From contig NZ_CP020694.1 of the NCBI RefSeq assembly GCF_003611275.1, positions 930,001 through 994,000 on the forward strand: a DNA stretch of 64,000 bases. Direction: 5' to 3'. Position numbers and translations under genes: made by a program. This stretch comes from Sulfitobacter sp. D7. Lineage in GTDB: Bacteria > Pseudomonadota > Alphaproteobacteria > Rhodobacterales > Rhodobacteraceae. The notes below the pieces were generated by a model. That model was not told the DNA's origin and made no database searches. It saw nothing but the letters and a program-made list of their open reading frames with translations. This document shows, in pieces, positions 1-64,000 of the stretch (position 1 is its first letter; each line of letters starts with the position of its first letter).

Positions 1-1
1 G

Positions 2-1753
2 ACGATCTATATTCCGCTGCCCGACGCGGATGCGCTGAACTCGGGCAGTTTGCAGCTAGAGCTTGAACACGCCTCTACCACCGAGGTGGACCGCTATTTG
101 CAAGTGTCGGTCGCGGGCCGCCCCGTGACTTCGCAGGCGCTGCCGAATGGGGCAGGGCGCCTGAGCCTGCCCGTGCCGCTCAGCCCCGAAGACGTCTCTG
201 GCGGGTTTATCGCCGTGGGCCTGTCCTATTCCGGCGCCCTTAGTGATCGCGTCTGTGTGGACGAGCGTGCCTCGGGGGATTTCCTTGAGATCACGGCGGC
301 GTCTTCCGTGACGTTGCAACTGGACCCCTCGGAAATCGACACATCGGCTGCCTTCGCGGGGCTGCGTCCTGCGAATACGCGCCTTGCGATCAACGGAAAC
401 GATTCCCTCGCCGCTCTGGCTGCCGCGACCCGCGCCGCGGCGTTGTTTGACGCCGAGGCAGGGCGACTGACCTTTGCTGAGGAAACGGCAAGCCCGGCGG
501 GCGCATGGTCCGAAGGTGTCATCCAGCTTGACGTGACTGCCTCTGGCGTGGCGAGTGAGATGGCCGTGGACACCCAAACGGGCCTGCCGGTCTTGACCCT
601 GCGCGGCAGTGATCCGCAGGTGGGGCTGTGGCAGATGATGTCGGAATGGTCGGCCCTGTCGAACACGGATGCGACCGTGGTCGATGTGGCAGGGGCTCAG
701 GCTCTGTTCGATGACCGCTTGCCGCTCTCTGCTTTGCAGGCCGATCTCACCCCGCGCGCCGTGGTCTCGACCGAAGACTTCTTTGTTCCGTTCCAGTCCT
801 CGGATCTTCCGGCGGGCAAGGGCGTGGCCGGTGTTAACCTGCATGTGGCCGCAGCGCTTGATCCCGAAGGGCGCGGGGCGACGGCCTCGGTCTTTCTGAA
901 TGACACGCTTTTGGGCAACCGCCCGCTTGGCAGTGGCAAGCCCGAGCAATTGACCTTTTCTGTGCCCAGCGGCCTGCTGGGGCGCGACAACCTGCTGCGC
1001 GTGTCGATCCAGCGTCAGCCCACGGGCGGCGAATGCCGGTTCAAACCGCAGGGCTATCCGGCGCAGATCCTGCCTGGCAGCGCCTTGTTGCTTTCCGATG
1101 CCGCGCCGCAGGATCAGGATTTCTTTGCCCTGCGACAAGAGTTCGGCAATGGGGTTCAGGTCGTGCTTGACCCCGATCTATCGCTGGATTTCGCGCAAAC
1201 ACTGCCGTGGCTCGCAGGCGTTGCGGGCAGTGTGATCCCGGACCGTGCCACCATCCTGCCCCGCGCCTCGGTTGACGCGCTTGAAGGGGACGAGCCTTTC
1301 TTTGTGATCTCTGAGCAAAACCCCGGAGATGGCGACCCGCTGATCACATTTGATCAGGGCCGCATTGAGCTACGCGACCGTCAAGACAACTTGATCTATT
1401 CGGGCGAAGATCTGTCGCGCCTTGGTGTGGTGCAGATCGTCACCCGTGGCGATACCCGTGGTCTGTGGCTGCGTCCGGGCAACGGCCCGGCACCGGAACT
1501 GACGCCCGAGCGGCCCATGATGCTGGACCGGGGCGATCTGGCCCTCATCGGGCAGGACGGGGTGATCCTTGCCACTGCCACTGACCGCAGCCCGCTTGTT
1601 GATGTCGTCTACCCTGACCGCACCAGCCTTGCGCAGATGTTGGCCAAGTACCGCCCTTGGATCGTTGGGGGCATCTGGGTGTTGGTGACGCTGCTTGTGC
1701 TGATCGTCTTCCAGCGCGTCTACCGCGCCCGCCGCGGCAAAGACGAGACGTAA
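2..1753 (+). CDS. BcsB-like polysaccharide synthase accessory protein (5' partial)
   Basis: The reading frame is open through the left edge of the window (codons from base 2), so the true start lies outside; the TTG at 50 is only an internal start-like codon. The product is a large, mostly beta-type extracytoplasmic protein. It ends in one membrane helix (about 1650-1715) and a short basic tail, the topology of BcsB, the periplasmic partner of cellulose synthase. The segment around 935-1060 (a Leu-Gly-Arg-Asp-Asn-Leu-Leu-Arg-Val run followed by a Cys-containing loop) resembles the BcsB jelly-roll/lectin region. A glycosyltransferase follows six bases later. I infer that it helps guide or anchor a nascent polysaccharide. 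Similarity to BcsB is moderate, and the polymer need not be cellulose. Confidence 0.6.
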   Translation, partial: TIYIPLPDADALNSGSLQLELEHASTTEVDRYLQVSVAGRPVTSQALPNGAGRLSLPVPLSPEDVSGGFIAVGLSYSGALSDRVCVDERASGDFLEITAASSVTLQLDPSEIDTSAAFAGLRPANTRLAINGNDSLAALAAATRAAALFDAEAGRLTFAEETASPAGAWSEGVIQLDVTASGVASEMAVDTQTGLPVLTLRGSDPQVGLWQMMSEWSALSNTDATVVDVAGAQALFDDRLPLSALQADLTPRAVVSTEDFFVPFQSSDLPAGKGVAGVNLHVAAALDPEGRGATASVFLNDTLLGNRPLGSGKPEQLTFSVPSGLLGRDNLLRVSIQRQPTGGECRFKPQGYPAQILPGSALLLSDAAPQDQDFFALRQEFGNGVQVVLDPDLSLDFAQTLPWLAGVAGSVIPDRATILPRASVDALEGDEPFFVISEQNPGDGDPLITFDQGRIELRDRQDNLIYSGEDLSRLGVVQIVTRGDTRGLWLRPGNGPAPELTPERPMMLDRGDLALIGQDGVILATATDRSPLVDVVYPDRTSLAQMLAKYRPWIVGGIWVLVTLLVLIVFQRVYRARRGKDET

Positions 1754-1759
1754 GCCGCC

Positions 1760-3652
1760 GTGGCGTTGGATGCCGAAAGCGAAGCCATTGGTTCGCTGCT
1801 GCTTGACCGTGGTGCGCTGACGGCTGAACAGCTCGACGCGGCAGAGGATTTGGCCGAAGACTGGAACGTCTCTCTGGTCAAGGTCCTACTGTCGCGGCGC
1901 TGGCTGACCACGCAGACACTCTACCGGGAGATCGCCTTTTACCATGGGCTGACGCTGGTCGATCTGATCGAAGACCGCGCCGATGATGATCTGATCCGGC
2001 GGTATGATCCGGTGGTGATGAACCAGTTTATGACGGTGCCGATTGGCCGGGCAGAGGATGGCACCCTGACGGTGGCCACCTCGCGGCCCGGGCCGCGCAC
2101 ACTGCTGCACATTCGCGAGGTCTACGGCACCGGCGTGACCATCGTCGTGGCATCGCATTTCGATGTGTCATGGCAGCTACAACGCGCCTTCCGGGAGAAA
2201 CATTCCCATGAAGCGGTCTTTGCTCTGGCAGAGCTTGACCCGGATATGTCTGCGCAGAACGTGGTGACCCCGCCGCAGATTTTAGTGATTTATCTCTTGG
2301 TCTCAGCTTTTCTGCTGGGGTTGGCCTTTGCGCCGGTGGCCACGCTGATCGTGCTGAACGTCTTTCTGACCGTTTTCTACACCGGAAACTTCTTGTTCAA
2401 GGCGCTGCTTGTCTGGCTGGGCGGTGCCGCGCAGGAGACCTCATCGCGGGCCATCGCGGCTGAGGCATCGCTGCTGCGCGACGAAGACCTGCCGATCTAT
2501 ACCGTGCTAGTGCCGATGTTCCGCGAGCCTGAGGTGCTGCCGATCCTTGCCCAAGCGCTGCGCAACCTCGACTATCCGCTGGCCAAGCTCGACATCAAGA
2601 TCGTGCTGGAAGAGGGTGATCACGAGACGATCGACGCGGCGCGCAAGCTGGACCTCGAAGGCGTGTTTGAGATCATCCGCGTCCCGGCCTCCCACCCGCA
2701 GACCAAGCCCAAAGCCTGCAACTTTGCGCTGCGCTATGCGCAGGGCGATTTCCTCGTGATCTTTGACGCCGAGGACAAGCCAGAGCCGGATCAATTGAAA
2801 AAGGTCATCGCCGCCTTCAACCAATCCGCGCCCAATACCGCCTGCATCCAGTGCCGGTTGAACTATTACAACGCGCGGGAAAACTGGCTGACGCGGATGT
2901 TCACGCTGGACTATTCGCTGTGGTTCGACCTGATGCTGCCGGGGTTGGAGCGTTTGGGCGTGCCGATCCCGCTTGGGGGCACCTCGAACCACTTCCGCAT
3001 GGATGTGCTGCGCGAGTTGAACGCATGGGATCCCTTCAACGTGACCGAAGACGCCGATCTGGGCATTCGTCTGACGCAAAAGGGCTACCGCGTCGGCGTC
3101 ATCGATTCCACGACCTTTGAAGAGGCCAATGTTTCGATCCCGAACTGGGTGCGCCAGCGGTCGCGCTGGATCAAGGGCTATATGCAGACCTTCCTTGTGC
3201 ATAGCCGCAGACCGATTCACCTGTGGCAATCGGTCGGCAGTGCGGGGGTCTTTGGCTTTATCTTCTTCATCGGGGGCACGGTGCTGTCGGGCCTGTTGAA
3301 CCCGGTGTTCTGGTCGATCTTTGCCATTTGGCTGATCTTCGGGACCGAGGTGATCACCCCCTATTTCCCGCTGCCGGTGCTGTATCTTTCGCTGGTCAAC
3401 CTTTTGGCGGGCAATGGGCTGCTGATCTACCTCACGATGGTCGCGCCCTTCCGGCGCAGATGGACCGATCTGGCCCCTTGGGGGATTACGGTGGTGGGCT
3501 ATTGGGTGTTGATGACCGTGGCCTCTTACAAGGCGCTGTCGCAACTGATCTTCAACCCGTTCTACTGGGAGAAGACCCAGCACGGCCTGTCCAAACACAC
3601 CGCCAATGAGGTCGCCGAAGCCAGCGCCGAAGCGACGGAGGCCACGCAATGA
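1760..3652 (+). CDS. Membrane glycosyltransferase family 2 with N-terminal MshEN-like domain (NfrB/BcsA type)
   Basis: 630 residues from a GTG start. Residues about 8-150 resemble the type II secretion GspE/MshE N-terminal domain, which binds cyclic di-GMP in some proteins. Two hydrophobic helices follow (about 173-225). The GT2 catalytic region (about 245-490) shows an Asp-Ala-Glu-Asp at about 334-337, a Thr-Glu-Asp-Ala-Asp at about 429 and a Gln-Arg-Ser-Arg-Trp at about 464, matching the D, DxD, TED and QxxRW motifs of processive synthases. Several C-terminal membrane helices end the protein. NfrB has the same two domain types in a different order. The start of the first MshEN motif is Ala-Ile-Gly where Arg-Leu-Gly is usual, so cyclic di-GMP binding is uncertain. 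It is probably the polymerase/exporter of an exopolysaccharide made with its neighbours. Confidence 0.8.
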   Translation: MALDAESEAIGSLLLDRGALTAEQLDAAEDLAEDWNVSLVKVLLSRRWLTTQTLYREIAFYHGLTLVDLIEDRADDDLIRRYDPVVMNQFMTVPIGRAEDGTLTVATSRPGPRTLLHIREVYGTGVTIVVASHFDVSWQLQRAFREKHSHEAVFALAELDPDMSAQNVVTPPQILVIYLLVSAFLLGLAFAPVATLIVLNVFLTVFYTGNFLFKALLVWLGGAAQETSSRAIAAEASLLRDEDLPIYTVLVPMFREPEVLPILAQALRNLDYPLAKLDIKIVLEEGDHETIDAARKLDLEGVFEIIRVPASHPQTKPKACNFALRYAQGDFLVIFDAEDKPEPDQLKKVIAAFNQSAPNTACIQCRLNYYNARENWLTRMFTLDYSLWFDLMLPGLERLGVPIPLGGTSNHFRMDVLRELNAWDPFNVTEDADLGIRLTQKGYRVGVIDSTTFEEANVSIPNWVRQRSRWIKGYMQTFLVHSRRPIHLWQSVGSAGVFGFIFFIGGTVLSGLLNPVFWSIFAIWLIFGTEVITPYFPLPVLYLSLVNLLAGNGLLIYLTMVAPFRRRWTDLAPWGITVVGYWVLMTVASYKALSQLIFNPFYWEKTQHGLSKHTANEVAEASAEATEATQ

Positions 3653-5064
3653 TCCGCGCCGCCTCTTGGTCCTTTGGCTTTGTCGTGCTGGCGCTGATGC
3701 TCTTGCTCAGCCTTGGCTGGACCGAGGCGCATGGCTTTATGTCGATGGATGTGACCGACCTTTGGGCCAAGTCCATCGTGCAGATCGACGGGCCGGTGCA
3801 GTTCAAGGCCACGGATGCCTTCTATCCGCCCGTACCCTATGCGCTGTCGCTGTTGGGGCAGGCGATCTTGCCTGACACACAGGTGCCAGTGCCCTTCGTG
3901 CTCTCTGCGCTGGTGGGGGCGGGGCTGCTGGTTATGTGGTTCCTCAATCTGCGCGATACGGGTCAGTTTTCGGGTGTGACTGCGGCTCTGGTCGTGCTTC
4001 TGCTGGCGTTGAACCCCTTTTTCTTACGCGCCTTGGCCGATGGGCCTGAAACGATGTTCTGTATCTTGGGCACATGGTTGTTCGCGCGCGGCATCGTTAA
4101 TCTGCGGCTGACCGGCAACGCGCCCGACATGATGAAGGTGGCCGTGGGGCTTTTGGTGGTGGCGCTTTCGGACAGCTACGGTCTGATGCTCTGCCTGGGG
4201 GCGATGCCCTTCATGATCGTGGCGGCGCGGCCCAGCATGATTGCGGCCTCTTCCACGGGGTATCTTGTGGCGATGTTCTATCCGGTGCTTGCCGCCGTGG
4301 GGTCGCTGATGTTTGTCAGCATGATCTTCGACAGCCGCCTTGTCCCGCTTTTGTCGGAAACCGCGACGCCGCTGACCCTGCGCGAGCATTTGGTCATTCT
4401 GGCCGGGCTTGGCCCCGCGGCCTTTGTCGCGATCCTGCGCAACATCCTGATCCCGCGGCTGTTCATGCCGCTGCTGGCCGCCGTAGGCGCTGTGCTGGGC
4501 GGGTATACGCTGAACACATTCTTCCACGTCGAAGGCGATCCGGCCATGGCGCTGGCGCCCATGCTGGGCGTCTTGGTCGCCGCGATCCGCTTTTGGCCCA
4601 ACCTGCCACTGCGCGAACCCATTGCCATCACCCTGATGGCGCTGTCGCTGCTGACCTCTGCGCTTGTCATGCGCCATGTCGCCCATAACGAAACCCGCGT
4701 TTGGACCAATGCAATGCTTGGGAAAGAGAACGCAGCGTCGCGCCCCACGCAGGAAGTTGTTTCATTCTTGCGCGACAAGTCTGAAATTATGGTAGATGTT
4801 GAAAAAAATCCCCAGATCGTGGTCGGTTTGGGGAATATAGACCGGCTGGTGATCGCCGGAGAGCCTGCCTACGACTGGGCGCTTGAGGGGGGCGTGCCGC
4901 GGACAAACTATATCGTCGTCCCGCGGCAGGCCGAGGGGCAGATCACAGCAGACAGAATTCTGCGCAGGTTCCCGCAGCTGAGACTATCGCAGCTGCCGGG
5001 GTATGAGGAGGTTTTTCAAAACAGCCAATGGCTTGTTTTTGAAAGAATTAACGAGTGGAATTAA
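3649..5064 (+). CDS. Polytopic membrane protein, possible GT-C/GT39-like glycosyltransferase
   Basis: 471 residues with about ten hydrophobic segments. Its ATG overlaps the stop of the glycosyltransferase by four bases (ATGA), so the two are probably translationally coupled. The first extracytoplasmic loop, just after membrane helix 1, holds an Asp-Val-Thr-Asp near residue 34; acidic residues in that loop are typical of GT-C enzymes using lipid-linked sugars. The last ~100 residues (4720-5060) form a soluble domain. I do not recognise a specific family with certainty. By context it would modify or help export the polysaccharide made by the preceding two proteins. A non-enzymatic membrane partner is an equally fair reading. 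Confidence 0.5.
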   Translation: MIRAASWSFGFVVLALMLLLSLGWTEAHGFMSMDVTDLWAKSIVQIDGPVQFKATDAFYPPVPYALSLLGQAILPDTQVPVPFVLSALVGAGLLVMWFLNLRDTGQFSGVTAALVVLLLALNPFFLRALADGPETMFCILGTWLFARGIVNLRLTGNAPDMMKVAVGLLVVALSDSYGLMLCLGAMPFMIVAARPSMIAASSTGYLVAMFYPVLAAVGSLMFVSMIFDSRLVPLLSETATPLTLREHLVILAGLGPAAFVAILRNILIPRLFMPLLAAVGAVLGGYTLNTFFHVEGDPAMALAPMLGVLVAAIRFWPNLPLREPIAITLMALSLLTSALVMRHVAHNETRVWTNAMLGKENAASRPTQEVVSFLRDKSEIMVDVEKNPQIVVGLGNIDRLVIAGEPAYDWALEGGVPRTNYIVVPRQAEGQITADRILRRFPQLRLSQLPGYEEVFQNSQWLVFERINEWN

Positions 5065-5068
5065 AATC

Positions 5069-6034
5069 ATGAGCCCACGAATTATCGCAGTTGACGACTC
5101 GGACATCGCGCAGGATTTCATCAATGCCACGCTTTCGGAGCTTGGGTTCGACGATGTCGTCAGCTTCATCGATCCCCGCGCGGCACTTGACGCGATCGAA
5201 AGCGATGAGGCCGCCGCAGACCTGATCCTGATGGACATAATGATGCCCGATATCGATGGTATCGAACTATGTGCCCGTATCCGCGCCCTAGACAGATGGA
5301 GCGATGTGCCGATCATTATGCTGACCAGCCGGACAGATATGGGCTCCCTTTCCGAAGCCTTCATGGCGGGGGCCAATGACTATGTCACCAAACCCTTCAA
5401 CCAGATCGAGCTTCAGGCCCGAATGCGCAGTTGCCTGCGCTTGAAATCAGAGTTGGACCGCCGCCGGTCGGGCGAAAACCGGGGCGCGCGCCGCCGCGCC
5501 GTGCAGAGCTTCTCAGAGGCCACGGTGCCCAGCCTTTTTGGCAGCAAGGGCGGCTTTCAGGGCAGCCTCATGTCGTTGTCCCCCGCGATGCAAAAAGACC
5601 TTGGCCTGATCGTGTTTCGGATCGACGGTGACCGCGATCAATCAGACGCGGCGCGTGGCCAGCGGCAAGAGCTTCAGCGCCTTGTGGCTGGGCTTTTTGG
5701 CAAGGTCGATATCCCCGCACGGGACGGTTTTTCCCATTGGGAGGATGACCTGTTCGTCTACGGCTCGCTTCATGCCGATCACGCGCAGCTTGAAGCGCGG
5801 GCGCAGCAGTTTATCTCTGCCGTGGCAGAGGCGTCGGCCTCTGTGAAAGAAGGCTGGACATCCCGTCCTTTGAGCGTCAGTGCCTGTGTCGTACCGCCCT
5901 CCGACGCGGCTGTCGCCACGTCGCTTGCGCGGGGCATTCAGGGCGTCGAAAGTGCTGGAAAAACAGGCGCGACGGGCACAATCTGCCTTGCCGCCAACGA
6001 TATAGGACATCTGCCAAGGAATGGTCAGCACTGA
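5069..6034 (+). CDS. Response regulator with C-terminal degenerate GGDEF-like domain
   Basis: The ATG at 5069 is chosen because the receiver domain starts there, four bases after the upstream stop; an earlier in-frame ATG at 5003 would lie inside the previous gene. Residues 1-125 are a CheY-like receiver with the paired Asp near the start, phospho-acceptor Asp56 and a Lys-Pro-Phe near 108. Residues about 170-320 follow the outline of a diguanylate cyclase domain, but the GGDEF site reads Ser-His-Trp-Glu-Asp-Asp (222-227), so cyclase activity is not expected. Such domains often act as binding or protein-interaction modules. The next gene, a histidine kinase, overlaps the end by 14 bases, so the pair is very likely a cognate two-component unit controlling the polysaccharide genes. 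Confidence 0.8.
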   Translation: MSPRIIAVDDSDIAQDFINATLSELGFDDVVSFIDPRAALDAIESDEAAADLILMDIMMPDIDGIELCARIRALDRWSDVPIIMLTSRTDMGSLSEAFMAGANDYVTKPFNQIELQARMRSCLRLKSELDRRRSGENRGARRRAVQSFSEATVPSLFGSKGGFQGSLMSLSPAMQKDLGLIVFRIDGDRDQSDAARGQRQELQRLVAGLFGKVDIPARDGFSHWEDDLFVYGSLHADHAQLEARAQQFISAVAEASASVKEGWTSRPLSVSACVVPPSDAAVATSLARGIQGVESAGKTGATGTICLAANDIGHLPRNGQH

Positions 6035-8024
6035 GCCCACCAACAAAGTCGATGCGGAGCCTTCCTCACGCTCGCAAACCCTGTTTTGGGGACTGATCTC
6101 AACGGTCGTTCTGATCTATTTCGTTGGGCTCGCGTTTCTCACGTGGTCCGACTACAACCGCGCCACGACCCGCGCGGAAGTGGAGCTGGAGCATTTCGCA
6201 GAGCTTTATGAGCAGGCGGTCGATGCCTCCCTTTCGGTTGCGAATGTGCGGATGTGGGGGCTCATCGACGAGCTGTCGACCGCGCGTCTGAGCGACCCGG
6301 ATCAATTCGAAGCGCAATATGGCGCGTTGATGAATTCCGCCGTGCAAGAGACCAAACAGGTCGATGCGCTGGTGCTGATCGGTGCGGATGGGGTCGTGCT
6401 TTGGGCCACGATCAAACCTCTGATGGGGCAGTACCTTGGGGACCGGGCCTATTTTCAGGCAGCGATCGGGCTCGATGTTGATGAATACACGGTCGGGGTG
6501 CCTATCGTATCGCGCGCCACAGGGCGGCGGCTGACGCCGATTGCATGGCCCTTGATCGGCATCGACGGTCAACCGCGCGGGGTGCTGGCGTCGTCCTTGG
6601 GCGAGGACTACTACTCCCAGCTGCTCGGGTTGGACGGGCTGCAACAGGACATGTACGTCGAGGTGGTGACCTCCAACGGAGAGCGCGCCTTTGCCTCGGG
6701 GCGGCCCCAGCGTGACCCCGACACGCCGGTGTTCCGCGCGCGCAAGGAGATCCCGGCGCTTGACCTTTATATCGACGTGACGCGCAGCAAAGCGGCGGTC
6801 ATGCAAAGCTATTGGCAGCGCACGGTGGCGTTTGCGGGCCTTGCGACGATCCTGTTCTTGACGGTGATCAACGCCGCGATCCGCGCCAGACGGCAGTCGA
6901 CCCAACTGGCGCAGGCCCTGCGCAATTCCGAGCGTGACCGCGAGCGCATTCGTGTGGCGCAGAGCGAATTCGACGCGATTTTCGAGAATGTCGGCGACGG
7001 GCTGATCGTCTACAATGACAACAACAAGCTGCACCGCTCCAACCGCAAGGCGCGGCAACTGATGGGCGTCTCATCGGATATCGATGCCGTTCAAAAGCTG
7101 CGCGGCATGGTCCCTCCCTTCTCGCAGATGGACGAAGACGTGGCCGTTCACCGCGTTCAGATCCCCACGGCAGAGAACGAGAGTGTGGCGGTGCAATGCC
7201 GGGTGATGAAACTGCATCTGCATGGGGATTATATCGCCTATAACGTGCTTCAGGATATCTCTGCCGAAGAGCGTCTGGTGGCGGCGCGCACGGCCTTTGT
7301 TACCTCGGTCAATCACGAATTGCGCACGCCGCTTACATCCCTTGCCGGGTCGCTTGAAATTCTGCATGACCGCTTTGGCGATACCATGCCAAAGAACGCG
7401 GGCAAACTGTTGTCGATGGCCACCCGCAACGCCGACCGGCTTTTGGTGCTGGTCAATGACATCCTGACCCTTCAGGCCATCGACCAACGCCAACTCAGCA
7501 TCCAAGCCGAGCGGGTCGCGGTGTCGGAAGTGCTGTCAGAGGCGATTGCCGCCAACACCGGCTATGGGGTGAACCGCGATGTGCAACTCGACATCCATGC
7601 AGGGCCAAACGCGGCGCAAGAGGCCTATGTGCAGGTGGACACCGTGCGCATGCAGCAGATCTTTTCCAACCTGATCTCGAACGCGGTCAAATATACGCCG
7701 CGCGGCGGGACGGTAAAAATCGGCGCCGAGGTGGACGACCAATGGGTCACGTTCTATGTCTGCGATGCGGGGCCGGGCATCCCTAGATCCGCGCATGATC
7801 GTATGTTCAAAAGGTTCGCTGACCCTGTGCATTCTCGCGAAAACCAAGCGAATGGCACGGGGCTGGGTTTGGCCATCACGCGGGAGTTGGTGTTGCGACA
7901 AGATGGCGATATAAGCTTTGAGACGCGCTCTGAAGAAGACGGAGACGAAAACCCCGGCACAACATTCTACGTGCGGTTCGCCCGTGATACTGGTGCCACG
8001 TCCGAGCAGGGGGGGGCGGCATGA
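6021..8024 (+). CDS. Membrane sensor histidine kinase (Cache-like sensor, PAS, HisKA, HATPase_c)
   Basis: 667 residues. A membrane helix lies at about 22-42, then a ~220-residue extracytoplasmic part of the dCache type, then a second helix at about 267-287. A PAS-like segment (about 310-410) precedes the dimerisation/phospho-acceptor helix with His432 in Val-Asn-His-Glu-Leu-Arg-Thr-Pro. The ATPase domain has the N box at about 543, Asp-Ala-Gly-Pro-Gly-Ile near 582 and Gly-Thr-Gly-Leu-Gly-Leu near 612. All key motifs are intact. It overlaps the receiver proteins on both sides (14 and 4 bases), so all three are probably co-expressed. The Shine-Dalgarno AAGGA directly abuts the ATG, which is unusually close and favours translational coupling. 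The stimulus is unknown. Confidence 0.9.
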   Translation: MVSTEPTNKVDAEPSSRSQTLFWGLISTVVLIYFVGLAFLTWSDYNRATTRAEVELEHFAELYEQAVDASLSVANVRMWGLIDELSTARLSDPDQFEAQYGALMNSAVQETKQVDALVLIGADGVVLWATIKPLMGQYLGDRAYFQAAIGLDVDEYTVGVPIVSRATGRRLTPIAWPLIGIDGQPRGVLASSLGEDYYSQLLGLDGLQQDMYVEVVTSNGERAFASGRPQRDPDTPVFRARKEIPALDLYIDVTRSKAAVMQSYWQRTVAFAGLATILFLTVINAAIRARRQSTQLAQALRNSERDRERIRVAQSEFDAIFENVGDGLIVYNDNNKLHRSNRKARQLMGVSSDIDAVQKLRGMVPPFSQMDEDVAVHRVQIPTAENESVAVQCRVMKLHLHGDYIAYNVLQDISAEERLVAARTAFVTSVNHELRTPLTSLAGSLEILHDRFGDTMPKNAGKLLSMATRNADRLLVLVNDILTLQAIDQRQLSIQAERVAVSEVLSEAIAANTGYGVNRDVQLDIHAGPNAAQEAYVQVDTVRMQQIFSNLISNAVKYTPRGGTVKIGAEVDDQWVTFYVCDAGPGIPRSAHDRMFKRFADPVHSRENQANGTGLGLAITRELVLRQDGDISFETRSEEDGDENPGTTFYVRFARDTGATSEQGGAA

Positions 8025-8380
8025 GAGTGTTGTTCGTCGATGACGAGGATGACATCCGCGAGTTGATCGAGTTTGCGATCATGACCGAAGATGACATCGA
8101 ACCGACATTCGCGGCCACCGGGCTGGACGCGATTGCCACGATGGAAACCCAGTCTTTCGACGTGATCATGCTGGATGTGATGATGCCACCCCCCGATGGC
8201 ATGGAGGTGCTGCGCTGTGCGCGGGCCAATGCGGATTTGGACGACACGAAGATCGTGATGTGCACCGCCAAAACCTCGCCGGAATCGGAAAAGAAGTTTC
8301 GCGCCCTTGGGGCCGACTACATTCTGCACAAACCGTTCAAACCGCTAAAGCTGGCGGATTTCATTCGGTCGATCGCCTAA
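8021..8380 (+). CDS. CheY-like single-domain response regulator
   Basis: 119 residues, a stand-alone receiver with no output domain. The acidic pair Asp-Asp-Glu-Asp-Asp lies near residue 7, phospho-acceptor Asp52 in Met-Leu-Asp-Val-Met-Met, a Thr near 82 and Lys-Pro-Phe near 104. The ATG overlaps the kinase stop (ATGA). A lone receiver downstream of a kinase that already has a receiver partner upstream suggests either a phosphate sink, a phosphorelay intermediate or a second output acting by protein contact. Confidence 0.88.
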   Translation: MRVLFVDDEDDIRELIEFAIMTEDDIEPTFAATGLDAIATMETQSFDVIMLDVMMPPPDGMEVLRCARANADLDDTKIVMCTAKTSPESEKKFRALGADYILHKPFKPLKLADFIRSIA

Positions 8381-8427
8381 TACCTCATCGCGCAGCCCCT
8401 CGCGGCCTTGATTAAGCGGAACTTATC

Positions 8428-9141
8428 ATGCCCAAAACAGCACAGATGCCCACACAATCCACGCGGCGCATATGGTCCGGCCTCGTCTTCCTCTCGGCCT
8501 TTGCGGCGTTGACCGTGCCGGCAAGCGAGGTGACTTCGGCGGCTTGGCCACGGGGCGAGGACAAAAGCTTTGTAACGCTGTCATATGAAACGACGGTAGA
8601 TGGCCCCGACTTCGGCGATTACGGCGCGTTTTACTATGAATACGGTGTCACCGAGAAACTGACCTTCGGTCTCGACATCGGCAAAAGCCGAGACGCCGGT
8701 CAGGTCAGCGCCATCGCCTTTTTGCGCTATCCATTGGGGGCACCTGAGGGGGACAACGTTTTCGCCGCTGAACTTGGTCTTGGCTGGGCCGAGCGCGATG
8801 GCAGCGCGGTGGCGGCTTTGCGGCCCGGCCTGTCATGGGGCCGCCCGGTGTCGGGCGCATGGGGCAGCGGCTGGCTGGGGGTGGAAAGCACTTATGCCCT
8901 CTACGAAGACGGCGAAGGTCTGGGCAAGATCGACAGTTCCTTTGGCATCAACCACGCCAATGGCAACCTGTCGATTTTCAAGCTGGAATTCGCGGCCCCC
9001 TCTGACGGCGATGAGACATTGGCCTTCGCGCCCTCGCATGTGGTCAAAGTGTCCGAGAACAGCTTTCTGGAGTTCGGCCTGTCCCATGAATTCACCGATA
9101 GCGTGACCAAGGTCAAAGTCGGGGTTTGGCACAGCTTCTAG
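8428..9141 (+). CDS. Secreted, probable outer-membrane beta-barrel protein of unknown function
   Basis: 237 residues with a signal-peptide-like start (hydrophobic about 18-35). The rest has alternating polar/aromatic strands rich in Tyr, Gly and Phe, ending in Val-Trp-His-Ser-Phe; a terminal Phe is common in outer-membrane barrels. No catalytic motif is visible. It is 47 bases downstream of the receiver gene on the same strand and could be the last gene of that operon. Convergent with the LysR gene, 18 bases apart. Confidence 0.5.
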   Translation: MPKTAQMPTQSTRRIWSGLVFLSAFAALTVPASEVTSAAWPRGEDKSFVTLSYETTVDGPDFGDYGAFYYEYGVTEKLTFGLDIGKSRDAGQVSAIAFLRYPLGAPEGDNVFAAELGLGWAERDGSAVAALRPGLSWGRPVSGAWGSGWLGVESTYALYEDGEGLGKIDSSFGINHANGNLSIFKLEFAAPSDGDETLAFAPSHVVKVSENSFLEFGLSHEFTDSVTKVKVGVWHSF

Positions 9142-9159
9142 GGCGCACGCCGGGCCCTC

Positions 9160-10065
9160 TCAATCGCGCCAATCGGGGCGGTTGCCGAGGTGGGCAATCA
9201 GAAAGTCGATGAAGAACCGCGTCTTGGGGGTCAGCACGTTCGAGCGCGGGTAGACCAGCCAAAGCACCGAGCGGTCATTCATCCGCCAGCCCGGAAGCAG
9301 CCGCAGCAGCTGGCCCGAGGCAAGTTCATCCGCCACGCTCCACAGCGAATTGACCGAGATGCCAGCCCCCGCGCGTGTCGCTTCCCGCTGGGCATCGCCA
9401 TCGTCCATGATGACGCGGCAGGTCATCTCGCTGGGGTTTAACGTGGCGGCCTCGCCTTCCGGCCCGATCAACGCGCGCGGTTCAAGATCGCCCCATGCGA
9501 TAAAGTGATGACGCCGTAGATCGGCAGGGCTGTCCGGCATCCCATAGGTCTCCACATAGGACGGCGCGGCACAGAGAACGCGGGTGTCATCGGCCAGCTT
9601 GCGCCCCCGCAGGCTGCTGTCGGTCAGAGGCGCGCTGCGCAGGGCGAGGTCGAAACTGCCTTCGATCGCGTCAAATCGGGTGTCGGAGAGGCGCAGATCG
9701 AGGGTCAACTCAGGGTAGGTTTCGTGAAACTTTGGCAGCAACGGCATGATATGGCGTTGGGCAAAGCTGCTGGGGGCGGCGAAGCGCAAAATGCCCTTCG
9801 GCCCCGCCTTGGTCCCGCCCAGAATGGCCCGCGCGGCATCGGCCTGCGCCAGTATCTCCCGCGCATAGGGCAGAAAGTCGGACCCATCCAGCGACAGCGA
9901 CACCTTTCGCGTGGTGCGACGCAAAAGCTCAACCCCGAGTTCCTGTTCAAGCTTGGCCAAACGCGCGCTGGCCACGGCAGGGGCCATCCCCAAGGCGCGC
10001 CCGGCGGCCGAAATGTTAAGCCGTTCGGCAGCCATGACGAAAAGGCGCAGGTTGTCGATGTCCAT
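9160..10065 (-). CDS. LysR-family transcriptional regulator
   Basis: 301 residues. The start at 10065 is chosen because the helix-turn-helix begins immediately (Met-Asp-Ile-Asp-Asn-Leu-Arg-Leu-Phe) and an AAGGA lies upstream; an earlier in-frame start at 10104 would only add 13 unlikely residues. The winged HTH covers residues 1-60 and the effector-binding domain about 90-295, the normal LysR length. It is divergent from the quinone oxidoreductase gene at 10223, so by LysR convention it probably controls that gene and itself through the shared intergenic region. The effector is unknown. Confidence 0.92.
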   Translation of the reverse strand: MDIDNLRLFVMAAERLNISAAGRALGMAPAVASARLAKLEQELGVELLRRTTRKVSLSLDGSDFLPYAREILAQADAARAILGGTKAGPKGILRFAAPSSFAQRHIMPLLPKFHETYPELTLDLRLSDTRFDAIEGSFDLALRSAPLTDSSLRGRKLADDTRVLCAAPSYVETYGMPDSPADLRRHHFIAWGDLEPRALIGPEGEAATLNPSEMTCRVIMDDGDAQREATRAGAGISVNSLWSVADELASGQLLRLLPGWRMNDRSVLWLVYPRSNVLTPKTRFFIDFLIAHLGNRPDWRD

Positions 10066-10115
10066 GGGGCTGTCCTTGCTGCGGGCTATCCGCAGGGCCA
10101 GCATACAGGTGGCTT

Positions 10116-10131
10116 ATATTGTATTCAATAT
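10116..10131. promoter_or_regulatory. Candidate LysR binding box
   Basis: A perfect inverted repeat, ATATTG-4-CAATAT, lies in the divergent region between the LysR gene and the oxidoreductase. It fits the T-N11-A pattern of LysR boxes. An octamer CCCGCTGG is also repeated directly at 10151-10158 and 10173-10180, nearer the oxidoreductase start. Function is inferred from position and symmetry. Confidence 0.5.
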
Positions 10132-10222
10132 CAAGAAAATGAACTTAGCTCCCGCTGGATTATCTGGCGTATCCCGCTGGTCTATATCTGCCTCAACGCA
10201 ACATTCAACGAAAGATAGACCG

Positions 10223-11209
10223 ATGAAATCTATGACCCTCACCAGCTACGGCGCTGATGCTCCCTTTGTCGAAGCCGAACTGCCGCGCCCATTGGCCACC
10301 CCCGGTCATGTGGTGCTGCGCGTCAAAGCGACGAGCGTGAACACCATCGACACCATGATCAAGGGCGCGGGCAAAGACCTGCCCCTGTCGCCCGATCTGC
10401 CTGCCGTTTTGGGCATGGATTTCGCCGGGATTATCGAAGAACTGGGCGAAGGCGTCACCGGTTTCGCTGTTGGTGACGAAGTCTATGGCTGCGCCGGTGG
10501 GTTGGCTGATCTGCAAGGGGCCTTGGCCGAATTCATGCGCGCCGACGCGCGGCTGATCGCCCATAAACCCAAATCGCTGCCGATGCGCGAGGCGGCTGCC
10601 CTGCCACTGGTGGGCATCACCGCTTGGGAAGGGCTTCACCGGGCGGGCGTCGGGGCCGGGCAGAAGGTGCTCGTCCAAGGCGGCGCAGGCGGCGTGGGTC
10701 ATCTGGCGATCCAACTGGCCCGGCATCTGGGGGCCGAGGTTTCTTCGACCGGTACCGGGGATGACCAGCTTGCGGTGATCGAAGGTTATGGCGCGCGGGC
10801 CATCGACTTTAAGACCCAGAAAATCGAAGATTATGTGGCCGGGCAAACCGCGGGTCGCGGGTTCGATGCAGTGTTTGACACCGTCGGCGGGGATAATCTG
10901 ACCAACTCTTTCGCTGCCACTGCGCTGAACGGCCATGTGGTGACAACCGTGGCCCTTTCGGAAATCGACCTGACCCCGGCGCACTTCAGCGGCTTGTCCC
11001 TGCACGTGGTCTTCATGCTCTTGCCGATGCTGCACGACGTGAACCGCGCGGTACATGGGCAGATCCTTGGCAACCTCGCCACGTTGGTGGATGAGGGCGC
11101 GGTGAAACCCTTGCTGGACGAAAAGACCTTTGATCTGGGCCAAGTTGGCGAGGCCTATGCGCGGCTGCAAAGCGGGCAGGCCCTCGGCAAGGTGGTGATT
11201 GAGGTCTGA
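10223..11209 (+). CDS. Zinc-independent NADPH:quinone oxidoreductase-like MDR family dehydrogenase
   Basis: 328 residues. The ATG at 10223 begins the GroES-like fold directly; the frame is open further upstream but that part overlaps the LysR gene on the other strand. The GroES-like half covers about 1-130 (Gly-Met-Asp-Phe-Ala-Gly near 68) and the Rossmann half carries Gly-Gly-Ala-Gly-Gly-Val-Gly near 152-158 for NAD(P)H. The Cys/His set of zinc alcohol dehydrogenases is absent. The family reduces quinones or activated double bonds of enones. The natural substrate cannot be read from sequence. Probably controlled by the divergent LysR protein. Confidence 0.88.
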   Translation: MKSMTLTSYGADAPFVEAELPRPLATPGHVVLRVKATSVNTIDTMIKGAGKDLPLSPDLPAVLGMDFAGIIEELGEGVTGFAVGDEVYGCAGGLADLQGALAEFMRADARLIAHKPKSLPMREAAALPLVGITAWEGLHRAGVGAGQKVLVQGGAGGVGHLAIQLARHLGAEVSSTGTGDDQLAVIEGYGARAIDFKTQKIEDYVAGQTAGRGFDAVFDTVGGDNLTNSFAATALNGHVVTTVALSEIDLTPAHFSGLSLHVVFMLLPMLHDVNRAVHGQILGNLATLVDEGAVKPLLDEKTFDLGQVGEAYARLQSGQALGKVVIEV

Positions 11210-11229
11210 CCCGGCCCGAAATCCTCCCG

Positions 11230-11256
11230 CCCCGCCGCGTATCTTTTGCGGCGGGG
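11230..11256 (+). terminator. Hairpin downstream of the oxidoreductase gene
   Basis: A perfect 9-bp stem (CCCCGCCGC with GCGGCGGGG) and a 9-base loop lie 21 bases after the stop. No T-run follows, so this may be a weak or Rho-assisted terminator. The rest of the 11210-11496 gap shows no gene; it must hold the promoter of the TRAP operon. Confidence 0.5.
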
Positions 11257-11496
11257 TAGGGACTGTTTGCTGCCCTAACTTTCCCTCTGAAGAGGGAGGG
11301 TGGGCGGCGAGCGCTAAGGAAATCGTTTTTGACCTAACGGTAGCCTGCCTCTTTCTTCCTCATCTCGCGCTTGGCGGTAAATTCGGTCTTGCCTCTGCAT
11401 GTCAGAGTACAGTTAATTGGCCGGGCAAGCTGAATACAGCAGCGGCGCGCGGCACCCTGTGCCGACGCCCGTTAAGAGCAACCAAGGGAGAGAGAC

Positions 11497-12477
11497 ATGA
11501 AATTCACCGCAATCCTCGCTGCAAGCACCATTCTGGCAGGCGCTGCCGCCGCTCAGGACGTTGATAAATCCGACTGGCCCAGCAGCTTTACCGTCGGCAC
11601 AGCCAGCCAAGGCGGCACCTACTTCGCCTATGGCTCCGGCTGGGCGAACCTCGTGGCCAAAGAACTGGGCCTGACAGGCGGCGGCGAAGTCACCGGCGGC
11701 CCGATGCAGAACATGGCGCTGGTCCACACCGGCGAGGCGGCCTTCGGCATGACCACGATGGGTCCGGCGGCGGAATCGCTGGCTGGCACCAACCCCATCG
11801 CACCCGGTCTGGAAATGACCCAAGCCTGCGCGATGTTCCCGATGTACCAGACACCTTTCTCGGTGACTGCGCTTGCGTCCTCGGGCATCGAAACCGTGGC
11901 TGACATTCCGGCAGGCGCCAAGATCGGCTTTGGCCCGGCAGGCTCCACTTCTGACACTTATTTCCCGCGCATGATGGACACGCTCGGCGTGGAATATGAG
12001 CGCCGCAACGGCGGTTGGACCGATCTGGGTGGCCAGTTGCAGGATGGTCTGCTGGACGTGATCGCTTTTGCCGCAGGCGTGCCTGTGCCCGCGGTCAGCC
12101 AGTTGGAAGTGCAGACCGACGTGAACATCATCGAGTTCACCGAGGAAGAGCAGGCCAAACTGCTCGAAGAATTCCCGGTATCTCAGTTCGACATCGCATC
12201 CAGCACCTACACCACGCTTGAAGCAGATGCGCGATCGGTCTCCATGTGGAACTTCGCCATCGCCAACTGCGATCTGCCGGAATCCTTCGTCAAAGCGGCT
12301 GTGGATGTGGTCATGTCCGACAATGAGCGGATGAAGGGCATTCACAAGGCGGCTGCGTCCTCCCTGCCTGAGAACTGGGACAAGAACAAAGTTCTGAAAT
12401 GGCACCCCGGTGCGGCGGCATGGTTCAAAGAGAACGCGGATGCCGATATTTCCGACGATATGATCTACGGTAACTAA
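11497..12477 (+). CDS. TRAP transporter TAXI-family solute-binding protein
   Basis: 326 residues with a clear Sec signal peptide (about 1-19, Ala-Ala-Ala-Ala-Gln). A strong AAGGGAGAG ribosome site lies just upstream. The mature part follows the TAXI pattern (Gly-Thr-Ala-Ser-Gln-Gly-Gly-Thr-Tyr-Phe near the start, a Gly-Pro-Ala-Gly-Ser-Thr-Ser near 149). It binds an organic anion in the periplasm and hands it to the fused permease encoded next. TAXI receptors are known or suspected to bind glutamate and other carboxylates, but the ligand here is not determinable. Confidence 0.92.
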   Translation: MKFTAILAASTILAGAAAAQDVDKSDWPSSFTVGTASQGGTYFAYGSGWANLVAKELGLTGGGEVTGGPMQNMALVHTGEAAFGMTTMGPAAESLAGTNPIAPGLEMTQACAMFPMYQTPFSVTALASSGIETVADIPAGAKIGFGPAGSTSDTYFPRMMDTLGVEYERRNGGWTDLGGQLQDGLLDVIAFAAGVPVPAVSQLEVQTDVNIIEFTEEEQAKLLEEFPVSQFDIASSTYTTLEADARSVSMWNFAIANCDLPESFVKAAVDVVMSDNERMKGIHKAAASSLPENWDKNKVLKWHPGAAAWFKENADADISDDMIYGN

Positions 12478-12499
12478 GCAAACGCCTAGACAAACTTGC

Positions 12500-12524
12500 A
12501 TGCCGTCCCTAATCGGGGCGGCAT
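12500..12524 (+). terminator. Intra-operon hairpin between TRAP receptor and permease
   Basis: A 10-bp stem with one G-U pair (ATGCCGTCCC with GGGGCGGCAT) and a 5-base loop sits 22 bases after the receptor stop and 64 bases before the permease start. It lacks a full T-run. Such hairpins commonly let the binding protein be made in excess over the membrane part. Confidence 0.6.
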
Positions 12525-12588
12525 CTTGCCATCATCCCGCCTGATTGCCGGGACAGATCCCGCGCAGATATCGGGAAAGGAAGCCTCC

Positions 12589-14829
12589 ATGACAGACCAG
12601 CATAGCGCCGACCCTCAGGGCCCGATTGTCGCCGAAGGGGTCGATGACGAACCGGTAGAAAGCAACCGCCGCATATTCACCGGGCGCACCTATCTGGTCG
12701 TCGCGGCGATGTCGGCGATCTATGCCTTCTTCCACATGGCGGCACTCAACGGCATGTCGATCGGTGAGCTGACCGGCATCCGCCTCCCGCTGTTGCCGAC
12801 CTTCCCGATGGAGACGTGGAACTTCCGCATCGTGCACATTGCGGGCGCGCTGATCCTTGGCTTCACCCTCTATTCCGCGCGGGGCTTTGTCGACGAAGGC
12901 ACCGGGCAGGGCCGCCACCCGCTGGATTTCGTGGCATGGGCTGCGATGATCCCGGCGCTTTATTCGATTTGGACTGCCTGGGGCATCGCCAGCCAGATCA
13001 ACTCCGGGGTGCAGTGGAACGGCATGAGCCCCGAGTTCAAAAACCTTGAGATTTACCACTACGGTCTGCCGCTGGTGGCCGCGACGGCCATCGGCATCGT
13101 CGTCGGTTGGCTGCGGGGCCGTGAGCGCGGGCAGGTTTCGCCTGCGGATCTGTTGCTGTCGGTCTGTGGCATCGCCGTGGCGATCTATCTGATCACCATG
13201 TACAGCACCTTGATGCGCAACTCGACGGGCACGCCCTTCGCGCCCATCGGTATCTCCATCGCCGCTGTCGCAGGCACCGCGTTGATCATGGAACTAACGC
13301 GCCGCGTGGCGGGGCTGGCACTGATCGTGATCTCAGGCATCTTCCTCATCTATGTCTTTGTGGGGGACATGCTGCCGGGCTTCCTGAATGCGCCCAACAT
13401 CCAGTGGACCCGGTTCTTTAGCCAAGTCTACACCGATGCGGGCATCCTTGGGCCGACCACGGCGGTATCCTCGACCTACATCATCTTGTTCATCATCTTC
13501 GCGGCCTTCCTTCAGGCCTCGAAAGTGGGCGACTATTTCGTCAACTTCGCCTTTGCCGCCGCTGGCCGTTCGCGCGGCGGTCCGGCCAAGGTTGCGATCT
13601 TTGCCTCGGGCCTCATGGGCATGATCAACGGCACCTCGGCGGGCAATGTGGTGGCGACAGGCTCGCTGACCATTCCACTGATGAAGAAAGTCGGCTACCC
13701 GGCCCGCACCGCAGGCGCGGTCGAAGCCGCCGCCTCGACCGGTGGGCAGATCATGCCGCCGATCATGGGCGCAGGTGCCTTTATCATGGCCGAGATCACG
13801 GGCATTCCTTACACCGACATCGCCGTGGCGGCGATCATCCCGGCGGTGCTTTACTTCGTGTCGATCTACTTCATGGTGGATTTTGAAGCGGCCAAACTGG
13901 GCATGCGCGGCATGCGCTCCGAAGAACTGCCCAAGCTCAAGGACATGCTGCGCCGGGTGTTCCTGTTCATCCCGATCATCATCCTGATCTATGCGCTGTT
14001 CATGGGCTATTCGATCATCCGCGCGGGCACGCTGGCGACGGCGGCGGCGGCGGTTGTCTCGTGGTTCACCCCCTTCCGTATGGGGCTACGCAGCATTGTC
14101 AAAGCCTTTGACCTTGCCGGGATCATGTCGATCCAGATCATCGCGGTCTGTGCCTGTGCCGGTATCATCGTTGGCGTCATCAGCCTTACCGGCGTCGGCG
14201 CGCGTTTCTCCTCGGTGCTCTTGGGGTTGGCCGAGGCAAGCCAGTTCCTCGCGCTGTTCTTCGCCATGTGCATCGCGATCCTGCTGGGGATGGGCATGCC
14301 CACCACGGCGGCCTATGCGGTGGCGGCCTCGGTCGTGGCACCGGGGCTGGTGCAGCTGGGCATTCCGCTGCTGACGGCACACTTCTTTGTCTTCTACTTC
14401 GCCGTCGTCTCGGCCATCACGCCCCCGGTGGCGCTGGCCAGTTATGCAGCGGCGGGGATATCGGGCGCCAACCCGATGGAGACCTCGGTGGCGTCGTTCA
14501 AGATCGGCATCTCGGCCTTCATCGTGCCCTTCATGTTCTTCTACAACGGCGCGATCTTGATGGACGGCACATGGTTCGAGGTGATCCGTGCAGGCATCAC
14601 GGCGATCTTTGGGGTCTATCTGCTGTCTTCGGGGATGCAGGGCTGGTTTGCGGGCAGCAGGGCGGCGTGGTTCATCCGGTTGGGTCTGATCCTTGCCGCG
14701 CTGTGCATGATCGCGGGCGGTTTGGTGACCGACCTCATCGGCATCGCGGTAGCGGCGTTGACCTTTGCCATCCAGTGGAAGTTCCGCCCCGCGCCCGACG
14801 CGCAGATTGCCGTGCACGGCAGCGACTGA
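12589..14829 (+). CDS. TRAP transporter fused permease (DctQM, 4TM/12TM)
   Basis: 746 residues. The ATG at 12589 is preferred because GGGAAAGGAAG precedes it; the frame extends to 12496 but that part contains the intergenic hairpin. The N-terminal third carries the small-subunit helices and the rest is the DctM large subunit, with Gly-Met-Gly-Met-Pro-Thr-Thr near 567 typical of the family. Fused 4TM/12TM permeases normally pair with TAXI receptors, which fits the preceding gene. Uptake is driven by a sodium or proton gradient. Confidence 0.93.
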   Translation: MTDQHSADPQGPIVAEGVDDEPVESNRRIFTGRTYLVVAAMSAIYAFFHMAALNGMSIGELTGIRLPLLPTFPMETWNFRIVHIAGALILGFTLYSARGFVDEGTGQGRHPLDFVAWAAMIPALYSIWTAWGIASQINSGVQWNGMSPEFKNLEIYHYGLPLVAATAIGIVVGWLRGRERGQVSPADLLLSVCGIAVAIYLITMYSTLMRNSTGTPFAPIGISIAAVAGTALIMELTRRVAGLALIVISGIFLIYVFVGDMLPGFLNAPNIQWTRFFSQVYTDAGILGPTTAVSSTYIILFIIFAAFLQASKVGDYFVNFAFAAAGRSRGGPAKVAIFASGLMGMINGTSAGNVVATGSLTIPLMKKVGYPARTAGAVEAAASTGGQIMPPIMGAGAFIMAEITGIPYTDIAVAAIIPAVLYFVSIYFMVDFEAAKLGMRGMRSEELPKLKDMLRRVFLFIPIIILIYALFMGYSIIRAGTLATAAAAVVSWFTPFRMGLRSIVKAFDLAGIMSIQIIAVCACAGIIVGVISLTGVGARFSSVLLGLAEASQFLALFFAMCIAILLGMGMPTTAAYAVAASVVAPGLVQLGIPLLTAHFFVFYFAVVSAITPPVALASYAAAGISGANPMETSVASFKIGISAFIVPFMFFYNGAILMDGTWFEVIRAGITAIFGVYLLSSGMQGWFAGSRAAWFIRLGLILAALCMIAGGLVTDLIGIAVAALTFAIQWKFRPAPDAQIAVHGSD

Positions 14830-14835
14830 TCCACG

Positions 14836-14857
14836 CCCCGGCCCTTCGGGGCCGGGG
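14836..14857 (+). terminator. Terminator of the TRAP operon
   Basis: A perfect 9-bp GC stem (CCCCGGCCC with GGGCCGGGG) closed by a TTCG tetraloop lies seven bases after the permease stop. The stable UUCG loop is characteristic of bacterial terminators, although the T-tract is poor. Confidence 0.75.
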
Positions 14858-14939
14858 TGCCCTCAATTGAGGCAGCGGCCCCTGTTGCATCCGGGCCAAG
14901 CGCCGCCTACGGTCCGCGCGATCCTTCCGGGCGGTTAAT

Positions 14940-15851
14940 ATGTTCACTATCTTTCTGGCCATCGCGCCGGTCTTTGCGCTGATCCTCATGGGCTATGGCC
15001 TGCGGCGGGGCGGCATCCCCTCAACCAAATTCTGGAACCTGAATGACCGGCTGGTCTATTGGGTGCTGATGCCCGCGTTGTTCTTTGCCAAGATCTCGGC
15101 GGCGGACCTCAGCGGGGGCTTGGGCGATTATGCCCTGCTGCTCTATGCCGGGTTCTTTGCAGCGATCTTTTGCGGGTGGCTCTTTGGGCGGGCCTATGCC
15201 GCGCCGCAGGGCAGTTCGCTGATGCAGGGAAGTGCGCGGTTCAACACATTTATCGGCCTTGCGATTGCCGAGGCCGTCTTTGGCACCGCGGGGCTACAGA
15301 TCGCCGTGCTCGGTTCGGCGCTGCTGGTGCCGGTGGTGAATGTGACGGTGGTGACGCTGATGACCCGGCAGTTGGGCGGCGGTGGCAAGTCTATCCTCAA
15401 AGGCTTGGTTAAGAACCCGCTGATCCTTGGCATTCTTGCGGGGGTGCTTTTCAACTTTGCGGGTCTCCACGAAGTACCCGTTCTGCATGAAAGCGCGCGG
15501 ATTCTGGGCGATGCGGCCCTGCCGATCATGCTGCTCTGTGTTGGGGCCAATCTGCGGCTGCGGGGGCTTTCTGGGTCTGTCTCGGTCATCGGGCTTTCGA
15601 TCATCGGCAAACATCTGGTGAACCCGCTGGCGGTGCTGCTGGCGGCGCTGGTGTTGACCCCTGCGCCACTGACCCTGCAAATCGCGCTGATCTTCGCGGC
15701 CCTGCCGACCGGGGTGGCAAGCTATACGCTGGCGCGTGAGATGCGGGGCGATGCGCCACTGATGGCGGCCATCATCACCACGCAGACATTACTGAGCTTT
15801 TTCACTCTGCCGCTCACGCTCTATCTGGGAAGCCTGATTTCCGCGCCCTAG
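14940..15851 (+). CDS. AEC-family (auxin efflux carrier-like) transporter
   Basis: 303 residues with about ten membrane helices in two halves separated by a short polar loop near 145-160. The N-terminus (Phe-Leu-Ala-Ile-Ala-Pro-Val-Phe-Ala-Leu-Ile) and an Asn-rich second helix are typical of bacterial AEC proteins, some of which export or exchange malate and other organic acids. A terminator separates it from the TRAP operon. Substrate unknown. Confidence 0.85.
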   Translation: MFTIFLAIAPVFALILMGYGLRRGGIPSTKFWNLNDRLVYWVLMPALFFAKISAADLSGGLGDYALLLYAGFFAAIFCGWLFGRAYAAPQGSSLMQGSARFNTFIGLAIAEAVFGTAGLQIAVLGSALLVPVVNVTVVTLMTRQLGGGGKSILKGLVKNPLILGILAGVLFNFAGLHEVPVLHESARILGDAALPIMLLCVGANLRLRGLSGSVSVIGLSIIGKHLVNPLAVLLAALVLTPAPLTLQIALIFAALPTGVASYTLAREMRGDAPLMAAIITTQTLLSFFTLPLTLYLGSLISAP

Positions 15852-15914
15852 GCCCGGACCATGTGTGAAACGCGAATGTGATCTGCGCCTGCCGCATGGC
15901 CAAGTATTTACAGG

Positions 15915-15941
15915 TTGACATATTCGGTCCAACTGTCCAAT
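15915..15941 (+). promoter_or_regulatory. Possible promoter/operator ahead of the TetR-RND operon
   Basis: A TTGACA is followed by the direct repeat GTCCAA-2-GTCCAA and forms an imperfect dyad with TGTCCAA. It lies about 30 bases upstream of the regulator start. TetR proteins usually bind dyads overlapping their own promoter. No good -10 hexamer is visible, so confidence is low. Confidence 0.3.
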
Positions 15942-15969
15942 TGCCCTTGACGACAGCCAAGGAGCCCGC

Positions 15970-16560
15970 ATGACCGAACTTGAAAAGACCGTGCTTGACG
16001 CTGCGTTGCATGTCTTTTCCCGCTATGGGGTCAAGCGCACCAGCATGGGCGATCTGTGCGAAGAGGCCGGTGTCTCGCGCCAGACGCTCTACAACCGGTT
16101 TCGCAACAAAGATGACATTCTGCGCGGGCTGATCGCACGCTACACCGAATTGGCACTGCAAGAGATCGCCGAAGAGATGCCCAATGCACCCGATCTGGGG
16201 GCACAGCTGGACCTGATCTTTGACCGGATGGCGGTGCGCGGCTATGACACCATGCAGGCGATGCCCAACGCGCAGGATTTCATCGCCGGAGCCAATGCGG
16301 TCAGCCAAGAGGCGCTGCAATGTTCCGCAGGGCGTTTCCGTGGCGTTATCGCCGAGGTGTTGCAGCCCCATGAGGCGGCGCTCACCCGCAATGGCCTGAC
16401 CGTCGAGGCACTTGCCGATTTTATCCAGCGTTCTGCCAAAGCCGCCGGCATGCATGCGCTGGACCGTGACCATTTTCTCGCGCAGCTGCGCACCCTCAAA
16501 CAACTTAGTCTGACCGCCGCCCTTGGGCCCGTGCCGGATGCTATTCATAAGGAAGACTGA
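15970..16560 (+). CDS. TetR/AcrR-family transcriptional regulator
   Basis: 196 residues. The helix-turn-helix covers about 10-50 (Gly-Val-Ser-Arg-Gln-Thr-Leu-Tyr-Asn-Arg-Phe at about 35-45), followed by an all-helical ligand-binding domain. It lies two bases before the RND adaptor gene and on the same strand, so it probably represses its own operon and is released by a pump substrate. Confidence 0.9.
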   Translation: MTELEKTVLDAALHVFSRYGVKRTSMGDLCEEAGVSRQTLYNRFRNKDDILRGLIARYTELALQEIAEEMPNAPDLGAQLDLIFDRMAVRGYDTMQAMPNAQDFIAGANAVSQEALQCSAGRFRGVIAEVLQPHEAALTRNGLTVEALADFIQRSAKAAGMHALDRDHFLAQLRTLKQLSLTAALGPVPDAIHKED

Positions 16561-16562
16561 CC

Positions 16563-17642
16563 ATGGCCAAGTGGCTTGTTAAGACGATGCGCGGTTCGGG
16601 CGCAGGGCGGCTATTGGGATTTGCGCTGGCCTTGGCCGGCGGCGTGGCCGCGCCGATGGCCACGGCCGCCGAAATCCCGGTGGTCAAGCTGCAGACGGTC
16701 ACAGTCAGCGATGCCGAGATGGAGCGCGTGTTCTTCGGCAAGGTGGTTGCACGTGAAACCGTGGACCTTGCCTTTCAGGTCGGCGGCCAGATTGAGCAAT
16801 TTTCGGTCGAAGAGGGGGCCACGGTCAGCAAGGATTCAATCGTCGCTCGAATGGATCTAGAGCCGTTTGAACTGGCGCTAGAGCAAGCGCAGGCCAATGA
16901 CGCGCAGGCCCGCCGGACCATGGAACGCTATCAGAAATTGGCTGGGTCTTCGGTGGCCGAGGTCAATCTGCAAGACGCCGAAACCGCCGTGACGGTGAAC
17001 GATATCGCCGTGCGCAACGCCGAGCGTGATCTTGAGAATGCCACCCTGCACGCGCCTTTCGATGCGATCGTGGCCTCGCGCTTGGTGCCCAACTACTCGA
17101 CCGTCAGCGCGGGCACGCCGGTGGTGCGTCTGCATGACATGTCTGAGCTTCGCGTCGAAATTGACGTGCCCGAAACCCTGTTCCTCCGCGCAGGGCGCGA
17201 TCCGAATGTTCGGTTCATGGCCAAATTCCCGGCGAACGCCAATAGCTACCCGATGCAGATCCGCGAATACAACGCCGAGACGGCGGATGTCGGCCAGACC
17301 TACAGCATCACCCTTGGCGCGGACTTGCCCGAGGATTTCTTGCCGCTGCCCGGCGCTTCGGTTGAGGTGCGCGCCACGCTGAACATCGGCGGGTCGAGCA
17401 TCCTCGTCCCCGATTCCGCCATCGTGGTGGGCAATGACCGGGGCACCTATGTCATGGTCTTTGACCCCACCGGCGCACGCGAGGGCACGGTAGCCCGCAC
17501 GGCGGTTGAGATCACCCCCACCGCGCGCGGCGATGTCAAAGTCGAGACGGGGCTTTCGGATGGGCAAGAGATCGTGGTGAGCGGCGCAAGCCAGCTTGAA
17601 GACGGTGCCGCCGTGCGCCGCTTTGTCGGCTTCGGAGACTGA
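16563..17642 (+). CDS. RND efflux system periplasmic adaptor (membrane fusion protein)
   Basis: 359 residues. A signal or anchor helix lies near residues 15-35. The lipoyl/barrel halves flank a helical hairpin (about 95-160), with a Gly-Gly-Gln-Ile-Glu-Gln-Phe segment near 76. This is the HlyD/AcrA-type organisation. It would link the inner-membrane pump encoded next to an outer-membrane channel. No TolC-like gene is present in the window, so the channel must be encoded elsewhere. Confidence 0.9.
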   Translation: MAKWLVKTMRGSGAGRLLGFALALAGGVAAPMATAAEIPVVKLQTVTVSDAEMERVFFGKVVARETVDLAFQVGGQIEQFSVEEGATVSKDSIVARMDLEPFELALEQAQANDAQARRTMERYQKLAGSSVAEVNLQDAETAVTVNDIAVRNAERDLENATLHAPFDAIVASRLVPNYSTVSAGTPVVRLHDMSELRVEIDVPETLFLRAGRDPNVRFMAKFPANANSYPMQIREYNAETADVGQTYSITLGADLPEDFLPLPGASVEVRATLNIGGSSILVPDSAIVVGNDRGTYVMVFDPTGAREGTVARTAVEITPTARGDVKVETGLSDGQEIVVSGASQLEDGAAVRRFVGFGD

Positions 17643-17646
17643 GCGC

Positions 17647-20600
17647 ATGGATATCGCACGTCTGTCGATCAACCGCCCGATCTATACTTGGATCATCATG
17701 CTGATCTGTCTTTTGGGCGGCATCTGGGGCTTTGCAACCCTTGGCCGCCTCGAAGACCCGGCTTTTACCATTAAAACCGCCGTGGTCGTGACCCAATACC
17801 CCGGTGCCTCTGCCGAGGAGGTGGCGCTAGAGGTCACCGAACCGCTGGAATCGCAAATCCAGAAGATGTCCGAGATCAAGGACATTCAATCCATGAACCA
17901 GCCCGGTCTGTCGTGGATCACGGTCAATATGCAGGACACCTTTGACGGGTCCGAATTGCCGGAAATCTGGACCAAACTGCGCAACCGCGTGAACGAGGCC
18001 GCCATGCCGAGCGGGGCGACGCAGCCCTATGTGAACGACGGTTTCGGCGACGTTTACGGGCTTTACTACGCCGTCACCGCCGAGGGCTACTCCGATGCCG
18101 AGGTGAACGAGCTGTCCACCTATCTGCGGCGCGAATTGCTGCTGGTCGATGGCGTGTCGGATGTGGCGCTCTCGGGCGTGCCTAATGAGGTGATTTATGT
18201 CGAGCCGCAGCTTGCGCTGAGCACCACGCTTGGCATCCCACCCACGGCAATCGTCGGCGCGGTATCCAGCGCCAATGAGATCGTCGACGGGGGCGCCATT
18301 CAAGACGCAGATGGGCGCACTTTGATCCAGCGGCCCGAAGGATCTGACAGCGTGTCCGAGATTGCGGCGCTGTCGGTGGGGGTGGGCGGTCAGGTCATCA
18401 ACCTTGCCGATGTGACCAATATCTACCGCACCCGCGAAGCCGACCCTGATCTGGTGATCCGCCACAATGGGCAGGAGGCCTTTACCGTCGGTGTGGCCGG
18501 GATCGCGACCGAGAACATCGTCGACATCGGCAAACGGGTCGACGACAAGCTCGCGCAGCTGCGCGAAACGCTGCCCTTGGGCATCTCGATTGAATCGATC
18601 TACCGCCAGCACACGGTCGTCGAAGAGGCGTCAAACGCCTTTTTGCTAAACCTTGCCATGTCCGTTGCCATCGTGGTGGCCGTGCTGGCCGTCTTCATGG
18701 GCTGGCGCGCGGCGATCGTGGTGGGCTCCACCTTGTTGCTGACGGTGGTGGGGACGCTCTTTTTCATGGCGCTCGGCGCGATTGAAATGGAGCGTATCTC
18801 GCTCGGGGCGCTGATCATCGCGATGGGGATGCTTGTCGACAACGCCATCGTTGTGGCCGAGGGGATGCAAATCTCCATGCAGCAGGGCAAAAGCTCTCGC
18901 GATGCGGCGACCGAGGCGGCAAGCAAGACGCAGATCCCGCTTCTGGGGGCGACGGTCATCGGGATCATGGCTTTTGCCGGGATCGGGCTAAGCCCCGATG
19001 CGACGGGTGAATTCCTGTTCTCACTCTTTGCCGTTATTGCGATTTCGCTGCTGCTCTCTTGGCTCTTGGCCATCACTTCCACGCCGCTTTTGGGGCATTA
19101 CTTTTTCAAGCGCGGGGCCGAAGGCGGGGCTGGCGGCTACGACGGGGCGATCTTCAAGGGCTATGCCGCCGTGCTGCGCGCCTCGCTCAAGCTGCGTTGG
19201 CTGGTGATCGTGGCGCTGATTGCCGGGACGGCGGTCTGCTATGCCCTCTTTGGGCAGATCAAGCAGCAGTTCTTCCCCGACAGCAACACACCGCTGTACT
19301 TCGTACACTACAAACTGCCGCAGGGGTCGTCGATCCATCAGACATCCAACGATCTGGCCGTGCTCGAAGACTGGCTGGTCGCGCGGGACAATGTTGAGGA
19401 CGTGACCTCTTACGCAGGGCAGGGGGCGGCGCGTTTCATGCTGACCTATCAGGCCGAAGACCCCAACCCCAGCTACGGGCATCTGATCGTCCGGGTCACC
19501 TCGCTTGACGTGATCCAAGATGAGATGAACGCGCTGGAGGCGTTTGCCGTCGATGCGGTCCCGCAGGGAGAGTTCCGGGCCAAGCGTCTGGCCTTTGGCC
19601 CCGGTGGCGGTGCCCCGATCGAGGTGCGTTTCTCGGGTCGCAATCCCGATGTGCTGCGTGATCTGGCCGATGAAGCCATGGCGCGGATGCAGGCGGCATC
19701 GGACAATATCATCACCCCGCGGCAGGATTGGCGCGAGCGTGAATTGGTGCTGCGTCCGATCTATGCCGAGGAGCGTGCACAGGACGCAGGCATCTCTCGG
19801 ACCGAGATCACGGAGACCCTGAAGTTCGCCACCGAAGGCACCAGCGGGGGGACATTCCGCGAGCGGGATCGTCAGATCCCCATCGTGATCCGCGCCCCGC
19901 AGGATGCCGATCTGGCGCTGACCGATCATGTGATCTATGCGCAAAACACCAACGCGCTGATCCCGATGGAGCAGGTAATCGACGGTTTCCGCTTCGAGCC
20001 GCAGGACACGCTGCTCTACCGCCGCGACCGGGCCGATGTGATCACCGTGGGGGCCGATATCCCGCGCGGTGTCACGGCGGCACAGGTGCAGGCCGAGGTA
20101 CAGGAAACCATCGAAGCGATGGAAATCCCCGAAGGTTATGCCATGGAATGGGGCGGCGAGTTGGAAAGCGCGGGCGAAGCGCAGGCCGCTTTGGGCAAAC
20201 AGTTGCCCTTCAGCATTATCATCATGGTGCTGATCTCGGTCCTGCTGTTCAACGCGCTGAAACAGCCGATCATCATTTGGCTTTTGGTGCCGATGGCGGT
20301 GAACGGCGTCAGCCTTGCGCTGCTCGGGACGGGGTTGCCGTTTACCTTCACCGCGCTTCTGGGGCTGTTGTCGCTCTCGGGGATGTTGATCAAGAATGGC
20401 ATCGTGCTGGTGGAAGAAATCGACCTTACCCGTGCTGCCGATCCGACGATGGAATTGAAGGACGCCATCGTGCTTGCATCGACCTCACGTTTGCGTCCGG
20501 TCTTCCTTGCCGCGGCGACGACCATCCTGGGGATGCTGCCGCTGTTGTCGGATGCCTTCTTTCAGTCCATGGCGGCAACGATCATGGGCGGGCTGGCCTT

Positions 20601-20697
20601 TGCCTCGGTCTTGACCCTGATTGCGGCACCGGTGCTCTACTTCATCTTCTTCAAACGCAGCGCCGCGCGGGAAGCTGAGGCTGCGCGCGCGGCCTAG
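17647..20697 (+). CDS. RND-family efflux pump, inner-membrane permease
   Basis: 1016 residues from the ATG at 17647, four bases after the adaptor stop. An N-terminal helix, a large periplasmic domain and helices 2-6 are repeated in the second half, as in AcrB-type proteins. The helix-4 motif Gly-Met-Leu-Val-Asp-Asn-Ala-Ile-Val carries Asp398, a proton-relay residue. Length and the shorter docking region are closer to the uncharacterised alpha/gammaproteobacterial hydrophobe/amphiphile subgroup than to AcrB itself. Substrate unknown; probably drugs, detergents or metabolites. Confidence 0.92.
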   Translation: MDIARLSINRPIYTWIIMLICLLGGIWGFATLGRLEDPAFTIKTAVVVTQYPGASAEEVALEVTEPLESQIQKMSEIKDIQSMNQPGLSWITVNMQDTFDGSELPEIWTKLRNRVNEAAMPSGATQPYVNDGFGDVYGLYYAVTAEGYSDAEVNELSTYLRRELLLVDGVSDVALSGVPNEVIYVEPQLALSTTLGIPPTAIVGAVSSANEIVDGGAIQDADGRTLIQRPEGSDSVSEIAALSVGVGGQVINLADVTNIYRTREADPDLVIRHNGQEAFTVGVAGIATENIVDIGKRVDDKLAQLRETLPLGISIESIYRQHTVVEEASNAFLLNLAMSVAIVVAVLAVFMGWRAAIVVGSTLLLTVVGTLFFMALGAIEMERISLGALIIAMGMLVDNAIVVAEGMQISMQQGKSSRDAATEAASKTQIPLLGATVIGIMAFAGIGLSPDATGEFLFSLFAVIAISLLLSWLLAITSTPLLGHYFFKRGAEGGAGGYDGAIFKGYAAVLRASLKLRWLVIVALIAGTAVCYALFGQIKQQFFPDSNTPLYFVHYKLPQGSSIHQTSNDLAVLEDWLVARDNVEDVTSYAGQGAARFMLTYQAEDPNPSYGHLIVRVTSLDVIQDEMNALEAFAVDAVPQGEFRAKRLAFGPGGGAPIEVRFSGRNPDVLRDLADEAMARMQAASDNIITPRQDWRERELVLRPIYAEERAQDAGISRTEITETLKFATEGTSGGTFRERDRQIPIVIRAPQDADLALTDHVIYAQNTNALIPMEQVIDGFRFEPQDTLLYRRDRADVITVGADIPRGVTAAQVQAEVQETIEAMEIPEGYAMEWGGELESAGEAQAALGKQLPFSIIIMVLISVLLFNALKQPIIIWLLVPMAVNGVSLALLGTGLPFTFTALLGLLSLSGMLIKNGIVLVEEIDLTRAADPTMELKDAIVLASTSRLRPVFLAAATTILGMLPLLSDAFFQSMAATIMGGLAFASVLTLIAAPVLYFIFFKRSAAREAEAARAA

Positions 20698-20721
20698 CGG
20701 GGTGTGTCGCAGCAATACGAA

Positions 20722-20750
20722 GGGCGCGCCCGGTCACTCTGGGCGCGCCC
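20722..20750 (+). terminator. Terminator after the RND operon
   Basis: GGGCGCGCCC occurs twice, separated by nine bases. Each copy is its own reverse complement, so they pair into a perfect 10-bp stem 24 bases after the pump stop. TTGGG follows rather than a long T-run. Confidence 0.65.
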
Positions 20751-20887
20751 TTGGGCGTACCCGCGGGTGGTAAAAATTCCGCGCCGCCGTGCAATCCTTC
20801 CTTGGTTTCGCAAAAATGCCAGCTACCTTACCATTTTCAAACGGCGCGTCGCCGTGTCTGGCCATTGTTTCAAGGAGTTCTCCGCCC

Positions 20888-21802
20888 ATGGGTCCCCGCA
20901 TTCTTTCTACCGCTGCCGCCGCTGGTCTTGCCGCCGCTCTGGCCTCTGCCGCCTCTGCCGAGATCACCGTTTCGTCCAAGATCGACACCGAAGGCGGTCT
21001 CTTGGGCAATGTCATCGCACTGGCGCTCGAAGATGCGGGCCTGCCGGTTGAACGCCGTCTGCAACTGGGCGGCACACAGGTGGTACGCGAAGCGATCCTG
21101 TCGGATCAGATCGACATTTACCCCGAATACACCGGCAACGCGGCCTTCTTCTTTAACGAAGCGGAAAGCGATGTCTGGAAAGATGCGGCCAAGGCCCATG
21201 CCCGCGCCAAGGAATTGGACGGCGGTGAGAATAACGTCACATGGCTCGATTCCGCCCCGGCCAACAACACTTGGGCCATCGCCGTGACCGGCCCGCTGGC
21301 CGAGGAAAACAACCTCACCACCATGTCCGATTTCGGCGCATGGGTGGTCGAGGGCGGTGAGGTGAAGCTTGCCGCCTCGACCGAGTTCGTGTCCTCCCCG
21401 GCCGTGCTGCCCGCGATGCAAGAGACCTATGGTTTCTCGTTGACCCAAGACCAGACCGTGATCCTGTCGGGCGGTGACACGGCGGCGACCATTCAGGCGG
21501 CGGCGCGTGGCACATCGGGCGTGAACGCGGCGATGGTCTATGGCACCGATGGCGGTGTCGGTGCGACCGGCCTTGTGGTGATGGAAGACGACAAGGGCGT
21601 GCAGCCTGTTTATGAGCCCGCGCCCATCGTCCGCGCCGAAGTGCTGGAGGAATACCCCCAGATCGCCGAGGTGCTGAACCCGATCTTCGCCGGGCTCGAC
21701 ATGGCGACCCTGCAAAAGCTTAACGGTCGCATTCAGGTCGGCGGGGAGCCAGCCGAGGCGGTGGCCCGCGCTTATCTGACCGAGACCGGGGTGCTGGACT
21801 GA
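20888..21802 (+). CDS. Osmoprotectant/betaine ABC transporter substrate-binding protein (OsmF/OpuC type)
   Basis: 304 residues. ATG at 20888 is preceded by AAGGAG and begins a signal peptide ending near residue 24 (Ala-Ser-Ala); a longer open frame from 20789 covers only intergenic DNA. The Asp-Ile-Tyr-Pro-Glu-Tyr-Thr-Gly at about 76-83 is a hallmark of OpuAC/OsmF-type glycine betaine and choline binding proteins. It is the first of four transporter genes and would capture quaternary amines in the periplasm. Ligand specificity is not established. Confidence 0.87.
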   Translation: MGPRILSTAAAAGLAAALASAASAEITVSSKIDTEGGLLGNVIALALEDAGLPVERRLQLGGTQVVREAILSDQIDIYPEYTGNAAFFFNEAESDVWKDAAKAHARAKELDGGENNVTWLDSAPANNTWAIAVTGPLAEENNLTTMSDFGAWVVEGGEVKLAASTEFVSSPAVLPAMQETYGFSLTQDQTVILSGGDTAATIQAAARGTSGVNAAMVYGTDGGVGATGLVVMEDDKGVQPVYEPAPIVRAEVLEEYPQIAEVLNPIFAGLDMATLQKLNGRIQVGGEPAEAVARAYLTETGVLD

Positions 21803-21819
21803 TCTCCGCCACGCGGACA

Positions 21820-22986
21820 TTGACCGGCCCCGGCGCAGGGTTTTCTGCGCCGGGGCTTTTGTTCGCCGTGCTGGGCGCGGCGGCGCTGTTGACCCCCTTC
21901 ATGACGCTGGCGGCCAACCGCATCGTCGCGGGCGAGGGGGTGATGGCATGGGGCGTGGCCTCTTTGCCGGTGGTGCTACCCGGACTTGCTGCAATTGCCG
22001 CAGGGCTGGTCATGGGGCTGCCTGCGGGTCGCAATAGCCTGCGTATCGGCGGCGCGGTTTCGGGCTTGGGCGGGCTGCTTTGGCTGCTGACCCAAGGCGC
22101 GTCCGGCCTGCTGGCCGGGGCGGGTGAATATGCGCGTGTGTCGCCTTCGGTAGGGTTCTGGTGCCTGCTGGTTGTTTTCATGTTGCTCATGGCCGATGCG
22201 CTGGCCGCGATGGCACCGGGGCCGCTGATGCGCGGCGGCGTTCTGGCGGCGGTGCTCGCGGTGCTGGGCGCGATCTTGTGGTCGGGCGCGCTGTCTGATC
22301 TGTCGGTCATGCAGGAATACGCCAGCCGTGCGGATGCTTTCGGGCGGGAATTCTTGCGTCATCTCGGGCTGGCCTTCGGCTCGCTTGCCGCCGCAGCGGT
22401 AATTGGCTTCCCGCTTGGGGTGCTGTGCCACCGCCTTGCCAGTCTGCGCGGTGCCACCTTGCCGGTGCTGAGCTTTTTGCAAACCATCCCTTCGCTTGCC
22501 ATGTTCGGCTTGATGATCCCGATCCTCGGCTGGGTTGGGGCGAACTTGCCCGGCGCGCGGGCGCTTGGCATTGCGGGCATCGGCTTTGCGCCCGCCTTTC
22601 TCGCACTGGTGCTTTATTCGCTGCTGCCCGTGGTCGGCAACACGGTTGCGGGGCTCGCATCCGCCCCGCCAGCCGCGCTTGAGGCCGCGCGGGGCATGGG
22701 GATGACGCCGCTGCAGCGTCTGTTGCGGGTAGAGTTGCCGCTGGGCCTGCCGATCATCCTGACCGGGCTGCGCATCGTATTGGTGCAGAACATCGGGCTG
22801 GCGGTCATCGCCGGGCTGATCGGCGGCGGCGGGTTCGGCACGTTCGTCTTCCAAGGGCTGAACCAGACCGCGACCGATCTGATCCTGCTGGGTGCTTTGC
22901 CGACCGTGGTGCTGGCGCTTACGGCAGCCATCGTGATGGACATATTGGTCGAACTGACCCGCAAGACCCCAAAGGACAGCACATGA
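21820..22986 (+). CDS. Osmoprotectant ABC transporter permease (YehY-like, long form)
   Basis: 388 residues from a TTG start at 21820, 18 bases after the binding protein. The N-terminal ~165 residues add extra membrane helices and the C-terminal ~200 residues are the ABC permease domain, with the Glu-Ala-Ala-Arg-Gly-Met-Gly coupling loop near 287-293. The length and extra helices match E. coli YehY (OsmY-type osmoprotectant permease). The TTG start is uncertain because no ATG or GTG is well placed. Confidence 0.85.
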   Translation: MTGPGAGFSAPGLLFAVLGAAALLTPFMTLAANRIVAGEGVMAWGVASLPVVLPGLAAIAAGLVMGLPAGRNSLRIGGAVSGLGGLLWLLTQGASGLLAGAGEYARVSPSVGFWCLLVVFMLLMADALAAMAPGPLMRGGVLAAVLAVLGAILWSGALSDLSVMQEYASRADAFGREFLRHLGLAFGSLAAAAVIGFPLGVLCHRLASLRGATLPVLSFLQTIPSLAMFGLMIPILGWVGANLPGARALGIAGIGFAPAFLALVLYSLLPVVGNTVAGLASAPPAALEAARGMGMTPLQRLLRVELPLGLPIILTGLRIVLVQNIGLAVIAGLIGGGGFGTFVFQGLNQTATDLILLGALPTVVLALTAAIVMDILVELTRKTPKDST

Positions 22987-23918
22987 TCGAGATCGACCGC
23001 ATTACCAAGACCTATGGCGATATCCGGGCGGTGGATTCCGTGTCGATGACGGTTGAGACGGGCACGATCACGGTGATCGTCGGCACCTCTGGGTCAGGGA
23101 AAACGACGCTTTTGCGGATGATCAATCGGCTAGAGGAGCCGACCTCGGGGGAGGTGCGGATCAACGGGGAGTCCACCCTTTCGGTCAAGCCGCATATCCT
23201 GCGGCGGCGGATTGGATATGCCATCCAAGGGCACGGGCTGTTCCCGCATCACACCGTGGGGCGCAACATCGGCGCGGTGCCGCAACTGCTGGGCTGGCCG
23301 CGCGACAAGATCGCGGCGCGGGTGGATGAACTGCTGGCGCTATTCTCGATGGACCCTGCGCAATTCCGCGACCGCTATCCGGCGGAACTGTCGGGCGGGC
23401 AGCAACAGCGTGTCGGTGTGGCGCGGGCCTTGGCCTCGCGGCCCGATCTTTTGTTGATGGACGAACCCTTTGGCGCGCTGGACCCGATCATTCGCACCCG
23501 CGCGCAAGAAGACCTGCGGCACATCCAGCAGCGGCTTGGCTCGACCATCATGCTGGTGACCCACGACATGGAAGAGGCGATCCGGCTCGGTGACCGGGTG
23601 GCGGTGATGGACGGGGGGCATCTGGTGCAGCACGGCACCCCCGCCGAGATCATCGCCGATCCTGCGACGGATTTCGTCGCGGATATGGTCGGCGATGTGG
23701 AGCGGCCCTTGCGCCTGCTCTCTCTAATCCCCGTGGCTGATTTGGTCGAAGAAGGCACCGCCGAGGGCATACCGCTGGCTGCCGACGCCAGCCTGCGCGA
23801 CGCGCTCTCGGCCTGTCTGTGGTCGGGGCGTGGGGCGGTGCCGGTCGCGAGAGATGGCGTGCCATTGGGCCGCGTGACGCTGGATGCGATCCGCGCGCGG
23901 GCCGGACAGCACGCATGA
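22983..23918 (+). CDS. Osmoprotectant ABC transporter ATP-binding protein
   Basis: 311 residues. Walker A Gly-Thr-Ser-Gly-Ser-Gly-Lys-Thr-Thr at about 34-42, signature Leu-Ser-Gly-Gly-Gln-Gln-Gln near 136-142, Walker B Leu-Leu-Leu-Met-Asp-Glu-Pro near 155-161 and a switch His near 194. The ~70-residue C-terminal extension resembles the CBS region of OpuA/ProV-type ATPases but is short. It overlaps the upstream permease by four bases and the downstream permease by four bases, so the operon is tightly coupled. Confidence 0.9.
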   Translation: MIEIDRITKTYGDIRAVDSVSMTVETGTITVIVGTSGSGKTTLLRMINRLEEPTSGEVRINGESTLSVKPHILRRRIGYAIQGHGLFPHHTVGRNIGAVPQLLGWPRDKIAARVDELLALFSMDPAQFRDRYPAELSGGQQQRVGVARALASRPDLLLMDEPFGALDPIIRTRAQEDLRHIQQRLGSTIMLVTHDMEEAIRLGDRVAVMDGGHLVQHGTPAEIIADPATDFVADMVGDVERPLRLLSLIPVADLVEEGTAEGIPLAADASLRDALSACLWSGRGAVPVARDGVPLGRVTLDAIRARAGQHA

Positions 23919-24649
23919 GGATCGGGTGGATCCTGCGGCCCTTTTTGGTGGCGGTATTGCTGGCTTTGGTCCTGCGGCCTGAGTGGTTCACGCCGCTGCT
24001 TGCGCCCTTGGCGCCGGCAAATGGTCCGGTGATCTACACGCGCGCCTCGCTTTTGTCGCTCTCGCTGAGCCATCTGGCGCTGGTCGCGATGGCCTCGGCT
24101 GCGGCGACGGTGGTGGCGGTGACGTTGGCGATCCTTGTGACCCGGCCTGCGGGCGCGGCGTTCCGCCCGCTGTCTCGCACCATCACCAACATGGGGCAGA
24201 CCTTTCCGCCCGTCGCTGTTCTGGCACTGGCCGTTCCCGCTTTGGGCTTTGGCGCCGGGCCAACGCTGGTGGCGCTCTTTCTTTATGGGCTTCTCCCGAT
24301 TTTTGAGAACGCGGTGACGGGGCTGACCAATCTGCCGCCCGCAACGATGGAGGCCGCGCGCGGCATCGGGCTGAGCCGTTGGCAACGGCTCTGGCGGGTG
24401 GAACTGCCGCTTGCCCTGCCGGTGACGCTGACGGGCATCCGGCTGTCGGTGGTCATCGCACTTGGCACGGCGACCATCGGCTCGACCGTGGCGGCGCGGA
24501 CCTTGGGTGAGGTGATCATCGCGGGGCTGCTGACGAATAACACCGCTTTCGTGGTGCAAGGCGGGCTGGCGGTGGGGCTGTTTGCGGTGCTGATCTATGA
24601 CGCGATGGTGCAGCTTGAAACGCGGCTGGCGCGGCGCATGGGCGGCTAA
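23915..24649 (+). CDS. Osmoprotectant ABC transporter permease (YehW-like, short form)
   Basis: 244 residues. The ATG at 23915 overlaps the ATPase stop (ATGA); a longer frame from 23819 would overlap the ATPase gene by 100 bases. About six membrane helices, with the coupling motif Glu-Ala-Ala-Arg-Gly-Ile-Gly near 147-153. Together with the preceding permease it would form a heterodimeric channel, as in the YehWXYZ (OsmU) importer. Confidence 0.88.
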   Translation: MRIGWILRPFLVAVLLALVLRPEWFTPLLAPLAPANGPVIYTRASLLSLSLSHLALVAMASAAATVVAVTLAILVTRPAGAAFRPLSRTITNMGQTFPPVAVLALAVPALGFGAGPTLVALFLYGLLPIFENAVTGLTNLPPATMEAARGIGLSRWQRLWRVELPLALPVTLTGIRLSVVIALGTATIGSTVAARTLGEVIIAGLLTNNTAFVVQGGLAVGLFAVLIYDAMVQLETRLARRMGG

Positions 24650-24652
24650 GGC

Positions 24653-25348
24653 TCAGCCCCCGTTCGCGACGATGATCTGCTGGGCCAAATCCTCCAGATC
24701 GTCCGAGAGGTAGTGCGGCTGCGGCACGTTTTCGGTCTCGATCAGGTTGTTGTTGGGGCGGGTCAGAAAAGCCCCCTTACAGCCCGCCGCCTGCGCGCCG
24801 ATGGTGTCCCACAGATGGCAGGCCACCATGCAAAGGTCATCGGTCTGTAGGTCCAATGCATCGGCCACCATCTGGTAGGTTGCCGGATGGGGTTTGAATT
24901 TTTCCACCTCATCAACGCTAAAGCTGCGGTCGAAGAAGTCAGCGATGCCGGCTTTCTCCAAAGGTGTCGGCGCGGGAGAGGGGGGCGAGTTGGTCAGCGT
25001 GACCAGCCGGAAACCTGCTTCGCGCAGCTTGCGCAGGGCGGGGGCGACATCCGGATGGGCGGGCATGGAGCCGATGAGAGATTTTAACTCGGCCACGTCC
25101 TCATCACTGATCGTCCCGCCCTTGTTTGCGCCGACCATCTGCAAGACACCCCCCGCCAGCGCACCGAAGGGGGCATAGCGTCCCGAGAGGGTCATGGTCT
25201 GGGAATAGAGGATCAACTCGGCAAACCATTCGCGCAGGACCGAGGCGTCGCCGAACACCCGCGCGAACAGCGGCTCAAGCGTCGTGATGTCGAGCAGGGT
25301 TTCGTTCACGTCGAAGACGATTGTAGAGACGGGCTTTTGATCGGGCAT
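24653..25348 (-). CDS. Haloacid dehalogenase type II-like hydrolase (HAD superfamily)
   Basis: 231 residues. Start at 25348 is supported by GAAGGA upstream; an in-frame ATG at 25366 lacks this. Nucleophile Asp13 lies in Phe-Asp-Val-Asn-Glu-Thr-Leu, the type II dehalogenase variant of the HAD motif I. Motif II Ser/Thr (Thr-Asn-Ser) is near 119-121 and Lys (Phe-Lys-Pro-His) near 152. L-2-haloacid dehalogenases hydrolyse 2-halo acids to hydroxy acids. A general phosphatase or other HAD activity cannot be ruled out. Confidence 0.85.
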   Translation of the reverse strand: MPDQKPVSTIVFDVNETLLDITTLEPLFARVFGDASVLREWFAELILYSQTMTLSGRYAPFGALAGGVLQMVGANKGGTISDEDVAELKSLIGSMPAHPDVAPALRKLREAGFRLVTLTNSPPSPAPTPLEKAGIADFFDRSFSVDEVEKFKPHPATYQMVADALDLQTDDLCMVACHLWDTIGAQAAGCKGAFLTRPNNNLIETENVPQPHYLSDDLEDLAQQIIVANGG

Positions 25349-25420
25349 GGGGGTCCTTCCTGTCACGGCGGGCGATGCGCCCGGTCATTGTGAAGAAACC
25401 CCCAGCCCTGTCAAAAGGTT

Positions 25421-26725
25421 TCAGACCCCCAAGCGGTCCCGCAGCCCGTACCACCATGAGCCCATCACCGAATAGGGCACGCGCAACATGCGCCCGCCGG
25501 GGAAGGGGAACCACGGCACATTGGCGAAGACATCAAAGCGGGTCAGATCGCCGTCGATCGCTTCCGAAAGGATGCGCCCGAAGGTATGTGAACCGGTGAC
25601 GCCATGGCCGCTGTAGCCGTGCGCGAAATAGGTGTTGTCGCCGATCCGGCCCATCTGCGGAACACGGCTGAAGGACAGGGCAAAATTGCCGCTCCATGCA
25701 TAGTCGATCTTCACGTCTTTGAGTTGGGGGAAGACCTTGTCCATGTTCCGTTTGAGCTTGGCCTTGATGTCGCGCGGGTCAGCGCCGCCATAGACGGTGC
25801 CGCCACCGAAAAGCATGCGTTTGTCGCCCGACAGTCGGTAATAATCGAGGATATAGCGGATGTCTTCGACGCAGGCGTCGGTGGGAAGCAGCGCGTGGGC
25901 TTGTGCCTCGCTCAGCGGTTCGGTTGCCATGACTTGGGTCGAGACGGGCATCACGCGCGGGGTCAGCGTGGGCACCACATGGCCAAGGTAGGCATTGCCG
26001 CAGAGCACCAGCGTCTTGCAGGTCATTGTGCCCTTGGCGGTTCTGACCACGGGGCGTGAGGCGTCGTGATCGACATCCGTCACGGGGGACATCTCATAGA
26101 TCGTGCCGCCGTTTTTCTCAAACGCTGCCGCCTCACCGAGGGCGAGGTTGAGCGGGTGCATATGGCCGCCCGAATGGTCGATCAGCCCGCCTTCATAGAG
26201 GTCGGAATTGATGTGGGCGCGCAACTGGTCCTTGTCCAGCATCTCTTGATTGTCGATGCCGTAGCTTTGCCAGAGCTTCTGCCGCTCTTCCAACTCGCGC
26301 ATATGCGCAGGCGTGAGCCCGGTGAAGATGTTCTTTTCCTTGAGGTCGCATTTGATGTCATAGGTGCGGACCCGCTCGCGGATGATCTCGCCACCCTCTT
26401 GCACGAGGCCTGCCACGAAAGTCGCCGTGTCCTGACCGTAGCGGCGCTTGATCGTTTGCAGGCTGGCGTTCAGCCCGTTGACGATCTGCCCGCCGTTGCG
26501 GCCCGAGGCCCCCCAGCCGACGCGCGCGCCTTCGATGATGGCGACTTTATAGCCCTTTTCGGCCAGATGCAGACCCGTCGACAGGCCGCTATAACCCGCG
26601 CCGACGATGCAAACGTCGATGTCGTGATCGCCCCGCAATTCTGGGCGCTCAGGCGAGGGATTAGCCGAGGCCGCGTAGTAGCTTGACGTATGGCTGCCGT
26701 CACCGGCGTAGGGGGGACGAGACAT
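25421..26725 (-). CDS. FAD-dependent amine oxidoreductase, PuuB-like (gamma-glutamylputrescine oxidase type)
   Basis: 434 residues. Dinucleotide motif Gly-Ala-Gly-Tyr-Ser-Gly at 42-47, and the Gly-Arg-Asn-Gly-Gly-Gln signature near 74-79, as in DAO-family enzymes such as PuuB. The ATG overlaps the stop of the glutamine-synthetase-like gene upstream. In the Puu pathway the synthetase glutamylates putrescine and PuuB oxidises the adduct. The pairing seen here supports a polyamine or other amine catabolic role, but the substrate is inferred. Confidence 0.85.
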   Translation of the reverse strand: MSRPPYAGDGSHTSSYYAASANPSPERPELRGDHDIDVCIVGAGYSGLSTGLHLAEKGYKVAIIEGARVGWGASGRNGGQIVNGLNASLQTIKRRYGQDTATFVAGLVQEGGEIIRERVRTYDIKCDLKEKNIFTGLTPAHMRELEERQKLWQSYGIDNQEMLDKDQLRAHINSDLYEGGLIDHSGGHMHPLNLALGEAAAFEKNGGTIYEMSPVTDVDHDASRPVVRTAKGTMTCKTLVLCGNAYLGHVVPTLTPRVMPVSTQVMATEPLSEAQAHALLPTDACVEDIRYILDYYRLSGDKRMLFGGGTVYGGADPRDIKAKLKRNMDKVFPQLKDVKIDYAWSGNFALSFSRVPQMGRIGDNTYFAHGYSGHGVTGSHTFGRILSEAIDGDLTRFDVFANVPWFPFPGGRMLRVPYSVMGSWWYGLRDRLGV

Positions 26726-28074
26726 CAGACGATCTCCAGATAGGTATCATATTCGAAATGGGTCACTTGCCGCGCGAATTTGCGCAGCTCTTGGGTCTTG
26801 CATTCGACCATCATGGTCTGCAATCGCGATGAGAAAATGCCGGGCACATCCGGCCCTTTGCGGAAGGCGTCGATGGCCGTGGCCCAGTCGAGCGGCAGGT
26901 TGTCGAGCTTCATCGTATAGGCGTCGCCAGTGATCGGGGCGACGGGCTGCATGTCTTGCTCGATCCCCAAAAGCGCGCCGCCCAAGATGCTGGTCAGCAC
27001 CAGATAGGGGTTCGCATCGGCCCCGGCGACGCGGTGTTCGATGCGCCGTGCCTTGGCATCTCCGCCGGGGATGCGGATCGCGGCGGTGCGGTTCTCGTAG
27101 CCCCAGGCGACATTGGTCGGCGCATGGGCACCCGGCAGCAAGCGGCGATAGGAGTTTTCATGCGGCGCGAAGGTCAGCGTGTTTTGCTGCATCGTTGCCA
27201 GCAGACCCGCCACGGCGTTGAGCATCAGGGCCGTGCCCTCATCCCCGCCATTGTCGAAGACGTTAACGCCGTTTTCGTCCACCAGCGAGAAATGCACGTG
27301 AAAGCCACTGCCCGCCAGATCGCCATAGGGTTTGGCCATGAAGGTTGCGGCAAAGCCGTGTTTGCGGGCGATGCCGCGCACCAGCCGTTTGAACAGCACC
27401 GCGTCATCTGCCGCGCGCAGCGGATCGTCGACATGGCGCATGTTGATCTCGAACTGGCCCGCCCCATTTTCCGAGATCGCCGCATCCGCCGGGATGCCCT
27501 GCAATTCGCAGGCGTCATAGACCTCGTTCAGGAACTCATCGAAATGCTGCAACTCGTCCAGCGACAGTGCGCCGTCGGAATCCAGCCGCTTGCCGGTGAC
27601 CGGAGAGCAGGGCGCCTGCGGGTGATCCTCGGACGGATCAACAAGGTAGAACTCCAACTCGGTCGCAACCACGGGGGTGAGACCACGTGCTTTGAACTTA
27701 GCTGCCACTTCGGCCAGCGCGCGGCGCGGATCGCCGGGGAAGGGGGCGCCGTTTTCCTGACGCATCCAGAGCATCGCAAGCGCGGTCGGGCGCGAGGTCC
27801 ATGTGATGGGCATCAAGGGGCGGCCCGTGAAATCGCAAAGGCCATCGGAATCCCCGGTCTCAAACACCAGTTCGCTGTTTTCGACATCTTCGCCCCAGAT
27901 ATCCATGCCAACGATGGACAGGGGCATGCGCAGCCCGCCTTCGACAACCTTGGAGACTTGATCGGCTGGCACCCGCTTGCCGCGCATGGTGCCGTTAAGG
28001 TCGCAGACACAGGCAAAGATGGATTCGATTTCGGGATGTTGCGCCAGCCAGGCTTCGGCTTTGCTCTGAGACAT
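26725..28074 (-). CDS. Glutamine synthetase family protein, PuuA-like gamma-glutamylamide synthetase
   Basis: 449 residues from ATG 28074, with AGGAACCC just upstream; the longer frame to 28152 runs through the promoter region. Glutamine synthetase beta-grasp and catalytic domains are complete (Glu-Leu-Glu-Phe-Tyr for metal binding near 150, Asn-Gly-Ala-Gly-Gln-Phe-Glu near 212, His-Val-His-Phe-Ser near 262, Asn-Arg-Thr-Ala-Ala-Ile-Arg near 346). Context (PuuB-like oxidase downstream, GntR regulator divergent) argues for gamma-glutamylation of an amine rather than ammonia assimilation. Likely ATP-dependent and cytosolic. Confidence 0.87.
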   Translation of the reverse strand: MSQSKAEAWLAQHPEIESIFACVCDLNGTMRGKRVPADQVSKVVEGGLRMPLSIVGMDIWGEDVENSELVFETGDSDGLCDFTGRPLMPITWTSRPTALAMLWMRQENGAPFPGDPRRALAEVAAKFKARGLTPVVATELEFYLVDPSEDHPQAPCSPVTGKRLDSDGALSLDELQHFDEFLNEVYDACELQGIPADAAISENGAGQFEINMRHVDDPLRAADDAVLFKRLVRGIARKHGFAATFMAKPYGDLAGSGFHVHFSLVDENGVNVFDNGGDEGTALMLNAVAGLLATMQQNTLTFAPHENSYRRLLPGAHAPTNVAWGYENRTAAIRIPGGDAKARRIEHRVAGADANPYLVLTSILGGALLGIEQDMQPVAPITGDAYTMKLDNLPLDWATAIDAFRKGPDVPGIFSSRLQTMMVECKTQELRKFARQVTHFEYDTYLEIV

Positions 28075-28083
28075 GGGGTTCCT

Positions 28084-28095
28084 TTCGATATCGAA
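28084..28095. promoter_or_regulatory. 12-bp palindrome in front of the puuA-like gene
   Basis: TTCGATATCGAA is a perfect palindrome located 10 bases upstream of the puuA-like start, partly over its ribosome-binding region. A regulator bound here could block transcription or early elongation. Function inferred only. Confidence 0.35.
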
Positions 28096-28104
28096 CCTGA
28101 AAAT

Positions 28105-28133
28105 GTGATACCATTTAGGGAAACGTAATACCA
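28105..28133. promoter_or_regulatory. Candidate GntR operator, direct repeats
   Basis: GTGATACCA (28105-28113) and GTAATACCA (28125-28133) are spaced exactly 20 bp apart, two helical turns, in the divergent region between the puuA-like and GntR genes. The spacing would put both copies on one DNA face. Plausible operator controlling both directions. Confidence 0.45.
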
Positions 28134-28198
28134 CTATTCGCTTGTCTGTCAATCGCCCCGGAGCGTATGGTCAGCGGCGAAAGACCAAAGGCGGCCCG

Positions 28199-28915
28199 AT
28201 GACCGACACCGAAAACGACGCGCTCAACATTCCCGAAATCCCTGAGATCCCGGGCGGGACGACGCAGGAATATGTCTATGGGCGGCTGCGCAATGCGATC
28301 ATGCTTGGCGCGATCACGCCCGGCACCTCGCTGACCATGCGCGGCATTGCAGAGCGTCTTGGCCTCAGCCCGACCCCGGTGCGCGAGGCAGTGCGGCGGC
28401 TGAGTTCGGAACACGCCATCCAGATCAAGGACAACCGCCGCCTGACCGTGCCGCTGATGACCTCTGACCGGTTCGAGGAACTGGTCGCCCTGCGCATCGC
28501 GGTCGAGACCCACGCCGCCCTGCGCGCCTTGCCCTATATCTCGGACATCGTGATCGACAGGCTGACCGAGATTGACGGCAGCATGGATCGGTTTGTGGCG
28601 GAACGGGACTCGGACCAACTGACGCTGCAGAACCAAGCCTTTCATCGGATGCTGTATTCGGTGAACCCGGCGCAGGCGTCTTTGCCGATGATCGAAAGCA
28701 TCTGGCTGCAACTCGGCCCCTTTCAGCGGCAGGTCATCACTGAGGTGGCGGAATACTATCAGATTGACCGACATAAAGAGGTGTTAGCGGCACTTTCCGC
28801 ACGCGATGGCGCAGCGCTGAGCGCGGCGATTGCCAATGACATCGTCGACGGGGTGCTCGACACGGGCCGCAAGCTGCTGGCGGCAGAGGCGGGCGGGGAA
28901 GCGGGCCAGATCTAG
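28199..28915 (+). CDS. GntR-family (FadR/FCD subfamily) transcriptional regulator
   Basis: 238 residues from ATG 28199; the frame opens earlier at 28142 but inside the promoter region. Winged HTH about 22-85 (Leu-Ser-Pro-Thr-Pro-Val-Arg-Glu-Ala-Val-Arg-Arg near 59-70, the classic GntR recognition helix), then an all-helical FCD effector domain. Divergent from the PuuA/PuuB-like operon, which it most likely regulates in response to an amine or its product. Confidence 0.9.
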   Translation: MTDTENDALNIPEIPEIPGGTTQEYVYGRLRNAIMLGAITPGTSLTMRGIAERLGLSPTPVREAVRRLSSEHAIQIKDNRRLTVPLMTSDRFEELVALRIAVETHAALRALPYISDIVIDRLTEIDGSMDRFVAERDSDQLTLQNQAFHRMLYSVNPAQASLPMIESIWLQLGPFQRQVITEVAEYYQIDRHKEVLAALSARDGAALSAAIANDIVDGVLDTGRKLLAAEAGGEAGQI

Positions 28916-29013
28916 GTCCAGAGCGGCGTCTGGCCTTTGATCTATGAATTCCTTGGGTGATCAGGCTAGAACTGCGCCGAACGATGCGGGAACGATGGGG
29001 GCTGGGGCGCGAC

Positions 29014-30096
29014 ATGCAAAGACATAGCATCGGGGGCAGGGGGGTGCAGTCGCTCTGCGCGGTTTTGGTCGTCCTGCTGTCGGCCTGCGCGCCGCGCCCG
29101 GGCGGAGAGACTTTGACCGTCGTGCCGGCAGACGGCTCCGCGCGGTCTTTGGCGATCACCGTGGCCTCTACCCGGGGCCGCGACGCGCAGTCGGGGCATT
29201 ATACCGATGACCGCGCCCGTGGGCTCAATTATGAGCGGTTTACCATCGCCATCCCGCCAAATCATGAGGCCAGCAAGATCGAATGGCCTGACGAAGACCC
29301 CGACCCGAGCCGCAGCTTTGCGGTGACGGCGCGTGATCCCCTGCGCGGGCTAGATATCCGCCGATCAGGGCGGGCGCGGCAGGATGTGATGGTCTTTGTC
29401 CATGGCTACAACCAGACCTTTCCCGAATCGCTGTTCCGTTTGGCGCAGGTGGCGGCAGACGGGCATCTGCCCGAACAGCCGATCCTGTTTGCTTGGCCCT
29501 CTGCCGGAACCGTGGTGGGCTATGTCGCCGACAAAGACGCTGCGGCCTATTCGCGCGATGAACTGGTCGCCATGCTCGGCACCCTCGCCGCCGATCCCGA
29601 TGTGGGTGAGATCACGCTTTTCGGTCACAGCATGGGCGGCTGGCTGGTGGCCGAGGCGCTGCGGCAATTGCGCCTGTCGGGGCAAGATGAGGTGATCGCA
29701 CGGCTGAGCGATGTCGTGCTTGCGGCCCCCGACATCGACGTGGATGTCTTTCGCAAACAGATTGAGGTGATCGGGCCGCTTGATCCACCCATGGCCATCC
29801 TCGTCGCGCCGGATGATCGGGCGCTGCGCATCTCGGCGGGTCTTGCCGGGGCGCGTCCTCGGATCGGGCGGACCAACGCCAGCACGCCTGCGGTGCAGGC
29901 GCTGGCCAAACGCTATGGTGTTTTGCTGGTCGATATCTCGGCCATTGGCGCGGTGGATGGCACCCATCACAACCGCTTTGCGTCTCTCGTGCAGTTGATG
30001 CCGGAAGGGGGCGATAGGCTGGCGGAGGCCCGTGCACAGGTCGGTGCCTTCATCCTTGATCCCGTCTCGGCCACGCTGGTCGCGCTGTCGCGCTAA
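29014..30096 (+). CDS. Lipoprotein alpha/beta hydrolase (DUF900-type)
   Basis: 360 residues from the ATG at 29014, selected because it starts an ideal lipoprotein signal with lipobox Leu-Ser-Ala-Cys (Cys25); in-frame starts at 28957 (GTG) and 28984 are possible. The hydrolase core shows Phe-Val-His-Gly-Tyr-Asn near 128-133 (oxyanion side) and Gly-His-Ser-Met-Gly-Gly with nucleophile Ser206. An Asp and a His later (Thr-His-His-Asn near 319) could complete the triad. It is probably membrane-anchored in the periplasm. Natural substrate unknown. Confidence 0.8.
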   Translation: MQRHSIGGRGVQSLCAVLVVLLSACAPRPGGETLTVVPADGSARSLAITVASTRGRDAQSGHYTDDRARGLNYERFTIAIPPNHEASKIEWPDEDPDPSRSFAVTARDPLRGLDIRRSGRARQDVMVFVHGYNQTFPESLFRLAQVAADGHLPEQPILFAWPSAGTVVGYVADKDAAAYSRDELVAMLGTLAADPDVGEITLFGHSMGGWLVAEALRQLRLSGQDEVIARLSDVVLAAPDIDVDVFRKQIEVIGPLDPPMAILVAPDDRALRISAGLAGARPRIGRTNASTPAVQALAKRYGVLLVDISAIGAVDGTHHNRFASLVQLMPEGGDRLAEARAQVGAFILDPVSATLVALSR

Positions 30097-30189
30097 GACG
30101 GGCGGCTTGCACTTGGCCCGCGCCGCGCAGTATGGGGGCGCGAGCCACCACGAAAGACCGATTTCCCCAGCCCGAGCGGAGCCAGCCCC

Positions 30190-31107
30190 ATGACCATCAC
30201 CCATCTCGTCACCCATTCGGGCGGCTTTCACGCGGATGAGCTTTTGTCCTCCGTCATTCTGACGCGGCTCTACCCGGAAGCGACGCTGCTGCGCAGCCGT
30301 GACGCCCAGTGGATCACGCCGGGCGCGGGGCGGATCATCTATGACGTAGGCCGCGATTATGACGCCGAGGCGTTGATCTTTGACCACCATCAGCGCCCCG
30401 GCCCGCTGCGCGAAGATGGCCAGCCTTTCAGCTCTTTCGGGCTGATTTGGCAGCACTATGGCCGCGACTATCTGCGCAGCTTTGACCTGCCCGATGCGGA
30501 CCTTGAGGATATTCACCGCAGCTTCGACCAAGGTTTCGTGCTGCCGGTTGACCTGATCGACAATGGCGCGCTTGAGCCGTCGGTGGCGGGGCAGCTGGCA
30601 GGCATGACCCTGCCGGTGCTGTTGGAGACACTAAAACCGGTTTTCGATGAACGGGGCGAGGGTGCCGACGACCGCGCGTTCATGGCCGCTTTACCAGTTG
30701 CCCGCGCCTTTGTCGAAGCCGCGATCAAAGGCAAGGCCGCCAAACGCCGGGCCGAGTCGATGGTGATGCAGGCCATTGAGGCGGCAGGCAGCGGGCGCGT
30801 GTTGGAACTGCCGACGGGCATGCCCTTCCGCTCGGCTGTGGAAAAGGCCGGAGCGGATCATCTGCTTTTCGTCGTGCACCCGCGCGGGGACGATTGGGCC
30901 CTGACCACGATCCGCAAAAGCGGCGATAGTTTCGAGGCCCGCGCCGATCTGCCCGAAGCTTGGGCCGGGCTAACGGATGCCGAATTGGAGGCTGCAAGCG
31001 GCGTGCCGGGGGCAAAATTCTGCCATAACGCGCGCTTCATCGCCGTGGCGGCAACCCGAGAGGCAGCGCTGCGCATGGCCGAGCTGGCGGTCGCGGAAGC
31101 CAGCTAA
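30190..31107 (+). CDS. MYG1-family DHH protein (3'-5' RNA exonuclease-like)
   Basis: 305 residues. N-terminal Thr-His-Ser-Gly-Gly-Phe-His-Ala-Asp-Glu at about 8-17 and Phe-Asp-His-His (Asp65-His66-His67) are the metal-binding hallmarks of the UPF0160/MYG1 family. Eukaryotic MYG1 is a 3'-5' RNA exonuclease; bacterial members are less studied. Length is normal for the family. Isolated gene, facing the small secreted protein at 31138. Confidence 0.85.
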   Translation: MTITHLVTHSGGFHADELLSSVILTRLYPEATLLRSRDAQWITPGAGRIIYDVGRDYDAEALIFDHHQRPGPLREDGQPFSSFGLIWQHYGRDYLRSFDLPDADLEDIHRSFDQGFVLPVDLIDNGALEPSVAGQLAGMTLPVLLETLKPVFDERGEGADDRAFMAALPVARAFVEAAIKGKAAKRRAESMVMQAIEAAGSGRVLELPTGMPFRSAVEKAGADHLLFVVHPRGDDWALTTIRKSGDSFEARADLPEAWAGLTDAELEAASGVPGAKFCHNARFIAVAATREAALRMAELAVAEAS

Positions 31108-31113
31108 GGCCGA

Positions 31114-31127
31114 GGCCCCAAAGGGCC
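31114..31127. terminator. Weak hairpin between convergent genes
   Basis: GGCCC-4-GGGCC lies in the 30-base gap between the converging MYG1 gene and the small secreted protein gene. The stem is short (5 bp) and may serve both directions. Confidence 0.35.
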
Positions 31128-31137
31128 CCGGGAGGGG

Positions 31138-31476
31138 TCACATATAGGCGTCGGAGGTCAGGAAAAACATCGTTTCGCTGATCTGTATCTCATGGGCGAA
31201 AGTCCATGTCGGCGCGTGGCGCTGGTAGCGGTCGGAGGCCATGAGCGCGCGAAAGCCCTCTGCGGTCCCCGGCCCCCATGCACCGTCGATGGCCCCGGTG
31301 TAACAGCCTTCGTGTTTCAAGCTGTCTTGCACCATGCGGCGCGCGCCCAGATCGCGGCTCTGGAACAGGGCCTGCACCTCGGCAAGGGTCACCTCCGCCG
31401 ATTGCGCGTAGAGCGGGCTGACACGCAATGACGCAGCACCGATAGCGGCGGCGGTGAAAAAACCTCTTCGCTTCAT
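31138..31476 (-). CDS. Small secreted protein with peptidoglycan-binding-like domain
   Basis: 112 residues from ATG 31476, which has GAGGAA upstream. A Tat-like signal is possible (Met-Lys-Arg-Arg-Gly-Phe-Phe-Thr) ending near Ala-Gln at about 25. The rest has Cys-Tyr-Thr-Gly-Ala-Ile-Asp-Gly-Ala-Trp-Gly-Pro-Gly-Thr, the core of a PG_binding_1 repeat, in a single copy. Likely acts on or near the cell wall. Bases 31477-31652 upstream are A/T-rich and hold its promoter; no other gene is seen there. Confidence 0.6.
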   Translation of the reverse strand: MKRRGFFTAAAIGAASLRVSPLYAQSAEVTLAEVQALFQSRDLGARRMVQDSLKHEGCYTGAIDGAWGPGTAEGFRALMASDRYQRHAPTWTFAHEIQISETMFFLTSDAYM

Positions 31477-31652
31477 CGTAATTCCTCTCAAACTATACCG
31501 AAGCCGAAATACAAACTCATCGGCCTCGGCGCCCCTCCCCGGGGCGGCATATACAATGCGGTTTTGATGGAATCGAATTGCGGTTTTTTCTTGTCCGATA
31601 TTCGCTATTTAGGGGAATTTTCGGAAATAGTTCCCGTAAATGGGTAGACCCG

Positions 31653-32078
31653 CTAGCGCTGATCGTCGAGCCAGATCGACAGGAATCCTTCGGCTTGGGC
31701 AGCCGTTTCGGCTTCTTGCAAAGCCTGCTTGCGGGCCTCGGCGCGGCGGTTGCGGATCAGGTCAATGCGCTTGGCCTCGGCGAAGAGCCCGTTCAGCCTG
31801 TCGTGGATGCCCGCGCTATCGGCGCGCAGCCGCTCGGCCTCGGCCTCTTTGCGGTGGATCGTTTCCGAGACGTTGCGGATGAAGGCCGAGACCACGCGCG
31901 TCGATTCCACGGCATCGGGGTCGCCACGATCGTTGAGCTGCTCCATCAGACTGTGCCGTTCGTTTTCGATCTGGGTCAGGGCGCGGTTCACCTCGGCCAT
32001 CTCCAGCGCCACATTTTCCATCTCGAAGCGTTTGAGCCGCGACAATACGGCCAGCCCGTCGCCGCGCCGCGGTTTCAC
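31653..32078 (-). CDS. Coiled-coil flagellar protein, FliJ-like
   Basis: 141 residues, almost entirely charged helix rich in Glu, Arg and Ala, with Met-Glu-Asn-Val-Ala-Leu-Glu-Met near the start. Size and composition match FliJ, the soluble export chaperone-escort that contacts the FliI ATPase and FlhA. Its gene overlaps the previous one by four bases at the end of the motA operon. Sequence divergence among FliJ proteins makes this assignment tentative. Confidence 0.55.
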   Translation of the reverse strand: MKPRRGDGLAVLSRLKRFEMENVALEMAEVNRALTQIENERHSLMEQLNDRGDPDAVESTRVVSAFIRNVSETIHRKEAEAERLRADSAGIHDRLNGLFAEAKRIDLIRNRRAEARKQALQEAETAAQAEGFLSIWLDDQR

Positions 32079-32332
32079 GGCTTGGCGCCCTGCGACAGAA
32101 CAATGAGCCGCTCGCGCATCCGTTCCAGCACCTCAGGATCAAGCAGCGGCAGTCCCGCCATCGGGGGAACATGGCCGATCACCCCGTGCCGACGCATGGA
32201 ATTGGGCAGGCGGGCTTCTGCTTCGGCGGCCTTGTCGACCTTTTCTGCGCCCTTTTCGTCGTCCGTGCTGGCAGCCAGCCCCGGCCCGGCAAGAAGCGCG
32301 ACGAGCGCGATCAGGGGCAGGGCGCGCATCAT
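32075..32332 (-). CDS. Small secreted protein of unknown function in the motA operon
   Basis: 85 residues with a signal peptide (about 1-20, Ala-Gly-Pro-Gly-Leu-Ala-Ala) and a charged mature part containing Pro-Leu-Leu-Asp-Pro-Glu-Val-Leu-Glu. Overlaps motA and the FliJ-like gene by four bases each, so it is co-translated with them. No family recognised; a periplasmic flagellar role is inferred from its place between motA and a FliJ-like gene. Confidence 0.55.
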   Translation of the reverse strand: MMRALPLIALVALLAGPGLAASTDDEKGAEKVDKAAEAEARLPNSMRRHGVIGHVPPMAGLPLLDPEVLERMRERLIVLSQGAKP

Positions 32333-33195
32333 ACCGCGGGCAGTTCGCGCTGCGAGGCCTCCACGGCGGAGAAGTTCGGCTGTTTCGTCGTGGGGATGTT
32401 GCCGCGGCCCAATTCGATGCAGATGCCGGGGGGGTGGCCCGCCACGATGGCCACGATCACGTCGCGGATCACGGTATATATCGCGCCGTCTTCCTCTTCG
32501 ATCTGCTCCAACCGGCCCGCGATGGGCTGCACCATGCAGTAGGCAAGGAAGACCCCAAGGAAGGTGCCCACCAAGGCCCCGCCGATCATCGCGCCAAGGA
32601 TCTCTGGCGGCTTGTCGATTGAGGACATGGTTTTGATTACCCCCAGCACCGCCGCGACGATGCCGATGGCGGGCAGCCCGTCGGCCATGCTCTGGATCGC
32701 GCTGGCAGAGACGAGTGATTCATGGTGGTGCTTCTTGATCTTGCGGTTCAACACGTCTTCCATTTGAAAACGGTCGTCGAATTGCATCGACATCATGCGG
32801 AAGCTGTCGGCGATGAGGTCGGTCAGAAAATGGTCTTTCATCAGCTTGGGGTAGCGTTGAAAGATCGGGCTGGCCTCGGGGTTTTCGATATGCTCGTCCA
32901 TCGCGACAATGCCCTTGGTCTTATAAAGACGCGCCAGCTCGAACATCAGCGCCAGCAGATCGTTGTAATCCGCCGCCTTCCAACGCGGCCCCTTGATCAC
33001 GCGCATCACGCCGACCAGCGATGACTTCACCACCGAGAAGGAGTTGGCGATCACGAAAGCCCCGAGAGAGGCGCCGCCGATCATCATGCCTTCATAGGGA
33101 AGGGCGTGCAGGACGATGTCCATATTGCCCCCCGACAGCATGAAGCCGCCAAAGACCAGACCGAAGACCATTACAAGACCAAGCAAGAGTGTCAT
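32329..33195 (-). CDS. motA: Flagellar motor stator protein MotA
   Basis: 288 residues. Start 33195 has GGAGG upstream; the open frame continues to 33213 without support. Four membrane helices arranged 2+2 around a large cytoplasmic loop, and a Pro-Ala-Ile-Gly-Ile-Val-Ala-Ala-Val-Leu-Gly segment in helix 3, typical of MotA/TolQ/ExbB. With MotB (encoded at 35086 on the other strand) it forms the proton-driven stator that turns the rotor via FliG. Confidence 0.93.
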   Translation of the reverse strand: MTLLLGLVMVFGLVFGGFMLSGGNMDIVLHALPYEGMMIGGASLGAFVIANSFSVVKSSLVGVMRVIKGPRWKAADYNDLLALMFELARLYKTKGIVAMDEHIENPEASPIFQRYPKLMKDHFLTDLIADSFRMMSMQFDDRFQMEDVLNRKIKKHHHESLVSASAIQSMADGLPAIGIVAAVLGVIKTMSSIDKPPEILGAMIGGALVGTFLGVFLAYCMVQPIAGRLEQIEEEDGAIYTVIRDVIVAIVAGHPPGICIELGRGNIPTTKQPNFSAVEASQRELPAV

Positions 33196-33220
33196 TGCTG
33201 CACACGCCTCCAAAAAGAAA

Positions 33221-33249
33221 CTATTCTTACTTTATCCTTGAGTGAATGG
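33221..33249 (+). promoter_or_regulatory. A/T-rich element in the motA/unknown divergent promoter
   Basis: This stretch starts TATTCTTACTTTA and continues into GAATGG. It aligns almost base for base with 44582-44610 ahead of flgE (TATTCTTGCTTTA ... GAATCGG). Both lie in divergent or leading regions of flagellar genes. Possible shared activator or sigma-factor site. Confidence 0.45.
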
Positions 33250-33288
33250 GTCTATACAAGTATTATCTAGGAAAGAACTTGGGTTTCT

Positions 33289-34389
33289 ATGATGAATAGT
33301 GGTTTTTCGGTCAAAGAAGAGTTGAGGAATGATGTCGACGCTCTGCAAGAGCCCGACGCCTTCGCCTATTTCGTCGACCCCTCTGAGCTTTCGGTGCTCG
33401 TGCAGGGCTGGCCCGAGGAGATGCGGCTGCTGCTTTGCATGGATGCGGGTGGGCTTTGTGAGTTCGTGGTCTTTCACAATGACGAAGAGCACGCGGTTTT
33501 CGACCGGGTTGCGGATATCCTTGATCGTCCCGTGGGCAGCTTTGCCGTCAGCCCAGAGGTTGAGGGGCATCCCTGCCGTAGGTTGTTGTTTTCTGAGGAA
33601 AACGCGCTGTTGAAGGCAATTCAGGAAAGCAAAACACTGGAAGAAACAGCGGCGGATTACCTGATCAACTACAACTTCGCCCGCGAAGAGGGCTTGGATT
33701 TCGACGAGTTGATGCGCCAGCGCCCCGAGTTGGAGCAGTTCCAGCGGGTCAGCACCAACAAGATCTTTCCTATCGGCACCCGCAAGCGCCGCAAGCTGCG
33801 CACGGGCCCGCCCGAAGGTTATATGCCCTCCGCCGAGGTGCAGCCGGGTGAGTGTTTCTACGTGCGCCTTGAAATGTGGCTCGCCGGCGGGCGGATGCGA
33901 ATCGCGGCCAGCCCGGAAAAGCCGCTGCCCATGGTGCCGACCTTGGTGCGTGACATTGCGTTTCGTGACGATTTTGCATCAGTCTATATCCCCCGCGACA
34001 CGCTCGCGGCGGAGTGGCGGCCCAAGGATAACATGGTGATCGACATCCCGGCCGAGCTTTTCCCCGCCGGATTCAGCGACAGTTGTGAGCGGCGCGAAGT
34101 GAAGGTCGCAGTCATGCCCCGGGGTATCTTTGTCGAATTCGGCGCACCGATTGACGTGCCCCCGGCACCCGAGCCTGAGTTGCTCGACCCCGCGACGTTG
34201 ACGCCGCAACCGCCCGCACCACGCAAGAGCCTGTGGAAGTCGCTGCATATCCCGCTGATCGCGGTGGCAGGGCTGGGGGTGACCGGTCTGTTCAGCACGA
34301 TCATCGCGCAGACGACGGGGAATGACGTGGTTCCTGATCCGGCCCCGAAAAGCGCGATTTTCAAAACCGTCGCGCAGATGGAGCCGTGA
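33289..34389 (+). CDS. Unknown flagellar-locus protein with C-terminal membrane helix
   Basis: 366 residues, soluble for about 310 residues with acidic and aromatic segments, then one predicted membrane helix at about 318-337 and a short tail. A middle region (about 180-285) may form beta strands. The proline-rich stretch (about 285-310) looks like a linker. No known domain is recognised. It is divergent from motA and 186 bases upstream of the mucR-like gene, so a role in motor regulation or flagellar assembly is suggested but unproven. Confidence 0.6.
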   Translation: MMNSGFSVKEELRNDVDALQEPDAFAYFVDPSELSVLVQGWPEEMRLLLCMDAGGLCEFVVFHNDEEHAVFDRVADILDRPVGSFAVSPEVEGHPCRRLLFSEENALLKAIQESKTLEETAADYLINYNFAREEGLDFDELMRQRPELEQFQRVSTNKIFPIGTRKRRKLRTGPPEGYMPSAEVQPGECFYVRLEMWLAGGRMRIAASPEKPLPMVPTLVRDIAFRDDFASVYIPRDTLAAEWRPKDNMVIDIPAELFPAGFSDSCERREVKVAVMPRGIFVEFGAPIDVPPAPEPELLDPATLTPQPPAPRKSLWKSLHIPLIAVAGLGVTGLFSTIIAQTTGNDVVPDPAPKSAIFKTVAQMEP

Positions 34390-34460
34390 TGCATTCTGCA
34401 CAATATGGCGGAAAAGTGCTTGCCAATGCTTGCGCGGGTTCCAAATACAATTCGAATCGT

Positions 34461-34483
34461 GATAAGAATAAACGGCAAAGAAT
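34461..34483. promoter_or_regulatory. A/T-rich AAGAAT direct repeats upstream of mucR
   Basis: AAGAAT occurs at 34464-34469 and 34478-34483 within a markedly A/T-rich 186-base gap (34390-34575). The gap also contains GCGAAGC/GCTTCGC able to pair around 34506-34530. This is the promoter region of the MucR-like gene; autoregulation at A/T-rich DNA would fit that family. Confidence 0.4.
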
Positions 34484-34575
34484 TATTTATCTTTGCTGCG
34501 TCCCTTGCGAAGCGCTTCTTGAATGCTTCGCGAACCTTGCAGAAGGCAAGATTAACTTAACAAGGAAGTTGCTTC

Positions 34576-35043
34576 ATGCCTAATGTACCCCCCAAGCAGA
34601 ATCTAAGCGATACCGCGATTGCGACCATCGTTTCGGGTTTCGCCAGCCGCAGCGACGTGACGATAGATGATATCTTGACCTTGGTCGAACGTCTGCGCGC
34701 CACCCCGGCTGACGCCCCTGCCACCGCATTGGCCAATATCCCCGCCGCCGTTGCGCCCATCGCGCCCAAGGCCCAAGGCATGACTGCCGCGCCGGGTGAG
34801 CAACCGATGACCGATGACACGATCTTTTGCCTGTGCTGCGGCAAGGGGTTCAAAATGCTCAAGCGTCACCTCGGGGCCGAACATGGGCTGACCGAAGCGG
34901 AATACCGCGTGATGTTCAGCCTGCCCGCCGACGCGCCGCTGGTCGCGCCGAGCTACTCCAAGCGCAAGGCCGAATACGCGAAACGCGCAGGGCTGGGCAA
35001 ATACAGCCGCGACAAGTCGGACAACAACGCAGAGCTTTCCTGA
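34576..35043 (+). CDS. MucR/Ros-family zinc-finger transcriptional regulator
   Basis: 155 residues with AAGGAA upstream of the ATG. The zinc site is Cys85/Cys88 with His98 and His103 (Cys-x2-Cys ... His-x4-His), and the following Leu-Pro-Ala-Asp-Ala-Pro-Leu-Val-Ala-Pro-Ser-Tyr matches the conserved MucR segment. MucR proteins bind A/T-rich DNA and control exopolysaccharide, motility and cell-cycle genes in Rhizobiales and relatives. It sits between two flagellar genes (33289 unknown and motB), strongly suggesting local control. Confidence 0.88.
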   Translation: MPNVPPKQNLSDTAIATIVSGFASRSDVTIDDILTLVERLRATPADAPATALANIPAAVAPIAPKAQGMTAAPGEQPMTDDTIFCLCCGKGFKMLKRHLGAEHGLTEAEYRVMFSLPADAPLVAPSYSKRKAEYAKRAGLGKYSRDKSDNNAELS

Positions 35044-35085
35044 TCTGGCCCCGGGCCCGATCTTGCGTAGTCGGGAGGCCGTGTG

Positions 35086-36015
35086 ATGGCTGACAAAAAG
35101 AACGCGATGATCATCATCAAGCGCTACGACGCGGAGGGCGGCCATGCCCACCACGGCGGCGGTTGGAAGGTGGCCTATGCGGACTTCATGACCGCGATGA
35201 TGGCGTTTTTTCTGCTGCTGTGGATCCTCGCCGCCTCGGATGAGGAAAAACTGCGCGGTCTGGCCAATTACTTTACGCCGACGGTGTCGGATGGGGGCTC
35301 CTCATCGGATGCGGCGGCGGACCTGCGTCCGCTGATGGCGGCAGGGGTGATGACTGGCGCGGTCGATAACACCGGCAATGTGCAAAAGCCGACCTTTGGC
35401 CGGGACAACCCGATGATGGTTTTCGACAGCCGGCTGCGCGACAAACCGGCGGCAGTGGTCGTGGAATATGCCGAAGCCCCCGAGCCCGCAGCAGCCGCCG
35501 ATCCCGCCACATTGGCCGCGATTGAGGAATCCGAGCGCCGCCAGTCCGAGATTGACCGCATGGCCGAAGACATCGCTGAGCGGATCACCTCGGACAGCGC
35601 GCTGAATGATCTGGCGCGCAATGTTCGGTTGGAGAAATCGAACGGGGCGCTGACGGTTCAGGTGCTGGATCAGGACGAACGGTCGCTCTTTGCACGGGGC
35701 AGTGCTGATGTGACGCCCAAGACCCGTGAATTGCTGCTGGCCATCGGTGATGTGATCGCCGATCAGAACCAGCCGGTTGAGATCGTGGGCCATACCGATG
35801 CCGCCGCCTTTGGCGCGAACAACGGCTACACAAACTGGGAATTGTCGGCGGATCGTGCCAACGCCACGCGTCGCACGTTGATGGCCGCAGGCATCGCTGG
35901 CGCGCGCTTCATGCGGGTTTCCGGTGTGGCCGACACACAACCGATCAACACAATCGATCCCTTGGCTTCGGAAAATCGCCGCATCTCGATTCGCTTGGTG
36001 TACCAGGCCGAGTAG
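35086..36015 (+). CDS. motB: Flagellar motor stator protein MotB
   Basis: 309 residues; ATG 35086 chosen over the adjacent GTG 35083 for its GGGAGG spacing. A single N-terminal membrane helix (about 29-48) carries the proton-acceptor Asp33 in Tyr-Ala-Asp-Phe-Met-Thr-Ala. An OmpA-type peptidoglycan-binding domain occupies about 190-305 (Val-Gly-His-Thr-Asp-Ala near 233, Asn-Trp-Glu-Leu-Ser near 249). All expected residues are present. Partner of MotA. Confidence 0.93.
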   Translation: MADKKNAMIIIKRYDAEGGHAHHGGGWKVAYADFMTAMMAFFLLLWILAASDEEKLRGLANYFTPTVSDGGSSSDAAADLRPLMAAGVMTGAVDNTGNVQKPTFGRDNPMMVFDSRLRDKPAAVVVEYAEAPEPAAAADPATLAAIEESERRQSEIDRMAEDIAERITSDSALNDLARNVRLEKSNGALTVQVLDQDERSLFARGSADVTPKTRELLLAIGDVIADQNQPVEIVGHTDAAAFGANNGYTNWELSADRANATRRTLMAAGIAGARFMRVSGVADTQPINTIDPLASENRRISIRLVYQAE

Positions 36016-36125
36016 CCCTTGTTTTCAAGGCTCTATCGGCCCGGTTGTGCGTAATTCAAGCCTCGGCAAAAGTGCGACATCCCTGCCGCTGATTCCCAAA
36101 AATAATATCCGGTCTTGAAAAATTG

Positions 36126-36155
36126 TTGACGGTCAAGGTCTTGCGATCTAGACCT
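36126..36155 (+). promoter_or_regulatory. Two overlapping dyads upstream of the 36243 gene
   Basis: TTGACGGTCAA (36126-36136) is a perfect dyad around one base. It overlaps AGGTCT-8-AGACCT (36136-36155). Both lie about 90-115 bases upstream of the start at 36243 in a low-GC gap (36016-36242) with no other gene. Possible operator. Confidence 0.35.
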
Positions 36156-36242
36156 AAAGCAATAAACGAGCACCGGGCACCTAAAAAACTTTTAAAAAAC
36201 GCCCGGATAAACCATGGACAGAACGTCCTGAACGAGGCGGAA

Positions 36243-36923
36243 ATGCAGGTAAACTCACTTATAGGTGGCATCTGGAAGGGTGCCTGCCACATGGATTCAT
36301 CGGCCGATGGCCGTCATTTCAACATGCTGATCCGGGCGCTTATTCCGGTTCAAGCTTCGGTCTTTGAGATGCAGGATTGGGCCGGTCACCCGGTGGCAAT
36401 GCCTGATTGCATCGAACCGATCCCGGGCATTTGCCTTGGAGATATCCTTGCCGAAGAACTCGACGCCGATGTGCCTTATGGCTCGCTCGTCGTCATTCGC
36501 AAAAGCGACAATTTCACAAATATCTCCCAAGCCGCCGGTGCGCTGGTGGGCGAAGTCTTGATCGGGATCATCGGGCGCGGACTGTTCCCGATGATGGACG
36601 AAGACAGCGTTCTGCATGCATTGGGTCAGGCATATCATCACGCGGCAGAGGCGGATGAGCTGCTCAAGCTGGGGCTTGAGCCTGCGGCCTTCCGCATGGG
36701 GCTGAGCGCGGTTCTGGGGCAGTACTGGGGCCGTCCGGTCGACAGTCACTCGGTCTTTGCAGCACAGCCCGCCGAGAGCGCGCAGATTTCGCTGCGGGCC
36801 CTGACCGGCACGGAGACACCCGTGACCCTCAATCAGTGGACTCTGCGGTTGAAAGCCCTTGTTGAAGGCCGCAGCGCGCGCCGCGCCTTCGAAGATCAGC
36901 GCGGAAACGTGCGGATCTCCTGA
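36243..36923 (+). CDS. Unknown flagellar-locus protein
   Basis: 226 residues. The start at 36243 has GAGGCGG upstream; the frame extends to 36123 but through the candidate operator. Central region has a hydrophobic stretch (about 105-125), too polar for a certain membrane helix, and no signal peptide is evident. A C-terminal basic segment ends the protein. It lies between motB and fliK. No family recognised. Confidence 0.6.
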   Translation: MQVNSLIGGIWKGACHMDSSADGRHFNMLIRALIPVQASVFEMQDWAGHPVAMPDCIEPIPGICLGDILAEELDADVPYGSLVVIRKSDNFTNISQAAGALVGEVLIGIIGRGLFPMMDEDSVLHALGQAYHHAAEADELLKLGLEPAAFRMGLSAVLGQYWGRPVDSHSVFAAQPAESAQISLRALTGTETPVTLNQWTLRLKALVEGRSARRAFEDQRGNVRIS

Positions 36924-36931
36924 TCCCAAAA

Positions 36932-36959
36932 GGGCCTTCGGATTCCCTTGCGAAGGCCC
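36932..36959 (+). terminator. Hairpin between unknown gene and fliK
   Basis: GGGCCTTCG and CGAAGGCCC form a perfect 9-bp stem with a 10-base loop, nine bases after the preceding stop and 18 before fliK. It may terminate or attenuate transcription so that fliK is expressed at a different level. Confidence 0.65.
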
Positions 36960-36976
36960 AAGTTGGAGGACGCGAA

Positions 36977-38356
36977 ATGATTGCTCAGCTTCAGGTAGCA
37001 CCTGCGGTGCAGACAGCCGCAGGTCTCGGGCAGCCGTCCCAAAAAGGGGCGGCCGAAGGCTTTGCTGCGCTGATGCAGGGCATGGCGGGCCAAGAGGCCG
37101 CGCCAGAGCCGCAAGTTCAGGGCATGCAAACCCCCTTGCCGGAAACAGACACCGCCGAGGATGCGCTGCCCGAGGGGATCGACCTTGAGACGGCAGAGGG
37201 GCTGATGGCCCTGATGGATCACGCCATCGCGGGGCTGGAGGAGACCAACAACCCGGTCACCCCAAAGGCCGCACTCGCCGCATTTGCCGAAGCCTTGGGC
37301 GCGGCGCCGCCCGACAGCGTCGGCGCGTTGGAAGCGGTGGCCCAGTTTGACGACCCCAGCCTTGAGGCCGCGCTGGAAGAAAAACTTGGCCGTGCCATGC
37401 GCATCCCGACGCCGACCAGCCAGCTGAGCATCGCGTCGGCGGTGGTGCCGGTCGTCGGGCGGATCGCCATCGTTAAGGGGCAGGCCTTACGGATGGCCGA
37501 AGGGGCAGCGCCGGCTTTGCAAATTGATGGTATCGTCGGTCAAGTGGCCGCCAAGCCGGTAACCTCGGGCGACACGCAGGTCCTGCGGTTGACGCCTGCT
37601 TCGACTACAGAAATGGGCGCCGCGCCCACCGCGCCCGTTGCGGCTGCTGCGTCCGCCGCCCCCGTTGCGGCTGCCGAGGCCAGTACAATTTCCGCCGCGC
37701 AGGTGGACTTGAGCGCGGAAGCCGCAGATCCCCGCATCACCGCCGCCGCCGACCGGTTCAGCGCCTCTGTCGATGCCGCCAAGGCGCCCCAGCCCGGCAC
37801 GAATGCCCCGGCAGCCGAGGCCGCGCTGCGCGAAGTCGCCGCTTTGACCGCGCCGCAGGCCCCGCAGAGTGAGGGGCTTCGCCTCAGCCCGCCACAGCCG
37901 ACACCCGCGCCCGCGCCGAACCCCGCCGCCGCGCCTGATGAGCAACTGCGCCAGCATGTCAGCCAGCAGGTCCGCGGCCTCGACACCGCCGACAACAAGC
38001 TGCGCTTCTCGCTCTCGCCCTACGGCATGGGCGAGATCGAGATCGAAGTCGTGCGCAGCGAGACGGGCCGCATGCAGATCGCCATGACCACCGAAAGCGC
38101 CTCGGTGCTGAACATGTTGCGGCAAGACCGCGAACAACTGCTGGATGCGCTGCAGTCGCGCGGCATCAGCGCCGATAACGCCGACCTTGATTTCCAGACC
38201 TTCGACGACCGGGGCCGCAACGGCGGGCAGCAGCAGGGGCCAGAGTTCACCCAAAGAGCAGCGCAGGCCGATGACGCGCCGGGCAGTGACGCCCAGCCCT
38301 TGGCCCAAACCCCCAGCTCAAACTTGAGCGCCGGGCAGTTGGATATCCTCACCTGA
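36977..38356 (+). CDS. fliK: Flagellar hook-length control protein FliK
   Basis: 459 residues. Long low-complexity Ala/Pro-rich middle (about 190-330) and a folded C-terminal domain (about 330-420) with Leu-Arg-Phe-Ser-Leu-Ser-Pro and Gly-Glu-Ile-Glu-Ile-Glu-Val, the Flg_hook region. FliK is exported during hook assembly, measures hook length and switches FlhB specificity. Followed 12 bases later by flgD, its usual partner. Confidence 0.85.
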   Translation: MIAQLQVAPAVQTAAGLGQPSQKGAAEGFAALMQGMAGQEAAPEPQVQGMQTPLPETDTAEDALPEGIDLETAEGLMALMDHAIAGLEETNNPVTPKAALAAFAEALGAAPPDSVGALEAVAQFDDPSLEAALEEKLGRAMRIPTPTSQLSIASAVVPVVGRIAIVKGQALRMAEGAAPALQIDGIVGQVAAKPVTSGDTQVLRLTPASTTEMGAAPTAPVAAAASAAPVAAAEASTISAAQVDLSAEAADPRITAAADRFSASVDAAKAPQPGTNAPAAEAALREVAALTAPQAPQSEGLRLSPPQPTPAPAPNPAAAPDEQLRQHVSQQVRGLDTADNKLRFSLSPYGMGEIEIEVVRSETGRMQIAMTTESASVLNMLRQDREQLLDALQSRGISADNADLDFQTFDDRGRNGGQQQGPEFTQRAAQADDAPGSDAQPLAQTPSSNLSAGQLDILT

Positions 38357-38367
38357 AAGGCGAGACC

Positions 38368-39036
38368 ATGATTGACGCGACCACAGCAAGCACCCTGAGC
38401 ACCGCCAACACCTCGGCGGCGGCGACCTCTTCGGCTGAGCTTCAAGAGAGCTACAACAGCTTTCTGACCCTACTGACGGCGCAGATCTCAAACCAAGACC
38501 CGCTGAACCCGGTGGATTCGACGCAGTTCGTTTCGCAACTGGCGCAATTGACCCAAGTCGAGCAGAGCATCGCTACCAACGCGAGCCTTGAGCAGATCAG
38601 CACGATGCTTTCCACCGTCGGCGCGATGTCGGACCTGCAATTGATCGGGCGCGACGTGCTTGTCCCCTCGACCCAAGTGCGCATGACCGAAGATGAATTC
38701 CCGCTGAGCTATCAGCTCAATGCCGGGGCGGAGGATGTGACCGTCCGCATCTATTCCCAAGACGGCAGCCTGATCCGCGAGATGCCCGGCCCCTCTACCG
38801 CAGAGGGGGAGGTGATCGACGTGGATTGGAACCGCCTCGATTCAGTGGGCCTGCCGGTGCCGCCCGATACTTTCCGGGTTGAGATCACGGCGACGGATGC
38901 CGCTGGCAATGACGTGGGGGTGACCCCGTTGACCCGGTCCGAGGTGACGCGGGTGAACTTCACCGCCTTGGGGCCGGAGTTGGAGTTAGATAACGGGGAA
39001 TCCGTGCTGTCGAACGTGGTGCGATCGGTTCTGTAA
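38368..39036 (+). CDS. flgD: Flagellar hook-capping protein FlgD
   Basis: 222 residues. The conserved N-terminal block Phe-Leu-Thr-Leu-Leu-Thr-Ala-Gln, Asn-Gln-Asp-Pro-Leu-Asn-Pro and Gln-Phe-Val-Ser-Gln-Leu-Ala-Gln is intact. FlgD caps the growing hook and is discarded when the hook is finished. C-terminal FlgD Ig-like/tudor region is of normal length. Confidence 0.93.
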   Translation: MIDATTASTLSTANTSAAATSSAELQESYNSFLTLLTAQISNQDPLNPVDSTQFVSQLAQLTQVEQSIATNASLEQISTMLSTVGAMSDLQLIGRDVLVPSTQVRMTEDEFPLSYQLNAGAEDVTVRIYSQDGSLIREMPGPSTAEGEVIDVDWNRLDSVGLPVPPDTFRVEITATDAAGNDVGVTPLTRSEVTRVNFTALGPELELDNGESVLSNVVRSVL

Positions 39037-39042
39037 ACCTTC

Positions 39043-39068
39043 GGCGCGGCGCGGGTCAGAGCCGCGCC
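39043..39068. terminator. Bidirectional terminator between flgD and the flgF operon
   Basis: GGCGCGGC and GCCGCGCC form a perfect 8-bp stem with a 10-base loop between convergent operons. The hairpin overlaps the last codons of the FliL-like gene on the minus strand. Confidence 0.65.
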
Positions 39069-39625
39069 ACATCCTGTTTGTAGAGCGATACGAACATCAC
39101 ATCGTCGACGCCCTTATGTTCTTTGCTGATCAGATCGCGCAGCAGCCGCGAGAGAGCTTCGCTGTCAATCGCCACCCCGCGCAGCACAGCGCTTTCGGCG
39201 GCGAGGTTCATCGCCTGCAAAAGGGAATCGCGCATCCGCGTCGCATCTTCGACCCGGCGGTAGCGTTCGGCCAATTCCAGCGTTCCCATCTTCAGCGCGA
39301 AATCCGCCACGATATAAGAGACGCTGTTGGTCTTCTCCACCGGGATCGTCATCTGACCAAGCCGCACCACGGTGCGGTCCTTGGCCAGTTCATAGCTGTC
39401 CATCGGCGCTTGGGCCTCATCCTTGGCGGATGCCTCACCATGGGCGTCTTTCTCGGGGGTATGGGCTGCGTCTTTTGCAGCCTCATCCGCGCCATGGGGG
39501 GCGTTTTCATCAATCTCTGTTCCCGCCGCTTCGGCTGGGGCAGGGGCAAGGGCCAGACCGGCGCCATAGCCTGCACCCATGCAAAGCAAGGGGAGTGCTA
39601 CGAATGCGATTGCTGCCTTTTTCAT
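39056..39625 (-). CDS. FliL-like basal-body protein (paralogue)
   Basis: 189 residues with a signal/anchor helix (about 5-27), an Ala/Glu-rich acidic linker (about 28-85) and a C-terminal domain resembling the FliL fold (Val-Arg-Leu-Gly-Gln-Met-Thr-Ile-Pro-Val near 97). It ends the flgF-G-A-H operon. A second, more typical FliL is encoded at 57934, so this is a divergent paralogue or a related periplasmic motor protein. Assignment moderate. Confidence 0.55.
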   Translation of the reverse strand: MKKAAIAFVALPLLCMGAGYGAGLALAPAPAEAAGTEIDENAPHGADEAAKDAAHTPEKDAHGEASAKDEAQAPMDSYELAKDRTVVRLGQMTIPVEKTNSVSYIVADFALKMGTLELAERYRRVEDATRMRDSLLQAMNLAAESAVLRGVAIDSEALSRLLRDLISKEHKGVDDVMFVSLYKQDVARL

Positions 39626-39705
39626 GTTCGACCTTTCCTGAGCTTTCGTCAGGTTTAACGGTCGATTGCGACGGCAATGGTCTCACTTTGTGACCAAGTC
39701 AGGAA

Positions 39706-40476
39706 TTAATAGGGCAGGATCACATCCATCGCATCTTCGCCGTAACTGCGCTCTTGGGCGCGCGAAAGCGTGCCGCGACCGCCATAGGCGATGCGGGCTT
39801 CGGCGATCTTGTCGTAAGAGATGGTGTTGTCGTCACGGATGTCGGCAGGGCGCACGATCCCGGCCATGCGCAGCTCACGCAGCTCTTGATTCACCATGAT
39901 TTCTTGGCGTCCCGCGACCACAAGCGTGCCGTTGGGCAATTTGTCGATGACCAAGGCGGCCACTTTAAGCTCGATCTGTTCGTTGCGCGAAATGGCGCCA
40001 GAGCCGCTTGCCTCGGAGGCCGAGCCGATCTCGACGACATCGCCGCTCGGGAGGTCGGCTGCGCTGATTCCGGGCAGAATTGCGGCAATTTTCGCGCCAT
40101 AGCCAAAGAATGTCGGGAAACCGATGGAGCTTGCGCCCTCGCGTTCGCGGTCGGTGGAGTTGCGCAATTGCGCGCGGTCGTCGATTGAGATCACGACCGT
40201 GACGATATCACCGATATCATCGGCGCGCTGGTCCGCAAACAACGCTTCGCTGCGGGCCGAGAAGAGCGAGGCTTTGGCGCTGCCGCGGCGTGGCGGCTCC
40301 ATCGCGACGGCGGGCATCGGCACTTGAACGCGGGCCACTTCAGGGATGGTTTGCCCATCCACCACGATCGGCGAGGGCTGCGGATCGCGGTCGAAGTGAT
40401 CTGCGGTATCACAGGCGGTCAGGGCAAGGGCCGCGCCCAACATCAAGACAGAGGGGCGCGCGAAAGCGGTGGTCAT
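39706..40476 (-). CDS. flgH: Flagellar L-ring lipoprotein FlgH
   Basis: 256 residues. Lipobox Leu-Thr-Ala-Cys with Cys22. Ser-Leu-Phe-Ser at about 70 and Asp-Asp-Ile-Gly-Asp-Ile-Val-Thr-Val near 86 are the FlgH core. It forms the L-ring bushing in the outer membrane together with FlgI (P-ring, at 48440). Overlaps flgA by four bases. Confidence 0.93.
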   Translation of the reverse strand: MTTAFARPSVLMLGAALALTACDTADHFDRDPQPSPIVVDGQTIPEVARVQVPMPAVAMEPPRRGSAKASLFSARSEALFADQRADDIGDIVTVVISIDDRAQLRNSTDREREGASSIGFPTFFGYGAKIAAILPGISAADLPSGDVVEIGSASEASGSGAISRNEQIELKVAALVIDKLPNGTLVVAGRQEIMVNQELRELRMAGIVRPADIRDDNTISYDKIAEARIAYGGRGTLSRAQERSYGEDAMDVILPY

Positions 40477-41132
40477 CGAATGATCTCCACGGTCCCTTCG
40501 CCGGTGGCGATGCCGGTGACCGTTTTGTTGCTGACAAGGTTCACGATACGGATTTCCTGCCCCTCATGCGCATCATCAAGTGCGCGCCCCGGAGAGGAGA
40601 GGGCGAGAAGCCCGTCGCTGAAATAGATATCCACCCGCTCACCCCGGTTGATGACCAAGGGCTGGATGATGGACTGGATCTGGATCGGGCGGCCCGGCGT
40701 CAGGACGCGGCGGACCTGTTTGCCGATGACCTCTTCCATATCCGTCATCACATAGGTGCCGATGCGTCCCACGGGTAGGCGCATGACGGTCAGGTCGTCT
40801 TCCATGATGATATCATCGGGCAGCAGGCGCGTGACGGGGACAGGGACCGGCATGGTCACAAGGGCATAGCCGCCGATGCGCTGCACCTCGCCTGTCTCAA
40901 GCACCGCATTCGCCAGAAATTTGCCGCTGCGCGGGTCCATCCAGAACTCTGCCAGCGTCAACACGGCGTCAGCTGGGGCGTCCTTGATTGTGATCTCGAA
41001 CTCGCCGTCTTGCGGCAGGCTGTCGGCGTAATCCGTGCGCGCGCGTTCCTCGACCAACACACCGATGGGGGCCGACAGGGCAGGGCCCGTCAGCACCATC
41101 AGGCCAAGGAAGAGGGCGGCGAGCCGTTTCAT
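40473..41132 (-). CDS. flgA: Flagellar P-ring assembly chaperone FlgA
   Basis: 219 residues. Signal peptide about 1-20. The SAF-like part (about 100-215) with Ile-Pro... Arg-Leu-Pro-Val-Gly-Arg and the final Val-Val/Ile-Val-Asn-Leu-Val-Ser-Asn-Lys-Thr-Val region match FlgA, which escorts FlgI in the periplasm. Its start overlaps the flgG stop. Confidence 0.88.
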   Translation of the reverse strand: MKRLAALFLGLMVLTGPALSAPIGVLVEERARTDYADSLPQDGEFEITIKDAPADAVLTLAEFWMDPRSGKFLANAVLETGEVQRIGGYALVTMPVPVPVTRLLPDDIIMEDDLTVMRLPVGRIGTYVMTDMEEVIGKQVRRVLTPGRPIQIQSIIQPLVINRGERVDIYFSDGLLALSSPGRALDDAHEGQEIRIVNLVSNKTVTGIATGEGTVEIIR

Positions 41133-41917
41133 TAGCGGATTTGGTTCGCAGCCGAGAGCATCTGGTCTGCGGTCTCGATTGACTTGGAGTTCATCTCATA
41201 GGCGCGCTGCGCCGAGATCAGATCGGTAATCTGCTGAATGACATTCACGTTGGACGCCTCAAGATAGCCCTGACGGATCATCCCCGCGCCCGGATCACCG
41301 GGGTTCACCACCTGCGCTTCGCCCGAGGCTTCGGTTGCCAGCAGGAAGTTGTTGCCCACCGGGCGCATCCCCGGCTCGTTGACAAAGGTGGTCAGGCTGA
41401 ACTGGCCCAGCTCCACCGGCACGGGATCGTTTTCGACATAGGCCATCACGACGCCCTGTTCGTTGATTTCGACCGCTGTGGTGTTTTCGGGCACGACCAT
41501 GCCCGGCTCGACGCGGTAGCCCTGCATCGTGACGATCTCCCCCTCGGGGGAAAGCTGGAACGACCCGTCGCGGGTATAAGCGGTGCCGCCATCGGGCAGC
41601 GTGACCGAGAAATACCCACGCCCGTCGATGGCGACGTTAAGCTGGTTCTCGGTGGCAACCATGCCGCCTTGAGTATTCAGCCGCACGGTGCCTGCGGTCT
41701 GCACGCCCATGCCGATATCGATGCCCACGGGGCGGGTCGATCCGGCCTCGGAAGTGACGGCGCCCTCGCGCTGCATCGATTGATAGATCAGATCCTGAAA
41801 GGCGGCGCGGCTGGCTTTGAACCCGGTGGTGTTCGCGTTGGCGATGTTGTTCGAGATCACATCGACATTGGTCTGCTGCGCCATCATGCCGGTTGCGGCG
41901 ATGCTAAGTGCCTTCAT
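41132..41917 (-). CDS. flgG: Flagellar distal rod protein FlgG
   Basis: 261 residues. N-terminal Ala-Ala-Thr-Gly-Met-Met-Ala-Gln-Gln and Asn-Ile-Ala-Asn-Ala-Asn-Thr-Thr-Gly-Phe-Lys form the rod/hook consensus, and the C-terminus has Leu-Glu-Ala-Ser-Asn-Val-Asn and Gln-Arg-Ala-Tyr-Glu-Met-Asn-Ser-Lys. Size is typical for FlgG. Confidence 0.94.
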   Translation of the reverse strand: MKALSIAATGMMAQQTNVDVISNNIANANTTGFKASRAAFQDLIYQSMQREGAVTSEAGSTRPVGIDIGMGVQTAGTVRLNTQGGMVATENQLNVAIDGRGYFSVTLPDGGTAYTRDGSFQLSPEGEIVTMQGYRVEPGMVVPENTTAVEINEQGVVMAYVENDPVPVELGQFSLTTFVNEPGMRPVGNNFLLATEASGEAQVVNPGDPGAGMIRQGYLEASNVNVIQQITDLISAQRAYEMNSKSIETADQMLSAANQIR

Positions 41918-41950
41918 TGTCTCGTTCCTTCCGTTTCACGGATGTCGGGG

Positions 41951-42694
41951 TCAGACCGCCTGCGCGATCCGTTTGAGCGAGTCGCGGCGCAGGTCGTCCG
42001 CATTGCCCATCATGGTATTGGTGCGCTCATAGGCGCGTTGCACGTCGATCAGGCGGGTCATCTCGCGCACCGGGTTGACGTTGCTAAGCTCCAGCGTGCC
42101 TTGGCGCACCTGCACGGCTTCGGCCACGGCAGGATTGGCGGCGCCCTCTGGCGCAACCAGCATGCCGCCGCCAAGGCGCTTGTAGCTTTGGATTTCTGGG
42201 ATATTAAAAACGCCGATACGGCCCAGCGGGCCGGTCTCACTGCCCGAAATCGTGCCATCTTCGGAAATGTTGATGTCGCCCAGGCCTGCGGGTGGCAGTT
42301 GGATCGGCGCACCGCCCGCGTCGAGCACTTTTGCCCCCGACAACAGGGTCAGATTGCCCTCCGGATCGAGGACAAAGCTGCCATCGCGGCCAAAGGCCTG
42401 CTGCCCGTCGGCGGTTTGATAGCTGAACCACCCCTCACCATGCAGCGCCACATCCAGCGGGTTGCCAGTCTGCGACAGCGCGCCGGGGCGGGTGTCGATG
42501 TAGGAGCCCGTGTCGCTGACGAATGCCGCCTGATCGTCGCCAAGCGCGGTGTTGTCCTGCAGCAGCGCTTCGAACACCACATGTTCGCCCTTGTAGCCTG
42601 CGGTGCTGGCGTTGGCGATGTTGTTGGCGGTGATGTCGAGTTGGCGCTGAAGGGAAGTCGCCAGCGACATGCTGATATGGCTGGTTTCCGTCAT
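41951..42694 (-). CDS. flgF: Flagellar proximal rod protein FlgF
   Basis: 247 residues from ATG 42694, preceded by GAGG. N-terminal Asn-Ile-Ala-Asn-Ala-Ser-Thr-Ala-Gly-Tyr-Lys and C-terminal Ser-Asn-Val-Asn-Pro-Val match the rod proteins, with FlgF-like length. The operon flgF-flgG-flgA-flgH reads leftward from here. Upstream 42695-42793 is a divergent, A/T-rich promoter. Confidence 0.9.
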   Translation of the reverse strand: MTETSHISMSLATSLQRQLDITANNIANASTAGYKGEHVVFEALLQDNTALGDDQAAFVSDTGSYIDTRPGALSQTGNPLDVALHGEGWFSYQTADGQQAFGRDGSFVLDPEGNLTLLSGAKVLDAGGAPIQLPPAGLGDINISEDGTISGSETGPLGRIGVFNIPEIQSYKRLGGGMLVAPEGAANPAVAEAVQVRQGTLELSNVNPVREMTRLIDVQRAYERTNTMMGNADDLRRDSLKRIAQAV

Positions 42695-42751
42695 GGCGGG
42701 CCTCAGTTTGGGCAAGGATGGCGTGACTTTATTGAAGGTCAGTGTGAAATA

Positions 42752-42773
42752 AAGAATGGATCTTTACAAGAAT
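42752..42773. promoter_or_regulatory. AAGAAT direct repeats in the flgF/42794 divergent region
   Basis: AAGAAT at 42752-42757 and 42768-42773, 16 bp apart. Read on the minus strand, toward flgF, the second copy sits in TTTATTCTTG, identical in ten bases to the element before flgE. A further ATTC-3-GAAT lies near 42784-42793. Confidence 0.4.
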
Positions 42774-42793
42774 AAAGTGCATCTATTCATAGA

Positions 42794-44560
42794 ATGAAGC
42801 ATCTGCACAACATTGTCCTTGGTCTCTCTTTGATCTTGGCCGCGCCTGTGGCGGGGGAGGTAGGCGCTATCTTTGCGCCTCTATCCTTGGTGGAACATGG
42901 GCGAGAGGATTTCCTTGCCGCCCGTGAGACGCTGATGGCGCAGCTTTTCGCCGCGACCGATCCGGATGCCCCTCAGCGGGCCGCGGCGCTGCTGGACCTT
43001 TCGGAACTGCACCTTGCATGGATGATGCGCCCTGAGGCGGCAGGCTTTCTGGCGGCACTCGACGCCGAGGCCCTCAAAGGTGACGCAGCGCGGCGGCATC
43101 GAACATTGAACCTCGCCCTTGCTTTGTTGGAAGAGGACGCGGGCGCGGGCGGAGATTTGGGGCAGGCGGTGTCTTGGTCCGTCGGGTGGAGCGAGGGGCA
43201 GGCCCTGCGGGCAGCGGCCTTTGCCCGGCTGGGGGCGGCGGAGGAGGCGGCGCGTTTGATGCCGCGCACGTTGGAGAGTCTCGGCGCCCTGTCACCCGCG
43301 ATCCAAGCCGCGGTCCTGCCGGACCTGCTTGAGGCGGCTTTGGAGGCCGAGAATTGGGATGTGGCGCAGGCACTGGCCGCGCAGTTTCCCAAACATGCAG
43401 AGTTGCGCGATGGCCCCGCCTATCGCTACCTGCTGGCCCGCGCGTCAGAAGTGTCGGGCGATCTTTTGATGGCCTTTGAGGGGTATGTCCAAGCCGCGCA
43501 GGGCCGCGATCTCTATGCGCAACGGGCGCGGCTCGCGCTGGTGCGGATGGGGCGAGAGACCGAGACCTTGCCGGGGGAGGATGCGCTGTCCCTGCTCAAA
43601 GCCGCCCGCTGGATGTGGAGCGGGGATGACCTTGGCCGCGAGGGCGCGGTGCTGCTGGCCGAGGTCGCGACAGAGCAGGGCGATACCGATACCGCCCTTT
43701 GGGCCTTGCACAATTTGCTGCGCAGCGCCCCTAATGATGAGGCCGACGCGCTACGCGCGCAGGCGCGGGACATCTACGGCGCATTCTACGCCGCAGGCGC
43801 TGCAGGTGAGCTCGATCTGGGGCCGTTCCTTGAGGGGCACGCCCGCATCAGCGCCCGCTGGCGCTTTGATCCGGGTTTTGTGGAACATGCCGCCGCCGTG
43901 CCGCAGCGCCTGCTGGACACCGGGATGACCGCCCTTGCTGCGCGCGAGTATCGCGCGTTGCGTGAAATGGTGGAGGCTCTGGAGGGGGTCGGGACGAATG
44001 CCCCCGATGCAGCCCTTTTGGCCGATCTGCGCCGCGGCGAGGCCCGCGCGCTTTTGGCAGGCGGGCAGGCGGATGCGGCCGTAGATTTACTAAGCGGCTA
44101 TGCCGACGATCAGGGGGCCGAGGCCGAAGCCCTTTTGGTCGAAGCCTTGGCGCAGGCGGGCCGCACGGATGAGTTGGCCGCCCTGCGCCTGCGCGCCCAA
44201 GACATGGACCTGCGCCGCAGCCGTGCGGTGGCTCTATACGAGACCGGCAAATGGGGCGCGGCCCGGCAGGCCTTTCTTGAAATGTGGGAGGCCCATCCCC
44301 CGCAGTTCGCCTTTGCCGATGCTACGCGCCTGACCCTTGCCGCCTATCAAGCGGGCGACAGCGAGACCGTCGCCCGGGCCGCCGCGGCCTTTCCCGCGCT
44401 TGCCGAATTGCCCGGCTGGGCAGACCTCGCCACCGGGCTCGGCGCACAGCCCCGAGGGGAGGGGCCGCTGGGATCAGACGTGATGCGGCTGAGCATGGAA
44501 AGCGCGGACCGTATCCTTGATGCCGTGACCAAAGTGACGGATGTCAAGGAAAGTCAGTGA
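42794..44560 (+). CDS. Large secreted helical-repeat protein of unknown function in the flagellar locus
   Basis: 588 residues. Signal peptide about 1-20. The remainder is Ala/Leu/Glu-rich with repeated helix pairs, like TPR/Sel1-type superhelices (for example Ala-Ala-Arg-Glu-Tyr-Arg-Ala-Leu-Arg-Glu near 385). No enzymatic motif. Placed between flgF and flgE. Periplasmic TPR-like proteins act as motor scaffolds in some bacteria (for example PflA in Campylobacter). That role is only a hypothesis here. Confidence 0.6.
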   Translation: MKHLHNIVLGLSLILAAPVAGEVGAIFAPLSLVEHGREDFLAARETLMAQLFAATDPDAPQRAAALLDLSELHLAWMMRPEAAGFLAALDAEALKGDAARRHRTLNLALALLEEDAGAGGDLGQAVSWSVGWSEGQALRAAAFARLGAAEEAARLMPRTLESLGALSPAIQAAVLPDLLEAALEAENWDVAQALAAQFPKHAELRDGPAYRYLLARASEVSGDLLMAFEGYVQAAQGRDLYAQRARLALVRMGRETETLPGEDALSLLKAARWMWSGDDLGREGAVLLAEVATEQGDTDTALWALHNLLRSAPNDEADALRAQARDIYGAFYAAGAAGELDLGPFLEGHARISARWRFDPGFVEHAAAVPQRLLDTGMTALAAREYRALREMVEALEGVGTNAPDAALLADLRRGEARALLAGGQADAAVDLLSGYADDQGAEAEALLVEALAQAGRTDELAALRLRAQDMDLRRSRAVALYETGKWGAARQAFLEMWEAHPPQFAFADATRLTLAAYQAGDSETVARAAAAFPALAELPGWADLATGLGAQPRGEGPLGSDVMRLSMESADRILDAVTKVTDVKESQ

Positions 44561-44580
44561 CATAAATATCAAATGCAAAA

Positions 44581-44610
44581 TTTATTCTTGCTTTAGTCAT
44601 GAAGAATCGG
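44581..44610 (+). promoter_or_regulatory. flgE promoter element with ATTCTT inverted repeat
   Basis: ATTCTT (44584-44589) and AAGAAT (44602-44607) form a perfect inverted repeat with a 12-base spacer. The region aligns with 33221-33249. A third AAGAAT lies at 44629-44634, directly before flgE. Likely a flagellar promoter or operator. Confidence 0.5.
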
Positions 44611-44658
44611 CTTTCTCATGTATAGGTCAAGAATAACAAGAACGAGCAGGATCAAGTC

Positions 44659-45927
44659 ATGAGCATTACAAGCGCCCTCCAGATCGGGGTCAGCGGGTTG
44701 CAGGCCAACTCCTCCCGCGTCCAGAATATCTCTAGCAATATCGCCAACGCCAATACGGTTGGCTATCGGCGGACCTTTTCGGAATTCGTGACGCAGAATA
44801 CCGGGGCAACGCAGGCGGGGGTGCTCACGGACGTGCGGGCCGATATCTCGGCCAATGGCAACATCATGGGCACCGGTCGCTCAACGGATCTGGCGGTGCA
44901 GGGTGATGGCTTTTTCGTCGTGTCGCGCAACCCCAATGATCCTGTCGAATCCAACTACTACATGACCCGTGCGGGTTCCTTTACCCCGGATCAGAACGGC
45001 AACCTGCGCAACTCTGCGGGTTATTTTCTGTCGGGCTTTCCCACCGATGCAGCCGGGGCCACCGGCAGTGTCAGCAGCACCAGCTACAATGACCTCAGCA
45101 CCGTGAATGTGGCCAGCTATCAGGTTCAAGGTACGCCCAGTGCGCGCGTCGGCGTGTCTGGCAATGTGCCTGCGCAGGAAACCGGGGCCGGCAGCACCGG
45201 CACGGCCTTCGAATCCACCCTGCGCTACGTCAATCAGCTGGGCGGCAGCGACGCGCTGACCCTGTCTTGGGCTCCGGGTACCACGGCCAATGAATGGACC
45301 GTCAGTATCAGCGATGAGGCAGGCAACAGCTATGGCGATGCGAGGGTGAACTTCACCGACAGCGGCGTCAACGCGGGCAGCCCCGAGAGCTACACGCCCG
45401 GCACCCTGCCGATTGACCCCGCGACCGGCGTTGTGACCCTGTCGATCAACAACGGCGGCACTCCACAACCGCTTGAGATCGATTTTGGCGCGCCCGGCAC
45501 CCTTGAGGGGATGACCCAGTTTTCCGGCGACTACACGCCCCCGGCCTTTTCGGACGACGGCACCGAGACCGGCAGCCTTGAGCGGGCCGAGATGAGCGAC
45601 AGCGGCATCCTTTATGGGGTCTTTGACAACGGTCAGCGCCGTGCGCTGTTCCAAGTGCCGCTTGCCAATGTTGCCAACCCCGACCAGATGCGCTCGGTCG
45701 ATGGCAACGCCTATGTTGCCACCCGCGATTCCGGCGCAGTGAGCATCGGCAATCCGATGCTGAACGGTCTGGGCAGCATCAACAGCGGCGCGCTGGAAGG
45801 CTCCAACGTGGACATCGCCCAAGAGCTTACCGACCTGATCCAAACGCAGCGGGCCTATTCCTCCAGCGCCAAGATCATCACCACCAGCGACGAAATGCTG
45901 AGTGAAACGCTAAGTATCAAACGTTAA
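44659..45927 (+). CDS. flgE: Flagellar hook protein FlgE
   Basis: 422 residues. N-terminal Gly-Val-Ser-Gly-Leu-Gln-Ala and Asn-Ile-Ala-Asn-Ala-Asn-Thr-Val-Gly-Tyr-Arg-Arg, and C-terminal Gly-Ala-Leu-Glu-Gly-Ser-Asn-Val-Asp, Gln-Arg-Ala-Tyr-Ser, and Ser-Asp-Glu-Met-Leu identify a hook protein. The central variable region is intact. First gene of an operon with flgK, flgL, flgI. Confidence 0.93.
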   Translation: MSITSALQIGVSGLQANSSRVQNISSNIANANTVGYRRTFSEFVTQNTGATQAGVLTDVRADISANGNIMGTGRSTDLAVQGDGFFVVSRNPNDPVESNYYMTRAGSFTPDQNGNLRNSAGYFLSGFPTDAAGATGSVSSTSYNDLSTVNVASYQVQGTPSARVGVSGNVPAQETGAGSTGTAFESTLRYVNQLGGSDALTLSWAPGTTANEWTVSISDEAGNSYGDARVNFTDSGVNAGSPESYTPGTLPIDPATGVVTLSINNGGTPQPLEIDFGAPGTLEGMTQFSGDYTPPAFSDDGTETGSLERAEMSDSGILYGVFDNGQRRALFQVPLANVANPDQMRSVDGNAYVATRDSGAVSIGNPMLNGLGSINSGALEGSNVDIAQELTDLIQTQRAYSSSAKIITTSDEMLSETLSIKR

Positions 45928-45939
45928 CCCGGTGCATGA

Positions 45940-47355
45940 ATGAGCATCTCATCCGCCTTTAGCATTGCCCGCAGCGGGCTGAGCACGACAGAGGGTCGCG
46001 CCAGCCTTGTTGCGGGCAATATCGCCAATGCGCAAACCGAAGGTTATGTCCGCCGTGAAGCGGCGCAGGTCTCCACCAACGGTCAAAGCGGAACGGTGGA
46101 GCTGCGCATCGCGCGGCAGGTGGATGAACGCCTTGCAGGCATGTCGCGGAATGCTTCGGCGGAACTGGGCCACGCCTCTGCCACGAGTGAAATTCTCAGC
46201 AGCTATCTGATTACCTTGGGCGAGCCGGGCGATGAGGTTTCCCCCGCCGCCCGTCTGGCGGAGTTTCAGGCCGGTCTCGACCTTCTGGCCAATAACCCCT
46301 CCGATCCTGCGGCGCAGAACGACCTGCTGTCGCGGACCGAGACCTTGGTGCACAGCATCAACAAAGCCGCCATCGAGCTTGAAGCCAGCCGCGGACAGGC
46401 TGGCGATAGCCTTGTGTCGAGCGTGGGTGAGGTGAACGCGGCGCTGTCGGATATTGCCGAACTGAACGAACGTCTGGCGCTTGCCGGGACCGATCCCACC
46501 GGCACCAGCGGGCTGATGGATGAGATGAACCGTCGCCTTGATGCGTTGAGCACGCAGATGGATTTCCAAGGCCGATGGGAAGCGGACGGAACGCTGACGC
46601 TGCACACCACCGGCGGCACGGAATTGGTTCATGGAGAGACAGCCGTCAAGCTAAGCGCCAACCGCGATACCGGGCGGCTGATGGCCGGGGATGTCGATAT
46701 CACACCAAACAGCGCCACCGCGCGCGGGTCCGACAGCGGCCGCCTTGCGGGGCTGAGCGGGTTGATCGCCAATGATTTGCCGCAGATGAAACTGCAGCTG
46801 GATGAGCTCGCCCGCGGGCTGGTGCAGAGTTTCGAGGCCGCCGATGCCTCAGTCGGGGCCGGGCAGCCGGGGCTGTTCACCGACGCGGGTGGCGCGTTTG
46901 ACCCGGCGCAATTGGATGGGTTGGCCGGGCGGCTTTCGATCAACAACAGCGTTCAGCCCGACAAGGGCGGCGCGCTGTGGCGTCTGCGCGATGGCGTCGG
47001 GGCCACTCTCCCCGGAGAGCCGGGCGACACCACGCAATTGAACGCCTTCGTCGATGTCCTTGAAACGGGGATGACCTTCGACGCGGCGACCGGCCTTAGC
47101 ACCAATGCGCGTCTGGGGGATTTCGCCGCTGATCTGGTCAGCCAGCAGAACGTCCTGCGGGTCAGCGCCGACGCGCAGGCCGAGACGGCCCGCGTGCGGC
47201 TTATCACCTTTGAGGACAACCGCAGCAGCATCGAAGGCGTCAACGTCGACACCGAATTGCAAAAGCTCTTGGAAATTGAACAGGCCTACGGCGCCAATTC
47301 GCAGGTGCTCAGCAGCCTGAGCGACATGCTCGATACCCTTTTGGCCAGCGTGTGA
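45940..47355 (+). CDS. flgK: Flagellar hook-associated protein 1, FlgK
   Basis: 471 residues. Starts Ser-Ser-Ala-Phe-Ser-Ile-Ala-Arg-Ser-Gly-Leu and Asn-Ile-Ala-Asn-Ala-Gln-Thr-Glu-Gly-Tyr-Val-Arg-Arg; ends Gly-Val-Asn-Val-Asp-Thr-Glu-Leu-Gln-Lys, the HAP1 pattern. Joins hook to filament. Twelve bases after flgE. Confidence 0.92.
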   Translation: MSISSAFSIARSGLSTTEGRASLVAGNIANAQTEGYVRREAAQVSTNGQSGTVELRIARQVDERLAGMSRNASAELGHASATSEILSSYLITLGEPGDEVSPAARLAEFQAGLDLLANNPSDPAAQNDLLSRTETLVHSINKAAIELEASRGQAGDSLVSSVGEVNAALSDIAELNERLALAGTDPTGTSGLMDEMNRRLDALSTQMDFQGRWEADGTLTLHTTGGTELVHGETAVKLSANRDTGRLMAGDVDITPNSATARGSDSGRLAGLSGLIANDLPQMKLQLDELARGLVQSFEAADASVGAGQPGLFTDAGGAFDPAQLDGLAGRLSINNSVQPDKGGALWRLRDGVGATLPGEPGDTTQLNAFVDVLETGMTFDAATGLSTNARLGDFAADLVSQQNVLRVSADAQAETARVRLITFEDNRSSIEGVNVDTELQKLLEIEQAYGANSQVLSSLSDMLDTLLASV

Positions 47356-47362
47356 GGATAGA

Positions 47363-48424
47363 ATGACCGAGATTTCCCGCACCGTCTCCACCGCCCTGCA
47401 AAGCCTGCGCCAGCGCGAGCAGACCAGCCGCCTCGCCGCCGAGATCTCGGATGTGTCGAAAGAGGTGACAACGGGGCTGAAGGCCAACCCCTATGACGAT
47501 CTGGGCCATCGCTCTGCCGATGCCATCGCCATCCGGATGCAGATCACCCGCAACGATGGTTTCCTGACCTCCAATGCGCTTTTAGATCGTCGCTTTCTCG
47601 CCGTGGAAACCTCGCTTGGCGCCATGCGCGATGTCGGGCAAGAGGTGCTTGAACAGGCTTTCACCGCTGACAGCGCGGGCGGGCTTTCGACGAGCTACCT
47701 GTCTCAGGCGGCGCGCACGGCGCTTGACCGGGTGTTGGAACGAGCCGCGGTCAGCGACAGTTCCGGCTTCCTGATGTCCGGCACCCGCACTGACACGAAC
47801 CCGCTGCAGGCATGGGACGAGATCAACCCGCGCACGGGGGAATCCCCGGCCATCGCAGTGGATCATATGATTGGCGGCCCCCTGACGGATATGGCCGATG
47901 TGCGGCGCGCCATCGACGATCTTAAGGCGGGGTTTGGCGATAGTTCAGTGTTCCCAAACCATAATTTCGAAAACACCTTTTACAACGGCGCACCGACAGG
48001 CAATCCGCCGCTGACCTCGCGCACCTCTGAGACTCAGACGCTGACCCAAGGCGCGCAGGCCAACGACCCGGCGATCCGCGATCTGATGCGCGGTCTGGCC
48101 ATGCTGAGCGCGGTAAACCCCAGCGATATCCCTGATGAGGCCGCCCGTGATGCGTGGCTAACTGAGGCCCGCAGCGCCATCGGCGCCGGGCTCGAAGGGC
48201 TGACCGATCTGGAAACCCAGACCGGCCTGAAACGGGCGCAACTGGCCGATACGATCTCGGCTCAGGAAAGCCGGGCGCTGTTTCTCGACGCCGAAGTGAT
48301 GAACCTCGAAGGCGTCGATCAATATGACGCAGCCACCCGTCTGACCCAATTGCAAAACCAGCTCGACTCCAGCTTTGCCGTCACCGCGCGCCTCTCGCGC
48401 CTGTCCTTTTTGAACTACCTTTAA
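47363..48424 (+). CDS. flgL: Flagellar hook-associated protein 3, FlgL
   Basis: 353 residues. The N-terminal flagellin-like coiled region (about 1-140, with Arg-Glu-Gln-Thr-Ser-Arg-Leu-Ala) and C-terminal coiled region (about 270-350) flank a shorter central domain. Position eight bases after flgK supports FlgL rather than a second flagellin. Confidence 0.85.
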   Translation: MTEISRTVSTALQSLRQREQTSRLAAEISDVSKEVTTGLKANPYDDLGHRSADAIAIRMQITRNDGFLTSNALLDRRFLAVETSLGAMRDVGQEVLEQAFTADSAGGLSTSYLSQAARTALDRVLERAAVSDSSGFLMSGTRTDTNPLQAWDEINPRTGESPAIAVDHMIGGPLTDMADVRRAIDDLKAGFGDSSVFPNHNFENTFYNGAPTGNPPLTSRTSETQTLTQGAQANDPAIRDLMRGLAMLSAVNPSDIPDEAARDAWLTEARSAIGAGLEGLTDLETQTGLKRAQLADTISAQESRALFLDAEVMNLEGVDQYDAATRLTQLQNQLDSSFAVTARLSRLSFLNYL

Positions 48425-48439
48425 CCGGAACCGCCGCCC

Positions 48440-49540
48440 ATGAACGCCCTGTTTAAACTCCTGCTGATCGGCCTCACCTTCGTGCTTGCCGCGCCGGCGG
48501 CTGCACAGGTGCGGATCAAGGATATCGTCACCGTCGAAGGCGTGCGGTCGAACCAATTGGTCGGCTACGGGCTGGTTGTGGGCCTCAACGGCACGGGCGA
48601 CAGCCTGCGCAACGCGCCCTTCACCGAACGCGCGATTGAGGGCATGTTGGAGCGGCTCGGCATCGGCAACCTGACCGAGGACCAGATGCGCACGGCGAAT
48701 ACTGCCGCGGTCATGGTCACCGCGTCCCTGCCGCCTTTCGCGCGGATGGGCAGCACCATTGATGTGGTTGTGTCCTCCCTGGGCGATGCGTCTTCGCTGC
48801 GCGGCGGCACTTTGATCGTCACGCCGCTGACCGCCGCCGATGGTGAGATTTACGCCGTGGCCCAAGGCCCGATCGCCGTTGCGGGTTTCGCGGCCCAAGG
48901 CCTCAATGCCTCCATCGTCGAAGGCGTGCCCACCGGCGCGCGGATTGACAACGGCGCCATCGTCGAACGTGAGGTCGACTTTGATTTCAGTGAGATGACC
49001 AGCATCAAGCTCGCGCTGCGCAACGCAGATTTCGTGACCGCGCAACGGGTGGAAGCCGCGATTAACCAAGCCATGGGACCGGTCGCCACCGCCATCGATT
49101 CGCGCACCATCACCGTATCCGCCTACGGCAAAGGATCGTTGATGGAGACGATGGCCCTGATCGAGCCACTGCAAGTGCAGCCCGATCAAGTCGCCAAAGT
49201 GGTGATCGACGCACGCTCCGGCACCATTGTCATCGGCGCGAATGTCCGCATCGACCGCGTCGCGGTCAGTCAAGGTGGCCTGACCGTCACCGTCCGCGAT
49301 GATTTCAACGTCAGCCAACCTGAATCGCTGTCGATTGGCGGGACCACCGTGGTGGTGCCGAATTCTTCGGTCGGCGTCGAAGAGAAAGACGCGAAATTTG
49401 CCGTCATCGACGGGTCGGTCAGCCTGCAACGGCTGGTCGACGGGCTGAACGCCATTGGCGTCGGCGCGACCGAGACGATTTCAATCCTTCAAGCCATCAA
49501 GGCGGCGGGCGCTCTGCATGCCGACCTTGAGATCATCTAG
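48440..49540 (+). CDS. flgI: Flagellar P-ring protein FlgI
   Basis: 366 residues. Signal peptide about 1-23 (Ala-Pro-Ala-Ala-Ala-Gln), then the very conserved Arg-Ile-Lys-Asp-Ile-Val, Gly-Tyr-Gly-Leu-Val-Val-Gly-Leu-Asn-Gly-Thr-Gly-Asp and Ala-Gly-Ala-Leu-His-Ala-Asp. Forms the P-ring around the rod in the peptidoglycan layer. Confidence 0.95.
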   Translation: MNALFKLLLIGLTFVLAAPAAAQVRIKDIVTVEGVRSNQLVGYGLVVGLNGTGDSLRNAPFTERAIEGMLERLGIGNLTEDQMRTANTAAVMVTASLPPFARMGSTIDVVVSSLGDASSLRGGTLIVTPLTAADGEIYAVAQGPIAVAGFAAQGLNASIVEGVPTGARIDNGAIVEREVDFDFSEMTSIKLALRNADFVTAQRVEAAINQAMGPVATAIDSRTITVSAYGKGSLMETMALIEPLQVQPDQVAKVVIDARSGTIVIGANVRIDRVAVSQGGLTVTVRDDFNVSQPESLSIGGTTVVVPNSSVGVEEKDAKFAVIDGSVSLQRLVDGLNAIGVGATETISILQAIKAAGALHADLEII

Positions 49541-49549
49541 GGGCAGGTC

Positions 49550-49852
49550 ATGGAATTCGCATCTCTCCCAATCCCCGCGCCGACCCCGGCAGCGAAGCCT
49601 GCAGTGACACAGGCCGATGCCGTCACCGCCGAAAAAGCGCAGGAGTTCGAGGCGATGTTCCTTGGACAGATGGTCGATGAAATGCTCTCGACTGTGGACA
49701 TCGGCAGCTTTGGCGGCGGCCATGCCGAAGAGACATGGCGCAGCTTTTTGTCCAACGCGATTGGCGAAAGCATCGCCGAGCAGAACAGCACCGGCATCGC
49801 CCGCAGCATTGAAACCGCCATGCAGCGCTATCAAACGGGGGCAGACCGATGA
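49550..49852 (+). CDS. flgJ: Rod-binding protein, FlgJ N-terminal type
   Basis: 100 residues. Only the rod-capping domain is present (Phe-Glu-Ala-Met-Phe-Leu-Gly-Gln-Met-Val near 28-37); the muramidase domain of enteric FlgJ is absent, as is normal in alphaproteobacteria. It would help rod assembly. A separate wall hydrolase would be needed. Follows flgI by nine bases. Confidence 0.85.
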   Translation: MEFASLPIPAPTPAAKPAVTQADAVTAEKAQEFEAMFLGQMVDEMLSTVDIGSFGGGHAEETWRSFLSNAIGESIAEQNSTGIARSIETAMQRYQTGADR

Positions 49853-50226
49853 GCGATCCGCGCAAAGCACTCGCCGCCGTGGATGCATTGGGCAATCTGC
49901 TGCGCCGCGAAATCGCCGCGGTCGAGGGCGGGGCGTTCAATCAACTGGTCGAATTCGCCAGCGAAAAAGCCCGACTCACCGCCGTGTTGGAAGAGCAACT
50001 CAGCCACGACCCCGAAGCGGTCAGCAAAGATAAATTGCGCGATCTAAAAGATCTGATTGCGCGCGATCATCACCACCTGCAATTGGCCCGCCAAGCCACG
50101 GCAGAGATGATCAAAGAAGTTTCCGGAATCCGGGAAAAGCACAGCATTGCAGGCATTTACGGCCGAAGCGGTGCGAAGCGTGACAACCGCGCAACACTGA
50201 TGACAACCGTGGACAAAAGTTTCTGA
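49849..50226 (+). CDS. FlgN-like flagellar chaperone
   Basis: 125 residues, helical, charged (Ala-Ala-Val-Asp-Ala-Leu-Gly-Asn-Leu-Leu-Arg-Arg-Glu near 8-20), with overlapping start and the flgJ stop (four bases). Size and position after the flgK-L-I-J block are those of FlgN, which holds FlgK and FlgL for export. Sequence is divergent. Confidence 0.6.
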   Translation: MSDPRKALAAVDALGNLLRREIAAVEGGAFNQLVEFASEKARLTAVLEEQLSHDPEAVSKDKLRDLKDLIARDHHHLQLARQATAEMIKEVSGIREKHSIAGIYGRSGAKRDNRATLMTTVDKSF

Positions 50227-50244
50227 ATTGCCTCAATGTTGCCA

Positions 50245-50285
50245 GTTTTTCGCGTAAAAACGTAATCAAGCGGGTTCGCCCCGCA
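50245..50285 (+). promoter_or_regulatory. Flagellin leader with two small hairpins
   Basis: GTTTTT-5-AAAAAC (50245-50261) and GCGGG-5-CCCGC (50270-50284) lie about 50-90 bases before fliC. In Caulobacter, FlbT acts on the fliC 5' leader, and flaF/flbT are present just downstream here. These are candidate FlbT-recognition structures, or parts of the promoter. Confidence 0.4.
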
Positions 50286-50333
50286 GTTGTCAGAACGACG
50301 ACATAACGAACTAGAATAGTCTGGAATAAGAAC

Positions 50334-51275
50334 ATGTCTTCGATCAACACAAACACCTCCGCAATGAATGCTCTCGCAACTCTGCGGAACGTCAACTCGA
50401 ACCTTGGGACAACCCAAGACCGTATCTCGACCGGTCTCAAAGTTTCTTCCGGTAAGGACAACGCAGCTTACTTCGCGATTTCCGAAACCATGAAGGGCGA
50501 CAGCGGCATGACCAAAGCCGTGAATGAGAGCCTGACACTGACCAAGAACTCGGTTGCGACCGCGCGTCTTGGCGCAGAGCAGTTCTCCGAGCTTGCATCG
50601 GAATTCCGTGACAAGGTTGCATTCGCCCAAGAGAACAAGGGGGGTCTGACCGAAATCGAAGCCGACCTGACCCGTCTCGTGGCCGACATGGACGCGATCA
50701 TTTCGCAGTCGACCTTTAACGGCGACGACTTGGTCAACGCAGAGGGCACAGCAACGGACGGGACCGCGGCCACCGCGTCAACGATTGATCCCGCAACTGG
50801 TATAATCACGGATGGCACCAGCGGCGCAAAAGCGGCGCGTGAAGTCGTAAGCGGTATCAGCCGTGATTCTGCTGGCAACCTGACCACGACTAAGATCAGC
50901 GTCTCCCCGGTCGACCTGAACGGTCAGCGCGAGCAATTCGCCCTGATCGCGACAGGCTTTGCGACGAACGCGGGCAACGCCACCACAGGTGAAGCTTTCC
51001 TTGCGCAAGTGCTGACGGAGGCCGATGAAGCCAAAACAGCTTCCGTAAGTGCCTCCACAACTCTGGGTCAGGCCGAAAAGTCGATCGAGCGTCAGCAGGA
51101 ATTCCTGACCAAGCTCTCCGACAACCTCGACACTGGCGTTGGCGCGATGGTTGACGCCAACATGGAAGAAGAAGCCGCCCGTCTTCAGGCGCTTCAGGTT
51201 CAGCAGCAGCTGGCATCGCAGTCCCTGTCGATCGCCAACCAGGCGCCGCAGAACATCCTGAGCCTGTTCCGTTAA
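50334..51275 (+). CDS. fliC: Flagellin
   Basis: 313 residues. N-terminal D0/D1 (Ile-Asn-Thr-Asn-Thr-Ser-Ala-Met-Asn-Ala-Leu, Arg-Ile-Ser-Thr-Gly-Leu-Lys-Val) and C-terminal D1/D0 (about 225-313, ending Asn-Ile-Leu-Ser-Leu-Phe-Arg) are complete, and the variable middle is short, as usual in Roseobacters. Major filament subunit, exported through the type III gate. Confidence 0.95.
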   Translation: MSSINTNTSAMNALATLRNVNSNLGTTQDRISTGLKVSSGKDNAAYFAISETMKGDSGMTKAVNESLTLTKNSVATARLGAEQFSELASEFRDKVAFAQENKGGLTEIEADLTRLVADMDAIISQSTFNGDDLVNAEGTATDGTAATASTIDPATGIITDGTSGAKAAREVVSGISRDSAGNLTTTKISVSPVDLNGQREQFALIATGFATNAGNATTGEAFLAQVLTEADEAKTASVSASTTLGQAEKSIERQQEFLTKLSDNLDTGVGAMVDANMEEEAARLQALQVQQQLASQSLSIANQAPQNILSLFR

Positions 51276-51289
51276 GGATTAGGGTTTTC

Positions 51290-51318
51290 GGGGCCAGAGC
51301 CTAGCGCTTTGGCCCCGG
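51290..51318 (+). terminator. First hairpin after fliC
   Basis: CGGGGCCA and TGGCCCCG form a perfect 8-bp stem 14 bases after the flagellin stop, with a 13-base loop. Probable terminator or 3' stabiliser of the flagellin mRNA. Confidence 0.65.
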
Positions 51319-51320
51319 TC

Positions 51321-51346
51321 CAACCGCCTCAGAATTTGCGGTTGGC
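51321..51346 (+). terminator. Second hairpin after fliC
   Basis: CCAACCGC and GCGGTTGG form a second perfect 8-bp stem with a 10-base loop, two bases after the first hairpin and 34 bases before flaF. Tandem stems suggest strong transcript processing or termination. Confidence 0.6.
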
Positions 51347-51380
51347 AGGCAGCAAACTATAAAAACAAGGAAGAATTCCT

Positions 51381-51785
51381 ATGGGGCTGGCAGCATACAA
51401 ACGAACAATTCGCGAAAGCGAAACCCCGCGGCAGATCGAGCGCCGCATCCTGAGCCGCGTCACACATGACCTTGCCGACAAGGGCCAAGGCTTTGATGCG
51501 ACCGAGAGCAAGAGTGAGCGGTTGAACATCCTCGCCTCCGGTCTGCGCGACGCAATTTACGAAAACCAACGGTTTTGGTCGGCCCTGCGCTTTGACCTAT
51601 CCGAACCGGAAAACAAGATGCCCGACGGGTTGAAAGCGTCGCTGATTTCCATCGCACTTTGGGTGGACCGTCACAGCACCGCGCTGATGGCAGGCGAGGG
51701 GCGTCTGGCGGGTCTTGTTGAGATCAATGGCAACATTGCCGCAGGTTTGGCCGGGCAGGCCGCGCCGCAGATGCAGGAGGTGTAA
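51381..51785 (+). CDS. flaF: Flagellar biosynthesis regulator FlaF
   Basis: 134 residues, helical. Gly-Leu-Ala-Ala-Tyr... Arg-Thr-Ile-Arg-Glu-Ser-Glu-Thr-Pro-Arg-Gln-Ile-Glu at the start is the FlaF signature. In Caulobacter FlaF helps flagellin secretion and translation, working against FlbT. AAGGAAG precedes the ATG. Confidence 0.92.
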   Translation: MGLAAYKRTIRESETPRQIERRILSRVTHDLADKGQGFDATESKSERLNILASGLRDAIYENQRFWSALRFDLSEPENKMPDGLKASLISIALWVDRHSTALMAGEGRLAGLVEINGNIAAGLAGQAAPQMQEV

Positions 51786-51786
51786 G

Positions 51787-52212
51787 ATGCTGAAACTCAC
51801 CCTTCGCCCCCGTGAACGTGTGGTCGTGAACGGCTGCGTCATCCGCAACGGCGACCGCCGTCAGGCGCTGACCGTCGAAAACCGCGCCGACATTGTGCGC
51901 GAGTCCGATCTGTTGAAGCCGGATGCGGAATCCACGCCCGTGTCCAAGGTCTATTTCTTGGTGCAAACGGCGCTGATCCGTCCCGATACCCGCGATCAAA
52001 TCTTGCCAATGATCCAGCAAGGCTTGGCCGATCTCGCCTGTTGCTTTGGCGCTGAGATGCGCAGCCGGATCATGGAAGCGGCGAACTTCGTCTCAATGGC
52101 CGACTTCTACAAAGCGATGAGCGAGTTGCGCGCGGTGCTCAAATACGAGACTGAGCTGATGCAGCTTCGCCCGGCGCCTCGGGCGCCTAACCATGAGGCC
52201 GCGCACGCATGA
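51787..52212 (+). CDS. flbT: Flagellin translational repressor FlbT
   Basis: 141 residues from ATG 51787, which abuts the flaF stop; the earlier frame from 51715 overlaps flaF. Leu-Lys-Leu-Thr-Leu-Arg-Pro-Arg-Glu-Arg and Gly-Cys-Val-Ile-Arg-Asn-Gly are conserved. FlbT binds flagellin mRNA to link filament production to hook completion. Confidence 0.93.
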   Translation: MLKLTLRPRERVVVNGCVIRNGDRRQALTVENRADIVRESDLLKPDAESTPVSKVYFLVQTALIRPDTRDQILPMIQQGLADLACCFGAEMRSRIMEAANFVSMADFYKAMSELRAVLKYETELMQLRPAPRAPNHEAAHA

Positions 52213-53042
52213 TTTCGCTGGGCGGCATCGGCACGCAGGTGGCGATTAAGCTGTTTGACGCAACGCGCGACAAACAGCTCGACCTTGCCGCCAACAATGC
52301 CTTGAACGCCCGGCAGATCGAAGCCTTTAAAGAGCGTATCGGCGACATCAAATCTGCAAAGGAATTTGTTGCCGATACCGAAGTTTATACTTTTGTCATG
52401 CGGGCATTTGATCTTGAGGATCAGATCTTCGGTAAGGCAATGATCCGCAAAACGCTAGAGAGCAATTCCGATGAGTCTTCGGCCCTGGTGAACCGGCTGA
52501 GCAACCCGAAGATCAAAGATATGTACGATACGTTGGGCTTTGCCCCCGATGGTGGGCGGAGCTTTAACTTCAATCGCACGGGCTGGCAGGATGAGATGAT
52601 CGACCGGTTCAAAGAACGGGTCGTTCTAAACTCTGCCGGGGAAGACAACGAAGGCGCCCGGATTGCCTTGGAGTTCAAATCCAAAGCCTCTGAAATCAAC
52701 ACTTGGCTCGACGTGTTGAAAGACGAAGACCTCGGCAGCTTTATGCGCCGTGCGCTTGGCGTACCGGATGAGGCGATTGGGGTCGATCTCGACCGCCAGA
52801 TCGCGCTTTTTGAACAGAAGTTCGACATCGAAAAGCTGAAAGACCCCGCCGAGGTCGACAAGCTCGTCTCGCGGTTCTCGGCGATTTACGATGCGGTAGA
52901 GGGTGTCTCGTCGTCGTCGAACACCGTGCTTTCGCTGATGCAGGGGGCCGTCTCTATCGGTCAGGGCGGCACCTTCACGGCCATCACCATCGACATCCCC
53001 ACGATCACCGGTGGCTACAGCGCGTCGAGCGCCTACCGCTGA
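52209..53042 (+). CDS. DUF1217 flagellar protein
   Basis: 277 residues; ATG overlaps the flbT stop. Two similar helical segments (about 25-140 and 165-260) with Phe-Val-Ala-Asp... and Phe-Met-Arg-Arg-Ala-Leu-Gly. This family is found in alphaproteobacterial flagellar loci, usually near flaF/flbT or flgE. Exact role unknown; not an enzyme. Confidence 0.8.
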   Translation: MISLGGIGTQVAIKLFDATRDKQLDLAANNALNARQIEAFKERIGDIKSAKEFVADTEVYTFVMRAFDLEDQIFGKAMIRKTLESNSDESSALVNRLSNPKIKDMYDTLGFAPDGGRSFNFNRTGWQDEMIDRFKERVVLNSAGEDNEGARIALEFKSKASEINTWLDVLKDEDLGSFMRRALGVPDEAIGVDLDRQIALFEQKFDIEKLKDPAEVDKLVSRFSAIYDAVEGVSSSSNTVLSLMQGAVSIGQGGTFTAITIDIPTITGGYSASSAYR

Positions 53043-53048
53043 TCCTCT

Positions 53049-54098
53049 TTATTCGATGAATTCGTCGTCATCGGCTGCCGAGGGCAGTTCGATCACGCCC
53101 TCGTCGGCGAGGGTCTTGGCATATTCCACCATGGCGGCCTGTGCGGCGCGCACGTCGCGGCCCCGGACCGGACCGGTGGCGGCCATCTCGTCCATCAGCA
53201 TCTGACGCGAGCGTTGTGGCAGGCATTCCATCAGGTGATCGCGCTGCTCTTTCTTGGCGCCGCGCATCGCCATGGGCAGGGTGGCCCCATCCAGCCCGCG
53301 CATGACCTGCGCCAAGTCCTGCATCGGCAGTTTGAACAGATCGTCAAAGACGAACATACGCTGTTTGATGGCTTGGAAAGCGTCGGGAATACGCGCGTCC
53401 AACGCACCGGAAAGCTCTTCGAATGCCTGCACATCCAACTGGTTAAACAGATCCGCCATGCGCTGATGCGTTTCGACCGAATTGGTGTGCATCGCGTTCG
53501 ACAGAATGTCTTGTTTCAACGTCTCTTCGATCTGCTGCATCATGTGCAGCGGCACCGCCTCCATCGCGATCATGCGCTCGGCGATGTCTTGCATCCGCTC
53601 AGGGCCCAGCAGCGGCAGCACTTTGGCGGCCACGCTGGTGTCGACGTTGTTGAGGATCGCCGCCGCAGTCTGGTCGTGCTCGCCCTTGAGATAGTTGGCG
53701 ATCACCGTCTCATCCAGCGCGCCAAAGCCGCGCCACATGGCGTTCTCGCGCTCGCTGTCCTTGAGCCCGGCCATGATGCTGGTCACCTGTTCTTCGGGCA
53801 TGAACTTGCGCAGCATGGACTCTGCCGTCGACAGCGACCCTACGACCGATCCTGTGCCGCTGACCACCTTTTGAGTGAACTCTTTAAGCACATGTTCCAC
53901 CACCTCTGCGGGGATCGGGCCAAGGCGGCTCATGGCGCTGGTGATGCGTTCAATCTCGGCGGTGCCGAGCTTTTGCATGAGTTCCGAACCGGTCTGCTCT
54001 CCGAGGCAGAGAAAGGTGATGGCCGCCTTGGTGGGACCGTTCAGATCCTCCACCGTGATGGGCTTTCTGCGGGTTTTGGAAAGGGCATTGGTCGACAT
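53049..54098 (-). CDS. fliG: Flagellar motor switch protein FliG
   Basis: 349 residues, AAAGGA upstream of the ATG. N-terminal (Lys-Ala-Ala-Ile-Thr-Phe-Leu-Cys-Leu-Gly-Glu), middle and C-terminal armadillo domains are present. Charged C-terminal helix (about 255-300) that contacts MotA is present. Rotor component that transmits torque. First of the leftward fliF-H-N-P-G gene set in reverse order (fliG is last). Confidence 0.93.
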   Translation of the reverse strand: MSTNALSKTRRKPITVEDLNGPTKAAITFLCLGEQTGSELMQKLGTAEIERITSAMSRLGPIPAEVVEHVLKEFTQKVVSGTGSVVGSLSTAESMLRKFMPEEQVTSIMAGLKDSERENAMWRGFGALDETVIANYLKGEHDQTAAAILNNVDTSVAAKVLPLLGPERMQDIAERMIAMEAVPLHMMQQIEETLKQDILSNAMHTNSVETHQRMADLFNQLDVQAFEELSGALDARIPDAFQAIKQRMFVFDDLFKLPMQDLAQVMRGLDGATLPMAMRGAKKEQRDHLMECLPQRSRQMLMDEMAATGPVRGRDVRAAQAAMVEYAKTLADEGVIELPSAADDDEFIE

Positions 54099-54120
54099 GG
54101 TTAAATCCTTTCAGTGCAGG

Positions 54121-54957
54121 TCAGCCACCGGCAAGCGGCACATAGCTTTCGATCAGCGATCCTGCCAGCATGTACCAACCGTCGATCAGCACAAAGAAGA
54201 TCACCTTGAACGGCAGGGAGATCAACACCGGGGGCAGCATCATCATGCCCGCACTCATCAAGACCGAGGCGATGATGAGGTCAATGGCGACGAAGGGCAG
54301 GTAGATCAGAAAGCCGATGGTAAAGGCGCGGCGCAGTTCCGAGATCATGAAGGCCGGAACGAGATGGCGAAAGGTGGCCTCCTCTGCCGAGGCGGGCAGG
54401 GGGGTCTCTTCGGCCTCTTCATCCGTTGGGGCGATGCGCAGGAACAGGGCGTAATCCTCGGGCCGGGTGTTGACGTACATGAAGTTTTTGAAGGGCGTGG
54501 CGATCCGCTCCAGCGCCTGTTCTTCGCCGATGGCGTTTTCCAACAGCGGCTCGACCCCGGCCTCATAGGCGTCCTCGAACACTGGCTGCATGACGAAGAA
54601 GGTCATGAACAGCGCCAGCGAGGTCAGCACGATATTGGGCGGGGTCTGGTTCAGGCCAAGGGCCGAGCGCAGCATCGACAGGACGATGACAAAGCGCGTG
54701 AAGCTGGTCATCACCACCAAGAGCCCCGGCGCGATGCTCAGCACGGTGACCAGCGCGATGAACTGAACGATCCGGCCCGACAGATTGGCGTTTTCGTCAC
54801 TGCCGGGCGCGGTGTCGCCAATCACATCCGACAGCGTGGAGAGAAACCCTCCGTCTTGGGCCATGGCCATGCCGCCACTGGCGAGAAGCACCAGCAGGGC
54901 AAGGCCCATGCGGCCCGACGCATAGGCGCGCAGAGAGGGGAGGTCAGTCAGGGACAT
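54121..54957 (-). CDS. fliP: Flagellar export gate protein FliP
   Basis: 278 residues. Signal peptide near 15-33, then four membrane helices with the conserved Pro-Gly-Leu-Leu-Val-Val-Met-Thr-Ser-Phe-Thr-Arg and Asn-Ile/Leu-Gln-Thr-Pro-Pro-Asn segments. Part of the FliPQR core of the type III gate. Overlaps fliN by 14 bases. No fliO is visible. Confidence 0.93.
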   Translation of the reverse strand: MSLTDLPSLRAYASGRMGLALLVLLASGGMAMAQDGGFLSTLSDVIGDTAPGSDENANLSGRIVQFIALVTVLSIAPGLLVVMTSFTRFVIVLSMLRSALGLNQTPPNIVLTSLALFMTFFVMQPVFEDAYEAGVEPLLENAIGEEQALERIATPFKNFMYVNTRPEDYALFLRIAPTDEEAEETPLPASAEEATFRHLVPAFMISELRRAFTIGFLIYLPFVAIDLIIASVLMSAGMMMLPPVLISLPFKVIFFVLIDGWYMLAGSLIESYVPLAGG

Positions 54958-55402
54958 AGTCCTTGACGATCTGGGTCAGGGACACGCCAAGCCGGTCTTC
55001 GCCGACCTTCACAAGATCGCCGCGTGCCACCAGACGGTCAGAGACCATGAGGTCGACCGGTGCGCCGATTTTTCGGTTCAACTCTACGATAGAGCCTCGG
55101 GTGAGTTCCAGCAGGCGCGAGATCGGCATGCGGGCTTGGCCCAGCACGATCTGCACATCAAGGCCGACGTTCAGCATGGCGTTGATGCCAGCGCCACCGG
55201 CCTCGGGGCGGGGGGCAAGGGCGTTGCGCGAGTCTTCGGTGTCGAGTTGCGGGAAGACGCCCGCGTCATCGCTGCCTGTGCTGGCGGTATTGCCGAAGGC
55301 GTCAGCGCGCGGCTGTTCTTGCGCGCCGGGTGTGGCGTCGGGCGGGGTGCCTTTCGCGGCGTTGTTGTCATCTTTGGGCGATTGCAGGTCAGGCTTGTCC
55401 AT
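54944..55402 (-). CDS. fliN: Flagellar motor switch protein FliN
   Basis: 152 residues. Long acidic, Pro-rich N-terminal extension (about 1-70), then the SpoA domain (about 75-150) with Asn-Val-Gly-Leu-Asp-Val-Gln-Ile-Val-Leu-Gly and Gly-Ser-Ile-Val-Glu-Leu-Asn. Forms the C-ring base with FliM (58464). Confidence 0.92.
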   Translation of the reverse strand: MDKPDLQSPKDDNNAAKGTPPDATPGAQEQPRADAFGNTASTGSDDAGVFPQLDTEDSRNALAPRPEAGGAGINAMLNVGLDVQIVLGQARMPISRLLELTRGSIVELNRKIGAPVDLMVSDRLVARGDLVKVGEDRLGVSLTQIVKDYVPD

Positions 55403-56051
55403 TTCCGTCCTTCTCCTTTTGTGCTGTCAGCGCCCGCGCATGGGTGTCGCGCAATTCGGCGAGCAGGCGGTCGCAAATCTTTTTGAACCCGTAATCAAGG
55501 CTGCCGTGATCCCATTCCATCCGGGCATCCCCATCGGGCAGGTCGGCATCGGCGCGCAGGTCCAGCACGCCGTCGCATTTGTAGTAAACAGCGCGTTGGC
55601 GCAGGTCTGGGCCGATCTGGTCAAGCGTGGCGGGCGACAGGCGCACTTTGATCTGGCTCGACCCGATGGCCATTTTCAGCGATTGGGTCACGGTCTTTTT
55701 CACCCGCGCGGTCGACAGGCGTTCGATCACCTCGGGCAGGACGATCTCGCAGGTTTGCAAGGTAAAGCCCACGATCTGCGCCATCAGCGCCTCTTGATGG
55801 GCCTGCATCGCCTGCGACAGCCGCGCCAGTTCCTGTGCCAGCTTTTCAGCCATCACGGCATGTTCGGCCTGCATGGTCTGGTGCATCTCGGCCCGGCCCG
55901 CGTCGGCCCCGGCCAGATAGCCTTCGATATGGCCTTGCTTATGGGCCTTTTTGATCTTCGCTTCGATTTCTTCGGGCGTGGGCAGCGCCGGATCCTGCGG
56001 CTTGCTTTTGCCGTCCTCGTCGAAGTTCTGCAGCTTGAGGGTCGTGATCAC
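55389..56051 (-). CDS. fliH: FliH-like flagellar export protein
   Basis: 220 residues. N-terminal low-complexity part with a charged, helix-forming Lys-Lys-Ala-His-Lys-Gln-Gly and an Ala/Met/Gln-rich middle, then a C-terminal domain related to FliH/YscL (Leu-Pro-Glu-Val-Ile-Glu-Arg-Leu). FliH binds the ATPase FliI, which is not encoded in this window. Overlaps fliF and fliN. Confidence 0.8.
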   Translation of the reverse strand: MITTLKLQNFDEDGKSKPQDPALPTPEEIEAKIKKAHKQGHIEGYLAGADAGRAEMHQTMQAEHAVMAEKLAQELARLSQAMQAHQEALMAQIVGFTLQTCEIVLPEVIERLSTARVKKTVTQSLKMAIGSSQIKVRLSPATLDQIGPDLRQRAVYYKCDGVLDLRADADLPDGDARMEWDHGSLDYGFKKICDRLLAELRDTHARALTAQKEKDGNGQA

Positions 56052-57751
56052 AGATCATCCCCTTCCGACAGCCATTGGCCCAGAACCCGCAGGGCGTCTT
56101 CGGTGTTGTCTTCGGCCAGTTCGGCTACGGCGCGCAATTGGCTGTGTTGAACCGCGCCCTCGACCGAAGCAAGTTGCACCATGTCGCGGGGCATCTCGTC
56201 CATTGGGCCAAGCACCGCACCGGTTTGGACGCCCGCTGGGGTGGGCAGGCGGTTTGGCGGGGTTTCGTTCTGGGTGCCGCCGGTCAGCGCTTTTGGCGCG
56301 TTATCCTGCTCAGGACCGTCTAGCAGGCCCGCGTCTGCGCCAGCACCGGCCAGCGCGGGCTGGGGCAGGGTGGCATCCAGCACCATGCGCAGCGGGCGCG
56401 CGCCCAGCACCATGATGATCGCCACCAGCGCCAAGGCAAAGAGCGACCGCAGGATGGTCATGGCGTTATCGGCCAGTACCGCGCCCAAGCCACGGCCTGC
56501 GGGGCTGCTGAACTCGGAATCGAAATCAAGGAACTGAAGGCTGTCGACCTGCACCTGATCGCCGCGTGCCTGATCAAAGCCGATGGCCGTGCTGACCAGT
56601 TGGCTCAGACGTTGCATTTCTTCGGGGCTGCGCTCGATATAGCCCTCGGACCCGTCGGGCAGGGTGCCATAGCTGCCGTTCACCAGCACGGCGACCGAGA
56701 TACGCTCGATATCGCCCGGCTCGCGCACAAGCTCGCTCTGGATCGAGCCGATTTCGTAGTTGATGATCTCGTCGTTCTCAGAGCGGGTGGACTGCCCCGC
56801 GCCGCCGCCCGCATCGTCGCGCAACTCATCGGGGATGTTATTGGCCACATCCACCGTCGCCGCCGCCGGGTCGGTTTCATTGGAGTTGCGCACGCGGGTT
56901 TCGATCGACCGCGCCACCTGCTGGGCAGGATCAAAGCTACGCGAGACGCGGACTTCGCGTTCGGTCGTCAGATCGACGCTGACCCGCACGCGGGCATTGC
57001 CCGGCCCGACGCGGGCGTTGAGAATGGATTCAACCTTTTGCGCCAGTTGTTCTTCGATCATGCTGCGCTGACCTTGAAGGGAGAAGTCAGAGCTGCCGCC
57101 TTCGTCCTTGGCCAAGATCGTCTCACCCGAGGCCGACAGCACGGTCACATTCTGCGCTTCCAAATCCGCCACGGCAGAGGCTACCAATGCTTGGATCGCC
57201 TGTGCTTGGCTGCGGGTCATACTGGCGTTGGCTTGCGAGCGCACGATGACCGAGCCGCTGGCCTCGGCCCGGCTGCGCGAAAACGCGGCGCGTTCGGGCA
57301 GTACCAGATGCACCCGCGCGGCTTTGATGCCGCTAATGGTTTGGATCGACCGGGCCAGCTCGCCTTCCAGTGCGCGCAGCCGGTTCACCTTTTGCATGAA
57401 GGAGTTCATCCCCATGCCGGACATATTGTCGAAAATCTCCCAACCCGGCACGCCTTCGCCCGGCAGCCCCGCATCAGCCAGCGCCATGCGGGCACGGGCG
57501 ATATCGGTCTCGGCCACCGAAATGGTATCGCCATTGCGCGACAGATCGACCGTGAGCCCCGCCTGTTCCAACGTCTGCATCATCTGCGATGCGGTGCCGG
57601 GGCTAAGCTGGCTGTAAACCGGAACATAGGTAGGGGCGAGGATGGTCCGCGCGCCGATAAAGATGGCCGCGGTGATCGCCAGACCGATGCCGCCCAGAAG
57701 AGCCAGCCGCTTTGGACCTAAATCCTTAAGGTTTTCAACGATCTGATTCAC
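56048..57751 (-). CDS. fliF: Flagellar MS-ring protein FliF
   Basis: 567 residues. Membrane helices near 18-38 and 450-470 flank the periplasmic ring-building region with Tyr-Val-Pro-Val-Tyr-Ser-Gln-Leu, Asn-Gln/Ala-Arg-Val-His-Leu-Val-Leu-Pro, and the C-terminal FliG-binding tail. Basal-body founding component. Confidence 0.95.
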   Translation of the reverse strand: MNQIVENLKDLGPKRLALLGGIGLAITAAIFIGARTILAPTYVPVYSQLSPGTASQMMQTLEQAGLTVDLSRNGDTISVAETDIARARMALADAGLPGEGVPGWEIFDNMSGMGMNSFMQKVNRLRALEGELARSIQTISGIKAARVHLVLPERAAFSRSRAEASGSVIVRSQANASMTRSQAQAIQALVASAVADLEAQNVTVLSASGETILAKDEGGSSDFSLQGQRSMIEEQLAQKVESILNARVGPGNARVRVSVDLTTEREVRVSRSFDPAQQVARSIETRVRNSNETDPAAATVDVANNIPDELRDDAGGGAGQSTRSENDEIINYEIGSIQSELVREPGDIERISVAVLVNGSYGTLPDGSEGYIERSPEEMQRLSQLVSTAIGFDQARGDQVQVDSLQFLDFDSEFSSPAGRGLGAVLADNAMTILRSLFALALVAIIMVLGARPLRMVLDATLPQPALAGAGADAGLLDGPEQDNAPKALTGGTQNETPPNRLPTPAGVQTGAVLGPMDEMPRDMVQLASVEGAVQHSQLRAVAELAEDNTEDALRVLGQWLSEGDDL

Positions 57752-57805
57752 GGGCCCTCACTCGATTGGATAGTCCGAGCATTCCCTGCTCGGTCGCCAC
57801 TATGC

Positions 57806-57827
57806 AAGCATATATCGATTTATACTT
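57806..57827. promoter_or_regulatory. Imperfect 22-bp dyad in the fliF/fliL divergent region
   Basis: AAGCATATATCGATTTATACTT matches its reverse complement at 18 of 22 positions, centred on ATCGAT. It lies about 55 bases from the fliF start and about 106 from fliL. It also contains TTTATACTT, similar to the other flagellar A/T elements. Candidate binding site of a regulator for both directions. Confidence 0.45.
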
Positions 57828-57933
57828 GTGAGAACCGAAAAATAAACAGGTTTCTGTTGCAATAAAGCTTGTTTGGGGATGTATTTGTTCTTGCATATGG
57901 CGCTCCGCGCAGGATCCGATTAAGAGTTGAAGA

Positions 57934-58467
57934 ATGAAAAAGCCTCTTGCTATCCTTGCTGTCGTCTTGCTCTGCCTTCTTGCTGGCGTCGGTGGGGTGA
58001 CGCTTGCCATCGGTCCTTCGGGGCTTTTGAAAATGGTGGGGCTCGGCGGGGATGAAGCCGTCGAGGATACGGTTGAGACCGCTGACAATGCCCATGGTGA
58101 GGAAGGCAGCGAAGACGCGCATGGCGAAAAGCCGAAGACCGAGATCAAGATGCCGGTCATGCCTTTCCCCGAGATCATCGTGAACGTCACCGATACCGGG
58201 CCGCAGGGCGGGCAGACCAGCCGATTTCTCAAGCTGAACATGCTGATGGTCTATGACGAAACCGCCGAGGGCGCGGACCGCCTGATCGCGCGTGAGATTT
58301 ACCTGCGCGACAGCTTCCAAGACTTCCTGCGGCAGTTGCATGTCAGCGACCTGACTGGCAGCTATGGGCTGGCGATGCTGAAGACCGAACTGCTGCGCCG
58401 GGCGCGGGCGGTCGGCCACACTGACGCGCCGCATGAAATACTGATTGCCGATATGGTGGTGCAATGA
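57934..58467 (+). CDS. fliL: Flagellar basal body-associated protein FliL
   Basis: 177 residues. N-terminal membrane helix (about 5-27), acidic linker, and the FliL stomatin-like periplasmic domain (Ile-Ile-Val-Asn-Val-Thr-Asp near 83-89, Leu-Lys-Leu-Asn-Met-Leu-Met near 103). Supports the stator. Divergent from fliF. Confidence 0.9.
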   Translation: MKKPLAILAVVLLCLLAGVGGVTLAIGPSGLLKMVGLGGDEAVEDTVETADNAHGEEGSEDAHGEKPKTEIKMPVMPFPEIIVNVTDTGPQGGQTSRFLKLNMLMVYDETAEGADRLIAREIYLRDSFQDFLRQLHVSDLTGSYGLAMLKTELLRRARAVGHTDAPHEILIADMVVQ

Positions 58468-59411
58468 CGATAGCGGATTCCTCCGATGCGCTAAGCCTCG
58501 AAGAGACGATGATCCGTCAGGCGCGCGAAAGCTTTCAGCGCCTGCCCACGCTTGAGATCATCATCGACCGTCTGTTGCTGGCTTTGGTGCCCGACCTCAA
58601 ATCCTATTGCACCGTAGCGCCAGAGATCGAGCTTAGCTCGCTGGAATACATGCCCTATGAGGACGCGATGGAGAGCATTCAGGCGCCCTCGCTCATCGCC
58701 ATCGCCAATGCCGAAGGCTGGGGCAGCCAGATCGCCTGTGTGGTCGAGCCGGACCTGCTGTTTTCGGTCCTAGAAATCATGCTGGGTGGCCGCCGCGCCA
58801 CGAGCCAACAGTGGAAGCCCCGCGGGTTGACCGCGATTGAGCAGAAACTGGGCCGCAGGCTGGCGGAACTGTCGCTTAAAGGGCTGGCGCATTGCCTGCA
58901 GGATGTCAGCCCCGTGCAATTCGACATCCAATCGTTGGAGTCCAATCCCCGGTCGGTCATGCTGGCGGCCCCGCGCACCGCGACGGTGCTGGTCCGGATG
59001 CATCTGCAATTCGAAGACCGCAGCGGCCATATGGCCTTGGTGCTGCCCTATGGCACGCTGGATGAGGTCAGCGCGCAGTTGGCGCAGCCGTTCCTTGGCG
59101 GGCGCTCGCCCACTGACAGCAACGCGCGCAAGGATATGAACAGCCAGATTTCCAGCACCACGGTCACCATCACCGGCGTGCTCCAAGAGGTGACGATCCC
59201 GCTGCATGAGGTGCTGGAATGGAAGCCCGGTCAGGTGATTGATCTGGGCATGACGGTTGATACCCCCGTCGTCGGCATGGTGAACGCGCGGCCGATGTTC
59301 CAAGCCGCCTTTGGCCAGCGCAGCAATGGCGCCTTGGCGCTGCGGGTGATCCAGTCCTTGCTGCCCAAGGAAAGTCAGGAGGACAGCGACGATGATGCCG
59401 GCCTTGATTGA
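58464..59411 (+). CDS. fliM: Flagellar motor switch protein FliM
   Basis: 315 residues; the ATG overlaps fliL by four bases. Middle CheC-like domain (about 50-210) and C-terminal SpoA domain (about 225-295). The short N-terminus lacks an obvious CheY-binding Asp-Gln-Ile-x-Leu peptide as in enteric FliM, though alphaproteobacterial versions vary. C-ring component. Confidence 0.9.
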   Translation: MTIADSSDALSLEETMIRQARESFQRLPTLEIIIDRLLLALVPDLKSYCTVAPEIELSSLEYMPYEDAMESIQAPSLIAIANAEGWGSQIACVVEPDLLFSVLEIMLGGRRATSQQWKPRGLTAIEQKLGRRLAELSLKGLAHCLQDVSPVQFDIQSLESNPRSVMLAAPRTATVLVRMHLQFEDRSGHMALVLPYGTLDEVSAQLAQPFLGGRSPTDSNARKDMNSQISSTTVTITGVLQEVTIPLHEVLEWKPGQVIDLGMTVDTPVVGMVNARPMFQAAFGQRSNGALALRVIQSLLPKESQEDSDDDAGLD

Positions 59412-59793
59412 TATCCTCATCATCGTGCTGCTGGTCGGCACGCTGGTCTATGCCTTTATCCTTGATCGTCGGGTTCGCGCGCTCATGACCACCTTGAAGG
59501 AAATGGAGCCGATGGTTGGGGCCTTTTCCAGCGCGGTTGATCAATCCGCCAAATCGGTCGAAGACCTCCGCGATCTCAGCACCAAGGTGCAGCGCCCCGA
59601 GCCACCCGTGCAGCGCGACACCCCGCAGCCGCGCCAAGCCGCGACTGAGCCTGCCGCCGCAGGCCAAAGCCCCGCACAGATGCGTGCCGCGCGTCTCAAA
59701 GGGCGTTCCCAAGTGCGGGGGCAGGCGGCGGTGCAGGGCAAATCCGAGCTGGTCCGCACCTTTTTCGACATCACCAAGGAGCGTAAGGAATGA
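59392..59793 (+). CDS. DUF6468 flagellar protein
   Basis: 133 residues with one N-terminal membrane helix (about 5-24) and a helical, Pro/Arg-rich tail. Overlaps fliM by 20 bases and the next gene by four. This family is found beside fliM/motE-like genes in alphaproteobacteria. Function not known. Confidence 0.75.
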   Translation: MMPALIDILIIVLLVGTLVYAFILDRRVRALMTTLKEMEPMVGAFSSAVDQSAKSVEDLRDLSTKVQRPEPPVQRDTPQPRQAATEPAAAGQSPAQMRAARLKGRSQVRGQAAVQGKSELVRTFFDITKERKE

Positions 59794-60419
59794 GCCGTAT
59801 CTCCCTACCAAAGATCGCGCTTTTTGGCCTTGGCGTCGCCGGGGTGCTCAAGCTCACGGTTGAGTTCATGCCAATGATGGCCATCGCCGAGACGCCGGGT
59901 GACACACCCCCGGTACCGGTCGAGCTTGCCGCAGCCCCCGCGCCGCCCAGCTATGACGCCAGCGCCCCGGGTCAGAGCGGCATGTGCGAGCCAAGCCATC
60001 TGATCGCCGAGGCCATCGCCGAAGAGCGTGCCCTGCTCAAAGATCAACGAGACACGATCGCCGACCGGGAAGCCAAGCTGGCGCTGGCCGAAGAAAGCCT
60101 CAAGGCCGAGCAGACCCGACTTGCCAGCCTGCGCGATGAGATCGGCGCGCAATTGAAGGTGATCGAAGAGGCCAACAACCAAGACATGACCAAACTGGTC
60201 GAGCTTTATCGCAACATGAAGCCGCAGGTGGCGGCGGGCATCATGGATGAAATCGACGTGGAAACCGCCGTGCAGGTGATCGGTGCCATGCCCGAACGCG
60301 ATGCCGCGCAGATCATGGGCTCGTTCAGCCTTGTCCGCGCACGTTTGATCACCAAAATCCTGCTGGAACGCTCCAAACTCCCCGCCGACCGCAACCTCGA
60401 AGGGCTGCGCCTACGTTAA
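59790..60419 (+). CDS. motE: MotE-like protein
   Basis: 209 residues. Membrane or signal helix near 8-26, long coiled coil (about 68-125) with Glu-Glu-Arg-Ala-Leu-Leu, and an MgtE N-terminal-type helical domain (about 130-195). In Sinorhizobium MotE chaperones the MotC stator-associated protein; no MotC is seen here, so the partner may be different. Facing flhB (convergent, 11 bases). Confidence 0.75.
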   Translation: MSRISLPKIALFGLGVAGVLKLTVEFMPMMAIAETPGDTPPVPVELAAAPAPPSYDASAPGQSGMCEPSHLIAEAIAEERALLKDQRDTIADREAKLALAEESLKAEQTRLASLRDEIGAQLKVIEEANNQDMTKLVELYRNMKPQVAAGIMDEIDVETAVQVIGAMPERDAAQIMGSFSLVRARLITKILLERSKLPADRNLEGLRLR

Positions 60420-60430
60420 GCGGGCAGGGC

Positions 60431-61549
60431 TTAATCCTCGCGGATCGACGACCCCGCGGGCGGCTTGCGGCGCACGTTGCGGCGCAGGTCCATGACAAAG
60501 CCGATGATCTCGGCCACCGCCTGCCAATGCTCCATCGGGATACGGTCATCCACCTCTACCGCCGCGTGAAGCGCACGGGCCAGCGGGCGGTTTTCGATCA
60601 TCGGAATGTCGTGCTCTTTGGCCAGTTCGCGGATGCGGTGGGCCATCACATCGGCCCCCTTGGCCACGCAGACCGGCACATCATCGACGCCCTGTTTATA
60701 TTTCAGCGCCACGGCGTAATGGGTCGGGTTGGTCAGGATCACGCTGGCATTGGGGATGGCCTGCGCGATGCGCTGGCGGGCGCGGGCGCGGCGCAATTCG
60801 GCACGGCGGCCCTTGATCTGCGGATCGCCCTCGCTGTCTTTATGCTCGTCGCGGATTTCCTTGAGGCTCATCATCTGTTTCTTTTTCCACTGCGCACGCT
60901 TCCAGATGATGTCGGCAATGGCGATGGGCACCAGCAGCACGGTGGTGACCAGAAAGATCCAGCGCACCTTTTGCAAGGCCGCATCCAGCAATGTCTCGGG
61001 AATGAAGGCCTGTGTCTGACCCAGCGATTGCGCAATATCGCGCACGGCCCAGACGGTGATGAAGCCGATCACCAGCACCTTGGCGGTGTTCTTGGCAAAC
61101 TCGACAAAGGCCTCGGCCGAGAACAGCCGCTTAAAACCCGATAGCGGATTCAGTTTGGAAATTTTCGGCTTGATCCGTTCGGCGGAGACCACGGTCTCCC
61201 CTTGGATCAGCACCCCAAAGAGGGCCGCCAACACCATGATCCCCGCGACCGGCATCATCGCCAGCCCCAGCGTAAACCCCAGTGACTTTAACACATTCCC
61301 GGCCTCAACGACCCCGGTGCCGCCGGTGCCAATGGCGGTGACACCAGCGTCCAGCAGCGGGCCTTGCAGCGCTTCGACGATCCGGCCAATCGAACTTGGC
61401 AGCACGAAGATCAGGATCATCAGCAGGGCAAAGACCAGCATCGCCGTGCCGGTCTCACGCGATTGAGGCACGTCGCCCTTCTTGCGCGCGTCGCGGAGCT
61501 TTTTCTCCGTCGGCTCTTCGGTCTTACTGCTCTTGTCCTCGTCTGACAT
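60431..61549 (-). CDS. flhB: Flagellar export switch protein FlhB
   Basis: 372 residues. Four membrane helices (about 35-215) and the cytoplasmic domain with the autocleavage site Asn-Pro-Thr-His at about 274-277 intact. Cleavage there changes export specificity in response to FliK. Starts four bases after the fliR stop. Confidence 0.94.
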   Translation of the reverse strand: MSDEDKSSKTEEPTEKKLRDARKKGDVPQSRETGTAMLVFALLMILIFVLPSSIGRIVEALQGPLLDAGVTAIGTGGTGVVEAGNVLKSLGFTLGLAMMPVAGIMVLAALFGVLIQGETVVSAERIKPKISKLNPLSGFKRLFSAEAFVEFAKNTAKVLVIGFITVWAVRDIAQSLGQTQAFIPETLLDAALQKVRWIFLVTTVLLVPIAIADIIWKRAQWKKKQMMSLKEIRDEHKDSEGDPQIKGRRAELRRARARQRIAQAIPNASVILTNPTHYAVALKYKQGVDDVPVCVAKGADVMAHRIRELAKEHDIPMIENRPLARALHAAVEVDDRIPMEHWQAVAEIIGFVMDLRRNVRRKPPAGSSIRED

Positions 61550-61552
61550 GGC

Positions 61553-62308
61553 CTAGAATCCGTAGGTGGTGAGCCAATTCGCGAAAGGCTCAAGAAACCC
61601 GCGCATCATGGTCGGAACCGCCAGCACCATCAAGGCCAGCCCCGCGGCAATCAGCAAGGGCTGGGCAATAAAGAAGACCTGAAGGCTCGCCATCATGCGG
61701 TTGGCCAGACCCATCCCGACGTTCAGCACCAGACCCGCCACATAGAAAGGCGCGGCGATCGACAGCCCAAGATACAGGCTGACCTGCGTCGCGCGGGCAA
61801 ACTGATCGGTCAGATCGGCCAACATGAAGGTGCCGGGGATGAAAACCTGATAGGACATCAGCAAGGATTCAATAATCAGGTGGTGCAGGTCAGTGATGAA
61901 AATCAGCGCCGTGGCCCCGATCAGCAGCATCGCCGCCATGGAGGTCGCCCCCTCGAATGCGCCAATGTTTGGTGCCAAGGCATTGGCCAGCCCCGACATC
62001 AACGCCATCTGATAGCCCGCGAATTGCAGCGCCGAGAGCAGCGTGCGCGCCACCAGCCCGATCCACAGCCCCACGGTGATCTCGGACCCGAAGATCAACA
62101 GCAACGCGCCGGGGCGATCCTCGGCCACCGGGCCAAGGCCGGTGACCGGATAAAGCGCGGCACTCAGGATCAGACCAAAGAACAGCCGGTGCCGCGTGGG
62201 CACCGAGGTTTCAGCAAAGCCCGGCATGAACAAAAGCGCGCTGCCGATGCGGGCGAAGACGACGAAATATCCCATCAGCGCGTCGGTCAAAAGGGCGGAC
62301 AGGTCCAT
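61553..62308 (-). CDS. fliR: Flagellar export gate protein FliR
   Basis: 251 residues from ATG 62308; the frame goes on to 62644 but overlaps flhA. Six to eight membrane helices. Val-Phe-Ala-Arg-Ile-Gly-Ser-Ala-Leu-Leu-Phe-Met-Pro-Gly-Phe near the N-terminus is typical. Two bases downstream of the flhA stop. Confidence 0.92.
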   Translation of the reverse strand: MDLSALLTDALMGYFVVFARIGSALLFMPGFAETSVPTRHRLFFGLILSAALYPVTGLGPVAEDRPGALLLIFGSEITVGLWIGLVARTLLSALQFAGYQMALMSGLANALAPNIGAFEGATSMAAMLLIGATALIFITDLHHLIIESLLMSYQVFIPGTFMLADLTDQFARATQVSLYLGLSIAAPFYVAGLVLNVGMGLANRMMASLQVFFIAQPLLIAAGLALMVLAVPTMMRGFLEPFANWLTTYGF

Positions 62309-62310
62309 CC

Positions 62311-63321
62311 CTAGCCCCCGATGGTGGCGACGGTCCGCAGGGATACCTTGCGATGAATTTCGGCGTTGGAAATCACCGGCGTCATCGGGCTGACCCGCTC
62401 CAACATGGAGCGCACATAGGACCGCGCCTCGGGGTTGACCATCAGCGCGGGCCAGCTGTCCTCGGAGGCGAAGCGCTGGATCTGCTGGCGGGCTTGCAGC
62501 ACGAATTCCTGTACCCGTTTGGGGGACATGACGAATGTGCGATCCTCGCCGACGATCTTGACCGCCTCGATGAACTCGGCCTCCCACGAGGGCGACAGGG
62601 TGATGACAGGCACGAAGCCCTGACCATCGGACAGGCCTTGGCAAATCTGGCTCGACAGGCGGCGGCGCACGTTCTCAAGCACCAGCGCGGGTTTGGAGGT
62701 CTGGCGCGTGGCTTCGGCCATCGCCTCCACGATCAGCGGCAGGTTGCGGATCGAGACACGCTCGAGCAGCAGTTCCTGCAACACCTGCTGCACCAGAATG
62801 GCGGGGGAGGGGACGGGCAGGTCGTTGACCAGCTTTTGATAATTCCGGTCCAGCCCCTCAATCGCCTCTTTCGCCGAACCGTAGGTGAGCAGTTCAGACA
62901 TGTTTTCCTTGACCACTTCGGTCAGATGCGTGGTGATCACGCTTTCGGGGTCCACCACCGTATAGCCCTGCGCCTCGGCCTGATCGGCAACCTTGCTGTC
63001 GACCCAAAGCGCGTCCAGCCCAAAGGTGGGTTCGCGCGTGACCTCACCCGGCAGTTGCAGCGGCGCGCCCTCGGGGTTGATCACCATCATCTGATTGGCG
63101 CGAATGTCGCCCTTGGCCACATCAACGCCGTGGATTTGGATGGAATAGCTGTTGATCGGCAGGCTCACGTCATCCTTGATCCGGACCGAGGGCATGGGAA
63201 AGCCGAACTCTTCGGCGAAATGCTTGCGCAGGGATTTGATCTTGCTCGGCAGCACCGCGTCGGGGCGGTTGGCCAGCGCCACCAGCCCTTCGCCCAGAAC
63301 CAGCCGCAACTCGTCGAGGAG
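62311..63321 (-). pseudogene. flhA: flhA, 3' part only, interrupted by an insertion sequence
   Basis: About 336 codons remain of a gene that is normally near 690. The retained part is the cytoplasmic domain of FlhA, starting at Leu-Leu-Asp-Glu-Leu-Arg-Leu-Val-Leu-Gly-Glu-Gly-Leu and ending in Ile-Gly-Gly. The eight-helix membrane half, with the FHIPEP segment, is missing. In frame, a TAG stop occurs at 63322-63324, where the IS256-family element begins. A TTG at 63307-63309 could start a short product but could not form an export gate. The 5' half is presumably past the element to the right. FlhA is the major gate protein of flagellar export, so this is expected to abolish assembly. Confidence 0.88.
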
Positions 63322-64000
63322 CTATGCGGGAATTTGGGTGATGGCGTGATTTGAAGTGCGGCGTATCGTGGCGGGTGTCAAAGCCGGCCAGAACCTCACA
63401 AGGAGCGATACGCCATGAAGGAAGATACAACGATCCTGCCATTTCGCCAATCGGAAACGATCGTCGATCCGCTGACAGAGCTTGCTCGGCAAGGTGCTCG
63501 TCGGATGCTGGCGGAAGCGCTGAAGGCCGAGGCTGATGCCTTTGTCGCCAGTTTTGCCGATGAGCAGTTGGAAGACGGGCGTCAGCGGATTGTGCGGCAT
63601 GGATTTGGCCCTGAACGGAAGATTCAGACGGGGATCGGTGCTCTGGATGTCCAGCGGCCCAAGGTGCGCGACCGGATGGCGTCCTCTGATGGGGCAGAAA
63701 AGATCCGCTTTACCTCGAACATTCTGCCGAAATGGGCGCGCCGCTCGATCAGCTTGGACGCGCTGCTGCCTGTTCTTTATCTGAAGGGCATATCGACGGG
63801 CGATTTCCAGGACGCGCTGTCGGCCATCATGGGGCCGGATGCGCCCAACCTCTCGCCAAGCGTCATCTCGCGTCTGACTGCCGGATGGCAGGTTCAATAT
63901 GATGCCTGGGCACGGCGGGATCTGTCTGCCCGCCACTACGTCTACATTTGGGCGGACGGCGTTTATCTTCAGGCGCGGATGGAGGAAAATGCCGAATGCA
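63322..64000 (+). mobile_element. IS256-family insertion sequence (left part)
   Basis: The element begins at about 63313-63325, judged by the loss of FlhA similarity; the exact terminus cannot be fixed without the right end, which lies outside the window. It carries one transposase gene in the + direction, opposite to flhA. IS256 elements usually make 8-9 bp target duplications; the candidate left copy would be the bases just before the junction. Confidence 0.85.
63415..64000 (+). CDS. IS256-family transposase (3' partial)
   Basis: At least 195 codons, open to the right edge. ATG 63415 has AAGGAG upstream. Glu-Ala-Asp-Ala-Phe-Val and Arg-His-Gly... near residue 65, Val-Gln-Arg-Pro-Lys-Val-Arg-Asp and Leu-Tyr-Leu-Lys-Gly-Ile-Ser-Thr-Gly-Asp-Phe are conserved. 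Tyr-Ile-Trp-Ala-Asp-Gly-Val-Tyr near 180 contains the first catalytic Asp of the DDE triad. The other two acidic residues lie beyond the window. No stop or frameshift is seen, so the element looks recently active. Confidence 0.9.
   Translation, partial: MKEDTTILPFRQSETIVDPLTELARQGARRMLAEALKAEADAFVASFADEQLEDGRQRIVRHGFGPERKIQTGIGALDVQRPKVRDRMASSDGAEKIRFTSNILPKWARRSISLDALLPVLYLKGISTGDFQDALSAIMGPDAPNLSPSVISRLTAGWQVQYDAWARRDLSARHYVYIWADGVYLQARMEENAEC

Follow-up and report, generated by a model that had tools for sequence, protein, structure and literature searches.

Flagellar type III export passes through a gate formed by FlhA, and the knock-out of motility genes by insertion is a familiar type of event. 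In Phaeobacter inhibens DSM 17395, the mutants listed as impaired in motility include five with a transposon in flhA (PMC12363192). In the gammaproteobacterium Pseudoalteromonas lipolytica, deletion of flhA abolishes swimming and causes defects in flagellar assembly, and a spontaneous flhA mutation, a one-base insertion accompanied by wrinkled colonies, has been described from biofilms (PMC8919034). Insertion sequences of the IS256 family move by a copy-out/paste-in route through a circular intermediate (PMC7780238). Within Sulfitobacter, a survey of 36 closed genomes describes flagellar genes on the chromosomes of S. dubius, S. faviae and S. profundi, and IS256-family transposases that recur on plasmids; its main text does not use the term flhA (PMC13386836). 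Two strains of S. faviae carry a single long polar flagellum by electron microscopy, which is silent on the motility of strain D7 (PMC10221251), and for eight Sulfitobacter strains isolated from stone biofilms gene content pointed to likely immobility (PMC11278168). Among the listed titles and abstract openings on Sulfitobacter flhA, on flhA together with IS256 and on wider topics, none reports the insertion described below, and passages of PMC4624242, PMC4229320 and PMC3826837 contain no mention of it.

Here we describe a natural or culture-born insertion in flhA of Sulfitobacter sp. D7. The window, that is, the whole stretch of DNA analysed, comprises 64,000 bases (C1:930001–994000); the genome it comes from has six contigs, 3,963,108 bases in total and an estimated completeness of 100%. 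Sequence comparison of its loci shows the genome to be that of a marine Sulfitobacter. Among named genomes, Sulfitobacter dubius DSM 16472 has the most similar flagellar locus (92.7% identity over 6 kb), and the corresponding locus of a further congener, G026, is 94.1% identical over 4 kb. The case has an insertion in flhA in common with the P. inhibens mutants, which belong to the same order, but those insertions stem from laboratory mutagenesis. With P. lipolytica it shares the spontaneous loss of FlhA, caused there by a single base and here by an insertion sequence; the loss of swimming was observed in that organism, whereas in Sulfitobacter it is predicted.

flhA is split by an IS256-family element

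The original prediction, made from the window, held that flhA is split by an IS256-family element. Extension of the sequence to the right recovered the far end of the element, the matching copy of a 9-bp target duplication and the 5′ part of flhA beyond the window. The 3′ part of flhA (62311–63318, minus strand) encodes residues 360–694, which form the cytoplasmic domain, and has no start codon of its own; it matches PF00771 (280.3 bits, profile positions 331–656) and the FlhA profile TIGR01398 (positions 345–678). The 5′ part (C1:994719–995804, minus strand) begins with an ATG at C1:995804 and lies directly beyond the element end, so that both parts stand in order on one contig, C1. The gene is interrupted after codon 362. 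Together the parts span positions 1–656 of the 657 of the FHIPEP profile (PF00771), whereas scored singly against TIGR01398 they reach 320.5 and 507.1 bits, each below the full-length cut-off of 772.1. When the flanks were joined in a script with a single copy of the nine bases, the result was a single open frame that starts at the ATG and has 694 codons.

The element is 1,400 bp long; on the plus strand it starts at 63319 and ends at C1:994718, which is 718 bases outside the window. It is flanked by identical 9-mers at 63310–63318 (C1:993310–993318) and at C1:994719–994727 (719–727 bases beyond the window end). Its terminal inverted repeats are imperfect: the left one (63319–63343) agrees with the right end at 22 of the 25 outer positions. 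The coordinates given earlier for an in-frame stop at the junction, with a transposase starting 90 bases further on, proved accurate; the stop, a TAG on the minus strand (63322–63324), is supplied by the left terminal repeat of the element, and the transposase gene begins at 63415. That gene, taken in the window to be apparently intact, continues unbroken past the window end as a complete frame of 423 aa (C1:993415–994686, plus strand). Its product matches NF033543 transpos_IS256 (303.7 bits; cut-off 150) and PF00872 Transposase_mut (205.1 bits; cut-off 21) and contains the motifs WADGVY (179), VGDGAMG (244) and NPIES (350), which presumably bear the catalytic D, D and E. By its transposase, its terminal inverted repeats and its target duplications of 8–9 bp, the element belongs to the IS256 family. 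It agrees with other insertion sequences of that family in transposase, imperfect repeats, duplications of 8 or 9 bp and the presence of multiple identical copies, and shows no notable difference from them.

Five identical 1,400-bp copies can mislead an assembly, and the same structure had been recognized at the outset as a potential join between copies of a repeat. A false join, however, would not put the same nine bases on both sides of the element; nor would it leave the two flhA parts in order and in frame, so that joining them yields the sequence of an intact public protein. Proper duplications are present at all five copies. Given the matching nine bases and the two halves standing in order on one contig, we rejected an assembly join as very unlikely. 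Chance is not an issue either, since both ends, both duplications, four more identical copies and the empty sites all agree. The insertion into flhA is confirmed. A backup gene elsewhere was also rejected: a whole-genome search with FHIPEP, in which a second flhA would have overturned the proposal, returned two matches, and both are the flhA halves.

Copies of the element and their empty sites

Five copies of the element are present in the genome, with no mismatch among them over 1,400 bp; contig C1 has two, and C3, C4 and C6 have one apiece. All five are flanked by target duplications, three of which measure 9 bp and two 8 bp. Because the five copies are identical and each carries its duplication, the insertion in flhA is recent.

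Empty sites were found for three of the four copies outside flhA, all of them in annotated plasmids. The copy on C4 (54258–55657), in a stretch 100% like S. faviae plasmids, has its empty site in plasmid NZ_CP116427 of that species (100% over 1,000 joined bases), by whose annotation it interrupts an SMC-family ATPase gene beside an SbcD-like gene. The stretch around the copy on C6 (8305–9704) resembles a Sulfitobacter sp. W002 plasmid at 96.7%; the empty site in W002 plasmid NZ_CP081129 (96.2%) is annotated as an O-antigen polymerase gene within a surface-polysaccharide gene set. For the copy on C3 (15057–16456), the empty site is found in Roseovarius indicus plasmid NZ_CP031599 (91.4%), in a gene annotated as strawberry-notch-like. 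The second chromosomal copy (C1:1234834–1236233) is likewise identical and flanked by a duplication; an ORF near it resembles what we take to be an IS3-type transposase. Four of the five copies, flhA included, thus lie within genes. At the flhA site itself, the element is absent from all 11 congener loci tested, which were drawn from 39 relative loci and represent about eight genomes, three of them being present twice (L014/L046, L015/L044 and L016/L036).

Of 394 genomes in the family, 13, ours among them, contain a match to the element at E 1e-100 or better (two candidates scored per genome). A copy on plasmid pP73C of Celeribacter indicus is 96.4% identical, and in G067, a genome from another genus of the family, positions 71–1400 are matched at 99%. 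The only other full-length relative within Sulfitobacter is found in G003 (two copies at 73%). Two further genomes, G037 and G038, contain short near-identical pieces of the element's end, one of them at a contig edge, so draft genomes may hide copies. A distant chromosomal relative, 65–66% identical, lies at C1:1398763–1399505 of the genome studied here.

An intact allele and flhA across the genus

One public protein, P0001, is identical to the joined FlhA over all 694 residues and was the best match among the top 120 of 8,000 scored. It is encoded on one contig of 7,881 bases, which may stem from our own strain or from another. A second protein, P0002, differs from the joined FlhA at residues 419 and 452 only. 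Isoleucine 419 together with valine 452 is shared with P0001 alone among 64 proteins (one unreadable at 419), and both residues are encoded within the window (62311–63318). P0001 therefore seems to represent this flhA allele in its intact state, and the changes at 419 and 452 are probably older than the insertion, since only P0001 has both.

Such an allele also bears on when the insertion arose. A variant of timing that is compatible with recent transposition has the insertion arise in laboratory culture, the gene being intact in the sea. The identity of the copies, the undecayed state of the other cluster genes and the complete match of P0001 would all fit this; against it, four of the five copies interrupt genes, spread over four replicon contigs, and all of these transpositions would have to be recent, though they could be. 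P0001, which may come from either strain, does not decide the matter. We regard an origin in culture as a minority prospect, with perhaps some chance of being right.

We surveyed 62 Sulfitobacter genomes, our own included, with one genome per species and strains of the same species outside the set. An flhA match was found in 46 of them and none in the other 16; requiring a completeness of 90% or more and a contamination of 5% or less leaves 56 genomes, 43 of them with a match. In one genome (G008:C1:668000–678000, near 672137; L088), flhA is read in two frames with a one-base gap relative to our gene, possibly a sequencing error. A gene split by insertion was seen in our genome alone among the 62 (46 with flhA).

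This distribution bears on the earlier suggestion of phase-like on/off switching, for which the analysis yielded no positive sign. A reversible switch would require the element to leave flhA precisely and at a useful rate, with swimming and non-swimming cells alternating, as IS256 does at ica. Phase variation of ica by IS256 is known in Staphylococcus epidermidis (PMC3784566), the 9-bp repeats at flhA are perfect and suited to precise excision, and the rare residues 419 and 452 also occur in an intact allele. There, too, a gene is interrupted between short direct repeats by an element with a transposase of the same family; reversal has been described for ica, however, whereas for flhA one insertion event is known and the site does not recur among the 62 congeners. 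Because our genome alone has an insertion-split flhA, the position is not a recurrent switch site, and with no such split in the other 61 congeners a dedicated switch was rejected. The element is moreover scattered over four contigs, and no preference for flagellar genes was seen among its five copies. Copy-out/paste-in transposition keeps the donor copy in place (PMC7780238), so that transposition alone does not vacate the site. Taken together, a reversible switch appears highly improbable. The 9-bp repeats allow a return to intact flhA without making such a return frequent. Precise loss of the element between them, which reportedly does not depend on the transposase in the case of IS256 (Hennig and Ziebuhr, 2008, cited in PMC5065196), would restore the full gene, but probably only as a rare event. 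A broader scenario, in which the burst of element copies acts as a genetic change from swimming to sticking, chromosomal flhA and the O-antigen polymerase gene on C6 both being hit in the same cell, interrupted and intact flhA alleles coexisting in one natural population and rare precise excision returning swimmers, also seems to us highly improbable.

Predicted consequences for the export gate

Recent transposition of an IS256-family element into flhA, leaving the cell with no full-length export gate, no flagellum and no swimming, is in our judgement very probably the correct account of this locus. The 1,400-bp element, which has copies on three other contigs, would have entered flhA too recently for the rest of the flagellar locus to have decayed. 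The full-length gate would no longer be made and the axial proteins would stay unexported, giving a cell without a flagellum that does not swim; a non-flagellated cell, as the original prediction envisaged, is the probable phenotype. Transcription of fliR and flhB may drop as well. A polar effect on these two genes is likely, because sltF, flhA, fliR and flhB share a strand and follow one another closely, neighbours either overlapping by 4 bases or standing a few bases apart.

What remains of flhA could in principle still act as two chains. The C-terminal part of the protein aligns with the 692-residue FlhA structure 36hw from residue 362 of that structure onward; from its length of 692 residues, we take 36hw to be Salmonella FlhA. 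The FlhA linker comprises residues 328–361 (PMC8166844), and the insertion point therefore lies at the start of the cytoplasmic domain, directly behind it. Since the element sits at a domain boundary, a membrane part and a cytoplasmic domain made separately and together forming a working gate are conceivable. The upstream piece could encode residues 1–362, but followed by 37 foreign residues derived from the element. For the downstream piece the first candidate start is a TTG at 63307–63309, which has no purine-rich ribosome site at the usual spacing. A scan of the element with the sigma-70 consensus, which covers part of the range of promoter types, found a single site, on the strand opposite to the flhA remainder, and no promoter aimed at that remainder. 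The linker is itself involved in export switching (PMC8166844), and no comparable split occurs in the other genomes of the 62. Nothing suggests that the second chain is made, and we consider a functional split gate extremely unlikely.

With recent transposition as the preferred account, the locus represents a well-resolved first step in the loss of a flagellum: a single insertion has hit a locus that is otherwise intact, and the genus is one in which 16 of the 62 genomes searched lack an flhA match. Tables that merely count flagellar genes could score such a strain as motile. At the flhA site, the frequency with which an IS256-family element departs from its position in a marine bacterium could also be tested cleanly.

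The flagellar gene cluster around flhA

flhA is situated in a flagellar gene cluster, of which 32 other ORFs align over their whole length with those of G026: 28 in the window (36123–62308) and four to its right. Lengths are equal in 27 of the 32 and differ by 1–12 aa in the remaining five, and 31 are 88–100% identical. Of the 28 in-window proteins, 24 could be assigned to a Pfam family, the one at 59790 with a score below the cut-off, and no Pfam match was obtained for those at 36123, 39056, 42794 and 59392. The identified genes include fliR, flhB, fliP, fliF, fliG, fliM, fliN, fliI, flgE, flgK and flagellin, among others. The statement that every other flagellar gene is intact thus holds for the 32 ORFs compared along their whole length, although the 28 in the window are not all established flagellar genes. 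The view of a recent loss in an otherwise undecayed locus is sustained by these 32 alignments and by the identity of the five element copies. The observation made from the window is correct, and its support is now stronger than the window alone could give.

Immediately downstream of flhA, fliR is intact (61553–62308, minus strand; PF01311, 144.9 bits), with 251 aa as in G026 and 99.2% identity. It is followed by an equally intact flhB (60431–61549, minus strand; PF01312, 382 bits), with 372 aa as in G026 and 94.6% identity. The cluster also contains a frame of the MotA/ExbB family (C1:962503), one of four such matches genome-wide, and the sole MotB_plug match of the genome (C1:965122); flgB is present as an open frame.

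Over the whole genome, Flagellin_N scored above its cut-off only in the flagellin gene that begins at 50334. This gene (50334–51275) stands apart from the other 31 ORFs in its identity of 58.9% to G026, which suggests that the filament protein was replaced or has changed fast. Ahead of it, between flgI and flagellin (49541–50333), about 790 bases carry no selected ORF, a distance that exceeds most gaps in the cluster.
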